Assembly (NCBI RefSeq): GCF_036850765.1
Contig: NC_089501.1
Coordinates: forward strand, 12,934,997 to 12,998,996
DNA: 64,000 bases
From: Saccopteryx bilineata
Taxonomy: Eukaryota; Chordata; Mammalia; Chiroptera; Emballonuridae
Reading direction: 5' to 3'
Both the position numbers and the translations under genes were made by a program. Position 1 is the stretch's first letter; every line of letters begins with the position of its first letter. The notes beneath the pieces were generated by a model. It had not been told where the DNA came from and made no database searches. It worked only from the letters and a program-made list of their open reading frames with translations. Below are positions 1 to 64,000 of the stretch, piece after piece.

Positions 1-176
1 AAGTACACATCAAGGCTCTCAAAATTTTGTTTTAAAGGGCTACAAACTTGAAACTTTACAAATGTTTTAAAAACAGGAAGAAATTGCTACCCCTTACCAA
101 CCTGAAACTGAAATACCTGCCTCCACCTGGGTCAGTGGTCAGATGATGTGGAGAAGTAATGAAAACACAGAAGCTG

Positions 177-375
177 GGCCTGACCTGTGGTGGCGCAGTG
201 GATAAAGCATCGACCTGGAAATGCTGAGGTCACCGGTTCGAAACCCTGGGCTTGCCTGGTCAAGGCACATATGGGAGTTGATACTTCCTGCTCCTCCTCC
301 CTTCTCTCTCTCTCTCTCTCTCTCTGTCTCTCCCTCTCCTCTCTAAAATGAATAAATAAACAAAAAAAATTAAAA
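177..375 (+). repeat. SINE-A (tRNA-derived)
   Basis: Head GCCTGACCTGTGGTGGCGCA with pol III A- and B-box-like sequence (GGTTCGAAACC), then a TC-rich part and A-rich tail. Duplication AAAACACAGAAGCTG at 162-176 and 376-390. Confidence 0.93.
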
Positions 376-639
376 AAAACACAGAAGCTGTCCTCTACCT
401 GTGCGATTTTTGGACAACAGAGAAGAATATTGTAGTGATGTGGTCTAAGAGGATAGTAAGTCTGAACAGTGGGCTTCATTCACATGAAATGCTCCATCCA
501 GGCAGCAGTGACAGAAAAGACACATGAGGGCACGTGTGCTCCTCAAAACAGACACCGGTCAGAGAACCCACTTGGTCATCTCTTTTGCTAGACATGTTAC
601 TTTTGTTTTTTAGTTTATTTTTTGTTGATTTATAAACTT

Positions 640-1342
640 TTTGTTTTGGGATAATCCCTAGATTTACAGATAAGTAACAGAGATAGCATGGAGAGATCCT
701 GTATGCCCCTCGTCCAGTTTCCTCTAATATTAACATCGTCCATGGCCATGGTACATTTGTCAAAGCTGAGAAACCAGCATTGGTACCTTGCTATGAACTG
801 AACTCCAGACTTGAACTGGATTCTACTAGTTTTTCAATTAATATCCTTTTCCGTTCCAGGATTCCATCCAGGATACCACATTGTGTTTAGTCATCATGCC
901 TTGTTATTAGTCTCTTCGGGTTTGTGATATTTCTCAGCCTTTCCTTATTTTCCGTGACCTTAGCAATCTTGAGGAGTACTGACCAAGTATTTGGCAAAAA
1001 TGTCCCTCCATTTGGATTTGTCTTCTGTTTCCCCCATGACTAGACTGGGGCTTTGGGTTTGGAGAAAGAGTCACCAAGGTGAAAAAGTATTCTCATCATC
1101 ACATCATATGAGGGATATATGCTGTCAGTGTAATGTCACTGGTGATGTTAAACTTGATTATCTAAACAACACAGCATTTGCTAGGTTCCTCTCCTGTAAC
1201 GGTACTATATTATATATTTACATTTTATACTCTATTCTTTGGAAGCAGCTTACTAAGTCCAGCCCTCCAGTCAAGTTAAACTCCTCTGCTTGGAACAGGA
1301 GAGAATATACTTATTTGGAAGTCTTTTATAAGAAACATTGCA
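640..1342 (-). repeat. Ancient L1 3' region, antisense
   Basis: The stretch reads as an old mammalian L1 3' UTR on the minus strand (phrases such as CTTAGCAATCTTGAGGAGTAC). The open frame across 991-1494 is an artefact of this and the SINE at 1343. Confidence 0.6.
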
Positions 1343-1530
1343 GCCTGACCTGTGGTGACACAGTGGATAAAGCATCGACCTGGAACACTGAAGTTGCTGG
1401 TTTGAAACCCTGGGCTTACCTGGTTAAGGCACATATGGGAGTTGATGCTTCCTGCTCCTCCCCCCTTTTCTCTCTCTTTCTCTTCTCTTTCTAAAAATGA
1501 ATAAATAAAATCTTTTTAAAAACCTTAAAA
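1343..1530 (+). repeat. SINE-A (tRNA-derived)
   Basis: Same family as the copy at 177. Duplication AGAAACATTGCA/AGAAACATTACA on either side. It sits inside antisense L1 sequence. Confidence 0.9.
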
Positions 1531-1549
1531 AAAGAAAAGAAACATTACA

Positions 1550-2555
1550 GATAGATTGTTTTGACCAGTGTTAGATTCTTCTCCAGTGTTAATTTTATCC
1601 CTCTCTCCTGAGGCAAAACATGATATGCATGTTCAGTGAAATATTCAACTCAAAATATGCCCATGACTAGATTGAATATATTTTCACCACTGAGTATAAA
1701 ATTTAGAGCGTAAATGTTGCATGAATAACGTATTCCCTATTCTTGCCTGCTTTCATGATAAAAGTAATGAAAAATAACAACTGGTAGGGAGAACAGACAG
1801 ACTAGAATTCTAGCGTTTTTCCCTTTACCATTTCAATATTTCTTGTTTGTTTTTGTTTTTAATGAAAGCCACCTTGAAAATTTACCCAGATAAAATTTGG
1901 ACTGCTTCTAGCTCCCATGACTTTTTTGATTTGTATCTTGCTTTTGTTAAACTCATTTTTAAAGGATTCAGTCACCAGTTCTTCCACTTGCTTTGCAACC
2001 TGCTCATAGCATTAGGTAAATTCAGTCTGACTAGATTATTAATATTGTTGCCTGTATCCTTTACATAGGCTGTGTTGGAATAGCATAGTTTTTGTTTTGT
2101 TTTTTGTAGTTTTAAAGATACGTACATCTAAAAAGTTGGGTCCTGTAATAAACTGTTTTGATTTTCTCCTCATGGTCAGAATGACCATAATACTCATTCA
2201 TAAGAGATACAGAATGTTTCCATGAACAGGATTATGTGTTCATTATTTGAAACATTAATAATTAGTTATGTTTATAGACTTTAGAAATTTAACTTTATTA
2301 CAGTATAGTGTATCCACAATAACAGGTGCATATTCTGTCGACAGTTTGGTGGGTTCTGCTATATGTGCATGCTGAGTACCTGCCACCTCAGTCAAGGAAC
2401 AGAACTTTTCCAGAAAGTTTCTTTTTCCCACCGGAGTCAGCCCTTCAGACATCTGGTTTCCCACCCCAGGAAACGAATGCTGTTATTTCTGCCACTGTTC
2501 TGACACACTATAGGTTAATTTTAGGAAAGCTTAATTTTATATTACATATATTTTC
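1550..2555. other. Intronic sequence, nothing recognised
   Basis: AT-rich; 2260-2520 has a faint old-L1-like look. No exon. Confidence 0.5.
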
Positions 2556-2559
2556 TGTA

Positions 2560-3130
2560 GCTGTCTTCTTGATTTTCTCTTTATATTTGCTTTTTAAGTT
2601 TTGCTATGATATTTTAATATTATTTATCTTGCTTGCGGTTCTCTGAGTTTCTTGGATCTGTATTTGATATCTTTTATTACTTTTTGGAAAATTCTTAGTC
2701 ATTATGTCTTCATATATTTCTTCTGCCTTATTGTTTCTCTCCATTTTCTAGGACTGCACTTACATGTATTTTAGACCGTATGATATTTTCCTGCAGCTTT
2801 TGAATGCTCTGTTTCCACTCCTCACAGTATTTTTTTCTCTTTGTGTTTCAGTTTGGGTAAATTTTAGTGTTTTCTTCAAGTTCATTGGTATTTACTTAGA
2901 TGAGTTGAGAAGCCTACCAGGGAAATTCTTCATCTCTGATCCTGCCTTTTTAATTTACATCCCTACTTGATATTTAATTTACCCCCTTCAACATCTGGAT
3001 CATTTTTTAGTCTGTTTCTCTTGATTGCTTTGTCTCTTAACAGTGGGTTACCTGGGGCATTTTTGTTTTTTTTTCATATATGAGTCGTAATTTTTTATCA
3101 AATGCTAGATATGTAAATATTAGAGACTAA
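2560..3130 (-). repeat. Ancient L1 fragment, antisense
   Basis: Phrases such as GAGTTTCTTGGATCTGTATTT and ATTCTTAGTCATTATGTCTT resemble antisense old L1 internal sequence. A GC-richer stretch (3140-4030) follows and may be part of the same insertion. The 200-codon frame at 3135-3737 has no recognisable domain. Confidence 0.5.
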
Positions 3131-3739
3131 GGCAGTGCTTACACTTCAAAATGGGATTGTCTCTCCTATTGGGTTATTAGCATGTGGGGTTGAATCAGTC
3201 TATTCAGGACCTGAGCTGGGTTGGGGTTTTGTTAGGCTCAGTGAACCAAAGGCTTCCAGTTCCTCTAGCACTGGGCTTCCCTTGCCTACCACTGTACATA
3301 GCGCTGCTCTGAAGGGATTTCGTCAGTATTACTGCTCCACCCGCACCTTTCATCTGTCCCTGCACGTCTGCGCCAGAGAGGGCATCACACTCCTGCTCTT
3401 TCCCCAGGAGAAGACTGCTGTTGCTTGGCCTGCTGTGCTGGGCTTGTGTTTGGGCATGGAGGTGGGGTGTGCTTTCTCTGTTGTTCTTGCTCAGCTTCAG
3501 TTTTACGAAGGCCATGTACACCTAGATCTTAGAGGTGCTGTTAGCATTTTTGCCTCCTTCCTGCCTTTTACTTGCCATGCGCCCCGGGCAGATGTTTCCC
3601 GCCCCTCTCGGACCAGTAGGGAACCTCTGTTCAGCATTTGTATCTGGCCTTCCTCAGGGTACAGAGCTGCCCCTCTGACCACAGTCCGTCCTTTCTGGGG
3701 CCTGTGCACACTTGCTGCCCTCCCTCCAGCTGCTTAGGC

Positions 3740-5690
3740 CTCTTGCTTCATTGGCATGCGGAGTCTGCGGGGATAGGTGGGGCTTGCACCTGTCTGCTGC
3801 CGATATCTTCTCTCTTCCCAGGACTGCTGGTCACCTCCTTGGAGACCTGTTGCCTGGAGGGTTTGTTGTTGTTCCTTCAGTAGCTTAAGATCTTTTTTTC
3901 AACAAAAAGAGGAGTCCAAGGAAGTTGGCAAGGCTTTCTGCGTCACTCCCACCGCCCCCTGAAACCTGCACAGCTGTACCGCCTGTGAGGGCTCCCTCGG
4001 GTCTCCTACCCTGCCCCGGTCTTGTTGTGACTTACAGCGGGTGCTCGAATAACAGTGTTTCATTCCACATGGTTTCTCATCATGGAGCTGATGAGATGCC
4101 ACAGGCACATCACTCTTGTTTCCATCAGTTAGCCTCGGTCATGTTATATATACTTCATTTCACTTAAAATCACAGAACCCATCAATTAGCATTGAAGATT
4201 TACTGGACAACCATGTGAGTAAGAGCAAAGACCCCTTTTGTCCAGTGCTCTCTGCTATTTCAGAGTGAAATGCCAGCCCACACTTGACTTACTGCAGCCT
4301 TTAAAAATTTTACCCGACATCATCTTACCAGCTTTGATTGTGGCTGACCTTTTTTCCTCCAGTGTTCTGCCACAGGTGAGCTGGCTCAGGTGTCCTATAC
4401 CCAACCTCTGCTGATTCTTAAAATCCCTGTGTGCAGCACAGTGACTTCACAGAGAGGCTTACCTTTGATTTGGAGCCCTTCCAGATTTAACCCAACAAGT
4501 GAGCCCACAAACAAAACCAGAATCTGTCTGGTTTCTTCTTGCCTGACAGACTGCCCTCCCCTGGTGAGCTCGTTTCTCCAAGCCCAGTGACTGGTCCAAG
4601 ATAGGAAGGCGGCCTCTTCCTCTTCAGTTCCTTCTCATGTTCACAGCTCTCCTGTGGTTTTAAAGAAATGTATGCTGTTGAGGTTTATCTTGGGATTTGT
4701 CCTGCTCTGGGCAGGACTGATGTCTTTCGCATCCTTCATTCCAACCAGTAGTTTGTAGATTTTTCAGCTACTCCATATTCTGCCTAAACTTTTTCTACTA
4801 AATAGACATTCATTTGAAGATTATACATATTGTTAAAAAATACCTACTTTGTATTTGTGGTGAAACATAAAATTAGTTTTCTTATTAGAGCTGGGTAGGA
4901 GGAGGTCTCTAATGAGTAAGCATTTGTGGGATTTATAGTATTTTGAGGAAGAGCAAGAATTTTACAGACTTAAGCACAGTAGGCTGAGTAAAAGAAAGGC
5001 ATTTACTCTTTCTCACCTATACTATTTTTGCAACTTCCCCATAGTTTCTGCCTCTATATTTTAACTAATCAAAATTGCTCGTATATTAAGGAAAATAATT
5101 TATTATACTGTATTCTAAAGTATTCCATTATTTTTAGTTTTTACTTATATTAACTAAAATAATAGATAAGTAGTTTTTATTTTATTAAGGCAGATTTCTT
5201 TTTCTAGTCATCATTTTTATGTCTAAGCTTTGGAAGTTAACAGAATCCTATTGCTTTTTACTCATTCTTCTTGAATATTTCCTTAAAAACTACTTATTAT
5301 AAGAAAATTATGTATATAGTAGAAACCTCTTAGGTCTATACTAAACATTATTATAGTGCAGGTATAACATGAATATGAATGAAAGTTCTCTCACTATGAA
5401 GTATGATAAGATAAAACTTATTCTTTGCTAACAGGTTTACCATAGTGTTAATGAATTTCTCAGACATTTAATAATGTTTTTAATACATTTTAGGATTATT
5501 CTTGTGATTTCTTCTTGGACATATATATGTAATTACAAGAATAGAAAAGTAGTATCTCCTTTGGAGGAAGAATTTGTTTGTTATAATAGAAATCATAGCC
5601 ATAATTGAATTCACATAGCGAAGTTATGTGGTATACTCCAAACAGAACACATTCTAAGCAAGATATTTGAGCTTCAAATTTGATTTCTTG
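3740..5690. other. Intronic sequence
   Basis: A GC-richer part to about 4640, then AT-rich. Short open frames only, no recognisable domain or repeat that I can name. Confidence 0.5.
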
Positions 5691-5691
5691 A

Positions 5692-5861
5692 CCAGCCTTG
5701 TCAGGTAGCTCGATTGGTTAGAATGTTGTCTTGATAAGCCAAAGTTGGGGGTTCAATCCCCAGTCAAGCACTTAGAGGAATCAGTCAGTGAATGCATAAA
5801 TAAGTAGAACAACAAATCTATGTCTCTCTCTCTCAAAGCAATCAATCAATAAAATTAAACA
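5692..5861 (+). repeat. VES-like SINE
   Basis: tRNA-like head (GTAGCTCGATTGGTTAGAA, GGTTCAATCCC), then GAATGCATAAATAAGTAGAAC and a TC repeat. Duplication TTTGATTTCTTGA on both sides (about 5679 and 5862). Confidence 0.88.
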
Positions 5862-5966
5862 TTTGATTTCTTGAAATATGTATATAATCAAAACAGCTGA
5901 ACTGACATTATTAACGATTTAAGGTGGTTATTTAAATCAGAATTATACCTTTGGGGCTGTTTTGAC

Positions 5967-6266
5967 TTTTTTTTTTTTTTTTTTTTTGCGCGACAGAGAC
6001 AGAAAGAGGGACAAATAGGCACAGACACAGGAAGGGAGAGAAATGAGAAGCATCACATCTTCAGCACCTTAGTTGTTCATTGATTACTTTCTCATGTGTT
6101 CCTTGACCAGGGGGCTGCAGCAGAGCAAGTGACCCCTTGCTCAAGCCAGCAATCATGGGGTCATGTTTATGATCCCACACTCAAGCCAGTGACCTTGGGG
6201 TTCTGAACCTGGGTGCTCTGCATCCTAATCCGATGCTCTATACACTGCACCACCGCCTGGTCAAGC
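5967..6266 (-). repeat. SINE-B (tRNA-derived)
   Basis: T-run, GACAGAGACAGAAAGAGGGA, then body and the head end CACCGCCTGGTCAAGC. Longer 3' body than SINE-A. Confidence 0.88.
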
Positions 6267-6949
6267 TATAGTAAACTTTTAGAAAAGAAAACTTAAATAA
6301 ATTGAGATGGAGAATGAGGATGAGTTGCCACAGTTGCTTTAGAAGTATAGAGTAATTAAGATGTTAACTTTTTTATTGACCTGTTACATATCTTGAGGTG
6401 ATCTTTGCAGACATAATATATAATATAATGTCCTCATCATCACCATTGTGATACATGTATCATGACATTCCAGTCCCCATGATCTTAAAATATAAAGAAG
6501 ACACCATTGGCAGCCAGCTGAGTACATGGCATACAAACCGCCAGAATGAAACCAGAAACTCAGTTTCTGGGAAAAAGGGGTATTGTCTAGCTGGATATAC
6601 TAAAAAGAGCTACCTACCTCGTTCTTGGTGAAATAAGGCACAGCATGTTTTTTGTAGCTTGGAAAGTCTAGGGTTAGAACCCAGGTTGCGGCGCTCTTTA
6701 CTACCTCATCCTGGGAATCTATATTCTGGCAAGAAGTGATTGAAACTATTCCTGTCTTCTATTGGATGCACTTTTATTCTCTGGGAGTCCCATCCCCTCC
6801 TTTCTACTTGTAAACTTCTGTCTTTTACATGCTACCTTTTCTGGAATGGCAACACCAAAACATTTCTTGAAAATTGTATATAATTTACTAGTTAACTCGT
6901 GTGCATGTGTGTGTGTCATTTGTATGATAAAGTTTTTTTAAAAGTCCTT

Positions 6950-7200
6950 GCATGGGTTTTTGTTTGTTTGTTTGTCTGTTGGAAAACTCATAGACACAGA
7001 CACAGTAATATGATTACCAAAAGGAAGGGAGATGAGGGAGTGATTGGGAAAGAGGGTCAAGTATGAGACGCTGGAAGATGATTTGACTTTGGTTGGTAAA
7101 CAAACAATGCAGTACACAGATCATGTATCATAGAAATGTGCGCTTGAAACCCATCTAATCTTATTAACCAATGTCACCCCAATAACTTGAATAAAAAAAG
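6950..7200 (+). repeat. L1 3' UTR fragment
   Basis: Ends in CAATGTCACCCCAATAACTTGAATAAAAAAAG, the typical 3' end of bat L1s. The same end appears inverted at 60180-60210. Confidence 0.7.
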
Positions 7201-7701
7201 ACATTGCAAGACATGTTTAAAAAATGTATTCGCATAAGGGAATGTACATATTCTACACCCCACCCCCATTAACTATTTCGGTGTATCAAGGATCACGGCC
7301 GGGGAGACTGGTAGAAGTTCATGAGCTGTTCAGATCACTTGAGAAAATTAAGAAATCCCATTCAACCATCATTGGCTATGTTTCTGGTTTGCTCAGTGGT
7401 TCTAATATTTCTTTTTCTTCCTGTCAGCTCATACTTGGAAGATTCTCTGAATTTTGTAAAATTGTCAGTGCTTTTTAGGACCTTGCACTTTAATAGCATA
7501 CAAAATAAAGACACAATAGTGAAACCTTTCTACATAATACACAGATTTCCTTCAACTAATACTTTCAATACAGGACTTCAACCAGCTTTTTTCACATTTG
7601 TTTTTAATTTTGTTTCAAAAATATTGATATATTAAAAAGAAAGTTTATAAACAAAAAATATCTAGTAAAGAATTAAGTACTAACAGAAGTCATCCACTTT
7701 T

Positions 7702-8026
7702 CTTTTTTTGTGTGTGTGATAGAAACGGGGGGGGGGGGGGGGGGGGGACAGATAGGAACAGACACACAGGAAGGGAGAGAGATGCGACGCTTCTTTCGTT
7801 GGGGCACCTTAGTTGTTCATTGATTGCTTTCTCATATGTGCCTTGACTATGGGGCTACAGCAGACCGAGTGACCCCTTGCTCAAGCTAGCGACTTTGGGC
7901 TTAAGCTGGTGAACCTTGCTCAAACCAGATGAGCCCACGCTCAAGCCAGCAACCTCGGGGTTTTGAACCTGGGACCTCTGTGTCCCAATCCGGTGCTCTA
8001 TCCACTGTGCCATTGCCTGGTCAGGC
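7702..8026 (-). repeat. SINE-B with a long poly(G) tract
   Basis: Minus-strand SINE ending CATTGCCTGGTCAGGC. Its 5' purine tract has become an unbroken G-run of about 20 at 7728-7747, a likely polymorphic or error-prone spot. Confidence 0.88.
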
Positions 8027-8949
8027 TCCACATTTCTGTAGTAAATGGGTAGTAAGCCAACAACAATGGAACAAACTGCTTTTTCGATTATTCTATGTTT
8101 TTCATATTTAGTCTTTTAAAAACACCTTTTCTAACCCCAAATGATTTTAGAAAGCTAATGGGAACTTTAGATATAATTTTAGTTCAGTTCCTTATGTTAT
8201 TTAAATACTGGGAGCCATGTGTGTTTACAAGATATCTAGAAAACCACGAAGTCTGAAGTTCTCATTTATAGTGTTGTTTCTGTTAAAATAAAATATGTAG
8301 AGTAGCTGCAATATAAATACTAAGTAGTATCTCACAGAATAAGTACATGCACAAGACTATAAAATTGTCTTTTATTACATGAGCTTTTCATTTCCAACAG
8401 ATTCTCAATATAAATAATTATAGCCCCAGATTATTATCCTTTGCTATTTCTCTTGTGTTTATAACATTCATGACATACTTTTCAATTTTCTGTGTTTTCA
8501 TTCATGGGCGTTATAGACTTTAAGGGGAAAACTGGATAGAATAGATCCAAAGACGCCACTGTAAGATCTCGGCTTTATTATTTCTGTGATTGAAACTCAC
8601 CACTCTCTAAATATTATAAATGGCTTCCATCTGTTTCATTATAAAGTGGGTTAAAAATACATTCATGAGCTTCTTAACTATAAATTTTCTAGGTACATAT
8701 GAAATTTATTACTAAATTTAAAATGTTTGAATTTAAGATAACCCAACAGAGGTATAGGAGGGGTATATAGATGCAAAGATTGATAGTGATAAAAGCTGAA
8801 TGGTGGGTATAGCAGTTTGTTATACTGTTTTCTACTTATATATGTCTAAAAACTTCCATATAATTAAAAAATAGTAATATCTCCAGAAATATCAGATAAA
8901 TGTCATAAACATTAGATACTTAAATTTCTGTTTAAAAGAATATAATGGA

Positions 8950-9327
8950 GCCTGACCAAGTAGTGGCGCAGTGGATAGAGCATCAGCCTGGGATGTTGAG
9001 GACCCAGGTTTGAAACTGAGATCGCCAGCCTGAGCGCGGGCTCACCAGCTTGCGTACAGGGTTGCCAGCTTGACCATGGGTTCAGAGGCATGACCCTGTA
9101 GTCACGGGCTTGAGCCCAGAGGTCATTGGCATGAGCAAGGGGTCACTCACTCTGCTGGAGAGCCCCCCACTCCCGATCAAAGCACAAATGAGAAAGCAAT
9201 CAATGAGCAACTAAGGTGATGCAATGAAGAATTGATGCTTCTCATCTGTCTCCCTTCCTGGCCGTCTGTTCCTTTCTATTGGTGTCTCTCGCGCGCACGC
9301 GCAAAAAAAAAAAAAAAAAAAAAAAAG
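8950..9327 (+). repeat. SINE-B
   Basis: Head GCCTGACCAAGTAGTGGCGC and A-tail of about 24 at 9303-9326. Duplication GAATATAATG on both sides. Confidence 0.92.
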
Positions 9328-9377
9328 GGAATATAATGTAATAAAGATTGAAAAGAATCAATCATAAAACTATTAGC

Positions 9378-9783
9378 GGCCCTGGCCAGTTGGCTCAGCG
9401 GTGGAGCGTCGGCCTGGCATGCGGGGGACCCGGGTTCGATTCCCGGCCAGGGCACATAGGAGAAGCGCCCATTTGCTTCTCCACCCCCACCCCCTCCTTC
9501 CTCTCTGTCTCTCTCTTCCCCTCCCACAGCCGGGGCTCCATTGGAGCAGGGATGGCCCGGGCGCAGGGGATGGCTCCTTGGCCTCTGCCCCAGGTGCTGG
9601 AGTGGCTCTGGTCGCGGCAGAGTGACACCCCGGAGGGGCAGAGCATCGCCCCCTGGTGGGCAGAGCGTTGCCCCTGGTGGGCATGCCGGGTGAATCCCGG
9701 TCGGGCGCATGCGGGAGTCTGTCTGACTGTCTCTCCCCGTTTCCAGCTTCAGAAAAATACAAAAATAAAAAAATAGAAAAAAT
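9378..9783 (+). repeat. SINE-C (long tRNA-derived, GC-rich)
   Basis: Head GGCCCTGGCCAGTTGGCTCA with a clear B box (GGGTTCGATTCCCGG), then a GC-rich body and a tail ending CAGCTTCAGAAAAATACA. Perfect duplication AAAACTATTAGC (9366-9377 and 9784-9795). Overlapping open frames on both strands come from this repeat. Confidence 0.95.
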
Positions 9784-9799
9784 AAAACTATTAGCAAAC

Positions 9800-12700
9800 T
9801 CAGTATATAAAAAGAATGTATAAAAATATTTAAAAGTTACTCCCTTCTCAGAGTGCAATACTGGTTTAACATTTAGAATAATTTAACTCATGACATTAGC
9901 CAATTAAAGGAGAAGGGTCATGAGGTCAGTAGATTCAGAAATACTCTATTAATAATTTTTTAAAACCTTAGGAAACTAGGACTAGAAGAGAACTTCTTGA
10001 CTCTCGTTGTAGGATAGGTCTATACTTCATGCTCTTTGTGAAAGTGTGCTGTTTAAGACTGGGAATAAGACAAGGAGGCTTGTTATCTCCGGGTTCATTC
10101 GCTATACAAAAATCAATTGTGTATCCAGATTACAAACTAAAAAGTTTTTGAATACCATTTGCAGTAACATCACAAAAGAAAAATACCTAGGGATAAAATC
10201 ACAAAGCCTATCTATCACAAGTCTTTTATGCAGAAAACTAAGATACTACTGAGAAAAAATAAAATAAGTCCTAAATAGAGAGCTATATCATATTCATTAA
10301 TTGGAAGACTTAATATTTCAAAGATGTCATCTCTTCAAACTAATCATATAAACTCAATGTTATTTCAATCAAAATTTTAACAGGTTTTTTTAAAAAAAAA
10401 AAAAACAACTAAAACTGATACTAAAATTTTATGGAAATACAAAACGCAATGAAGAGTCAAGACACTCTTGAATAAGATCAAGGTCAGAGTATCTGTTCTA
10501 TAAGACATCAAGACTTGCTGGAATATTATAGTAATGAAGACTGTGGTTTTTATGCAAGAGCAGATGAGTAGATCTGTGTACCCTGAGGTCCCAGGAACAG
10601 GTTCATGCACATAGACAAATCCCTGATGACAGATTAGGTACAGCAGAGCAATGGGGAAAAGACTGTCTTTTAGAAATAGTGTTTGGGCGGTTGGTGACCA
10701 TGTAGAAAGTTGTAATACTTGACCCCCACTTTACACCGTACACAAAAATTAATTTCACATGTATTTTAGCTGTAAATGTCAAAGGCAACCCAAAACTTTC
10801 AGAAGAAAATGTGAGAGAATATTTTTATAGCCTTAAGGTAGTGGAAGATTTCTTAAATAGGGTTCGAAGGATACTAATCTTTAAAAAAAATTGATGTTTG
10901 ACAGACATTAAAATGAAATATTTCTGTTCAGAAAATAATTAAGAGAATAAAAAGGCAAGCTATGGAATAAGAGACTATATTTGGAGCACATATAACTGGA
11001 AAAAGGACTTATCTCCAAAAAATAAAGAAGTTCTATAATCAGTAAAGGAAGACATCAACCCAGTAGCAAAATGACCAAATGTCTTGACAGGCATTTTACA
11101 AACAAGGAAACGTAGCTATTAATATTTTAAAAATGGTCTCTGGCCAGTGATTCAATGGATAGATTGTTCTAGAACACCAAGGTCGCAAGTTTGAATTCTG
11201 TCATTGTACATAATGGAAGAAATCATTGGCACAATGAAGTGAAATGAGTTGATACTTCTCTGTCTCTCTCCCTTAAAAAAAAATTGTACTTAATGTTTAT
11301 TAATAATCAGGAAAATGCTCATTAAAAATCACAATGAGATGTAGATGTATACTCAGTGGCGTGGTTGGAATTATAGTCTGGTGATATCAACAGTTGGTGA
11401 TCAGTGTGAACCCTCCAAACTGCTGGTGGCAGTATAAATTGGTTGAACTGGTTGTGAAAATTGTTGGATATTATTCTGTCAAGTTGGAGAAGAGCATTTT
11501 CCATGACTTAGTCATTCCATGCAGAAATATATGCCATTCAGAGTGTTCTTACTCTCTTTCACGATAGTTCTAAATTAGAGATAACCCATCAGTAGTGCAG
11601 CTGATAAGTTATGTAGTAGAATTCTGTTCTTCATTGAAAATGAAGAAATTATAGCTATATCAATAAAATGAATGAATCTTAAAAACATAATGAGAGAGGA
11701 GAAAAGCCAGACACAAGAAATATATACTGTGTGACTTAATTTATGTAATAAAATTTGGAGTGTAATGAACTAGTGTATAATTAAGTTATAAAATAAGAAA
11801 TGAAAGGGTGTGAGTACCATAAATATTAGGACAGTTGTTACCTTTGGACAGTGGTGTTGGCCATCTTTTAAGGATCCTGGAAAAACGCTACTTCTTGACC
11901 TGGTCACTAGTTACATGAATGTTTACTTTATAATATTTCACCAAAGTTTAGATTTATGGTTTTTGTGCTTCTATGTACATGTATATATCTTACAATAATT
12001 TTTAAAGAGTCATGTGCCATTTCTGAATTAAAAGCATAAAGCTCATTTCATGGCTAATAACCTTGTTTTTCATTTTGTTTTTTTATTTGTTTAAAATTAA
12101 GCATTCCTATAATTTTAAATTACGAAGTCTAACTTTGTAATGGCAATGGATAAATAAAATATTAACATTGATTCACACATTAGATGTTTACTATATTAAA
12201 AAAGATCTTTAGAATGCTAGAAATTATAGCCTTGCTTATTCTCACCTTATAACAAAGTCTTCCCCTTTCAACTGACTTGTATTATAATGTATTTTCCCAA
12301 AGATTCATTGCATTCATTTGAAATGAAATACCTTTTCTCTTGAATTTTGTTCTTTTTTTTTTCACTCTTGAGAATTGTCTGTTAGGTGTAAATTTTCAGA
12401 AAAGCTTTACCTTGGTTAATTATCTAGAACTTTCTTCTCTCTCACTTAGACTTGTGTGACTGATTGTATATCTATATTTTTCCATGATTTTGAGTGCCAG
12501 TTAGGTCCGAGCCCGATTTGAGACATACACGTAGTCCCAGTGTTACTATATGTTTGCACTTTATTTCTTGTCTTCCTAGGATTGACATTTTACTCTGATT
12601 TTCTCTGGGTTGTGATTTTTTTTTTCTTTATATATCTCTGTCTTAACTTCTAAGCATTTCGTGCAAGTAATTCAAATTCTTTTTACATTAAGCAGAACAC

Positions 12701-13210
12701 ATGAATGAACATACAAACGAATGAATGAGTGTTGGATGGCGTTGACTTGTGTTTATGAAACTGCTGGTTCTCCATAGTTCTTGTGGATGAAATAAAGTTC
12801 AAAAGTTTAAACCAGCTATGCAGACTGTTTTTCTCTCCTTTAAAAGGGCTCTTGCTTGTCAAGTTAGAGTAAATATTTATAGTTGGCTATGGAAAAATGT
12901 CCTGAGGGTGAAGAAAATGATTTTAATAGAACTGTATCCTGAACAGGCAATGGATACAAAAATCCATTCATATGCAGAAGGTTGGACAAGTGAAGTAATG
13001 AGTAGGCAGCAGTTATTTAGTTAAATTCTAAGTGCTTATTAGCATCCATTTAAAGGAAGTACTTAATTATTTTTTTATACACTATGCTATATGTATGCAA
13101 TTGCATTTTGGGAAGATTTATTTTTTTCCTTCTCCTGTTGAATTGCTGAAGTGCGTTTGTTGAAATTAAGGAGATTTTAAAACGGATTTCAATCAAATAT
13201 AGTTTTCAGA
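9800..13210. other. AT-rich intron
   Basis: Besides the diverged SINE at 11136, the section 9890-11780 reads like a decayed L1 (AAAATACCTAGGGATAAAATC, ATAAAAAGGCAAGCTATGGA), + strand, of low certainty. 11800-13210 shows nothing I can name. Confidence 0.45.
11136..11283 (+). repeat. Diverged tRNA-derived SINE
   Basis: Degenerate head (TCTGGCCAGTGATTCAATGG), B-box-like AAGTTTGAATTCTG and a TC-rich end with A tail. Older than its relatives. Confidence 0.7.
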
Positions 13211-13214
13211 TAGT

Positions 13215-13410
13215 GGCAGAGTAATGTGAGCAGCATGATATAATGGGAACTGTATGGGCTCTGTTTAAATATGGGCAAATAATCTCACCCCTCTGAATCC
13301 ACCTCGGGCTTTTTCCAGCAGTAACAGGTACAGCAATATCTACCACCAAGGTTGTTATGTGAGATGGGTGTATGAAGTTCCTGGCACGTAGTAACTGGTC
13401 AGTGTGTTTC
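13215..13410 (+). repeat. MIR
   Basis: Typical MIR text from GCATGATATAATGGGAACTG to CCTGGCACGTAGTAACTGG. Confidence 0.65.
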
Positions 13411-13480
13411 TTTTTTTCTCTATCACCAGATTTTCAATAAGGGAAAGCTAGCCCTCCCTGAGGCAAAACAGTATTCTTTT

Positions 13481-13679
13481 TTTAAATTTTTTTTATTCAT
13501 TTTAGAGAGGAGAGAGAGAGGGAGGGAGAGAGAGAGAGAGAGGAGAGAGAGAGAAAGGGGGGAGGAGCTGAAAACATCAACTCCCATATGTGCCTTGACC
13601 AGGCAAGCCCAGGGTTTCGAACCGGCGACCTCAGTGTTCCAGGTCGATGCTTTATCCACTGCACCACCACAGGTCAGGC
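13481..13679 (-). repeat. SINE-A
   Basis: Minus-strand copy with long GA tract and head end CACCACCACAGGTCAGGC. Duplication CAAAACAGTATTCTTTT on both sides. Confidence 0.92.
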
Positions 13680-14374
13680 CCAAAACAGTATTCTTTTAAG
13701 TTATTTTTTTATTTTTGTCTTCTTTTATATCAAATACAGTGTTTTGTTTTGTTTTTCTTGAAATGTGAGGTGGTTGTTACATAACACAAGGAAGTCAGTT
13801 TTGATGGTTCTTATTTAAAAGAGACGTGTTTTGCTAGTGGATATAGAAAGAGAAGGGAAAGTGTGGATAGTTATTTGGATGATGGTTGAGAGGTGAGGGG
13901 AAATAAGGAGTCAGTGTCACTGTATCTTGAGAAAACCAAACATACAACTCTCCCCACCCCCACCCCCACCCCCATCACATTAGTTGCTCTTTTTACACAG
14001 CTAAATTTAAATCAACCTGAATAAAAATGACAGTGGTTGTTGGGGTAAACACCGAGCAGAAAGCTTCTACTTTTACACAACTCTTTGCTTTATTGGGTCT
14101 TGAATAAAATCAAACAGGAAAGACTTTAGACCTGTGAAGCTGCCAAAAATGTAGTGGTCTCTGGACTCCTGACAGCTTCACTGCCAGGATCTTGTGGTGG
14201 ATAAAACGGCTGGAAAGAAACGTTCTGCTAAGGAGCAGTGACAGGTCTGCTGGATTTCAGTAATCCAAGAAGGTGCCAGAGGCTCGCTCTGATGGTCTCA
14301 TTGCGATGGCTTCTGTGTGGGTCTTCTGCAGGGCCCTCATCAGCAGTTACCCCTACTTATTTTAAAGATCAATA

Positions 14375-14560
14375 CAAGGAAATCCTAGAATTCCAAGACT
14401 GGGAGGGATTTGAGAAATCATCTAACTTCAACTCTTTATTTTAAATAAGGAAACTGAGGCTCAGAGGCCTCAGAGTGACTCCTCCTAAAATTACGTTAGA
14501 ACTAAGGCCAAGACCCTGAGTCTCTGAATTCCTGGGCTAAATGCTCATAGCAGAAGAACT
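14375..14560 (-). repeat. MIR-like repeat, antisense
   Basis: ATCATCTAACTTCAACTC and AAGGAAACTGAGGCTCAGAG resemble antisense MIR-type sequence. Confidence 0.5.
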
Positions 14561-15017
14561 GTTTTAAAAATGTAATGTGTGCTTCTCTACCCATTTAACA
14601 TTATTCAACTAGGAAAGTCAGTATCTTAAATTAAAAAAGAAAGAAAATAAACAATTCCTCCCCTTCCTTCTGTAGTTTAGGAAGAATTTATACCTTTGAC
14701 CTAAACTCCAGACACTGTTGCTTCAAGATACAAAACAGAAAAGAGCATCTGAGGTCTTTAAAAATGTTAACCATGAGTAAACAAGAAGCCTGTCTGGCTG
14801 GGTGTGTTATGATAGCCCATCGCTCTGTGGAGGGGAAAGGGAGAGGAGACTCAAAGGAGGGAAGAAAAAGAGTTTTATAAGTGTAAGTAATTTCTACTTA
14901 GTGTTTCATAAATACTTACTGACAGATTTATACTTCCGTGATAAGATGAAACAGCCTTCAACAGTCACTGTCTAACTCAAAAATATTTTTATGTATTTGA
15001 ATAATTATACATAAGAA

Positions 15018-15058
15018 TAACCACATCTTGATCATTCGTAACCACATCTTGATCATTC
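15018..15058. repeat. 20-bp tandem duplication
   Basis: TAACCACATCTTGATCATTC occurs at 15018-15037 and 15039-15058, separated by one base. Confidence 0.9.
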
Positions 15059-15284
15059 ACTGTGTGTGATACCACCAAGTATATGGGATGAGCTGCCTCA
15101 GGCAGGTAAGTCTGTCCAGAATGCCTGTACCAAAAGTATTTCTGTTGCTAAAAATCATCTAAATTGTCTAAATATCTTTGTGTAATAATGTAGATTATGT
15201 AAGTTTCTAAAATCAACATCTAAATTTTGAGATATTACTCCTAAAAGTATGACTATTGACATGCAGAATTTGTATATGTGTGTG

Positions 15285-15304
15285 TTCACACACACACACA
15301 CACA
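15285..15304. repeat. (CA)n microsatellite
   Basis: About ten CA units, directly against the MITE at 15305. Confidence 0.9.
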
Positions 15305-15422
15305 GTTGGCAAAAGTAGGTTTTCAGTTGTAAGTATGTGAAATACAATTTATTCTTATATTATTATTTATTATTATATATTTGCCATACGAACAACTGTA
15401 GACTTTTTTGGCCCACCCCTGT
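15305..15422. mobile_element. Small MITE, second copy of the family at 28772
   Basis: The left end GTTGGCAAAAGTAGGTTTTC AGTTGT and the right end ACAACTGTAGAC...GGCCCACCCC form an imperfect inverted repeat around an AT-rich core, with TA at the right edge. Confidence 0.65.
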
Positions 15423-15482
15423 ACTGTGTTCCCTGAACCTTCAGCTGTCGGGTTCTCCTTGTTTATTAATATCCTCACCAGC

Positions 15483-15867
15483 GGCCCTGGCTGGTTGGCC
15501 CAGCGGTGGAGCGTCGGCCTGGCGTGCAGAAGTCCCGGGTTCGATTCCCGGCCAGGGCACACAGGAGAAGCGCCCATTTGCTTCTCCACCCCTCCCCCTC
15601 TCCTTCCTCTCTGTCTCTCTCTTCCCCTCCTGCAGCCGAGGCTCCATTGGAGCAAAGATGGCCCGGGTGCTAGGGATGGCTCCTTGGCCTCTGCCCCAGG
15701 CGCTAGAGTGGCTCTGGCCGCAACAGAGCGACGCCCTGGAGGGGCAGAGCGTCGCCCCCTGGTGGGCGTGCCCGTGGTGGATCCCGGTCCAGCGCATGCG
15801 AGAATCTGTCTGACTGTCTCTCCGGGTTTCTAGCTTCAGAAAAATACAAAAAGAAAAAGAAAAAAAA
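15483..15867 (+). repeat. SINE-C
   Basis: Full-length copy. Duplication AATATCCTCACCAGC on both sides. Confidence 0.94.
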
Positions 15868-16149
15868 ATATCCTCACCAGCAAGAGAGCAGAAAACATGA
15901 TCAGAAATTCAAATCAGTTTTGCTACTTGTGAGCCATGTTAATTGCTCCCCCCCTCCATTTTAAGACGTAATAAAGATGAGGTAGAAAGTATCAACAAAC
16001 ATAACAATGAGCATTTGTTCTTATGAAATGTATCTAATTAATTTCCCTTTGCCCTTTATTCAGATAAAAATTGATAATCATTAACATATTAATATTATGA
16101 TAAGAATTTGTCATGTGGACTTTCAGTATACTTAATTTGGTAGGTAGTA

Positions 16150-16340
16150 TATGATTAAGAGATAGGTGTGAATTTGGAGTTGATTTGTAACATTGGCAAG
16201 TTAATCAACCCCGATAAATCTTCATTTGCTCATGTTTAAAAAATGGGATAACGTCGTTATGAGATAATGTGTATAATGTGTTAAGCACAGTGCCTAACAT
16301 GTAGTGCACTCTCAATAAATATTAGGTAATATTATTGATG
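16150..16340 (+). repeat. MIR
   Basis: Ends in TTAAGCACAGTGCCTAACATGTAGTGC and CTCAATAAATATTAG, the MIR 3' region. Confidence 0.65.
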
Positions 16341-16657
16341 AAAAGTATGATTCCCTTTTTGCATACAATCAAATATTCTAATCAAGTTCATTTCTGCTTT
16401 AGAGCATTATACTCATTTCCCCCATCAATTTAAAAAGAAAAAATTGGAACTGGTTTTTCAGCAATGAAAGATTTCAAATGGACATTCCTTCTCTCAAATT
16501 GGATTCCATGTTTCTAGAAAGTTAAGTGGGTTCTTGTTTATTAAAAATGAAAAAAACTCTTTCCTAAACTATTTCCTTTTAGTGTAGAATCAAAAATCAA
16601 ATTTGAAAGAACATTAAAGAATATTTATTTGTGTGTATTATAAAAGGTAAACATGAA

Positions 16658-17031
16658 GCCCTGGCTGGTTGGCTCAGCGGTAGAGCGTCGGCCTAGCGTG
16701 CGGAGGACCCGGGTTCGATTCCCGGCCAGGGCACACAGGAGAAGCGCCCATTTGCTTCTCCACCCCTCCGCCGCGCTTTCCTCTCTGTCTCTCTCTTCCC
16801 CTCCCGCAGCCGAGGCTCCATTGGAGCAAAGATGGCCCGGGGGGCTGGGCATGGCTCTCTGGCCTCTGCCTCAGGCGCTAGAGTGGCTCTGGTCGCAACA
16901 TGGCGACGCCCAGGATGGGCAGAGCATCGCCCCCTGGTGGGCGTGCCGGGTGGATCCCAGTCGGGCGCATGCGGGAGTCTGTCTGACTGTCTCTCCCTGT
17001 TTCCAGCTTCAGAAAAATGAAAAAAAAAAAA
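16658..17031 (+). repeat. SINE-C
   Basis: Full-length copy. Perfect duplication AAAAGGTAAACATGAA (16642-16657 and 17032-17047), so young. Confidence 0.95.
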
Positions 17032-17049
17032 AAAAGGTAAACATGAAAT

Positions 17050-19285
17050 TCAAAATTTTGAAATTGAATATTTCAGTTTTACCTTATATAAATACATACC
17101 TGTGTTGAGAGTATAAATCCTCAGCGAGACTCCATCTGGTCCCAGTACTAATATTTGGCGTCTGTTCCTGAGGGCACATTTTTCTCTATTAGGTATTCCT
17201 CCTGGTGTTAAGGGGAAACCTGTATTTTATATTCACACTACTAAAGTGAGCCTGCTTCTCTAAGGCTCGACTTCCACCAGCTCCTCACACGGCCTTTTCT
17301 CCAGACCCGTGTTCTCTTCCTGCATGGTCTCTGGTTGTCCTTGACCTTTCCTAGTCGACACAGAGTTGTACCTAGGAAGCTATTTGTGGGAGATAAATTT
17401 AGTTCTTCAGACTATGAATGGAATCTCATTCCCTATCATATGAATGATACATTATTAAAGCAGTACATAGTAACCCCAATACCTTACAGACTCATATATT
17501 ACTTGAGAAAGCTAATATTTATGAATCTTTGGACTTCTTGACTCTTCCATTTGTTGCAGCAGATCTTTGTGTAATGGCCTTTCGGTTTATTTGTGTTTTT
17601 CTCCTAGTTCTGCCAGCTTCTCCTTTGTTTATTTACAAAAGTCCTTCCCCATAGAATCTGGTAATAAATACGGAGTGAAAGTACTCTGTTGCTTTCCATA
17701 GGAGTGCTGTAATTGATAACAAAACCCCTAAGTCAAAAAATCCTGATGCTTTACTTCTAAACAAAAAGCAGAAAGAACCCATGTGTTAGGCAGCTGCGGT
17801 GGAAGCAAAGAACACTGGCCTTTGAAAATGAAAACCAGGTTTCAGATCTGCAAATTGTTCAATCTTGGTTAAATTGTTCAGTCTCTAATCTTAAATCACT
17901 GTATTTATGTGAGGGGAAGATACTGCCTCCTTCGTAGATTGAGAGCATAAAATAAAATATGTGTAAGCAGTGTTTTATAAACTGGGAGTACCAAACAAAT
18001 GGAGCTCATTAATTTATAGGGACTATATCTCATTTCTGTGCTAAGAGACGCATAAGCAAAAGCCTATCTTTAAGCATTTATAAGCAAAATAATATCTTCA
18101 AAAGTTCAAATTTTTTATGTTATATTAGACCCAAACATATAATTTTGCTGTAAAAATTTGATGATTTGATGAACAATAAAAAGTAAAGACATTATAAATT
18201 CCTGATAAAAAAAAATCTACAATGATGTAGAGTCCAATCATAATGCAAAAAAAAAGTGGCATGATTTTGAGCACTTACGAAAACTATGGAAAAGAAATTT
18301 ATTTGATCTTAATTCTAATAACAGATTGCTCTTTTGAATGACGATTCATAAAAATGGACCTCTGGAAATAGTGTGATTGATTCTAAGACATTACTTACTT
18401 AACTTCTATGAATAATATTTATATGTCACCATACAGTAAATACAGATTATTTGCCTTTAATTTTTAGAAGCAACTTATAAATAAAACATAGAAAGGTTAG
18501 TTTCTATGTTTTATTTGAAAAAATAAATATATAAGATGGCGGCCAAAAGTTAGGATGTAAGAGTTGGAGAGTTGGGAAGGAGAGAGTCACTAATAGCCTA
18601 TTTTATGTTGTGGGGAGTTAAAAATTGTTGGAGCAACAAATAGAACTTGGGTGCATTATTTAAAGTAAAAAGTGAACAGTAAAAGAATAAAGCTATAACT
18701 ATAAATTGTAAAGAAAAGGGAGATGAATAATAAAGGGTAATGAGTTAAGTTAATCCTCATTTCTTGGGAAGTCAGTAGATGTGTAAAGCTATGAACTGAG
18801 AACTATAAGTACTGTATATTATTTAGAGTTGTGAATATAAATTATCAGAAGAGTTATGAACAAATAGCTAAAGAAGGTGGGCTTTGAGAACAGCACTGAA
18901 GACGGGATTATGGGGCTAAAACCTATTGTTTTATATTGTAAGCCATAAGCATTCTGTGCTACTGAAGTAACATTTTTACCATGTACAGATATTACTTTGA
19001 TGCAAGCATTTTTTAAAAATGTGCTAATAGTGAAAAACTATGGATGGATACTGTGGCACATATAACCCCAGGCCCAAATTTAGACAAGATACTGTAATTC
19101 TTCAGGCCTAAAGTCATCTCACTTCCCTGTCATTTCTGCTCACCATTCCTAAACTTTCTATGTCCTGCTCTCATACCTGGTAGTATGGAGTGGTTTTGAT
19201 TTCCAGTTTAGGCTCAGCCTGTGTCACGTTATGTTTTATGTCATTAGTGGAAATTCTTGATTATCTTATTCACTGAAACATCAAG
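17050..19285. other. AT-rich intron
   Basis: A MIR-like piece at 17790 and, at 18478-18515, a short imperfect palindrome (ACATAGAAAGGTTAGTTTCTATGT). Otherwise nothing recognised. Confidence 0.5.
17790..17960 (+). repeat. MIR-like repeat
   Basis: AAGAACACTGGCCTTTGAAA and GATACTGCCTCCTTCGTAGA follow MIR order with divergence. Confidence 0.5.
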
Positions 19286-19287
19286 AT

Positions 19288-19416
19288 AGCCCTGGCTGGG
19301 TAACTCAGTTGGTTTGAGAATTGTTCCTTATACACCAAGATTATGGGTTTGATCTCTGGTAGAGCACATACAAGAATTAACCAATGAATGCATAAATGGC
19401 TAGAACAACAAATTGG

Positions 19417-19447
<31 letters not shown>

Positions 19448-19456
19448 CTCTCTAAG
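19288..19456 (+). repeat. VES-like SINE
   Basis: CCCTGGCTGGGTAACTCAG head, ATGAATGCATAAATGGCTAG body and a (TC)n run at 19418-19453, followed by a GA-rich tract to 19527. Confidence 0.85.
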
Positions 19457-19593
19457 TTAAAAAGAGAAGAGAGAGGGAGAGAAAGAGTGGGAGAGAGAGG
19501 GAGGGAGGGAAGAAGGAAGGAAGGAAAGTCAACATTCAGATGTATGTTAGTAGGTGACACCGTGTTTCTGCTGCTTAAAAATGGTTTATCTAT

Positions 19594-19987
19594 GGCCCTG
19601 GCCGGTTGGCTCAGTGGTAGAGCGTCGGCCTGGCGTGCAGAAGTCCCGGGTTCGATTCCCGGCCAGGGCACACAGGAGGAGCACCCATCTGCTTCTCCAC
19701 CCCCCCCCTTACTCTCTGTCTCTCTCTTCCCCTCCCACAGCAAGGCTCCATTGGAGCAAGGATGGCCCGGGCGCTGGGAATGGCTCCTTGGCCTCTGCCC
19801 CAGGCGCTAGAGTGGCTCTGGTCGCGACAGAGTGACGCCATGGAGGGGCAGAGCATAGCCCCCTGGTGGGCAGAGCATCGCCCCCTAGTGGGCGTGCCGG
19901 GTGGATCCCAGTCGGGCGCATGCGGGAGTCTGTCTGACTGTCTATCCCCGTTTCCAGCTTCAGAAAAATAAAAAATAAAAAAATAAT
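19594..19987 (+). repeat. SINE-C
   Basis: Full-length copy with duplication AAATGGTTTATC on both sides. Confidence 0.94.
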
Positions 19988-21039
19988 AAATGGTTTATCT
20001 TACACCAAAATTGTATACTAAAAATTTACTATAAAAATCATGAAGCAGAGGACAATGTTGATTGTCCAAAATACTGGAAATTTTATGGAAGTACTATTTT
20101 ATTTTCTGTATATTTCTAATAAGTTTACTTTAAATTTTTATTAAATTAACATTTGTTTCTGTTAAAGTAGTAGTGGTAGATCTGCTTGGACATATTCATT
20201 TTTAAGAATAGTTTATTATAGCAATAATTTAAATACCTTTAGCTATGACCAGATTTGAATTTGGTACTTTGATATTTTCAGGCTTCCGTTTCCAAATGTT
20301 TGGTTTTACTTTATAATTTTGGAATGGGGATGGTAGAGATAGGGAGAGGTTTCCCATATTTGATAACAAGCATTTTGGTCACTTCTTCATTTATCCTTCC
20401 ATTCACCTACCCAATATTTGTTTGAGTACTGACTGTAAAACTGTGGTTGGTAGTGTGGGGACATCAAGGGGATAAACTTGACTTTGTTTATTCCTCTAAT
20501 CTTCTAACCTCGTACCATCTTCATAAATCAGATTATATTGCAAAGCCAGTTTTCCTTTTCTTGCCAAATATTCCATAAGCATCTGATTTCCTTAATGGCT
20601 TAGACGTCAAGTCATCCAGCAACAACTTCCAGGGATTATATTTTAACTGTTAGATTATTTGTATTTTCCAAATCACATTTGTTTATTTCTGAATTGTAAG
20701 TCAGATTTTTAAAATTTTTCTTACATTTTTGCATTGATCTAACAAAAGCAACAGAACAATAGGAAAGAGTCCAGTTAACCAAAATTTAAACCTGCTGTTA
20801 TACTTCATAGTACTTAAATATTCCCTAAATTTTTCCCCAAACTATAAATCAAGCCATTATTGGCAATTAGTTTAATTTAGAAACCAGTTTTCTCTTCTTA
20901 GTTGGGTGTTTATTTTATAAGCACAAAAATATTGTGAAAATTATTTATTTAGAAAAATATTTGAATGTCATTTTCTAAAATTACATAAAACTATATAAAA
21001 TTTTGAAAAAAATATTTATATATTAAATTTTACAGTTTG

Positions 21040-21640
21040 AGGTCAGGGGAACAGGAAGAATAAGAATAGCTTCATTTCATCAAACAAAATGCATTTATCC
21101 CCGTCTACTGTGACACTTTTTGCGGATTTCACCAGTGTTGCTGGCTTTCTGGGTAGAGCATGTTTAACTGCCTCATAATTCTGCAGTGGCTGGAGTGCTG
21201 GCTCAGTCTTCCACTTTTCCTTCTGCTCGTTGTGCAGCTTTGAGTATGCTGGTTTTAACAAACACTCTCGCGGTGCCTGCCTTGAGCCGGGCGCCACTCT
21301 TAATTCTTCCTTTTCCATCCCTGTTCTGTCCCTGGTGTTGGAGGTATCCTCAAATGAAATAGCTATGTTTTCTTCAGAGTCTTGTCTGGTTGCACCTGAT
21401 CAGCCCTTTTCTCCAGGGGGTCCTCACATTTCTAATGCTGTGCATTTCTTAGAGCCACAGCCTCAGAGCCAGGGGTTAGTGAGAAGCAGGGTCTCTTCTA
21501 CTTCCTGTAGGGCTAGGCATGCTCTGGTCTCCTGTCCACCTCTGCCCCCTTTCTCCACTTTTAATCTGCCTGTTGTCCTCCTCATCTTCACTATCTTCTC
21601 CTTCCTAGCTAGGGCCTGAATTAGGCATGAGCCTTCAGAA
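21040..21640 (-). pseudogene. Possible processed pseudogene fragment (unidentified)
   Basis: GC-richer than its surroundings. The minus strand holds a 91-codon frame (21318-21043) with a hydrophilic Lys/Glu/Pro-rich protein (PAYSKLHNEQKEKWKTEPAL), extending upstream in frame through SEENIAISFEDTSNTRDRTG before stops appear. Further upstream another frame reads acidic text (GEDSEDEEDNRQIKS). This looks like a decayed coding sequence on the minus strand, but I do not recognise the parent gene. I see no introns, and no clear poly(A) tail or duplication. It could also be chance. Confidence 0.3.
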
Positions 21641-21999
21641 ACATCTGGGCATTGATCTGCTTTGCCTAGTTAATGATGCAGATGTTGGGATTTTCCTAAA
21701 CCACAGTTTGTAGACACCATTCCCCTTACTGGGCTCCACAGAAGACTTATAACTAAACTTTTTACAAAGCCCACAAAAAGGCCTTTATTCCCTGCTAACT
21801 CTCTGAATACCATCTTGTCTGATTTGAAAAGTTAAGCAGAATTGAGTTCTTGGAGAATACTGAATAGAATGACTGTCCACATTCTTCACCTTCACCAACT
21901 CTTACCTCTGTTACCCTAGTCTTAAGAGCACACAGCCAGGTATAGTATTGAATAATAATTTCAGTGGTTGTGATGGATTTAAAGGACTATATGAATACA

Positions 22000-22215
22000 G
22001 TGGCAAAGGTACACAAGTTTAGCAAATCCCAGTTCTGCTATTTTCTAATTATTTAGCCAGTTGACACAATTATTAATAAAATTTCACATGTGGAAATAAA
22101 ACTGAAATGGTATTTAATCTCATAAGCTAGTTATGTATGAGCATTCATTGAGATCATGTGTAAAGCACTTCACACAGGGCCTAACACACAATAACAAAAA
22201 ACTCAATAAATATTC
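22000..22215 (+). repeat. MIR
   Basis: CCCAGTTCTGCTATTTTCTA, then GTAAAGCACTTCACACAGGG and CTCAATAAATATTC, in MIR order. Confidence 0.65.
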
Positions 22216-22850
22216 TTTATTAGTGCTACTACTGTATTTGGTAAGCAGTTACTCTGTACTGGGCATTATAATGCATTGAATACTTTTACATATGCATTTC
22301 CACATTATCAGAAGCTTACCCCAAACTGGACTACCCCTGTAAGCTGTCTGCATTTTTTTCATAGAGGGCAATGGCAATTTAGCTTCACTCAGAAAAAGTT
22401 TTCATCAACTTGTTAGTACCAGGAGTGAGCAAGCTTTTCCTAAAGCTTCCAGGAGAGGTCCTGGTAAACAAGAGGGTTCTTCTGTTAAACTTCTTGGTGG
22501 TTACTGACTACATCAACAAACAGGGATTCAGTCACTCACTTCCTTTCCAAATTGAGGTCACTGAGCAGTGAACAGTTTCTGGGTAACAGCCATCTACTTA
22601 GTAAGGTTCACCAACTTATGAGCAGATTTTCCAAGCCACCTTACTGTTCTGCACAGCTTGTTCCTAAACCAAAAGATGGCAGACAGCATGGCATGGCAAG
22701 TGGCTGATTACATGTAACTGTGTCCATCTTTGTTCTGTTCATTCCCTGCTTAGCTCAGGGAATTCATTTAAAATAGCACCTTCTGCTTCCATTTGACCTA
22801 CAAATAAGAACCATAGAAGGCTCTTCTTATCTGCTTATGAGCCACATTTT

Positions 22851-22964
22851 TTTTTTTTTTTGTAATAGAGAAGAGAGAAGGACAGATAGGGACATTTGGA
22901 CAGGAAGAGAGAGAGATGAGAAGCATCAATTCTTCATTGCAGCACCTTAGTTGTTCATTGATTG

Positions 22965-22998
<34 letters not shown>

Positions 22999-23553
22999 CC
23001 ATTTTTCTGAAGCTGGAAACAGGGAGAGACAGTCAGACAGACTCCCGCATGCGCCCGACCGGGATCCACCCGGCACGCCCACCAGGGGCGGTGCTCTGCC
23101 CATCCTGGGCGTCGCCATATTGCGACCACAGCCACTCTAGCGCCTGAGGCAGAGGCCACAGAGCCATGCCCAGCGCCCGGGCCATCTTTGCTCCAATGGA
23201 GCCTTGGCTGCGGGAGGGGAAGAGAGAGACAGAGAGGAAAGCGCGGCGGAGGGGTGGAGAAGCAAATGGGCGCTTCTCCTATGTGCCCTGGCCGGGAATC
23301 GAACCCGGGTCCTCCGCACGCTAGGCTGACGCTCTACCACTGAGCCAACCGGCCAGGGCTGATTGCTTTTTCATATGTGCCTTGACCAGAGAGCGAGTGA
23401 CACCTTGCTCAAGCCAGCAACCTTGGGCTCAAGCTGGTGAGCCTTGCTCAAACCAGATGAGCCCGAGCTCAGGCGGGCAACCTCGGGGTCTGGAACCTGG
23501 ATCCTCCGCATCCCAGTCCAACACTCTATCCACTGCGCCGCTGCCTGGTCAGG
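22851..23553 (-). repeat. SINE-B interrupted by a SINE-C
   Basis: Pieces at 22851-22970 and 23361-23553. Outer duplication TGAGCCACATTT. Confidence 0.92.
22971..23360 (-). repeat. SINE-C nested in a SINE-B
   Basis: Minus-strand copy with duplication GATTGCTTTTT (22960-22970 and 23361-23371) and a T-run of more than 25 at its left. Confidence 0.94.
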
Positions 23554-23769
23554 TGAGCCACATTTCTTACCAAAATAGGAGGCTTTTTTTTTTTTTTTTA
23601 ATAGGCTAACACACGAGAACACGAATCACACGAGATCTTCCATAATTGTCCCTCATAGCCACCAATAGGAAAGTAACTCAGCAAGAATAGAAAGTATGAA
23701 ATTGGATGAAGGTCTTTAGTGGTAATTCCTTTGGCTTTAGGATCTCTCACCATAAGCACTATTGTCATT

Positions 23770-23968
23770 TTGAACTGGATACTTTGTTGTGAGAGTTGTT
23801 CTATGCATTGTAGGATGTTGGGCAATATATTTGGCCTCCATCCACTAGATGCCAGTAACAGCTAGCAGCACACCCCTTCCCAAACAAAAATGTCTCCAAA
23901 CATTGCCAAATGTCCCAGGGGTTGGGGGTGAGGGAAGAAAATTTACCCCAGTTGAAAACCACTGCTAT
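23770..23968 (+). repeat. MER20-like hAT remnant
   Basis: TGCATTGTAGGATGTTGGGC, CCACTAGATGCCAGTA, AATGTCTCCAAACATTGCC and GTTGAAAACCACTG follow MER20 in order. Confidence 0.8.
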
Positions 23969-24139
23969 AATATAATTGAAAACAAAATTTCAAGTTGTTT
24001 CTTCTAGATAGATAGGGGAGTCTGTCATATGTCCCTGCTCAATTTTCCCCCTGAAAGGACTATCTTCTGGAAATATCTATTTCTTTTTCTTTTCTAAGTT
24101 GTTAATCTAATATTTTCTGCTTAGTCCTCATCCCAAAGA

Positions 24140-24300
24140 CATCGGGTAGTAAAAAGAACCCTAAACTGTCATCAGAAGACTGAGTTTCCCCAGCACTGTC
24201 ATCGTTAGCCCCGCTCTTGAACAAATCCCTTAACTACTCTGACCTTAGTGTAGCCATCTGTAAAGGGGTGAGTACATGAAAGGAGAGTGTGTGTAAAAGC
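24140..24300 (+). repeat. MIR
   Basis: GAACAAATCCCTTAACTACT and GCCATCTGTAAAGGGGTGAG match the MIR core. Confidence 0.6.
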
Positions 24301-24309
24301 ACCTTTAAA

Positions 24310-26020
24310 AACCAGAGAAAGCACCAGTTTGGTTTCTGATGCCATGCTTCAGTAAAATGAACCAGGGCTCTTGGGAGAAATGGCTGACTCTAGGACTGGG
24401 GCAGGCAGGATACAAAATGAGCCTGTAGCATCTTGTAGCTTTGGATGCAGAAAGTAAGGAAGTGCTCAAAAAGAAAAAAAAAATTGTGGGGTATATCGAG
24501 GGGACACAGGAATCAAATAACAGAGCTCCCAATGGCCAAAGCTGGAATAATTTGAGAACAAAATAAATAAAGTAGTATTGAATTTATAACCCAAAGTATA
24601 AAACAAATATCAATGAGTCGTTCTAATATAAATAAATGATTGAACAAATAAATGAAGGAGAAGAGACTCCTTTCCTATGCAAAAGAATGCCAATTAATTT
24701 ATACAGACACTTCACCATCAAGGAAGTGCAGCATAACTTCCAGCTCCTTAGTGGTAGGCTGTGAATAGTGACTTCATTCCAGTGATTATAGTACGGAAAG
24801 GAGAGAAAGAGTAAATTCGCTGTGGAGGAAGCTGACAAGCACTGCCTCAGCCAGGTGACCAAGGTCACCATCAACTCTGGTTAAGTCATGTTGATAGCGT
24901 GTACTCTTGATACACTCTGTTGAGAAGGGCCCCTAACCTTTGTGGTCTTCCTCCTGAAATCCTGTAACGCAAGTCTCACTGTGGGGGAAAAAAATCAGAC
25001 AAATCTCAAATGAGAGGAGACATTCCACGGAATACCTCACCAGGACTCCTCAAAACTGTCCAGGTCATCAAAAACAAGAGGAACCTAAGGAGACATGACC
25101 ACTAGATAGAATACGGTATTCTAGAGGAATCCTGACACAGAAAAGGTACATTCGGTAAAAACTAAGGAAATATGAATAAAGTTTGTACTTTAGTTAGTAA
25201 TAATGTATCAGTAGCGGTTCATTAATTGTGTTCATAATATGTACTATTTTAAGGTATTAATAATAGAGGAAACAGTGTGAGATATATGGGATTCTCTACT
25301 TTCTCTGCAATTCTTTTGTAAATCTTAAATTATTCTGAAGTTAAAATTTTTTTAAAATTATGGCTAAAGTTAAGGCAAACTTTTATAAGTAAAGATTATT
25401 TTATCTAGAAGGGTATATCATCAAGCACTAATATATGATTTCCTAAATTTTCTATTTATGGAGTCTCTCTCCAGATTAATTCTCACAATGATGTTTATCG
25501 CCTTTATCAATCAGTTCTTCTAGTAGCTTGGGGCTCTTTTAGGTTGCCAGCTGGAGGCCAGCGGGTATCACGTGACAGCTCTCTACCTGTTGGCGGAGGT
25601 TGTGCAGCAGACCAGGGTTACTTTCTCTTAGGAGGAAACCCCATGTGCTCCCTGCTTCCCCCACCTAGTCAGAGAAGTACAGCTGTCTCTACAGCATACC
25701 GGCGCTTTCTTCTCAGGTCTAGAAGGTTCCCTGTTTGGGTTCCGTGTTCTCTGGGAGAATGGGGAACGTGAGAAGGTGTCAGCAGCCTTTTACAGTAGTA
25801 GCATGAAGCGCAGACCTGACCTGCAGTGAATGCCCTGGATATGTGCAGGATCGGGAATGGAAGATGGGGCTGCCCTTCGGAACGGCAAAGCCTTGGAGGA
25901 ACTGTTAGCGGATAAAATTGGTTTAATGTAGCTAACTAGAACTAGTATCTTTATGACACTCTCACCTTTCTGGCTTTAGCCACAACACTTAACTACAATA
26001 TATACAGTTGTCTACATCAC
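24310..26020. other. Intronic sequence
   Basis: 25000-25370 resembles decayed old LINE 3' sequence (AATTCTTTTGTAAATCTTAAA near 25310). No gene seen. Confidence 0.4.
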
Positions 26021-26024
26021 AGTG

Positions 26025-26335
26025 TGGAAATTAGGGGCGCCAACCCCCGATGCAGTTAAAAATCTGCAAGTAGCTTTTTGGCTCCCCCAAAACTTAACTA
26101 CTAATAGCCTACTGTTAACCAGAAGCCTTGTGGATAACATAAACAGTTGATTAAGACATAATTTCTGTGTTCTATGTATTATATACTATATTCTCAAAAT
26201 AAGTTTAAAGTAAGCTAGAGAAAAATGTTAAAATCCTATGGAAGAGAAAGTACATCTACAGTATTTGCTGAAAAAATCCACATACAAGCAAGTGGACCTG
26301 CACAGGTCAAACTTGTGTAGTTCAAAGGTCAATTA
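26025..26335 (+). repeat. Tigger-like DNA transposon remnant
   Basis: TTAGGGGCGCCAACCCCCGA, AACTTAACTACTAATAGCCT and CTTGTGTAGTTCAAAGGTCA follow a common mammalian Tigger-derived repeat in order. Confidence 0.7.
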
Positions 26336-27034
26336 TAATTGGACGTTATCCCCACATCCTTATGCAGTGAACACTATTGTTTATTAATTCTCTGCATTTA
26401 GCACTGTGTAAAAGTATTATTTGAACTTGATACATTATAGAAACTGATTTCAGGATCACTTCATTATATAGGGAGCAGCATTCTGTAGTGTCGTAAGTGA
26501 TGATAATCTCTTAGTGACTGTACATTAGCCAAGAAGTTTCCCTAAACTGACCAGTGACTTACGAAATCACTTCAGGGATGCTTTTCAGTTCTGAGCACCT
26601 CAGTGAGCTGAGCATTTGCCATAGTCAAGTTTACTGATGATATCGGAAGAGTTGTTTAGCATAAAAATAACAACATACCATGTGTTTAACCACTCTCCAA
26701 ACACTCTCATTTTAGGCTTGTCGCCCATCCTACCCATGAAGTAGGGAAGGTAACATATGACCACCCTCTGATGGTTGAGGCCAAGGACACAGCTGAAACA
26801 CAGGTGTAAAGCCTTAGCCACCTGATCCTGGGCACAGTGTTTTCCCTACTAGCCCGCACTGCAGCCTTGGCATGGTTTCATGGTTATAATAGTTACTTCT
26901 ACCTTTTAAAATGCTTTATTTCTGGACTGAAACATGTTTGCTTGTTCTTTTGATTCAAATGCCACACTGTAGCTTTATGCAGCTACGGCTGATAATTTAA
27001 GAATAGTGGACTGAAGTTGACCTAGAGGGGTGCT

Positions 27035-27245
27035 GACGAATAGAACTTTCTTAATGATGAAGTGTTCTGTATCTGTGCTACCCAGTGTGGTGGTCAGTTG
27101 CCACATGTGGCTGTCAAACACTTGAAATGTGGCTAGGGTGTTTCGGGAACTGACTTTTAAATTTTAGTTAAATTTAGTTAATTTCACTTTAAATAGCCAC
27201 ATGTGGCTATTGACTACCATATTAGACCACCGTGGGTCTGGACAT
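27035..27245 (-). repeat. MER5-like hAT remnant
   Basis: CACTTGAAATGTGGCTAG and TAGCCACATGTGGCTATTGA with TATTAGACCACC match the MER5 group. The copy of the terminal motif near 27098 (GCCACATGTGGCTG) is inverted relative to this, giving a short palindrome. Confidence 0.65.
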
Positions 27246-28096
27246 GGTAAAAATCCTCCATTATGATGCAGGTTCCTCCTGTATGTTAGTTAAGTCTCAG
27301 CATTGGTTGCACACACTTAGCCATTCTTTTAGAGAAAAAATATTTTTTTGAGAGCTTTTTTAATGCTTCGGATATTTGGAGTATATAAATTGTGGCAAAA
27401 CAAAGGTCCTTCTAAATTTTGACCAACTTAAATTTAAAAGTTGTGAAATTTTAACTCGACCCCCAAAATAAAATTCACTGAGTCTAACCACCATATTCCT
27501 TTTGGGAAACATGAGGAGATAGTGATATCATATGTTCTTGATTCTACCTTTAAGAGTCCGGACCTTTAGGAAATTATTATTGGCAAGGCATTTCTTCCTT
27601 TGATTCTGAAAACAGAGAGCTATTTTGTTTTATAGATACACATCTGTTATTTGATGCCTGCAGAGTTCAGTGGCACTTGAAGTCAGGATTGAGTGATATT
27701 TACAGAGCCAAACAAAAGTTTAGTCACATGATGTTCACATTAGGCTGAGAATGGAATTCTGAGATTATAGTCTGGGAAAAGGGGAACTGTGTTTTATAAA
27801 CTGACAACGCACTGCAGATCAACATTAAAATGTTAAAACAATAACAGCTGTTCTTATTACTACTGTTAAATTAAACAAGTAAATTCGGTTCCATGACTGG
27901 AAAAATCTCAAAAGTGAGGAAAGTACACAGGTAACAAATGTTACTAGGAATAATAGAAATGCCTTCTCCTAAAAGGTGGGGGTGCTATCTCATAAGCTGT
28001 TTTGTTCTAACATGGATTTTGACTGCTTAACTCAAGTGCTTAAAATGAAGTTTAGTAAACAACTAGCTGCCACAGAATGTATTAGAAAAACACTTT

Positions 28097-28267
28097 TTAA
28101 AAAAATTTTTCTTTATTCAGTTTTAGAGAGAGAGGAAAGATAGAAGGAGGAGGAGCAGACAGCATCAACTCCCATATGAGCCTTGACCAGGCTTAGTGCA
28201 GGATTTTGAACCAGCGACCTCAGTGTTCCAGGTTGATGCTTTATCCACTGCGCCACCACAGGTCAGG
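28097..28267 (-). repeat. SINE-A
   Basis: Head end CGCCACCACAGGTCAGGC. Duplication TAGAAAAACACTT on both sides. Confidence 0.9.
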
Positions 28268-28771
28268 CTAGAAAAACACTTCTTATGCAGAGACAGGAAA
28301 TAGTAAAGTTAATCTGAAATGTTATTTAATGCCAATTTAAGCAAACTAAATTACCACGTTTGATTTTTTTATATTCATATCATAGGATATGTTACATAGA
28401 TTATCTCTTGATGTCACTCTTCAATTCTGATTTAGCACTTGATTCTACTCTATTTTTTCTATTCACTTTCATGGTCATGAAAATATTAATATTCTTAATA
28501 ATCACTGTTTGTTAAATACTGCTAAATGTGAACGTATTTTCAGTCCCCAGAAGCCCTTTATATGTTCCCTTCCAGCCAATGTCCCTTTCCTGGATGAACA
28601 TATAAAATCATAGATTAATTTTTGTCAGATTTTTAACTTGATATAAGTGGAATTAACCAGTAAGTATGGTCTTCAATCTGGCTTTCTTTCCTTAACATTT
28701 TGTTTGTGTAATTCATTCCTCTTGTTCCTTGTAGCAGTAATTTACTTGTTTTCATTACAGTATATCATTAC

Positions 28772-28903
28772 ACAGGGGGAGGCAAAGGTGAGTTTGTGTT
28801 TACAGTTGTGAGTATACAAAACATAGTTTATTCTTGTATTTTCATTAATTATTGTATTTTCCATACAAACAACTGTAAACCTACTTTTTCCCCACCATAT
28901 ATA
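28772..28903. mobile_element. Small MITE with imperfect inverted repeats
   Basis: About 130 bp. The left end GGGGAGGCAAAGGTGAGTTT ... TTTACAGTTGT pairs with the right end ACAACTGTAAACCTACTTTTTCCCC. The core is AT-rich. Same family as 15305-15422. Confidence 0.7.
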
Positions 28904-29157
28904 GCTATATTGCAGTTTATCCATTCTATAATTGATAGACACCTAGGTAAATTTCAATTGGGGACTGTTACAAATAATGTTTCATGAACATTATTTACCT
29001 GTAATTTGTGTAACTATTTACATGTTCCTCTTAGACACTTACCTGGAAGTAGAGTTGATGTGTGATAAGGTAATGTGTGTTTTCAGTTTTGGTAGGTGTT
29101 GCCAAACAATTTCCCAAAATTCTTGTACAATACAGGAGAGCTCCAGATAGTTTATAC

Positions 29158-29158
<1 letters not shown>

Positions 29159-29190
<32 letters not shown>
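29159..29190. repeat. (CA)n microsatellite
   Basis: About 15 uninterrupted CA units. Confidence 0.95.
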
Positions 29191-29192
<2 letters not shown>

Positions 29193-29964
29193 TGATCATC
29201 AAATGTACCCACCTCGAACTTTCCACACAGTCATCCAAAAAACACCTTGCAGACAGTGGCCTTTGACCCAGTTCACTCTGGCAGTATAATTTGCAATTTG
29301 ATTCTGCAGGGAAACATTTGGGTAAGAGAGTCTGATGCCCTTCTGTGAGCCTGAAGGCTTTTGGTGGGGTAAGAAATACTTGAGGAGTTAATAACGCTGG
29401 AATTTGCCAAATGCTCTCAGAGTGTGTTTGGTCAATTTTTATAATAAAGTAATTTGACATAAATGGACCTCAGTTCACCCAATTGAATCCAATGAACATT
29501 TGTTTTAATGAGTGTTTCATCCCAACCTTGCATAGTATAGAAATGCAACAGGAATGAAGGGTGATGCCTAATAAAGATACAAAAGGATGCTCTTTTATTG
29601 TCAAGGAAATGCAAGGTAAAAATACGAGATACCCATTTTCTACCTATTCGATTGGCAAAAATTAAGTCTGACACTATGTTCCTGTGAGAGTGTGAGGTAA
29701 GGGTATACACATAATTGTTGCTAAAATGTTATATTATCCTGGAAGGAAGGAAGCACAGTGTACCTACTAAAATTAGAACTGTACATATACAGTGACCCAG
29801 CCGTCTTAATTGTAGGTGTAAAGTTCTAGAGAAACTCAGATATACACAATAACGTTTACCCTAAAGTTTATAAGAATGAAAAACTCAGCAACAAAGACTG
29901 GCATCGTCCTCTGTGGTATATGCATACAGTGGCTCACTATGCCATGATTAAGAAGAATGAAACA

Positions 29965-30085
29965 AACATCTCTAGAATGTAAGCTCTATGAGGGCAGAGA
30001 ATTTGCTTTTGTTTATTCCTGTGTCTTCAGCAACTAGAATTATGCACAGAATGTAGTAGATGCCCATTAATTATTAGCTGAATGC
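29965..30085 (+). repeat. L2/MIR-like 3' end
   Basis: AGAATGTAAGCTCTATGAGG, then GTGTCTTCAGCAACTAGAAT and AGATGCCCATTAATTATTAG. Confidence 0.6.
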
Positions 30086-31189
30086 ATCTGTAAGTACATG
30101 ACTAGATGTTCAAATCATGTGTTGAGTGAACAAAGTAAATTGCAGGAAATTTGTATTGGAAAATATGTATGCGTATGTGGAATTCCATAAAAACTCACTG
30201 GAAAGGTTTACACCAAAATGTGAAATACGTACGTGTGCTTGTACATCTACAAGTACTAATCTGGAAAGATATACACCAAAATGATAACAATGATACCCTA
30301 AAGGGTAGACAAAGGGAAGGGACTAGAATTTGGGGATGGTATTCAAAGAAGTCTTTAGACTTTTCTGCAGTTTCAAATTTAGAAAAGGATACTCTTTTCT
30401 TATATTACTTGGGTAATTACAAGATAATTTTTAAATGACATTTTACTAGGGAAAGATACTTTCTAGTTATCTGGCAGGTTGAAATTTGCTGGGTGAGGAG
30501 CTCCTCCCTCTGGGGCCCCAAAGCCTTCACCCAGCTGTACAAAGGGTACATGCTTACAGGGTTTAGTTTCCCAAATAGAGTTCCTTGAATATGAGGAATT
30601 AATAGGGAAACAGCCATCCAGTGAGTCTGTATATTTCTTTAGAAATAAACCAGCTATTTGTATGTTTCTTTGTTCTGATTTTATATTTGTAGGATGCATT
30701 AAATTTGGGGTTTTGTTTTTTTTGCTAATTACATTCACATTACTTTATAAAAAGGTCCAGTAAATATCTCAGTAAAGGAGATAATAAATAAATAGAAGTA
30801 GACAGTAAGAAATACAGAATGAAAAGATCAAGAGGTGAGGATTTGTAGTCCATCATGCTTTTTCTCATTCATTGTGTGATCTTCAAGGTAATCCTCTGTG
30901 AACCTCACTTTTGTATCAGCACAGTGTGGGAGACGGGGATTTTGCCCCACACTTCTCATGCTCTGTAAGAAATTATATATAACTTATATGGTCAATTAAT
31001 ATATGACAGACGAGGCAAGAACATATGAATGGGGTAAAGACAGTCTATTCATTAAATGGCGGGAAAATTAGGCAGGTAAGCACAAAAATAGGAAACTAGA
31101 CCACCTTCTTACACTTCATACAAGAATAAATTCAAAGTGGATTAAAGACTTAAATGTAAGACTCAATACCATTAAAAATTTTAAAAGAT

Positions 31190-31588
31190 GGCCCTGGCTG
31201 GTTGGCTCAGTGGTAGAGCGTCAGCCTAGCGTGCAGAGGTCCTGGGTTCGATTCCCGGCCAGGGCACACAGGAGGAGCGCCCATCTGCTTCTCCACCCTC
31301 CCCCTCTCCTTCCTCTCTGTCTCTCTCTTCCCCTCCCGCAGTGAGGCTCCATTGAAGCAAAGATGGCCCAAGTGCTGGGGATGGCTCCTTGGCCTCTGCC
31401 CCAGGTGCTAGAGTGGCTCTGGTCGCAACAGAGCGACGCCCCAGCGGGGCAGAGCATCGCCCCGTGGTGGGCAGAGCATCACCCCCGGTGGGTGTGCCGG
31501 GTGGATCCCGGTCCAGCGCATGCAGGAGTCTGTCTGACTGTCTCTCCCCGTTTCCAGCTTCAGAAAAATACAAAAAAAAAAAAATTTT
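31190..31588 (+). repeat. SINE-C inside an L1
   Basis: Full-length copy breaking the old L1 at about 31189. Confidence 0.93.
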
Positions 31589-31878
31589 TTTTTAAAGAAA
31601 ATATAGGCAGTAAATCTCGGACATTTCTCCTAGCAATATTTTGTTTTATATATCTGCTTGGGCAAGAGAAACAAAAGAAAAAATAAACAAATGGGACTAC
31701 ATTAAACTAGAAGTTTTTGCACAGCAAAGGAAATGATCAACAAAAACGAAAAGACAGCCTACTGAATAAAAGAAGATATTCGCCAGTGATATATCTGATA
31801 AGAGGTTAATATCCAAATTTTATAAAGAATTCTTATAACTCAACTCACACACAAAATCCAATTAAAAAATGAGCAGAG

Positions 31879-32195
31879 GCCTGACCAGGCGGTGGCGCAG
31901 TGGATAGAGCGTTGGACTGGGATGTGGAGGACCCAGGTTTGAGACCCCGAGGTTGCCAGCTTGTGCGCGGGTTCATCTGGTTCGAGCAAAGCTCACCAGC
32001 TTGGACCCGAGGTCTCTGGCTCGAGCAAGGGGTTACTCAGTCTGCTGAAGGCCCACGGTCAAGGCACATATGAGAAAACAATCAATGAACAACTAAAGTG
32101 TCGCAACGAAAAACTGATGATGTTTCTCATCTCTCTCCGTTCCTGTCTGTCCCTATCTATCCCTCTCTCTGACTCTCAGTCTCTGAGAAAAAAAA
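31879..32195 (+). repeat. SINE-B inside an L1
   Basis: Head GCCTGACCAGGCGGTGGCGC. Duplication AAATGAGCAGAGG/AAATGAACAGAGG in L1 sequence. Confidence 0.93.
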
Positions 32196-32702
32196 AAATG
32201 AACAGAGGACCTGAATGTCAGACACTTCTCCAAGAGGACATACAAATGGCCAATAGACTTATGAAAAGATGTTCAACATCACTAATAATCAAAGAAATGC
32301 AAATTAAAGCCACAATGGGATATCTTCTCATACCCATCAGAACAGCTATCCTCAGGAAATCCACAATCAACAAGTGTAGGCAAAGATGTGAAGAAAAGAA
32401 AACCCTTGTGCCCTGTTGTTTAGAATGCAGATTGCTACATCCATTATGGAAAACAATATGGGGGTTTCTCAGAAGATTAAAACTGGAACTGCCTTATGAT
32501 ACAGCAGTTCCACTTCTGGATATATTTTCAGAAAAACACAAAACAATTCAAAATACTGTATGCACCTTTGTCTACATTACAGCATTATTTACAATAGTCA
32601 AGATATGGAGCAACCCAGGTGCCCATCAGTAGACAAGTGGATAAAGAAGATGTGGTACATAAAAACAATGGAATATTACTCGGCCATAAAAAGACTGAAA
32701 CT

Positions 32703-33036
32703 TACCTGACTAGGCAGTGGCGCAGTGGTTACAGCATTGGCCTGAAGGCAGAGGATCCATATTTGAAACCCCAAGATCACCGGCTTGAGCATGGGCTCAT
32801 CCGGCTTGAGCGCGGGCTCATCAGCTTGAATGTGGGATCATAGACATGACCCTATAGTCACTGACTTGAAGCCCAAGGTCACTGGCTTGAGCAAGGGGTC
32901 ACTCGCTCCGCTGTAGCCCCCAGGTCAAGGCACATATGAGAAAGCAATTAATAAACAACAAAGATGCCACAATGAAGAATTGATGCTTCTCATCTCTTCC
33001 TTTCTGCCTCCTCCCCCCTCTCTTAAAAAAAAAATA
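32703..33036 (+). repeat. SINE-B inside an L1
   Basis: Head CCTGACTAGGCAGTGGCGCA and an A tail at 33025-33034. Interrupts L1 ORF2 text. Confidence 0.88.
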
Positions 33037-33399
33037 CAAGTGCAACTTTATTGTGACAACATGGATGAGGGTATTATGCTAAGTGGTGAAATAAGTCAGT
33101 CCTTGAAAGGCTGATACCATGTGATTTCACTTATCTATATAGGGAATCTAAGAAAAAAATAAAATAGAAACAGACTCATAGATATGGAGAACAGACTGAT
33201 AGTTGCCAGAGGGAAGAACGTTGGGGTTCTGAGTAGAAGGTGAAGGGAGTAAGAAGTACACATTGAGAGTTACAGAACACTCACAGGAATCAAGTACAGC
33301 ACAAGGAAAATAGCCAATAATATTGTAATAACTGGATGGTGCCACCTGAAACTAATGCAACATAATATTGAATGTAAAAGAAAAAAAAAAGAAATGATA

Positions 33400-35670
33400 T
33401 ATAATAGAGTAATAGGACAGTTAGCCCTTTGTTTTGCCCAGAAGTGACAAAAAGAGGGACCACCTTGCTTCCCCCTCTGTAGACTTGGGTTTTTTTCAAA
33501 GTATGTTTTAAAGGTTAGTGCCACTTCCATAAGGGAAATTTTGCACTTTGAACCCATGCTGCGGAATTCTGTGATACAATGTGGTCCATGGCTTTTCACA
33601 GTTGATTAACTGCCGGTATTTAAGCCAGAGTAACTGACAGTGTTCACTAGGTACCAAGCACTGTGCTGAGTGTTTCACATACATCATTGCATTTAACCCA
33701 CACAATAACTTTAGGGTATGGGTCCTATAATCATTTCACAGATGAGTCAGTAGTTTCCGAATGATTAAGGCACTAATCCAAGTAAATTGCATGACTGAGT
33801 TTTGAATTAAAGACTGTCCAGTCTGAATACAGGACCATCCAGGAACACACAGGACCATTTCCGTAATATGGTTATATATGTGTGTGTCCGCGCTATACAG
33901 AACTGCTCTGTCCTTTGAAGATTTTTCAGTAGGAATGGAATAGCCACTCTCCTTAATAACAATAGCCATTGCTTAATGAAGTCATCTGCAAATCATGAAT
34001 TCTTTTCTCCCTTCCTTCCTCCTTTGCTCTGTAATGATTTAATTTGCTGGCATGAGTCATTTAGATTACACTCCTTTTGAAGTTTCACATAGAGTTTTTA
34101 TCTGGAAGGAAAAACATTTCCTTTGTCATCGTTTTCAGATAAGTTGGACAGTTATTGGTCATTTATGAGGTCGAGTGCGATTTCCTTTTCATTCACATTT
34201 TTTTTCATGAGTACACATAGCTCATTTAGTGTTTATTGCTAACATTTGCCAAACACTGTGAGTAAAATATTTGCCTCATTTAAATTGAATTTTGAATGTT
34301 TCCTTGGTTATTGAGTAATCCCAGGCTTTGGGGTTCTTTGGGTCTATGTTGACAGCTCCTTTCCTTTCAAAACGAAATAGTGTGATCACTTATGTCATAT
34401 GCTTTCTTAACAAATTTTTTCCTAGGTCAAAAGAAAGTAGGAATATAATTTTTCATCAGTAAATGGATTATTGCAGTGTTGTTTTATTTGGGTCCTCTGG
34501 GAACTTGTAGGACCTCTGTGTTGATAACTAGCACTGTGTTGTGCTTATAGCATATTTGTTGTGCTTTATCCTAAAAGACCGAAGACTTATACCATCTTTC
34601 AGATTTATAGTCCTACACCTTATACCTTTAGCCTTGAGATTCCATATAATTAGAACTTGGGGTAAGTAGGCCTCATTTAGACTGAGCAAGAAAAGGTTTT
34701 CCTTTGACTACAGAAGAAATGGTTTATATTGTTAAACCACATAGTACTCTAAGATTTCAAGGGACTGTATTTAACCTTCTTAAGAGAAGATTTAGTTACA
34801 TTACCTTTACTGACTATATTCTATATGCTAACTATAATGGCACACACAAAAATAATGCTTTATGGAGCTTAGGTGAAAGATCAAAATCTATTGCATAGTT
34901 AATAAACTGTATAGAAAAATTGATGAATAAGTATTGCAGTATGTGAACTAGGACAGGGTAGTTGGCATATTCAAAGGAGAGAGCAAACTAGAAAGAGTGG
35001 GCATTAAACTGACCCCTAAAGGACAGTGGAATTGAGAAAAGCAGAGAAAAAGGATAATGGGGTGGGCCAAACCAGAAGCACTCTGCCAAAGGCATTGCTG
35101 GAGAAACCAGCATGCCCTGCGGTCCAGCTGAACAGCCTTCACTTCCCGTTCAGGGTTCGGTGGACTCGGCTCCAGACCTCTCCCAAAGTTCGGTCTGTAC
35201 CTTTTCTTCTCTCCTCTCTTCTGGGTTTCTCTTTGTCCCATTCACAACCTACTGAAATGCCTCTCACTGACGGAGACCCAGTCCGCTCTCCCCTTCTCTT
35301 GCCCCCTCCCCTCACTGGCCTGAGAAGAAGTAGTCATTTCTTCCCCAGCGGCTGCGGCAGGTGACCATCTGCTGGTCCAGCACATGTCGGACTGCATTTC
35401 AGTTTCGATTGTTTTAACATTGAGGCCTTCTTGCAGGTTAGAACCACGTGTCATCTAGCTATCACATCGTGCTTGGCCCCAAGCAGATACTCAGTAAGGA
35501 GATACTGGTTTTATGGACTAATGAAAAAAAAAAATGTATTTCTCTAACTACATTTTCTGTTAACATTAATAGAGTCTACAGTTACAGAAGTAAACGTTTC
35601 ATTTTTTTATTGTAGACTTAATGTGTCTTTCTTTTTAAAAACCTTTCATTATACATATATATATGAAGAC
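33400..35670. other. Intronic sequence
   Basis: Holds one antisense MIR (33625). A GC-richer part at 35030-35370 has overlapping open frames on both strands but no codon or domain signal. Confidence 0.5.
33625..33790 (-). repeat. MIR, antisense
   Basis: GGTACCAAGCACTGTGCTGA, then ATTGCATTTAACCCACACAA and CATTTCACAGATGAG. Confidence 0.65.
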
Positions 35671-35788
35671 AGTTCTTGCCTAACCAGGCAGTGGCAGTGG
35701 ATAGAGTGTCATCCTGTGACACTGAGGTCCCAGATTCAAAACCCCAAAGTTGCCAGCTTGAGCATGGGATCATAGACATGACCCCATG

Positions 35789-36360
35789 TGTTGGTCAAAC
35801 AAGTTTGTAAATGTGATATATATGTTTGCTCGCTTTGGGTGTGAGAGATAGACTGTAAACTGGCAAAGCCATTATAGCCTAAGGCTATAAGACTATATAG
35901 GCTTAGTCTTAAAACTAAGCCTTTCCCTCCCTTCTAATACTAAGGTCTTCTCAAAACTAACCTTTTCCCCACACCACTGACTGTTGCATGATAGGGGGTG
36001 GTGCACTCTTATGAGGAATCCCATTTATGCCTCAGATAAGTGGCTTTGTATCACAGACTTCCTTATTTGTATTTTGGCTTAAAGGCTTTAATTTTCTACA
36101 CTATAAAGGAGATAGACCGGGGACTTTCTTTGGGGGTTCCTGCTATCAGCATTGCAGAGGCCTCCCTGACCCCTTGCCCTCCATGGGAAAAGCAGGTTTT
36201 CTGCTTTTCCCTTGTCTTCTCTTGTGGCTTGCCTGTCTTAGTGAGACACCAATTAACAGAATGGCCCACCATCCTCCGACCACACCATTTCTTTAAGGTC
36301 TACCCGAATCCAATGGGAACCTGCATATGAATGGCCACGATGGCGGCCCCTGGCCATACA
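35789..36360 (+). repeat. Solo LTR of the same ERV family (short type)
   Basis: A 572-bp LTR, TGTTGGTC to CCATACA, closely similar to the proviral LTR along its whole length, including CTATAAAG and the GAGACACCAATTAAC stretch near its R region. It is flanked by a near-perfect 5-bp duplication, CCATG/CAATG, and lies inside the SINE-B copy that starts at 35678. No internal viral sequence remains, so this is a product of LTR-LTR recombination. Confidence 0.92.
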
Positions 36361-36557
36361 CAATGGTAGTTGGCTTGAGCCCAAGTATTGCTGGCTTGAA
36401 GCCCAAGGTTTCTATCTTGAGCAAGGGGTCACTGGCTCGGCTGGAGCCCTTCTCCCCCATCAAGGCACATATGAGAAAGCAATCAGTGAACACCTAAAGT
36501 CCCACAGTGACAAGTTGATGCTTCTCATCTCTCTCCCTTCCTGTCTGTCTGCCCTTG

Positions 36558-37278
36558 TGTAGAGCCAGTAGACACAAGCACCATTGCAGCCGCATGGCCC
36601 ATGCAGGTTTGCATTAGATTTGGACAGACGGTAATGAAACAGTGGAGCCAAGGACTGGTGGCCATTACCTTTAATCCTAGCTTGCACCCGGAGGGCAAGT
36701 AAAAATACACACTGGGCTCCAAAACCCACTTTTTCAGCACTCAGAAAGCTACTGACTTATCCGAGTTTCCTAGAATCTAAGGTTTCTACCTCACCAGCCT
36801 TATTCACCTGTTTCCCATCTCCTTCTCTCTGCACAAACTCTGCACAAACTGGCTTCTCCTTTAACATTCCATCTTAGCTGCTTCTACTGGCCTCCTCCAC
36901 ATGGCCTTTCTCTGCTCTCCTCTTTAATGCTAATCTCAGGAACAGAGAGAGAGCAAGCTCCCAGTCTGCCCCACTTTGTAGTGTAGAAATCAAAACCTTT
37001 AATGCAATATACTTCCTTATTTTAATGCAAAATAAGGAAGTCTCTGATACAAAGTCACTTATCTGAGGCTTAATGGGATTCCTCATAAGAGTGCACCACC
37101 CACATCATGCAGCAGTCAAGGGTGTGAGGAAAAGCTTAGTCTTAAAACTCAGACAAAAAAAACAAAAAACAAACTCAGGCTATAATGACTGGCCTGCTTA
37201 CAGCCTGTCCCCCACACCCACTACAGACTATAAGTGAGCAAATATATGTATCATATTTGCAAACTTATTTGACCAACA
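36558..37278 (-). repeat. Solo LTR (long type), opposite orientation
   Basis: A 721-bp LTR in minus orientation (TGTAGAG at its left end, GACCAACA at its right), with the perfect 5-bp duplication CCTTG (36553-36557 and 37279-37283). The U3 start and U5 end match the proviral LTR. The middle differs and carries a long purine-rich section with a short internal tandem repeat (GCACAAACTCT twice, near 36833). It is inserted near the tail of the same SINE-B copy that holds the LTR at 35789. Confidence 0.92.
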
Positions 37279-37384
37279 CCTTGTTTATAGCTCTCTCTCT
37301 CACTCTCTCACTTAAAAAAAAAAAAAGTGAAAAACAGTTTCTAACCTTATTGTAAAGACATTTTGTGTAAACCTGGCAGTTTTT

Positions 37385-37734
37385 TTATTTTTATTTATTC
37401 TTTATTAAGTTAGAGGAAAGGAGGCAGAGAGACAGACTTTGGCATGCACCCCGACTGGGATACACCTGGCAAGGCTCCTGTGGACCAAATCTCTACCCAT
37501 CTGGGGCCACTGCTTCACTGCTCAGCAACTGAGCTATTTCAGCACCTGAGGCAAGGCCATGGAGCCATCCTCAACACCCAGGACCAACTTGCTCAAATCA
37601 TCCCAGCCATAGCTACAGGGGGTGGGGCGGGGGGAGCAGATGGTCGCTGCTCCTGTGTGCCCTGACCAGAAATCGAACCCAGGACTTTCACACTCCGGGC
37701 CAACGCTCTACCTCTGAGCCCAGCCAGCCAGGGC
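37385..37734 (-). repeat. Diverged SINE-C
   Basis: Minus-strand copy ending GCCAGCCAGGGC, much more diverged than the other SINE-C copies. Confidence 0.85.
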
Positions 37735-38108
37735 ATTTTTTGATATTTTAGAATATTTCATACTTCAGTGTTTAAAAAATCCATATGACTGTCATCTTAA
37801 TACAGCCAGATGTTTTGTTTATTCAGAAAAATCCCCGAGACATAAATTTGTTCTTTTTAAGTTAAATTGGAAGGAGGTAGAAGGAAAGAGGTGAAAGGAA
37901 GAGAGGAATCAAGCCAAAGGAGATAAAAGGAGACTGAGGAAGTTCAAAGTCCTGCCTGGAGGACCATATTCTGTGGAACCAGCCGCACCCAGCATTAGTC
38001 ACCTTTGAACTCTTCCTGTCCAGGTTCCGACTGTTTTCCACCTGAAACCCTGCCTACTCCTTCCACGGGCTGCAGCCTCTGCCCCAGGCTTTCTCAGTGC
38101 CTCCTAGC

Positions 38109-39070
38109 AGTGGTTCTCAAACTTTTTTGAAGTCAGGATGCACTTAAAATCCCACAAATAATTGTAGGCACACTATATACAAATTTCTGAGAAATATGTT
38201 ATAATAATTAAGTCAAATATTAAAGAAAAAAAAAAAAAGTCCAAACATGGTTTTATGGTAATTAAATGAAATAAATATGACAAAATTTAATTTATTCTGA
38301 CATTTAAAAAATTTTGTTATATGTTTCGAGTTATGCTTTTTAGAATTCGTAAAAAAGAGGGTTTAAAAAATAAAAAAACGACCAAAAAGTCATCTTTTTA
38401 TATATATAGATACATTCTTAGTAAGATTTAGTAAATTTGGCAGGTCCCGGCGCGAATGCGTTTTTTCATTCTTGTGTTTATGAGAAACATGAGCCTGATG
38501 TGTCCTAGTGATTTCTTCAATGTTTGGAAATATATTTGAAAGGCAAACTCTCATTTCCTCATCAGTACATTGAAGAATTCCTCTCTTTTTACTCTTGTGT
38601 TGAGGGTAGAAAATCCTAATTCACATAAAGAGGATGTTGAAAATTGTAGAAAAATTTCAAAGCTTTTTTAGATATTGCCACATATTATTCTTTTATAGAA
38701 ATCCAAAAGGCTTCAAGACACAATTCTTGTGTTTAATCATCAATCCAAAACCCCCACCATACATATCATCTTAACTTTACACCAAACAAAGGATAGAAGA
38801 AACTTGCCTCCAGTCTTTCCGGGGAACATGGGGGGTAGTGTAAACAATCCAGCACCACAGCTTAACAGCCTTTTGCAACCTAATCAGGCAAGTGAGGTAG
38901 AGGGTTGGGCAGACTGTCAGTTTACAGCCAATTCCCCACACCCCTGTCCCCCAAAAATCTAAACTCCAAAAACGCTGTTGGTTTTTTGGTCCCCAACAGG
39001 GACATATTTCTCTGGAATACCATAAAGTGCACCTGGAAATTTTCTAGGGTGCACACTTTGAGAGCTACTG
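38109..39070 (-). mobile_element. hAT-Charlie-like transposon remnant
   Basis: Ends CAGTGGTTCTCAAACTTT and, inverted, CAGTAGCTCTCAAAGTGT are typical hAT termini. Minus-strand sequence near 38600-38460 encodes a stretch containing CTDEEMRVCLSNIFPNI and THQAHVSHKHK, like the C-terminal end of Charlie/ZBED-type transposases. The flanking 8-mers match only partly (CCTCCTAG, TCCTAAGA). Old and non-functional. Confidence 0.75.
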
Positions 39071-39074
39071 TCCT

Positions 39075-40825
39075 AAGAGATTCTTGTAGAGTAAGGACTT
39101 GGTCCCATGACTGATCGATTTTGGTAATATTTACTTAGGAGCTGAATTTCGCTTTGGATGTTTATACCAAATAGTAGTGTCTTGGTATTCTACTAGGATA
39201 CATACTTCAAAAGAAAACCCAGGTTAGAAGAGGCAGAATGAAAGTTTTGTTTCACTTGTTTTGTTTGTTTGTTGAAGAATTGTTAAATAATTGAGCTCTT
39301 GAGTTTGCAGTGGGAAGCAGGTTTTCTTAAGACGTTTATAGTAAATGAAGGCTAATTTCTAGTTTATAACTCCTTTGTTTCTGTTATTGTTTCTCATCTC
39401 TGTGCCTCAAAGCTAGAGAAGTCAGCTGGAACTTTTTTTTTTTTTTTTTAGGAGTAAGCACTGGCACTTCACTGAGCCTCCTTTGCCCCAACCTGTCCTG
39501 TTTTAGTTCTGATTTTTTCCAGTTTCTTTCTTTTGGAGGAGGGTGGGAGGTTTCAAGTCTGGATAATCAGTGGGCCTACTTCCTCTGCTGAAAACAAAAC
39601 CTTCCAAGACGGTTTTGTGCCTGGCAAATATATTTAAAAACTACTTGAGACGAAACTTAGTTTATTTCTTTGAAGCTAGCCCCTAAAACTTGTCCCAGGT
39701 TTTACCCGGAGGCATCTTTAATATGCTGTACCAAGAAAAACAGCCCTGTTTTCTTAGCAGTTAATTTGTAAAACTGCTTTTAGGTAACAGTGCTAGTGCT
39801 TTTACTGAACCAAAGTTCGTGTGCCTGATGCTTTGAAAGATCAAAACTCTAGTTGGGAAAGGTTTATTGTTTCAAAGGCACCAACCGAGAACATGGGAGA
39901 CCTTGTGGTGCCTCAGACCCATCCTCCTCGCTGGAGAAGACCAAGGGTTTTTAAGGAGTCAGGGAACAGGGATGCAGAAGGATTTGTCTTCATTGGACGA
40001 CCTTGGAGTTTGGCCATTTACAGTAAAGGGGTGTCAACACCAGAACTATCTGGACAATGGACCCTTGGCTCCTAAATGAATCTAGTGTTCAAGTCCCAGT
40101 TATGCCCTGGCCCTTTCTATCCATCAGTGGGAAAAGGACTGTTCTGGGGAAAGTTCTCTCTACACATGCTTCAGATTCATGACTTGTGGTTTGGGTCTCT
40201 TATCTCTGAGAAACAATTCAGTGCCTTGTCAAACAGGATAGACCATTTTGAGCTGGTTCTGCTTTTACTGTGCCTCTGTTCATCCGAAGCTACCAGCTCT
40301 GTAGGTCCTTCTGATGATGTCATCATGTCATCATGTGCATTTGTTGGATCTTTCTACTTCCTCTGACATTAACAAGGGAAAATACTACCAGCTGTTAGCT
40401 GTCAGACCTGGGTTTGCAGTGTCTTACTATGGCCCCTACTTTTGCTCTATTAACAAACAGACCAATGAGCCTGAAAACATTTAATTCAGAGACTGAAAAT
40501 AAATTGCACCAGAGTCATAAAGGCAACAGCAAAAGTAGACTTAGATTTGCTTTACCAAAATGGCAGAGTGAAGATAACTCTTTTCTGGCTCAGTAGAATA
40601 AACTGTTGAAGGTCCCAGGCCAGGGAATAACATGAGGGCCAAGAACACCATGCCTGGGGATCCACTGTAATGAATAAATACACAAAGATGTTTGCATCAT
40701 CTTTCCAAAGGCAGTGTTATCTCAAATGATTTTCTAATATTAATTCTGCTGAGGCTTAATACCCTTTAAACAAAGTCTCTCAAACTAATGATTTCATTAA
40801 TTATTTTTGTTGGCACTTTTTTTTT
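39075..40825. other. Intron, with a possible old LTR at 39830-40440
   Basis: 39830-40440 is GC-richer, begins with GGTTTATTG (an inverted poly(A)-signal-like start) and has no coding signal. An antisense LTR is possible. The rest is unremarkable. Confidence 0.35.
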
Positions 40826-40826
40826 T

Positions 40827-41662
40827 AAGGCTCTATTTATTCATTTTTAGAGACGAGAGAGAGAGAAGGGGGAGAGGAGCAGGAAGCATCTACTCCCATA
40901 TGTGCCTTCACCAGTGTAAAGCCAGTAGCCATGGCCACCATCACAGCTGCCTGGCCCATGCAGGTTTGCATTTGATTTGAACAGACAGTAATGAAACAAC
41001 GGAGCCAAGAACTGGTGGGCCATTAGCTTTAATCCTAGCTTGCACTCGGCAGGCAAGAAATACACACAGTGGGAAAACACTTCCTTTTCCATTCAGGGCT
41101 CCTAAAGCCACTGACTTATCCGAGTTTCCTAGAATCATAGTTTCTACCTTACCAGCCTTATTCACCTCTGTTCCCCATCTCCTTCTCTCTGCACAAACTC
41201 TGCACAAACTGGCTTCTCCTTCAGCACTCCACCATCTTGGCTGCTTCTCCTGGCCTCCTCCACATGGCCTTTCTCTGCTCTCCTCCAGCATGGGCTCCTC
41301 TGCCCCATTTTATAGTGTAGAAATCAAAACCTTTAATATACAAACAAGGAAGCCTCTGATACAAAGTCACTTATCTGAGGCATAATGGGATTCCTCATGA
41401 GAATCCCACCCCACATCATGCAACAGTCAAGGGTGTGAAGAAGAGCTTAATCTTAAAACTAAGCCTCAGGCTATAATGACCCTGCTTGCTTACAGCCTGT
41501 CCCTCACACCCAATGCAAACTATATGTGAGCTAACATATACATCATATTTACAAACTTATTTGATCAACAACCAGGCAAGCCCAGGGTTTCAAACTGGTG
41601 ACCTCAGCATTCCAGGTCAATGATTTATCCACTGCGCCACCACAGGTGGTTGTTGGTCAGGC
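40827..41662 (-). repeat. SINE-A split by an LTR
   Basis: A minus-strand tRNA-derived SINE in two parts, 40827-40914 and 41571-41662, with its own duplication GTTGGCACTTT (about 40809 and 41664). Confidence 0.88.
40915..41570 (-). repeat. Solo LTR (long type) inside a SINE-A
   Basis: A 656-bp LTR in minus orientation (TGTAAAGCC to GATCAACA) with perfect 5-bp duplication ACCAG (40910-40914 and 41571-41575). It shares the long purine-rich middle section with the copies at 36558 and 45542. It splits a SINE-A at 40827-41662. Confidence 0.92.
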
Positions 41663-41969
41663 CGTTGGCACTTTCTAATAGTGAGATACAACCATTTGTT
41701 ATTTGTTACTGTCCCTTAATTAGAAATGCTGTATCTGTATCAGGAATAGGCAAACTTTTTCTTAAAGGAACAGATCATAAAGATTATAGGCTTTATATGG
41801 GCACTTACGTAACCATTTAAGAAGTACAACCTTCCATAGCCAGCAGGCTGTGGTTTGCCATCCTCTGGTTGATCACCTGACAAGTCTTGTCTGGTGGCTC
41901 TCCCATCACTCACATTGCTACACTTACTAATCCTCTGCTGTTTGTTCGACATCAAGAATGTAAATATCA

Positions 41970-42350
41970 GTAGTAGAGCGTCGGCCTGGCGTGTGGAAGT
42001 CCTGGGTTCGATTCCCGGCCAGGGCACACAGGAGAAGCGCCCATCTGCTTCTCCACCCCTCCCCTTCTCCTTCCTTTCTGTCTCTCTCTTCCCCTCCCGC
42101 AGCCAAGGCTCCATTGGAGCAAAGATGGCCCGGGCGCTGGGGATGGCTCTGTGGCCTCTGCCTCAGGCGCTAGAGTAGCTCTGGTCGCAACAGAGCGAAG
42201 CCCCGGATGGGCAGAGCATCGCCCCCTGGTGGGCGTGCCGGGTGGATCCCGGTCAGGCGCATGCAGGAGTCTGTCTGACTGCCTCCCTGTTTCCAGCTTC
42301 AGAAAAATACAAAAAAAATAAATAAACACAATTAAGTAACACTTAAAAAA
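41970..42350 (+). repeat. SINE-C, 5'-truncated
   Basis: Begins within the tRNA-like head (AGTAGTAGAGCGTCGGCCTG) and lacks the first about 25 bases including the A box, yet has a clean duplication (AAGAATGTAAATAT). So it is a truncated insertion, not a later deletion. Confidence 0.92.
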
Positions 42351-43138
42351 AAAGAATGTAAATATGAATATAAAGACAGTGCCTTTCCTAAGAGATCTCA
42401 CAGTCTCAATAGAAAGAAAAATACATTGGAAGTGTTTATTATTGTGTAGTGTGATGAATATTGTTCATGTCTGGAGGTAGCGTGACAGGATGAGGGTGTT
42501 GGGAAAGCTCCACAAAGAACATACATGATCTTGTGACAGGTTGCAGACGTTTCTAAGCTGCAAAGGGAGGACGGTGCATTCTAGGAAATGATAATATTTA
42601 TTCCTTAATGGAAGACATTTATTTTGTCTTGTTTTCCTATCTCAATATGAGAGCAGTTCCTAGATAATAGCATAGATAATATCAGCTCATTGACGACAAA
42701 GAATATCTGTAGAAATTCTGAGGAAAAGCACATTATGCAATAATTATAGAGCAAAATAAGTGTACCATTGAAACATAATTTTTTTTTAACAGACACTGAT
42801 CACCAGGTAGCTTAGACCTAAAACACATGGATTTGGACATGTAAGTAATATGATTTCATGAAGTTTAGTGTGCTAGGATTCTTGAGACTCTATTCCAAGT
42901 TTGTTACCAACTGTAGTTTTTAGCAAAGTCTGTCATTTATATTAGTTTCTCCATAACAGGACAGGTTTGAAGTAGACAGTTTCTAAGGCCCCTTCCAAGT
43001 CCAGATGCTGTGACTATAATTAGACAGAATGCATATCAATAGCTACTCTTTTACTCTGCAGAAATATTATTTGTTCAGATTTTCAACTCCCACTTAATTG
43101 AATTCCAGTCAACCCCGTAGTCCCTGAACTGTGATGTA

Positions 43139-43731
43139 CAGTGTGTCCGTCAAGTCTGCACTTTTGACCGGTCACAGGAAAGCAACAAAAGATGATAGAA
43201 ATGTGAAATCTGCACCAAATAAAAGGAAAACTCTCCCAGTTTCATACCTATTCAGTGCAGTTCAATGTGGGCTCACGCACAGATTTTTTAGGGCTCCTTA
43301 GGTAGCTATCCCGTATAGCCTCTACAGACTCATCACTGACTGATGGCCTACCAGAACGGGGTTTCTCCACCAAACTGCCGGTTTCCTTCAACTGCTTATC
43401 CCACCGAGTAATGTTATTCCTATGTGGTGGCGCTTCGTTATAAATGCGCCGATATTCACGTTGCACTTTGGTCACGGATTTGAATTTAGCAAGCCACAGA
43501 ACACACTGAACTTTCCTCTGTACCATCCACATCTCAACTGGCATGGCTGTGGGCTGCTCCACTGTATACACGGTGTTACGTCACCATCTGCGCATGCGCA
43601 CATACTGCCATATCATCCTACAGAAACTGGGAGGGTTTTTCTTTTATTTGGTGCAGATTTCACATTTCTATCATCTTTTGTTGCTTTTCTGTGACCGTTC
43701 AAAAATGCACCATGACTTTACGGACACACTG
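43139..43731 (-). mobile_element. Mariner-like element with internal deletion
   Basis: A 593-bp element with terminal inverted repeats starting CAGTGTGTCCGT and flanked by TA on both sides (43137-43138 and 43732-43733). The inverted similarity runs about 105 bp inward, including a shared block ending AATGTGAAATCTGCACC. On the minus strand, 43571-43248 encodes 107 residues that look like the N-terminal helix-turn-helix DNA-binding part of a mariner transposase (AKFKSVTKVQREYRRIYNE, then ETGSLVEKPRSGRPSVS). The catalytic half is missing, so it is non-autonomous. The family resembles mariners known from invertebrates, suggesting horizontal origin (inference). Confidence 0.85.
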
Positions 43732-43799
43732 TATGTAGTAGGGTACCATATGCAAGAAAAAAAAGTGAGAAGTTATGGTATCCTTGAAGTTATATGCTG

Positions 43800-44368
43800 T
43801 CACCATTCCATATAACTGGAGAGGCAGACCCACTACATTCAAATTCTGGCCCTGCCTGACCAGGCGGTGGTGCAGTGGATAGACCGTCGGACTGGGATGC
43901 GGAGGACCCTGGTTCAAGACCCCGAGGTCGCCAGCTTGAGCATGGGCTCATCTGGTTTGAACAAAAAGATCACTAGCTTAGAGCAAAAAGGTCACTGGCT
44001 TGAGCAAGGGGTTACTCCGTCTGCTGTAGCCCCACGGTCAAGACACATATGAGAAAGCAATCAACGAACAACTAAGGTGTTGCAATGAAAAACTGATGAT
44101 TGATGCTTCTCATCTCTCTCCATTCCTGTCTGTCTGTCCTTATCTATCCCTCTCTCTCTCTGACTCTCTCTCTCTCTCTCTCTCTGTCTCTGTAAAAAAA
44201 AAACAAAAAACAAATCCAGGCCCTGCCACATTCTAGCTCTGTGACTTCAGGTAAATTCCTTAGCTTTTCTGTAACTAAGTTTCCTTATCTGCAAAATGGA
44301 AACACTGTAGGACCTGTCTCATAGGGTTGTTATAGTGGTTAAATACATTAATATGTGTAAAGGTCTTA
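43800..44368 (+). repeat. MIR split by a SINE, truncated by an LTR
   Basis: Pieces 43800-43854 and 44218-44368 (CATTCTAGCTCTGTGACTTC to GGGTTGTTATAGTGGTTAAA). The right edge is the insertion point of the LTR at 44369, and continuation after 44870 is not evident. Confidence 0.6.
43855..44210 (+). repeat. SINE-B inside a MIR
   Basis: Head GCCTGACCAGGCGGTGGTGC and a TC repeat near the tail. Near-perfect duplication around CAAATTCTGGCCCT / CAAATCCAGGCCCT. Confidence 0.92.
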
Positions 44369-44870
44369 TGTACGGCTGGTGCAGAGGCCGCTGTGGCCGT
44401 GCAGGTTCTCATTGGATTGGGCAGATGGTAACGGATGTGGAGCCAGAGGATGGTGGGCCATTCCGTATATTAAAGTTGATGAGGAAACAGGCAGGAAAGA
44501 TCGCTTCCCTTTCTCTCAGGGCTCCCAAGCCCTGACTTGGTGTGGTGTCTGCTTCCACAACTCGGACTCATTCTCCATACTCACCCTCCAGACTCCCAGT
44601 CCCCCACCAACCTCAGCACTCCCCCCTTCTCCTGCACTTTCTCTCTCTGTGTGTGTCCCTCTCCTCCCCAGCAAAACTGGCTGGGGGAAAAACCCTTCTC
44701 CAGCAAACAACAGAGCCTCCCAAGCAGGAACGCAATCTACAGTCTGCCGCCCTGAAGGCGAGCACCCCCAAACTCCCCTAGACTATATACACATGGTGCT
44801 GCCCCGCACCAGTGCAACAATTAGGCAAAATATAAGTGATCAAATCTGTTATAAATTTGTTTGCCCAACA
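44369..44870 (-). repeat. Solo LTR (third type)
   Basis: A 502-bp LTR in minus orientation with perfect 5-bp duplication TCTTA (44364-44368 and 44871-44875). Its ends match the family (TGTTGGGCAAAC and a terminal TACA), but the body is nearest to the copy at 50379. It is inserted at the end of a MIR element. Confidence 0.9.
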
Positions 44871-45541
44871 TCTTAGAATTGTGTTTGGCAAAAATAAACA
44901 TTCAAGGTATGTCAGTTGTTATTACTAGTAAACATTATTATAAGCAATGCATTTATAAAATTTGATATTAAATTACAACCACTAAAATGTTTAGAAGTTG
45001 CTCGAAAATGCTAAAAAATAACTATGTGGTATTTAAAATTTCCATTTAGTTATACATGAATAGAAAGCATACTGACAAGAATCACTCCAAAACACTAGTA
45101 TGTTTAATAGTCTGAAAATATAGCCCCTAATGAATTAAGCTTCTCAGAATTTATACTCTTGTTTTCTTTTTGAAAACGAGCTAGCCCCATATAATCAGTA
45201 AAATGCAGCAGAAATGATACTGTAAGACTTCTAAGGTTATGTCATAAGAATTCTTGTGGCTGTCACCTTGGTATCTTGGAATACTTGCTCCAGGGACAGC
45301 TCGCAGCCATTTAAGAAGTCCAGTTACTTTGAGACCAGCATGCCGTGGCGAAGTCTGATCTTGCTAAAGGGAGAGATGTTTCACCAGCCCCTGCTGTTCC
45401 CGCATCCCAGCCCAGGTGCCAGGCAGTGAGAGAAAAAAACAGATAATTCCAAACGCAGTGACATCTGACTGGCACACCCCACGTGGGAACTGCCCAGCTT
45501 AACTCAGTCAACCCTTGCTTAGAACCATGAAGGATGATGAT

Positions 45542-46251
45542 TGTTGGGCAGGCGAAATATATTATGCTCACTTTGTTAAAGATGGCGCTGCCCAGGTGAT
45601 GATATTGGTTGCCCTTTTTGCTTGGGATGGGCGTGATTATATTAATGTGTATTGGGGACAGGCTGTAAGCAGGCAGGATCATTATAGCCTAAGGGCTTAG
45701 TTTTAGACTAAGCCCTTCCCACCCTTTTTTGATGTAGGGTGGTGCACTAATGAGGAATCCCATTATGCCTCAGATAAGTGACTTTGTATCAGAGACTTCC
45801 TTATTTGTATATTGGATTAAAGATTTTGATTTCTACATTATAAAATGGGGGCAGACCAGGAGTTAGTTCTTTCGGTTCCTGAGATTAGCATTAGAGAGGA
45901 GAGCAGAGAGATGCCACGTGGGGGAGGCCAGGAGAAGCAGCCAAGAAGGCAGAGTGCTGAAGGAAAAGCCAGTTTGTGCAGAGAGAAGGAAGGAGATGGG
46001 AAACAGAGGTGAATAAAGTCTGGTGAGCTAGAAACTTTTGATTCTAGGAAACTCGGATAAGTCAGTAGCTTTGTGAGCACTGAATGAGTGGGTTTTGGAG
46101 CCCAGTGTGTGTTTTTACTTGCCCACGGGTGCAAGCTAGGATTAAAGATGATGGCCCACCAGTTCTTGGCTCTGTTGTTTCTTTACCAACTGTCCGAATC
46201 CAATGCGAACCTGCATGTTGAATGGCCGCGGTGGCGGCTCCTGGCTTTACA
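45542..46251 (+). repeat. Solo LTR (long type)
   Basis: A 710-bp LTR, TGTTGGGC to TTTACA, with perfect 5-bp duplication ATGAT (45537-45541 and 46252-46256). Middle section as in the copies at 36558 and 40915. Confidence 0.92.
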
Positions 46252-46493
46252 ATGATAAATGTTGTTTTAAGCCCTGTGCTTGAGGTGGTTTGTTGGCAGC
46301 GTCAGAAAACCCAGTACAGTGAATTTTCTATAGCAAGAATGCATCATGTTTAATGAGGAAAGCAATCATTTAATCTCATTAATGTTATTTTCAGCTTAAT
46401 GTTATTTTCAATGTAGTTTCAACATTATTTATTATGAACATTTGTTGGGCAACTGAGTTTATAAAATTTGTGTTTTTTGAGTTTGCTCACTTT

Positions 46494-46870
46494 TTTTTTT
46501 AATTAACTTGGTTAACATTTTTTTATTTTTTTATACAGGAACAGAGATAAAGTCAGAGAAAGGGATAGATAGGGACAGACAGGAAAGGAGAGAGATGAAA
46601 AGCAGCAATCATCAGTTTTTCGTATTGACAACTTAGTTGTTCATTGATTGCTTTCTCATATGTGCCTTGACCGTAGGGCTACATACAGCAGACCTTGCTT
46701 GAGCCAGCAACCTTGGGTCCAAGCTGGTGAGCTTTTTATCTTTTTTTTTTTTTTTTTTTTTGCTCAAGCCAGATGAGCCCACGCTCAAGCTGGCGACCTC
46801 GGGGTTTTGAACCTGGGTCCTTTGCATCCCAGTCCAATGCTCTATCTACTGCGCCACCACCTGGTCAGGC
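46494..46870 (-). repeat. SINE-B inside the LTR
   Basis: Minus-strand SINE with perfect duplication GAGTTTGCTCACTTT (46479-46493 and 46871-46885). An internal T-run near 46738-46760 marks an expanded tract or second small event. Confidence 0.9.
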
Positions 46871-47229
46871 GAGTTTGCTCACTTTTATTGTTAAAATTGG
46901 TGCTGGGCACCGCCAGGTATGTTGTCTGTGAAATTGCAAATTACCTTCCTGCTTGGGAAGGGCCATTGTTATGCTAATGTTTTCTGGAGGAGGCGGTTTC
47001 ATGCCAAAAGTTTTGAAAAGAGCAGAGAAGGAGAAGGGGAAAGAAGGAAACCATGATGGCAGGAAAGGAGGAGCCAGTTTGTGCAGAGAGGAGAAGGGAA
47101 AAGATGTGCAGATGGGGAACCAGAGGTGACTGAGACTGGTGGGGCCTTTGATTCTAGGGAAAACCGGAGAAGATTTTTCTGGTTGTGGAACCGGAGAATG
47201 TGTCAGGGTTTTGGAGTCCTGTGTATTTT

Positions 47230-48883
47230 TTTTTTTTTTTCTAGGTCTTTTTTTTTTTTTTTTTTTTAATAAATTTTTATTAATGGTAATGGGATGACAT
47301 TAATAAATCAGGGTACATATATTCAAAGAAAACATGTCTAGGTTATTTTGTCATCAAATTATGTTGCAAACCCCTCGCCCAAAGTCAGATTGTCCTCCGT
47401 CACCCTCTATCTAGTTCTCTGTGCCCCTCCCCCTCCCCCTAACTCTCTCCCTCCCTCCCTCCCATGTCCTCCCTCCCCCCCCCCACCCTTGGTAACCACC
47501 ACACTCTTGTCCATGTCTCTTAGTCTCATTTTTATGTTCCACCAATGTATGGAATCATGTAGTTCTTGTTTTTTTCTGATTTACTTATTTCACTCCTTAT
47601 AATGTTATCAAGATCCCACCATTTTGCTGTAAATGATCTGATGTCATCATTTCTTATGGCTGAGTAGTATTCCATAGTGTATATGTGCCACATCTTCTTT
47701 ATCCAGTCTTCTATTGAAGGGCTTTTTGGTTGTTTCCATGTCTTGGCCACTGTGAACAGTGCTGCAATGAACATGGGGCTACATGTGTCTTCACGTATCA
47801 ATGTTTCTGAGGTTTTGGGGTATATACCCAGTAGAGGGATTGCTGGGTCATAAGGTAGTTCTATTTGCAGTTTTTTGAGGAACCACCATACTTTCCTCCA
47901 TAATGGTTGTACTACTTTACAGTCCCACCAACAGTGAATGAGGGTTCCTTTTTCTCCACAGCCTCTCCAACATTTGCTATTCCCCGTCTTGTTGATAATA
48001 GCTAATCTAACAGGAGTGAGGTGGTATCTCATTGTAGTTTTGATTTGCATTTCTCTAATAACTAATGAAGCTGAGCATCTTTTCATATATCTGTTGGCCA
48101 TTTGTATCTCTTTCTGGGAGAAGTGTCTGTTCATGTCCTCTTCCCATTTTTTTATGGGATTGTTTGTTTGTTTGTTGTTGAGTTTTATGAGTTCTTTGTA
48201 AATTTTGGATATTAGGCCCTTATCTGAGCTGTCGTTTGAAAATATCAGTTCCCATATAGTTGGCTGTCTGTTTATTTTGATATCAGTTTCTCTTGCTGAG
48301 CAAAAACTTTTAATTCTGATGTAGTCCCATTCATTTATCTTTGCCTTCACTTCTCTTGCCATTGGAGTCAAGTTCATAAAATGTTCTTTAAAACCCAGGT
48401 CCATGATTTTAGTACCTATGTCTTCTTCTATGTACTTTATTGTTTCAGGTCTTATATTTAGGTCTTTGATCCATTTTGAATTAATTTTAGTACACGGGGA
48501 CAGGCTGTAGTCGAGTTTCATTCTTTTGCATGTGGCTTTCCAGTTTTCCCAACACCATTTGTTGAAGAGGCTTTCTTTTCTCCATTGTGTGTTCTTGGCC
48601 CCTTTATCAAAGATTATTTGACCATATATATGTGGTTTTATTGCTGGGCTTTCTATTCTGTTCCATTGGTCTGAGTGTCTATTTTTTTGCCAATACCATG
48701 CTGTTTTGATTATCGTGGCCCTATAATATAGTTTAAAGTCAGGTATTGTAATGCCCCCAGCTTCATTCTTTTTCCTTAGGATTGTTTTGGCTATTCGGGG
48801 TTTTTTATAGTTCCATATAAATCTGATGATTTTTTGTTCCATTTCTTTAAAAAATCTCATAGGGATTTTGATGGGAATTGCAT
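47230..48883 (-). mobile_element. 5'-truncated L1, minus strand, with long ORF2 remnant
   Basis: The 3' part of a LINE-1. From right to left it holds the C-terminal end of ORF2 (open from 48860 to 47532, 442 codons without a stop), a 3' UTR and a poly(A) tail (T-run at 47249-47268). The protein contains typical L1 C-terminal text such as KQLQ-free blocks [15 protein letters not shown] and [16 protein letters not shown]. The 16-bp duplication GAGTCCTGTGTATTTT flanks it (47214 and 48884). Lacking the 5' end, endonuclease and RT core, it is dead on arrival. The unbroken frame implies a fairly recent insertion. Confidence 0.95.
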
Positions 48884-48973
48884 GAGTCCTGTGTATTTTA
48901 TCGTCTGCCCTAATTCAATGAGAACCTGCATGTGCATGGCGGCGATGGCCGTGACTACTGGCCATACAGTATT

Positions 48974-49534
48974 GTAGGGCCTGAGACAACCACCCTCATG
49001 GCCATGCAGGTTCCATTGAAGTTTGTGGAATTTGTGTTATTTGGTTTTGCTCACTTTTATTAAAAATAGTGCTGCCCACGTGGGGTGGCTGATTACCTTC
49101 ATGCTTGGGAAGGGGCTTGGTTATGCTAATGTGTGCTGGAGGAGGGGCTTTCGTGCCAAAAAGTTTAAAAGGTGAAGCTAGGAGGCCATTTTGAAAGGAG
49201 AGGAGAGACCGCACTGTTGCAGGGCAGAGAGACCACGTGGTTGCAGAGGAGGCAGGGAGCAAGATGGCGGGGAGCTGAAGGGGAACAGAGTTGGCGGCCT
49301 TTGATTCTAGAAACAACCAGAAAGATTCTCCTGGTTGTGGAACAGGAGAACATGTGAGTGGGTTTTGGTGCCCAGTGTGTTTGTTTTTACTCAATGGCCG
49401 GTAGGAGTCGAGAAATAAAGGAAAATAGCCCACCAGTTCTTGGCTCCATTGATTCATTACCGTCTGTCCTAATTAAATGGGAAACTGCATGAGCCAGGCG
49501 ACTGTGACGGTGGCCATGGCTACTGGCCTTTACA
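48974..49534 (+). repeat. Chimeric LTR: inverted end fragment fused to a 5'-truncated LTR
   Basis: Five bases after the preceding LTR, 48974-49015 reads as the reverse complement of a family LTR end (TGTAGGGCC ... GGCCATGCAGGTTCC). Near 49016 it switches to forward LTR sequence (TTTGTGGAATTTGTG ... CCTTTACA at 49534) lacking the first dozen bases. The forward part is nearest to the copy at 46443. Confidence 0.7.
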
Positions 49535-49556
49535 ATAAACAAAATGTTGCAAACAG

Positions 49557-50063
49557 TGTTGGGGTTTCATTCACTCCCTGAGGCCCATGTATGTACTTAG
49601 GTTAAGAATTTTGGTTTAGGGTTATAGGATCCATGCTGGATATGGCCATCCCCCCACCACCACCCCCCACCACCACCCCCACCCCCAGCCAAATGGCTCG
49701 ATGGTTATGGATCCTGACTTGGGGCCATGAGATAAAGGGTAGTCAAACTGAAATTAAGGTTTTAACTAAGAACACTGGGGAACTGAGTCACCAGATCTGT
49801 ATCAAGGAGGGGCAATACAGAACAGGTGCATACCCTCCCCCCTCCCCCCTCCCCCCTCCCCCCTGCTTACTTGCTTAGTTTTGCTTGAGTAACGCCCACA
49901 GTTTAGCTATTTAAACCACACCCCACCCAGCAGGGCCATTGCTGATGCCTCTGTATGTGAGTAATAAAGGTTTTGTTTGCTCCATCTGTTCCTCTTTGTG
50001 GTTTCTTTGGGATCCCGCATGAACACCAGATCCATTTTCCAGGTCTGGACCTCCTGCGTTACA
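49557..50063 (+). repeat. Possible LTR of a different family
   Basis: A candidate TGTTGGGG...GTTACA unit with LTR-like layout: TATTTAAA (about 49909), AATAAAGG (about 49963) and a U5-like stretch ending CTCCTGCGTTACA. It contains C-rich tracts at 49651-49688 and 49830-49864. I see no clear target duplication and do not recognise the family. Confidence 0.4.
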
Positions 50064-50378
50064 GGGGCGATATTATTCCTCAAGTGATGTTGCAGAGCGT
50101 TACATGTAGATCTTACCTACCTATGTTTGTTATATCAAAGAGAAAGAAATGCTTTTCTCTCTTATCAAGTCCATAATTTCAAATTATATTACAAAATTTA
50201 TATCTGCCAAAACAGTTACCTGAATTAAAATCTTACTAATTTAAAACTTTAGTAAGTCCCCCCCCCTTTTTTTAATTAACCTTGAATAACTGTCCAGGTG
50301 TGATATTTTACATAGAGTGTACAACTGATACAGTACAGATGTAGGTGGGAATATTTGGTGAAAAATAGAATAATACCT

Positions 50379-50777
50379 TGTTGGACAAACGAGTGTATGA
50401 CAAGTGTGTTAGGCTTGTTGGCCTTGTACTTTGTCTGATTGGTGCCTGAGCTCGGGGCAGCACCTCATGTGTGTATAGTCTGTGTAAGGCTGCAGGTGCT
50501 TGCCCTCAGGGCAGCAGATAGCAAATTGTGGATTGCCTGCCTGCTTGGGAGGGGCCGTTGTGCACCATTGTTTGCTGGAGAAGGGGTCTGCCCCTGCCCC
50601 CATAACCTGTTTGGCTTGTGAGTCCTGGGAAAGAGAGAGAAAAGCAGTTTTCCCTGCCTACTTGCTCCTCTGCCGTTGTGAGACGCTAATATAAACGGAA
50701 TGGCCCCACATTTCCCGGCTCCGCGGTTCCTTTACCATCCATTGTGAATCTGTATGGCCACTGCCACCAGCCTTACA
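50379..50777 (+). repeat. Solo LTR (third type, short)
   Basis: A 399-bp LTR, TGTTGGAC to CCTTACA, with near-perfect duplication TACCT/TGCCT (one transition). Body resembles the copy at 44369. Confidence 0.85.
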
Positions 50778-51750
50778 TGCCTCGTTAAGAATATCTGCTT
50801 CACTAGGTTGTGTGTGCCCTACGTGTATATATGGCACAGACCTAACAGGTCTATAGAGCTTTCCTGTTTATGTAAGACTCTGTGAGACCAGCTGTTGGAG
50901 AGGTAATCCTTTGTGACTGTAACCTGTCTCTATTTTCTGATGTTGATTTCCTCTGAGTCAGGGTTCTGAAGACTTTTGGCTTTATTCATAAGAAAAGATA
51001 TTTCTGAAGACACTGACTATTTCAAGTAAAGTGATTAAGGAAACAGTGCACCCTTGTGATAAAATATAATCTTTAAAATGCATGTTCCTTGAAGACCAAT
51101 CAATGTTTTAAAGAAATCTCAAAACTTTTTGAGTTGGGGTTAATGGGGGAGAGGGGTTAAACCTTTCAAAGAATTTATTTTTTTCTGTTCTAATCGCTGT
51201 GTATATCAGTAATTGGTCATTGTCTCATTTTCTAAGTTCACATTTGGAGTAGGTGAGAAGTCAGAACTATATAGAGTTTGCCTTAAATACTTGTTAATTT
51301 TGGTTTTCTTTAAGCTGTTCAAAATATTTAAGTTGACATAGTTATATATGTATTTACATTCTGTAAATGTATATATAATAGAAACCATTGAGTTATTCTT
51401 TGGAGGTGATGGGGTTCAGGGAAAACTGACCCAAGATATGTCTTTTGAGATATTAGTTATTTTGAATAAGTTATTTGAGAAACAGCCAGTGCAAGAACAC
51501 TGTGACTGTCCTTTGCCCCCCAAAAGCAGGAAATAAATCTCCCAAGTGAATGTATCCTCCCTATTCCAGGCGGAAGTTAGAAGGCATCCTTATCACCAAA
51601 AAAAGGAATTCAAAGCCCAAAAAGCAGACAGACATTGTTACTTCTCCATTAATTTGCTACCTTAAGTAAAAACCCTTTGTTTTGTCAAATCTTCACAAAT
51701 AATTTCTTTCACTTTACTCAATCTAAATCTTCTAGATTTCTTTTCTTCCC

Positions 51751-51880
51751 TTTTTTTTTTTTTTTTTTGACAGAAACAGAGTCAGAGAGAGGGACAGATA
51801 GGGACAAACAGGAAGGGAAAGATAAGAAGTATCAATTCTTCATTGCAGCTCCTTAGTTGTTTAGTGATTGCTTTCTCATA
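51751..51880 (-). repeat. SINE-B, left part, split by the provirus
   Basis: The poly(T) end and body of a tRNA-derived SINE in minus orientation. It stops at CTTTCTCATA and resumes after the provirus at 57906 as TCATACATGCCTTGACC. The SINE's own duplication (TCTTCTAGATTTCTTT at about 51729 and TCTTGTAGATTTCTTT at about 58127) shows that it was in place before the ERV. Confidence 0.9.
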
Positions 51881-52145
51881 TGTTGGTCAAATAAGTTTGT
51901 AAACATGATATATATGTTTGCTCGCTTGTGACTTATAATGGGTGTGGGGGACAGGCTATAAGCAGGCCAGGTTGTTGTAGCCTGAGGTTTGGTTTTGGGA
52001 CTAAGCTTTTCCCCACACCCTTGACTGATTATATGATCTGGGTGGTGCACTCTCATGAGAAATCCAATTATGCCTTGGATAAGTGACTTTGTATTGGAGA
52101 CTTCCTTGTTTGTATATTGGATTAAGGGATTTTGGTTTTCTACAC

Positions 52146-52152
52146 TATAAAG
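52146..52152 (+). promoter_or_regulatory. LTR TATA box
   Basis: TATAAAG lies about 265 bp into the 525-bp LTR, directly upstream of a GGGACAGACC stretch where transcription would be expected to begin. The same box occurs at 57646-57652 in the 3' LTR, and an equivalent CTATAAAG occurs in the related solo LTR at 35789-36360. Confidence 0.7.
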
Positions 52153-52295
52153 TGGGACAGACCAGGAGCTCAGACACACAGTTCCTGCTATCACAATTGC
52201 AGGGGCTCCCCTGATCCCTTGCCCTTCATGGGAAGAGCTGGTTTTCTGCTTTTCCCTTGTCTTCTTTTGTGGTTTGCCTGTCTTGGTGAGACACC

Positions 52296-52301
52296 AATAA
52301 A
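52296..52301 (+). terminator. LTR polyadenylation signal
   Basis: AATAAA about 145 bp downstream of the TATA box, the order expected for a poly(A) signal at the end of R. The copy at 57796-57801 in the 3' LTR would end the genomic transcript. Confidence 0.65.
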
Positions 52302-52407
52302 TAGGATGGCCCCCCATCCTCTGACTCCGCCATTTCTTTATCGCCTGCCCGAATCCAATGGGAACCTGCATGTGAATGGTCACGATGACGGCTCCTGGCC
52401 TTACAAC

Positions 52408-52430
52408 TGGCGTAGTTTCCGGCAGGATTC
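52408..52430 (+). other. Primer-binding site, tRNA-Ser type with a 3-nt interruption
   Basis: Two bases after the 5' LTR comes TGGCGTAGT, then TTC, then CGGCAGGATTC. The 9-nt and 11-nt blocks are complementary to the 3' end of the tRNA-Ser(AGA)-type acceptor and T arm (ending ACTACG-CCA). The TTC between them has no partner and would form a bulge. No other common tRNA 3' end I can recall fits as well. A Ser primer is the naming feature of the ERV-S group. Confidence 0.75.
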
Positions 52431-52440
52431 AGAGATTGGT

Positions 52441-53853
52441 ATGGAGCCACCACCCTTGATGGGTGGGATAGAGTACTGGTTGCTGCTCTGGCTCCCCATG
52501 GCTGTCCTTTTAGGGGCCATGGGCTACATGTTTTTTACTCAAGAGGAAACTGCCCGAGGTCAAAAGCTTCAGCATGAATTGCAAACAGAACGGCAGAAAA
52601 GGCTGGAACTGGAGCGAGCACTGGAGAAGGAATTACGGGTTCGAGAGTTGCAGTTTACCCTGGAAGCTGAACGTCTTCACCGGCAGTTGTTGGAGAAACA
52701 ACTCCGGATTCAAGAGCTCGAGTCTCAGCTTCTGGCCAAAAGCCAGCAGCCACAGGAGCCTAAACAGTCACCAAAGGAGCAGCAGCATCCGTGCCGGTGG
52801 ATTGGCTTTGAGTCAGCGGGAGCCGGCGCTTGCAACTCCTCTTCTGAGGATGAGAAGGCTCAGGCTGAAGCTGCCATACGCACACTGAGAGCCCGACCAG
52901 TTGTCGCCAAGAAGGTAAAAACCCAGCAACAAAGAGTCCCTCAGGGGCAGCCACAGCCTCCTGCCCAGGTAATGGAACACTCTGTGGTCCGGCCCTATAC
53001 CCAGGCAGAGCTGATGGAGTTGGGGGCACAATTTAGGCAGAAACCTACTGAATCCCTGGTAGCCTGGTTACTACGATTATGGGATATAGGGGTGGATGGC
53101 ATCATGCTCTCCAGAACAGAGATGGAGAAATTGGCCGCCATTACCACACACTCTTCCTTGAGGCAGCGTCTTCAGAACTGCCATGGCAACCCAGGAGACC
53201 ATACCCTATTAGAATGGGTGATGGCTGCCATTCGTATGGTCTGGCAGAATGCTGGAGAACTGCCGGGGGCAATGAGTCGGTGGCAGTGCTACAGTGAGTT
53301 AGTAAAGGTCCTTCGAGAACTAGGTATGAAGAATGCTGTTTTCAACCCTGGGTCTCGTGGGCCAGACGAAGAAGTGTTTACGGCCAAAATGAGGGAATTT
53401 GTCCTTGCTAGCGCCCCATCAGCCCTTTTTGGGTCACTTGTGGCTATCTTGGGCCCCTATGTGGGGCAGCCCATCAATGCAGTTACACAGATGGTAGCAG
53501 ATTTGGGAGAGCTGGAGGCCGCTCGGGATCATAAAGCAGTGAGGGCTGCTGCCTATGTTTCCCCCCCAACTAACAAGGGAAACGGGCCTGTAAAGGTTAC
53601 CCGAACGCAGATGTGGGTAGACTTGATTGCGGCTGGAGCAGATAAGGGGAAATTGGATGGCCAGTCTAATAAAATTCTTTTGGAGCTTTGGCGGCAGCTT
53701 AAACCAGAACAGAAGTTCCAGCCACTGAGACGAAAGGCCCCAGCAGCTACCAATAAAACGTTTGGTGCGCGCACAGCTCGGTTACAAGATTATATGATAG
53801 AGACAGCCGAGGGAGAGGGGAACTCCCAAGACCCATTGTACCAGTTTGAATAG
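52441..53853 (+). CDS. gag: Gag of class III ERV, with N-terminal membrane anchor and coiled coil
   Basis: Capsid precursor of 470 residues. I chose the ATG at 52441 because it lies downstream of the primer-binding site and has a strong context (G at -3 and +4). The same frame is open back to 52132, but that part lies in the LTR. Layout: residues 12-32 form a hydrophobic helix (YWLLLWLPMAVLLGAMGYMFF); residues 35-102 are a heptad-rich coiled coil of Leu/Glu/Arg/Gln; residues 103-180 are Pro/Gln-rich with an acidic SSSEDE patch; residues 184-365 are capsid-like, with WLLRLWDIGVDG and VLRELGM resembling the MERV-L Gag/Fv1 region; the tail is basic. There is no CCHC zinc knuckle, a feature also missing from foamy-virus Gags. 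The membrane anchor suggests assembly on an internal membrane, as seen for MERV-L particles in the ER (inference). The frame ends with TAG at 53851-53853, directly continuous with pol. Confidence 0.9.
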   Translation: MEPPPLMGGIEYWLLLWLPMAVLLGAMGYMFFTQEETARGQKLQHELQTERQKRLELERALEKELRVRELQFTLEAERLHRQLLEKQLRIQELESQLLAKSQQPQEPKQSPKEQQHPCRWIGFESAGAGACNSSSEDEKAQAEAAIRTLRARPVVAKKVKTQQQRVPQGQPQPPAQVMEHSVVRPYTQAELMELGAQFRQKPTESLVAWLLRLWDIGVDGIMLSRTEMEKLAAITTHSSLRQRLQNCHGNPGDHTLLEWVMAAIRMVWQNAGELPGAMSRWQCYSELVKVLRELGMKNAVFNPGSRGPDEEVFTAKMREFVLASAPSALFGSLVAILGPYVGQPINAVTQMVADLGELEAARDHKAVRAAAYVSPPTNKGNGPVKVTRTQMWVDLIAAGADKGKLDGQSNKILLELWRQLKPEQKFQPLRRKAPAATNKTFGARTARLQDYMIETAEGEGNSQDPLYQFE

Positions 53854-53882
53854 GAAAAAGGCCGAGGGACCCGTCTAACGGG
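53851..53882 (+). promoter_or_regulatory. gag/pol stop codon with downstream hairpin (possible readthrough site)
   Basis: gag ends in TAG and pol continues in the same frame without any other stop, the arrangement gammaretroviruses use for stop-codon readthrough. Sixteen nt after the TAG is a GC-rich hairpin, CCCGT (53870-53874), loop CTA, ACGGG (53878-53882), followed by the G-rich run GGGGATGGGCGGGG. Alternatively, pol could start at the ATG at 53884, which has a strong context (G at -3 and +4). Readthrough is inference. Confidence 0.5.
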
Positions 53883-56800
53883 GATGGGCGGGGACCGGAG
53901 GCCACATGTGGAACTGGCTATCCACTGGTCCCCTTCCAACGTACAACAGGTGTTGGCCTTGGTGGATACAGGTGCAGAATGTTCCCTTCTCTATGGAAAC
54001 CCAGAGCGGTTTGCTGGGACCCCAGTGGCCATTGACGGTTATGGGGGCCAAACTGTCCAAGTGAAGCCAATAACTATTCCATTGGGGATAGGGAGACTGC
54101 CTCCTAAGCCATATAAGGTGTATGTATCTCCTATTCCTGAATATATTTTGGGGGTAGATGTCTTGCAAGGACTGTGGTTGGAAACTACAGCTGGGGAGTT
54201 CCAGCTGCGGATCAGGGTTGTGAAGGCAGTATTGCGGGGACATGCATCACATTCCCCTTTGCAATTACCCATCCCTCGGCGTGTGACTAACACCAAGCAG
54301 TACCGCCTGCCAGGTGGTTATGAAGAAGTCACAGGGACAATCCTTGAACTAGAAAAGGTGGGGATCATCCGGCCAGCACACAGTCCTTACAACTCCCCAG
54401 TATGGCCTGTGCGCAAAGCAGATGGAACCTGGAGAATGACAGTAGATTACAGGGAACTTAATAAAGTTGTTCCCCCTTTGCACGCTGCTGTTCCCTCGAT
54501 AGCTAACATGATGGATCGGCTAAGCCATGAGTTGGGGACATACCACTTTGTGGCAGACTTGGCCAATGCTTTTTTCTCTATTGATATAGCCGCAGAGAGT
54601 CAAGACCAATTTGCCTTCAGTTGGGAAGGGAGACAATGGACCTTTATAGTGTTACCCCAGGGCTATTTGCATAGCCCCACCTTGTGCCATGGGCTGGTGG
54701 CTGCTGACCTGGCTAAATGGAAACAGCCAGAGGTAGTCTGCATGTACCATTATATTGATGATATTATGCTAACTAGTGATTCTCTTTCAGAATTGGAGCA
54801 AGCAGTCCCTACCCTGCTATCCCATTTGAAAGCATGTGGCTGGGCAGTTAACGAGAACAAATTACAAGGACCTGGGTTATCTGTTAAATTCTTGGGAGTT
54901 GTCTGGTCGGGTAAGACAAAAGTTATCCCTGACGCAGTTATAGATAAGATTCAAGCATACCCCGTGCCCACTACGGTAAAACAGTTACAGGAATTCTTAG
55001 GTTTGTTGGGGTATTGGCGAGCATTTATACCGCATTTGGCTCAGTTACTACGCCCCTTGTACAACCTTATTCGAAAGGGGGTTCGCTGGGATTGGACTGA
55101 GCAGGCGCAAGGTTCATTTGCAGCTGCTAAGAGAGCTGTCAAGGTGGCACAGGCCTTGAATGTGTTTGATCCTGCCAGGCCCTGTGAGCTGGATGTTCAT
55201 GTAACCTCGGAGGGGTTTGGATGGGGCTTGTGGCAGTGGACAGAGCGCCTACGGCAACCTATTGGATTTTGGTCCCAATTGTGGAAAGGTGCTGAAGTTC
55301 GTTACTCATTAGTAGAGAAGCAGCTGGCAGCTGTGTATGCTGCCCTCCTGGCAACTGAGAGTATTACAACCACAACACCAGTTACAGTCAAAACAACATA
55401 CCCTATAGCTGGATGGGTGAGAGATTGGGCAACTAAACCACATAGTGGTATGGCCCAAATGTCTACCCTGGCCAAGTGGGGTGCCTATCTGCAACAACGC
55501 TGTGCTCTTAGCACCAGCCCATTGAGGGCAGAACTGCAGGAGGTCTTGGGTCCAGTCACCTATGCGACCTTAGTGTCAGGTGCAACTGGGGCTCAGGAGG
55601 CAGAACCTGAGGTCAGTCCTTACCAGGAGGGGCGGGTGCCCATCCCCGAAGATGCCTGGTATACTGATGGTTCCAGCAGGGGCCAACCTGCCAAATGAAC
55701 GGCTATCGCCTTCCATCTGGCCACTGAGACTATTTGGATGGACATGGGTACAGGCCAAAGCAGCCAATGGGCAGAATTAAGAGCTGTTTGGCTAGTTGCC
55801 CATAATGAACCTTCACCTCTGGTGATCTGTACTGACAGTTGGGCTGTCTATCGTGGACTGACCCTTTGGATTGCTACTTGGCACATTAACCAGTGGATGG
55901 TAATGCACCGTCCATTATGGGGTCAGGCCATGTGGCAGGACTTATGGGAAATAGGACACCAGAAGCAGGTGACAGTATATCATGTCACAGGGCATGCCCC
56001 TCTAGCCCATCCTGGGAATGATGAGGCAGATACGTTGGCAAGGGTGCGATGGTTGGAGACTGCACCTGCAGGTGATGTGGCACAGTGGCTCCACCGGCGC
56101 CTGCTCCATGCAGGACAGAAAACTATGTGGGCTACGGTTAAGGCTTGGAACTTGCCTGTGTCCTATGCAGAGGTACTTGCAGCCTGTGAGCAATGTGCAG
56201 TATGTTCCAAGGAACACCCTCGGAGACCACTGGTGTCACCTGGACAGATCCAGAGGGGTCATGTCCTACTGACACGATGGCAGATAGACATCATTGGACC
56301 CTTACCAAAGTCAGAAGGGTACCAGTATGCAGTCACTTGTGTAGATACTGCCACCGGGCTGCTTGCTGCTTACCCCACTCGTAACCCTGACCAGAGGGCA
56401 GTCATACAGGCTCTGGACCGCCTGAGTGCTGCATACGGGCGACCGCTGGTCCTTGAAAGTGACAATGGTACCCACTTCACTGGTTCAACAGTGAGGCAAT
56501 GGGCTCAAAAGCTGGGGGTGGACTGGAAGTACCATGTTCCCTACCACCCCCAGGCTGCTGGCATCATTGAGCGTTATAATGGACTCTTAAAGCAGGGACT
56601 GCAACAGGAGGGGGGCACCGGCTCTCTTACTGGATGGACACGCCGCTTATGGACAGTACTTCGGATTTTGAATGAGCGACCTCGACGGGGAAGCCCAGCT
56701 CCAGTAGAGGCCCTCCTGCATCGGACAGCTGCCCCTATTCAATTGCAGATACGCACTAAGGACATTTTACTCAAGCCAGGTTTCGGACAGCAGGGCAACG

Positions 56801-57249
56801 TGCTCTTGCCTGCTCCAACAGCCCTTCTTAAAGGACAATGGCTTCAATGGACTTGGCCCTGGACTGTACAGGCCCCCCATCTGAGATGGGTGGCCTTGTT
56901 GGCACCATGGGGAAAGGGGTTACAGGTGGACCTCCAGTTAACTCCTTGGGCAACCAGCGCCTGGCCACCTAAGGTAGAAGTGTATTATCCCTTGAGTGCT
57001 CAAGGGGACAGCATTTTGAAGGGCACCTTTGTAATTTCTTTATGGCCAATAATGAGTTCCCCTATTTTACTACACATAGAACCAGCAGATGCTGGTGTAT
57101 TGGCCAATAAGGTTTGGTACGCCCGCTCAGGGCGGCCTCTGGTGCCAGCTACAGTGCTGTCTGCAGATAAAACTCTGGCCTGTATTCTGCCAGAGGGAAG
57201 AGATTTGCCTCTCTTGGTGCCACTGACAGCTCTCTCATTTCGCCCATAG
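53854..57249 (+). pseudogene. pol: pro-pol of class III ERV (protease, RT, RNase H, integrase) with one in-frame stop
   Basis: Same frame as gag, beginning right after its TAG; the first Met codon is 53884. Counting from that Met: aspartic protease with DTGAE (residues 28-32) and ILGVDVL (88-94); reverse transcriptase from about 145 to 400 with VADLANAF (Asp225) and the catalytic YIDD box (290-293); RNase H starting at YTDGSS (593-598). A TGA at 55696-55698 interrupts RNase H. The frame then continues unshifted to 57249 and holds the other RNase H acids (in WAELRA, CTDSW and NDEAD). Integrase follows, with an H-x4-H and C-x2-C zinc site near 56092-56196 and D, D35E residues in IDIIG, SDNGTHF and GIIERYN. 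About 220 further residues follow the catalytic Glu. They show no dUTPase motifs, although MERV-L and HERV-L carry that domain downstream of integrase. Catalytic residues look intact throughout. As sequenced, this copy should make protease-RT but a truncated RNase H and no integrase without readthrough. Confidence 0.93.
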
Positions 57250-57367
57250 TTTTTGATCTGTTAATCCTATTGCTGTAGTTGGTACTATTTCTGTTTATGC
57301 AATGTATCCTACTCTTTGCACAGTGACCATCATGGAAGATGCCTGTGGTTTAGATTGTAAAGCGAGC

Positions 57368-57380
57368 AAAAGGGGTGGAA
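57368..57380 (+). other. Polypurine tract
   Basis: AAAAGGGGTGGAA lies directly against the 3' LTR, where plus-strand DNA synthesis is primed. One T interrupts the purines. The 118 bp between the pol stop (57249) and this tract hold no open frame of note. Confidence 0.8.
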
Positions 57381-57905
57381 TGTTGGTCAAATAAGTTTGT
57401 AAACATGATATATATGTTTGCTCGCTTGTGACTTATAATGGGTGTGGGGGACAGGCTATAAGCAGGCCAGGTTGTTGTAGCCTGAGGTTTGGTTTTGGGA
57501 CTAAGCTTTTCCCCACACCCTTGACTGATTGTATGATCTGGGTGGTGCACTCTCATGAGAAATCCAATTATGCCTTGGATAAGTGACTTTGTATTGGAGA
57601 CTTCCTTGTTTGTATATTGGATTAAGGGATTTTGGTTTTCTACACTATAAAGTGGGACAGACCAGGAGCTCAGACACACAGTTCCTGCTATCACAATTGC
57701 AGGGGCTCCCCTGATCCCTTGCCCTTCATGGGAAGAGCTGGTTTTCTGCTTTTCCCTTGTCTTCTTTTGTGGTTTGCCTGTCTTGGTGAGACACCAATAA
57801 ATAGGATGGCCCCCCATCCTCTGACTCCGCCATTTCTTTATCGCCTGCCCGAATCCAATGGGAACCTGCATGTGAATGGTCACGATGACGGCTCCTGGCC
57901 TTACA
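57381..57905 (+). repeat. 3' LTR of the provirus
   Basis: A 525-bp copy of the 5' LTR. It follows a purine-rich tract and is followed by the target duplication TCATA (57906-57910). Its TATAAAG (57646-57652) and AATAAA (57796-57801) point toward the NT5DC1 exon at 63774, so this copy could act as an intronic promoter or polyadenylation site for the host gene (inference). Confidence 0.95.
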
Positions 57906-58125
57906 TCATACATGCCTTGACCAGGGGGCTACAAGCAGAGTGAGTGACCCCTTGCTCAAGCCAGTGACCTTGGGCTTCAAGCCAGCAACCTTTGGGCTCA
58001 AGCCAGTAACCCCTCACTCAAGCTAGAGAACCCTCCTCGCTCAAGCCGGCAACCTTGGGCTTTCGAACCTGGGTCCTCCGCATCCCAGCCCCATGCACTA
58101 TCCACTGCACCACCACCTGGTTAGG
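57906..58125 (-). repeat. SINE-B, right part, split by the provirus
   Basis: The tRNA-like head end of the SINE interrupted at 51880, running through CACCACCTGGTTAGGC. The first five bases (TCATA) repeat 51876-51880. Confidence 0.9.
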
Positions 58126-58870
58126 CTCTTGTAGATTTCTTTATTTGCAAATATATTATATAGAAAGAAATCATATAGGATCATGAATAGGAACTATTTG
58201 TTTTTTAATAATTTCAGTTTAATCTTTTGCCCTCTATAAATAAAACAAATTAGAACATAGTTAATCTATTGTTTATCTTCAAAAATATTTCAAATATCTT
58301 AAAAAATATTTCAAAGACTATTTGCAAAAATATTTTACTATCTCTTGGCAAAAAAAAATTTGTATATGTATGTATTTCACAAAATTAATTATATCGTTTC
58401 TTACAGCAAATAACATTTCTCATAACTAAACATTTAACTGTTCACTGGCATGCTTGTAAAGGTCATGTTTCAGGCTCTCCTAAGTTATGTTCTACCCCGG
58501 AAACGATCGCAGACTTTAACTGGAAGCTGATAGTGGAGGTTTTAGTACCCCAGCATCTGGAATCCTTGTGGCCAACAGCTTTAAAAACTCTAGCCACAGA
58601 TCTCTCAAAGAGTAGTTAGACAGTTAACCAAAAAAAAAAAAAAAAAAAAAAAAAGCTTATTCTGTGATGATAGAAATAGCGATATGGCACAATTGTCTGT
58701 TAAATTAAAAAGTGTTTTTAATATTCAAGTTGTACCTTTTTCCCCTTTTACCACAAGAGGTCCCTAAATCCTGAGTCATGTTTGATATATGTAGACCATT
58801 TTATGTGCATATCAGACTGTTGGCAACACTTTGCTGTTTATTCTCATGATTCCATATTAACCCATTTTTT

Positions 58871-59204
58871 GTTTTGTTTTGTTTTGTTTTTACAGAGACA
58901 GAGAGAGTCAGAGAGAGGGATAAACAGGGACAGACAGACAGGAACGGAGAGATGAGAAGCATAAATCATTAGTTTTTTATTGCACCATCTTAGTTGTTCA
59001 CTGATTTTGCCTTCTCATATGTGCCTTTACCGTGGGCCTTCAGCAGAGCAAGTAACCCCTTGCTCGAGCCAGCAACCTTGGGTCCAAGCTGCTTTTGCTC
59101 AAACCAGATGAGCCTGCTCTCAAGCTGGCGACCTCAGGGTCTCGAACCTGGGTCCTCGGCATCCCAGTCCAATGTTCTATCCACTGTGCCACCGCCTGGT
59201 CAGG
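58871..59204 (-). repeat. SINE-B
   Basis: (TTTTG)n at its left end, head end CCACCGCCTGGTCAGG. Duplication CCATATTAACC on both sides. Confidence 0.92.
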
Positions 59205-59944
59205 CCATATTAACCAGTTTTTTAATATAGGAAAGCTAAGCTTTTATTCTTTAGAACTAACTTTAAAATATTTTTTCACTTTCAATCCCATCTGGATGCA
59301 GAAAATACCAGCATCCAAGGATTTTAGAGAGGTAGAAAGGCCAGGAAAATGAGTTACATAAAGCCGTGAAATAGGGTTCCTTTGAGGTTAACTAAAAAAA
59401 CACAGGCTCCGTTGTGAGTTGAGGACAAACAAGATCATTCCTTTCTTTTCAACTTAGGTCTAAATTCCCTGTCAGTGTTAATCTATCAGCGTCATAAATT
59501 AATTAAACATGATGATTTTTCCTTAGGGATAAAAAAGGGATGGTACTTTAGATAGGATGACTTTGATAGGGCAGTGTTTTTGTCACTCACAGTTAGGTTA
59601 TACATTACGAACAAGTAAATATTCCTGTGTCTATCCCTGCACTAATTTAGGTATTCATTGAATGCCTGCTCTATGCCAAGCAGAAAGATATACACCCTCC
59701 CTTTGAACTCTAGAGTCCCTTTGGGGAGATAATTTAATTAACAACTGTAATTCAGTGCAGTATAATCAACCTAACTTCTGTTGGTTCAATAGCTTGACTT
59801 ATGTCTATTTAAAAAATGAGTGTGTATTACAGACAACAACAAGCTTAAAAATAGCTAAGAGACTGGATCTTAATTGTTCCCATCAGAAAATAGATGTGTA
59901 ACATATAGAGGTGTAGGCTAACCTACGGTGGTAATCACATTTCC

Positions 59945-60656
59945 ATTTATTTATTTGTTTTTTTGTTTTTATTTATTTAAAAGGGTGTGGGGGACAGGGA
60001 CAGACAGACATGAAGGGAGAGAGATCAGAAGCAACACCTCATGGTTGTGGCACCTTAGTAGTTCATTGATTGCTTTCTCATGTGTGCCTTGACCGGTGGC
60101 TCTAGCTGAGCCATGACCCCATGCTGAAGCTCAATGAGCCCGCATTCAAGCCTCCGACCTCAGGATTTTTTTTTTTTATAAATAAATGTTTATTTTAATG
60201 GGGTGACATCAATAAATCAGGGTACATATATTCAAAGAAAACATGTCCAGGTTATCTTGTCATTCAATTCTGTTGCATACCCATCACCCAAAGAGAGATT
60301 GTCCTCTGTCACCTTCTATCTAGTTTTCTTTGTACCCCTCCCCCTCCCCCTCCCTCTCTTCCTCTCCCTCCTTCCCTCCCCCCGCCCCCCGTAACCACCA
60401 CACTCTTGTCCATGTCTCTTAGTCTCGTTTTTATGTCCCACCAATGTATGGAATCCTGCAGTTCTTGTTTTTTTCTGATTTACTTATTTCACTCCGTATA
60501 ATGTTACCAAGGTCCCACCATTTTGTTGTAAGTGATCCGATGTCATCATTTCTTATGGCTGAATAGTATACCATGGTGTATATGTGTTAAGGACCTTAGG
60601 ATTTTGAGTGTCCCAGGCTGACACTCAATCCAGTGCACCACTGCCTGGACAGGGAT
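59945..60656 (-). repeat. SINE-B interrupted by an L1 3' end
   Basis: Pieces at 59945-60171 and 60592-60656, broken by the L1 at 60172. Confidence 0.85.
60172..60591 (-). mobile_element. Very short L1 3' end, minus strand
   Basis: L1 3' UTR with inverted A tail. The text parallels the L1 at 47230-48883 (CATGTCTTAGTCT, TTTTTATGT, ACCAATGTATGGAATC). Duplication GACCTCAGGATTTT/GACCTTAGGATTTT within the host SINE. Confidence 0.9.
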
Positions 60657-60659
60657 ATT

Positions 60660-63180
60660 GTCATATATTTAGACGTAGCAAGTCAACATATTGTACACCT
60701 TAAACTTTCATGTTCTATTTCAATTACATTTCAATAAATAAAAGTTTTTAAAAAGATGAGTTTGTATTTGTGTAAATTATACTGCTCACAAACATTAGGG
60801 GATATTTCAAAATAAATATGAAGCTATAAAATACCCCCTAATGTTTGTGAGCAGTGTATATCTTATTTCTTTAATGATTGGAAGTTACAAGGGGATGAAA
60901 GTATTTTCTCCAGCACTCAGTGATCTTTTATAGTAGGAGCAACTCATAATCTACCATTGCGTATCTATTTGTACAGGGTTTGTCTGGTTTTAGTTTGTTT
61001 ATTTCAATCTGGCTTGTGAACAAAGCAAGGAACCCCTGTTCTTATCTCAGAGAGTAGCTTTCTCAACCAAATTATTATGTCTGCACACTTTGCATTAGGC
61101 TTATTAAGGGATAATAATAAAATTAATCTATGTAAGAATTTTTAAAATACAGTATGTAAATGTATATGCTGTTTTTTAAAAATTCATTTGGAAATGGGAT
61201 GGTATCATTTTAATAGTATTTTATATTTTGATCACTAGATGGCACTAGACACATATGTATAGCTAAGGAAAAAAGTAGCCTTTTTCAGCAGTTGTACCTA
61301 AATACAGCTTAAGTATATGTTTTCAGCATCATACACTATAATATTATATAATCTTTTCTTATACAGCTTATACAATTTCTATTGCTACAAAAGCTTTGTT
61401 TTTCTGGCCAAAATAATTTAACATATGACTCAGGTTAATAAATTCTGAGATACAGTCTCTGTCGGTAGTTTGATGGTAACTCATTAAATTATTTTATTCT
61501 TAGCTATTTAATTGTATTATTTTCTGTCTCTTAAATTAGCCCTATCTTACTAGTACCCTCTTTTCCCTGAAAAACAGAATATTTTAATTTTTTTAAGCTT
61601 TTGGGATTAAAAAGCTTTAAAACATTATGTAGCCTTATAGTATATGGCTTTGGGAATATTGAGAGATCTTTGAGATTTCCTCAGATGTCCCTATAGGGAA
61701 AAATACAAGAATACAAGAAATTTTTGTTCTTGGTCTCCTGACATCTGAATATTATTATCATAGTGTAACATGGTCATATTTATTTTGGTCTGATTATGAT
61801 TGATTCTTGCAATGTATTGCTCTCTGAAGAGAGATGGTCTAGATTGCAAATAATTAACATCCTTAATGTTTATGCAGTTGTTAAATTGAGTTACTTCAGG
61901 TGACCAGAAGAAGTGCAGAATTTGGGTGGTACCTCCAGCAGTGGTGAAGTCGGTGTCTTTGTGACCCAGTGGTGTCATCAGAGACCAGGGTCTCTTGCAG
62001 ACTCACACTAGGTATTTCAAACATCAGCTTTGTATTGCAAGTTGTAGCAGTTCAGGGTAGAGCATGTAGTCATAGCAAAGTTCAGAGTAAAAGAAAGGAC
62101 ATGTCTTCCTGTGTAGATTTCTTTCTATCAGTGGTATACAATATTCCAAAGACCTGCAGCAGAGTTCTCCTCAAGTCTCATTGGCCATGCATGGCCTCCC
62201 ACATGGTCCTAAACAACACACAGGCAGGGAAGGGAATTGGTTAGACTGGCAGAGACCCAGGCCCTCCCTGAGCACCCAGCCCCTCAGAGGAGGATAAAAG
62301 GTCAAATAAAATCAAAGTACTTTCCAAGACAGGTGAGAGTGAGTGGATTTGGGCAGGCAGGCAACAGTATTTGCTACTATTTCTGGGTTAGTTTCATTTT
62401 ATTTATTTTTTTCACTTTGAGACTCTTCTTTCCTGTCCTGATAATCTTAAAATGTACCTTCTATTTCTGTTTTTTCAACTGCATGACAGTGTACAGAGTT
62501 GCAGGGGTAGCCTGTGTCTTGCAGTTTATCATTCAATACGAGCTCGTTTGTCTTGTTTATCTAATTGTTCTTTTCCTAGCAGTTAAAGAAAGTGAGAACT
62601 GGGGTTCTCTGTCTACTTGTTCATGCTGTCATGCCCAAAGAACAGTATCTGTAAACTGTTTTGTGACTTTAGTAGCACTTCAGCCACATCTGCAATTGTC
62701 TGCTGAGTACCCACAATTCTGAAGGCACCAAGTAGGTGCGCCTGACCTGGATTTCCGGAGCTGTTGCCCCTTTCTGCCCTGGAGCTTAGTCTGAGCCCTT
62801 GGACTCTCTAAACACCCAAAGGGGCAGAGTCAGCAGTCCCAGCTCAGGTTCTTCAGTTTTCGTTGTCAAATTCCGTGCCTCTGACCTTTTCTGGCTTGCT
62901 TTTGCGTTTGGCATCCCAGCACCTCTCAGAGGCTATATATAACAGCCTAGCTTTTTCTAATCTGAGCTCCGTCTGCAACAGCAAGCAGCACTGCTATGAC
63001 TCGGAGAACCCAGTTCCCATCTTGGCTACTTTGTGCCAAAGATGTATTCGTGGTGCGTGATCCGCATATTTATTTACTACCTGTATTCAGCAAATATATG
63101 TTGAATGATTAAAAGAATATATATCAATTGATATTTCAAATGCAGTTAGCTTTTCTGATACGAGATTGTTGATTATATTG
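60660..63180. other. Intron upstream of the NT5DC1 exon
   Basis: Carries the MITE at 60781 and otherwise no repeat I can name. Open frames up to 161 codons (62237-62722) have no recognisable domain and no splice context. Confidence 0.55.
60781..60855. mobile_element. 75-bp palindromic MITE (mariner-like)
   Basis: Perfect 21-bp inverted repeats (60781-60801 and 60835-60855, starting ACTGCTCACAAAC) around a 33-bp AT-rich core. TA lies at the left edge (60780-60781); the right edge reads TG. Too short to code. Confidence 0.85.
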
Positions 63181-63557
63181 TTTTTTTGGTTTTTTTCTTT
63201 TTTTGTATTTTTCTGAAGCTGGAAACGGTAAGAGACAGACAGACTCCCATATGCGCCCAACCGGGATCCACCTGGCACGCCCACCAGGGGCGATGCTCTG
63301 CCCCTCCAGGGCGTCGCTCTGCCGCGACCAGAGCCACTCTAGCGCCTGGGGCAGAGGCCAAGGAGCCATCCCCAGCTCCCGGGCCATCTTTGCTCCAATA
63401 GAGCCTTGGCTGCGGGAGGGGAAGAGAGACAGAGAGGAAGGAGGGGGTGGAGGTGGAAAGCAAATGGGCGCTTCTCCTATGTGCCCTGGCCGGGAATCGA
63501 ACCCGGGTCCCCTGCACGCCAGGCCGACGCTCTACCGCTGAGCCAACCGGCCAGGGC
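63181..63557 (-). repeat. SINE-C near the NT5DC1 exon
   Basis: Full-length minus-strand copy, head end CAACCGGCCAGGGCC. It ends 216 bp before the exon. Confidence 0.94.
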
Positions 63558-63773
63558 CTGTTTTTTATGTTTTAACAGTTTATAAGTTCTTGTGAAGTAG
63601 CCAAAAATATTCTTAACTGACATTTTCGTAATAATATTTTTAAGTAAAGAACATAGTAATAAATGCTAGATATTTTAATCTGTAGTTTTGAGAGAGATCA
63701 ACTTGTTTGAGAACATGCTGAGTCAAAAAACAAAAAAGAATAAAACTATCTCCTTGATATTTTTATTTTTCAG

Positions 63774-63948
63774 AAAACTGTGGAATATATTTTCCTGAAA
63801 TAAAAAGAGATCCAGGCAAGTATTTACATAGTTGTCCTGAATCTGTGAAAAAATGGCTTCGACAGCTAAAGCATGCTGGGAAAATTCTCTTATTAATCAC
63901 CAGTTCTCACAGCGATTACTGTAGACTTCTCTGCAAACATATCCTTGG
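63774..63948 (+). CDS. NT5DC1: NT5DC1 internal exon (partial gene)
   Basis: A 175-nt exon of the HAD-superfamily 5'-nucleotidase domain-containing protein 1, a cytosolic protein whose substrate is poorly defined. It is preceded by a pyrimidine-rich tract and CAG (63771-63773) and followed by the donor GTAAGT (63949-63954). The first two bases complete a Glu codon split by the upstream intron. The exon then encodes 57 whole codons, beginning NCGIYFPEIKRDPG and containing SVKKWLRQLKHAGKILLLI and SSHSDYCRLLC, and ends with GG of a split Gly codon. This matches NT5DC1 as I recall it, with only conservative changes. The segment covers the HAD stretch in which a hydrophobic strand (KILLLIT) precedes the SS motif. 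No stop codon or frameshift is present. I recognised no other NT5DC1 exon in the window, so the preceding 63.7 kb is taken as intron and the host gene runs on the + strand. Confidence 0.93.
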
Positions 63949-64000
63949 GTAAGTGATGAGACATTTTGTTTCCATGATCTTAGAAAATACTGCTAGCAAA

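What the first reader, a model, noticed from the sequence alone, without database searches (positions are those of the whole stretch)
51881..57905. A very young, nearly complete class III ERV in a bat intron
The two 525-bp LTRs differ at one base, the 5-bp duplication is perfect, the split SINE can be read on both sides, and gag and pol show only two in-frame stops over 4.8 kb with no visible frameshift. Class III ERVs are mostly old in mammals apart from mouse MERV-L, so a recent bat copy implies a lineage active within about the last half-million years. It may still be polymorphic in the population.
Basis: partly seen in the sequence, partly recalled or inferred. Interest (0 to 1): 0.88.

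Follow-up and report, generated by a model that had tools for sequence, protein, structure and literature searches.

The report
Young env-less class III endogenous retrovirus
This is a recently inserted, nearly complete endogenous retrovirus of a usually ancient class, one of at least 130 closely similar copies in the same mammalian genome, so the family seems to have multiplied within the last few million years.

Summary
Confirmed: a 6,025-bp provirus at 51881-57905 with two 525-bp LTRs differing at one base, a perfect TCATA duplication and one plus-strand gag-pro-pol frame with two stops. No dUTPase, env or zinc finger was found. It is a class III (ERV3) element on the dUTPase-less, ERV-S-like side, with mole and galliform Pol relatives, not ERV-L proper. 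TAG 53851 is the normal gag terminator: 19 of 20 sampled copies have it. Only TGA 55696 (RNase H) breaks this copy. The genome holds at least 130 copies at 97% or more protein identity, this one included; 14 of the 43 seen in both lists are open in gag and pol. LTR pairs of 55 sampled copies differ by a median of 4 bases, about 1.7 My at 2.2e-9; this copy, with 1, is among the youngest. 63 of 74 copies carry three extra bases inside the serine primer site; 10 scattered copies have it uninterrupted. Bat host is an inference; rhinolophoid, intron and polymorphism are untested. Four older solo LTRs nearby show a long-lived lineage.

The parts
51876..51880 (.). target-site duplication TCATA, left copy
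51881..52405 (+). 5' LTR, 525 bp, TG...CA; TATAAA at 52146, AATAAA at 52296
52408..52430 (+). primer-binding site: two blocks of 9 and 11 bases matching host tRNA-Ser(AGA), three unmatched bases between
52441..53850 (+). gag, 470 aa from the first ATG after the primer site; N-terminal hydrophobic stretch, then a charged heptad-like segment (by eye), MHR motif at 53038-53076, no zinc finger
53851..53853 (+). TAG gag terminator, in frame with pro-pol (readthrough inferred)
53854..55695 (+). pro, RT and first part of RNase H; DTG 53965, YIDD 54751
55696..55698 (+). TGA inside RNase H, after the first catalytic Asp; breaks pol in this copy
55699..57246 (+). rest of RNase H, integrase (zinc site, D-D-E core); no dUTPase hit
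57366..57380 (+). polypurine tract next to the 3' LTR, same in 19 of 20 sampled copies
57381..57905 (+). 3' LTR, one difference from the 5' LTR at 57531
57906..57910 (.). target-site duplication TCATA, right copy
51758..51880 (-). tail half of the split tRNA-type SINE
57906..58130 (-). head half of the split SINE
35789..36360 (+). older solo LTR of the same family (K2P 0.18), flanks CCATG/CAATG (4 of 5)
36558..37278 (-). older solo LTR (K2P 0.23), flanks CAAGG/CAAGG
40915..41570 (-). older solo LTR (K2P 0.25), flanks CTGGT/CTGGT
45542..46251 (+). older solo LTR (K2P 0.21), flanks ATGAT/ATGAT

Best explanation
A recent retrotransposition product of an env-less, dUTPase-less class III (ERV3, ERV-S-like) family that expanded in this mammal over roughly the last few million years. 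Its RNA starts in the 5' LTR (inferred from TATA and polyA signals), Gag ends at a conserved in-frame TAG and Pro-Pol is made by occasional readthrough of it (inferred), reverse transcription is primed by tRNA-Ser at an interrupted primer site (inferred from the match), and integration makes a 5-bp duplication (shown). With no env, copying is most likely inside the germ-line cell (inferred); the hydrophobic Gag start may put particles at internal membranes (weak inference). This copy has a broken pol (TGA 55696), so it was made with proteins from another copy or broke since.
For: LTRs 1/525, perfect duplication, split SINE. Domains RVP, RVT_1, RNase H, rve; no dUTPase hit; 131 bp between the pol stop codon and the 3' LTR, so no room for env. 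No zinc finger, no GPY/F, YIDD. Pol tree of 33 rows: window, mole, Hipposideros and two galliforms form a 100/100 clade apart from the branch with dUTPase-bearing amphibian/fish relatives. 40 of 41 listed LTR matches (two of them the window's own) are 99-100% identical; 83 polB and 90 gag rows at 97% or more, own copy included; union 130, both genes open in 14 of 43. Gag TAG in 19 of 20. LTR pairs median 4/525 in 55 copies. tRNA-Ser(AGA) in the host genome.
Against: A TGA in pol and the interrupted primer site mean this copy is not intact. No expression data or reads were available. The RNA fold behind the gag TAG is not exceptional (z -1.26; 20 of 200 shuffles fold as well). A second Gag window is almost as hydrophobic as the N-terminal one (1.90 against 1.96). 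No HERV-S, ERV-L or ERV4 reference was in the tree. Copies were ranked by likeness to this one, so the young age of the sample is biased.
Confidence: 0.88

Rival explanations
1. Recent germ-line infection by an enveloped relative (env supplied in trans or lost), rather than intracellular copying.
For: HERV-S carries a class I env and env capture is described as common in class III (PMC4724089 passages). Env elsewhere in this genome was not searched for.
Against: In 70 of 79 sampled rows the 3' LTR was read at the spacing expected without env, and the polypurine tract is next to the LTR in 19 of 20.
Confidence: 0.12
2. An ERV-L element proper (like MERVL/HERV-L).
For: Class III Pol, 5-bp duplication, no env, no zinc finger.
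Against: No dUTPase hit behind integrase, the mark of the ERVL lineage (PMC5753468 passage). Serine-type primer site, though 2 of 87 canonical HERVL also use S (PMC4724089 passage), so this is weak.
Confidence: 0.05
3. An old insertion whose LTRs were homogenised by gene conversion or by assembly error.
For: 9 of 64 copies with both LTRs read lack matching 5-bp flanks (two belong to a tandem pair, one looks shifted by a base), so recombination happens.
Against: This copy has a perfect duplication, two stops in 5.1 kb, and the sampled family is similarly young.
Confidence: 0.04

Closest known systems
HERV-S / HERV18 (ERVS lineage of ERV3)
   Same: class III, no dUTPase, Pol near avian class III (PMC5753468 and PMC4724089 passages); serine primer site (recalled)
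   Different: the human class III groups are old (LTR divergence 13-42%) and HERV-S has a class I env; this one has no env and is very young
XtERV-S of Xenopus tropicalis
   Same: serine primer site, gag and pol in one frame separated by a stop, YIDD, very young (PMC8278194, sections 5 and 8 and passages)
   Different: the frog element has a dUTPase-like segment and an env, its gag stop is TGA, and its serine site is uninterrupted
MuERV-L (MERVL) of mouse
   Same: env-less class III family with recent amplification and copies with open gag and pol (PMC5930517 passages)
   Different: ERV-L has a dUTPase; placement on a different Pol branch is expected, not tested
Pol-encoding relatives in Talpa occidentalis (P0001) and Phasianus colchicus (P0003)
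   Same: 72-81% and 57-63% protein identity over the aligned parts
   Different: different hosts; their DNA context was not seen

Membership tests
class III / ERV3 | 5-bp target duplication | tested here: met
   55 of 64 sampled copies with both LTRs read match; criterion PMC4299795 passage
class III / ERV3 | no Gag zinc finger, no GPY/F in integrase | tested here: met
   motif scan; criteria PMC4299795 passage
class III / ERV3 | pro in frame with pol; YIDD in RT | tested here: met
   criteria PMC8278194
ERVL lineage | dUTPase behind integrase | tested here: not met
   no dUTPase hit at E up to 10; relatives P0007, P0028, P0030, P0044 do carry PF00692
ERVS lineage | lacks dUTPase | tested here: met
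   criterion PMC5753468 passage
ERVS lineage | serine tRNA primer site (criterion recalled, and by analogy to XtERV-S) | tested here: inconclusive
   9 + 11 bases of host tRNA-Ser(AGA) with three extra bases between; 10 of 73 sampled copies uninterrupted
HERV-S group | class I env | tested here: not met
   131 bp between the pol stop codon and the 3' LTR
ERVS lineage | Pol clusters with HERV-S and avian class III | tested here: inconclusive
   galliform relatives in the same 100/100 clade; no HERV-S sequence was available
ERV4 | crocodilian/turtle Pol clade lacking dUTPase | tested here: inconclusive
   turtle proteins fall in other clades; no ERV4 reference in the tree
spumavirus | pol in a separate frame with its own start; env present | tested here: not met
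   criterion PMC8278194

The most novel reading that the evidence does not exclude
A class III family still moving in a living bat has spread mostly with a three-base interruption inside its tRNA-Ser primer site; uninterrupted copies keep re-appearing because the second strand copies the tRNA itself, and the interruption is kept because it weakens pairing with 3' tRNA fragments that silence such elements. That would extend the priming-versus-silencing trade-off proposed for mouse ETn, MusD and IAP (PMC7472051) to class III.
Probability: 0.3. Interest if true: 0.78.

Novelty: new variant of a known kind. Interest (0 to 1): 0.64.

Why it matters
Mammalian class III ERVs are mostly treated as fossils; PMC5930517 (passage) says MuERV-L appears to be the only ERV-L member reactivated in recent times. 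A large, very young, env-less and dUTPase-less class III family with some open copies would be a second mammalian case, on another branch. Its two co-existing primer-site forms in near-identical copies are a natural record of how the primer site is inherited.

Tried and rejected
ERV-L proper: lowered by the missing dUTPase. TAG 53851 as damage: rejected. A host tRNA gene with the three extra bases: 0 matches with up to 2 mismatches and a T-arm of canonical form, against 2 for the canonical end with up to 1; a tRNA with another T-arm would be missed. Relatives in viral contigs: none for polB, polA or gag, and none for one SINE and one LTR 24-mer; the tool may leave out near records. Other proviral internals in the window: none by tblastn or blastn, apart from a match in the solo LTR at 36093-36404. 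The 460-aa minus-strand frame 47535-48914 reads as a LINE-1 ORF2 fragment by eye; it has no Pfam hit. Structure behind the gag TAG: not exceptional. Papers on recent class III activity in bats: none seen in the listings, which is no proof of absence. My first union of 132 copies was too high: two wide-spaced pairs were counted twice, mended to 130.

Full report
Observation. The two LTRs (51881-52405, 57381-57905) are 525 bp each and differ once, at 52031/57531; TCATA flanks both sides. Joining only the host flanks restores one tRNA-type SINE: of 15 matching stretches in the window, two are the flanks themselves and 10 of the other 13 cross the join. The single + frame 52126-57246 has 2 stops against 85 and 81 in the other + frames.

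Anatomy. TATAAA 52146 and AATAAA 52296 lie in the LTR. The primer site starts at 52408 and matches the host tRNA-Ser(AGA) gene in blocks of 9 and 11 bases with three extra bases between; 6 of 300,000 shuffles reach the first block. Gag is 470 aa from ATG 52441, with a hydrophobic start (best 19-residue Kyte-Doolittle window 1.96, but a window at residue 320 reaches 1.90), an MHR motif and no zinc finger. No Pfam family fits it (best E 0.037), and a fold could not be had. Its one database relative is a Rhinolophus ferrumequinum protein, 150 of 335 aligned columns identical, that ends near the same place. Pol has protease (weak, E 0.00031), RT, RNase H and integrase, without a dUTPase hit. There are 131 bp between the pol stop codon and the 3' LTR, so no env.

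The two stops. TAG 53851 is the gag end. In the own genome 36 of 83 listed polB rows have an open-frame length of 1,131 aa, the distance from the codon after this TAG to the pol end (614+1+516); in 26 of the 36 no stop is flagged inside the match. In 20 sampled copies the codon is TAG followed by GAAAAA in 19 and TAT in 1. XtERV-S of frogs has the same layout with a TGA (PMC8278194, sections 5 and 8 read). TGA 55696 interrupts RNase H in this copy. At the LTR age about 0.23 stops are expected in 4.8 kb; one or more has chance 0.20, two or more 0.02, which fits one damaging stop better than two.

Family. In the own genome (2.61 Gb, 256 contigs) 40 of 41 listed LTR matches, two of them the window's own, are 99-100% identical; 40 of 2,606 candidates were scored. 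83 polB rows (83 of 5,880 candidates scored) and 90 gag rows (90 of 9,528) are 97-100% identical, the own copy included; 64 of 83 and 62 of 90 have no stop flagged inside. Joined by position they are 130 distinct proviruses; 43 are in both lists, 41 of them at the usual gag-to-pol distance (3252-3264), and 14 of the 43 are open in both genes (gag without a stop, pol frame of at least 1,127 aa with none flagged). These are lower bounds and biased to copies like this one.

Age. 79 rows were examined, 20 from every fourth polB row and 59 from the top of the gag list; one provirus is in both, so 78 copies. 64 rows gave both LTRs; 6 failed at the 5' and 9 at the 3' LTR. 55 of the 64 have matching 5-bp flanks and differ by 0 to 14 bases, median 4, about 1.7 My at 2.2e-9. 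The 9 without matching flanks (two from a tandem pair on C2, one perhaps shifted by a base) were left out of that median. The window copy has 1 difference: 0.43 My, 95% 0.01-2.4 My; 7 of 55 have 0 or 1. Rates are recalled, not measured here. Four solo LTRs at 35789-46251 with 5-bp flanks (three perfect, one 4 of 5) lie at K2P 0.18-0.25 from the young LTR, so the LTR lineage is much older than the burst. A genome search with an older LTR did not complete.

Primer site. Among 73 readable sampled copies 62 have the interrupted form, 10 the uninterrupted (two of these are the tandem pair, with identical LTRs) and 1 another; with the window, 63 of 74. On the 5' LTR tree the two forms need 7 changes (shuffled mean 9.5; 3 of 500 shuffles as low, so there is some clustering), strong branches force only 2, and no LTR column separates the forms. 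No host tRNA gene with the extra bases was found. In Retroviridae second-strand synthesis copies the tRNA, so new copies can regain the tRNA form; PMC7472051 (passages read) reports for mouse ETn, MusD and IAP that the commonest primer sites mismatch their tRNA, that for ETn and MusD perfect ones are spread over the trees, and proposes reduced silencing by 3' tRNA fragments. The same reading is plausible here, but recombination between copies or poor tree resolution would also scatter the forms.

Classification. A passage of PMC5753468 states that ERVL encodes dUTPase and ERVS lacks it; passages of PMC4724089 say that HERV-S lacks dUTPase, has a class I env and clusters in Pol with avian class III. 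With 32 database proteins that I chose, the window Pol forms a 100/100 clade with mole, Hipposideros and two galliform proteins, apart from the branch holding the dUTPase-bearing rows (the Hipposideros row has a long branch and odd composition). It is therefore filed as class III (ERV3) on the ERV-S-like side, env-less, and not as HERV-S itself.

Host. The SINE type (recalled) and Rhinolophus and Hipposideros relatives suggest a bat. The 13 largest scaffolds seen (59-408 Mb) hold 2,580 of 2,612 Mb, which fits 2n=26, as recalled for Saccopteryx bilineata (taxonomy only). The closest Pol is from a mole, so bat remains an inference. No exon was found, but only 10 of the 143 frames of 75 aa or more outside the element were tried against Pfam, without a match, so 'intron' is neither shown nor excluded.

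Noticed in passing
window 35789-46251: Four solo LTRs of the same family within 10.5 kb, three with perfect 5-bp flanks; further LTR fragments up to about 50.7 kb.
   Followed up: partly
L019, L028, L039, L048 (C2:188262581-188274182): Two proviruses 5,497 bp apart that share one LTR: a tandem array, both with the uninterrupted primer site.
   Followed up: partly
window 47535-48914 (-): 460-codon open frame that reads by eye as a LINE-1 ORF2 fragment, so LINE-1 may be recently active too.
   Followed up: partly
P0060 (Hipposideros larvatus), P0055 (Dasypus novemcinctus), P0064 (Galeopterus variegatus): Database host-gene models carry stretches related to this Pol, perhaps annotation over ERV remnants.
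   Followed up: no
P0001, P0003, P0012: Long Pol frames of the same clade in a mole and two galliform birds hint at wide and perhaps recent activity or transfer of this lineage.
   Followed up: no
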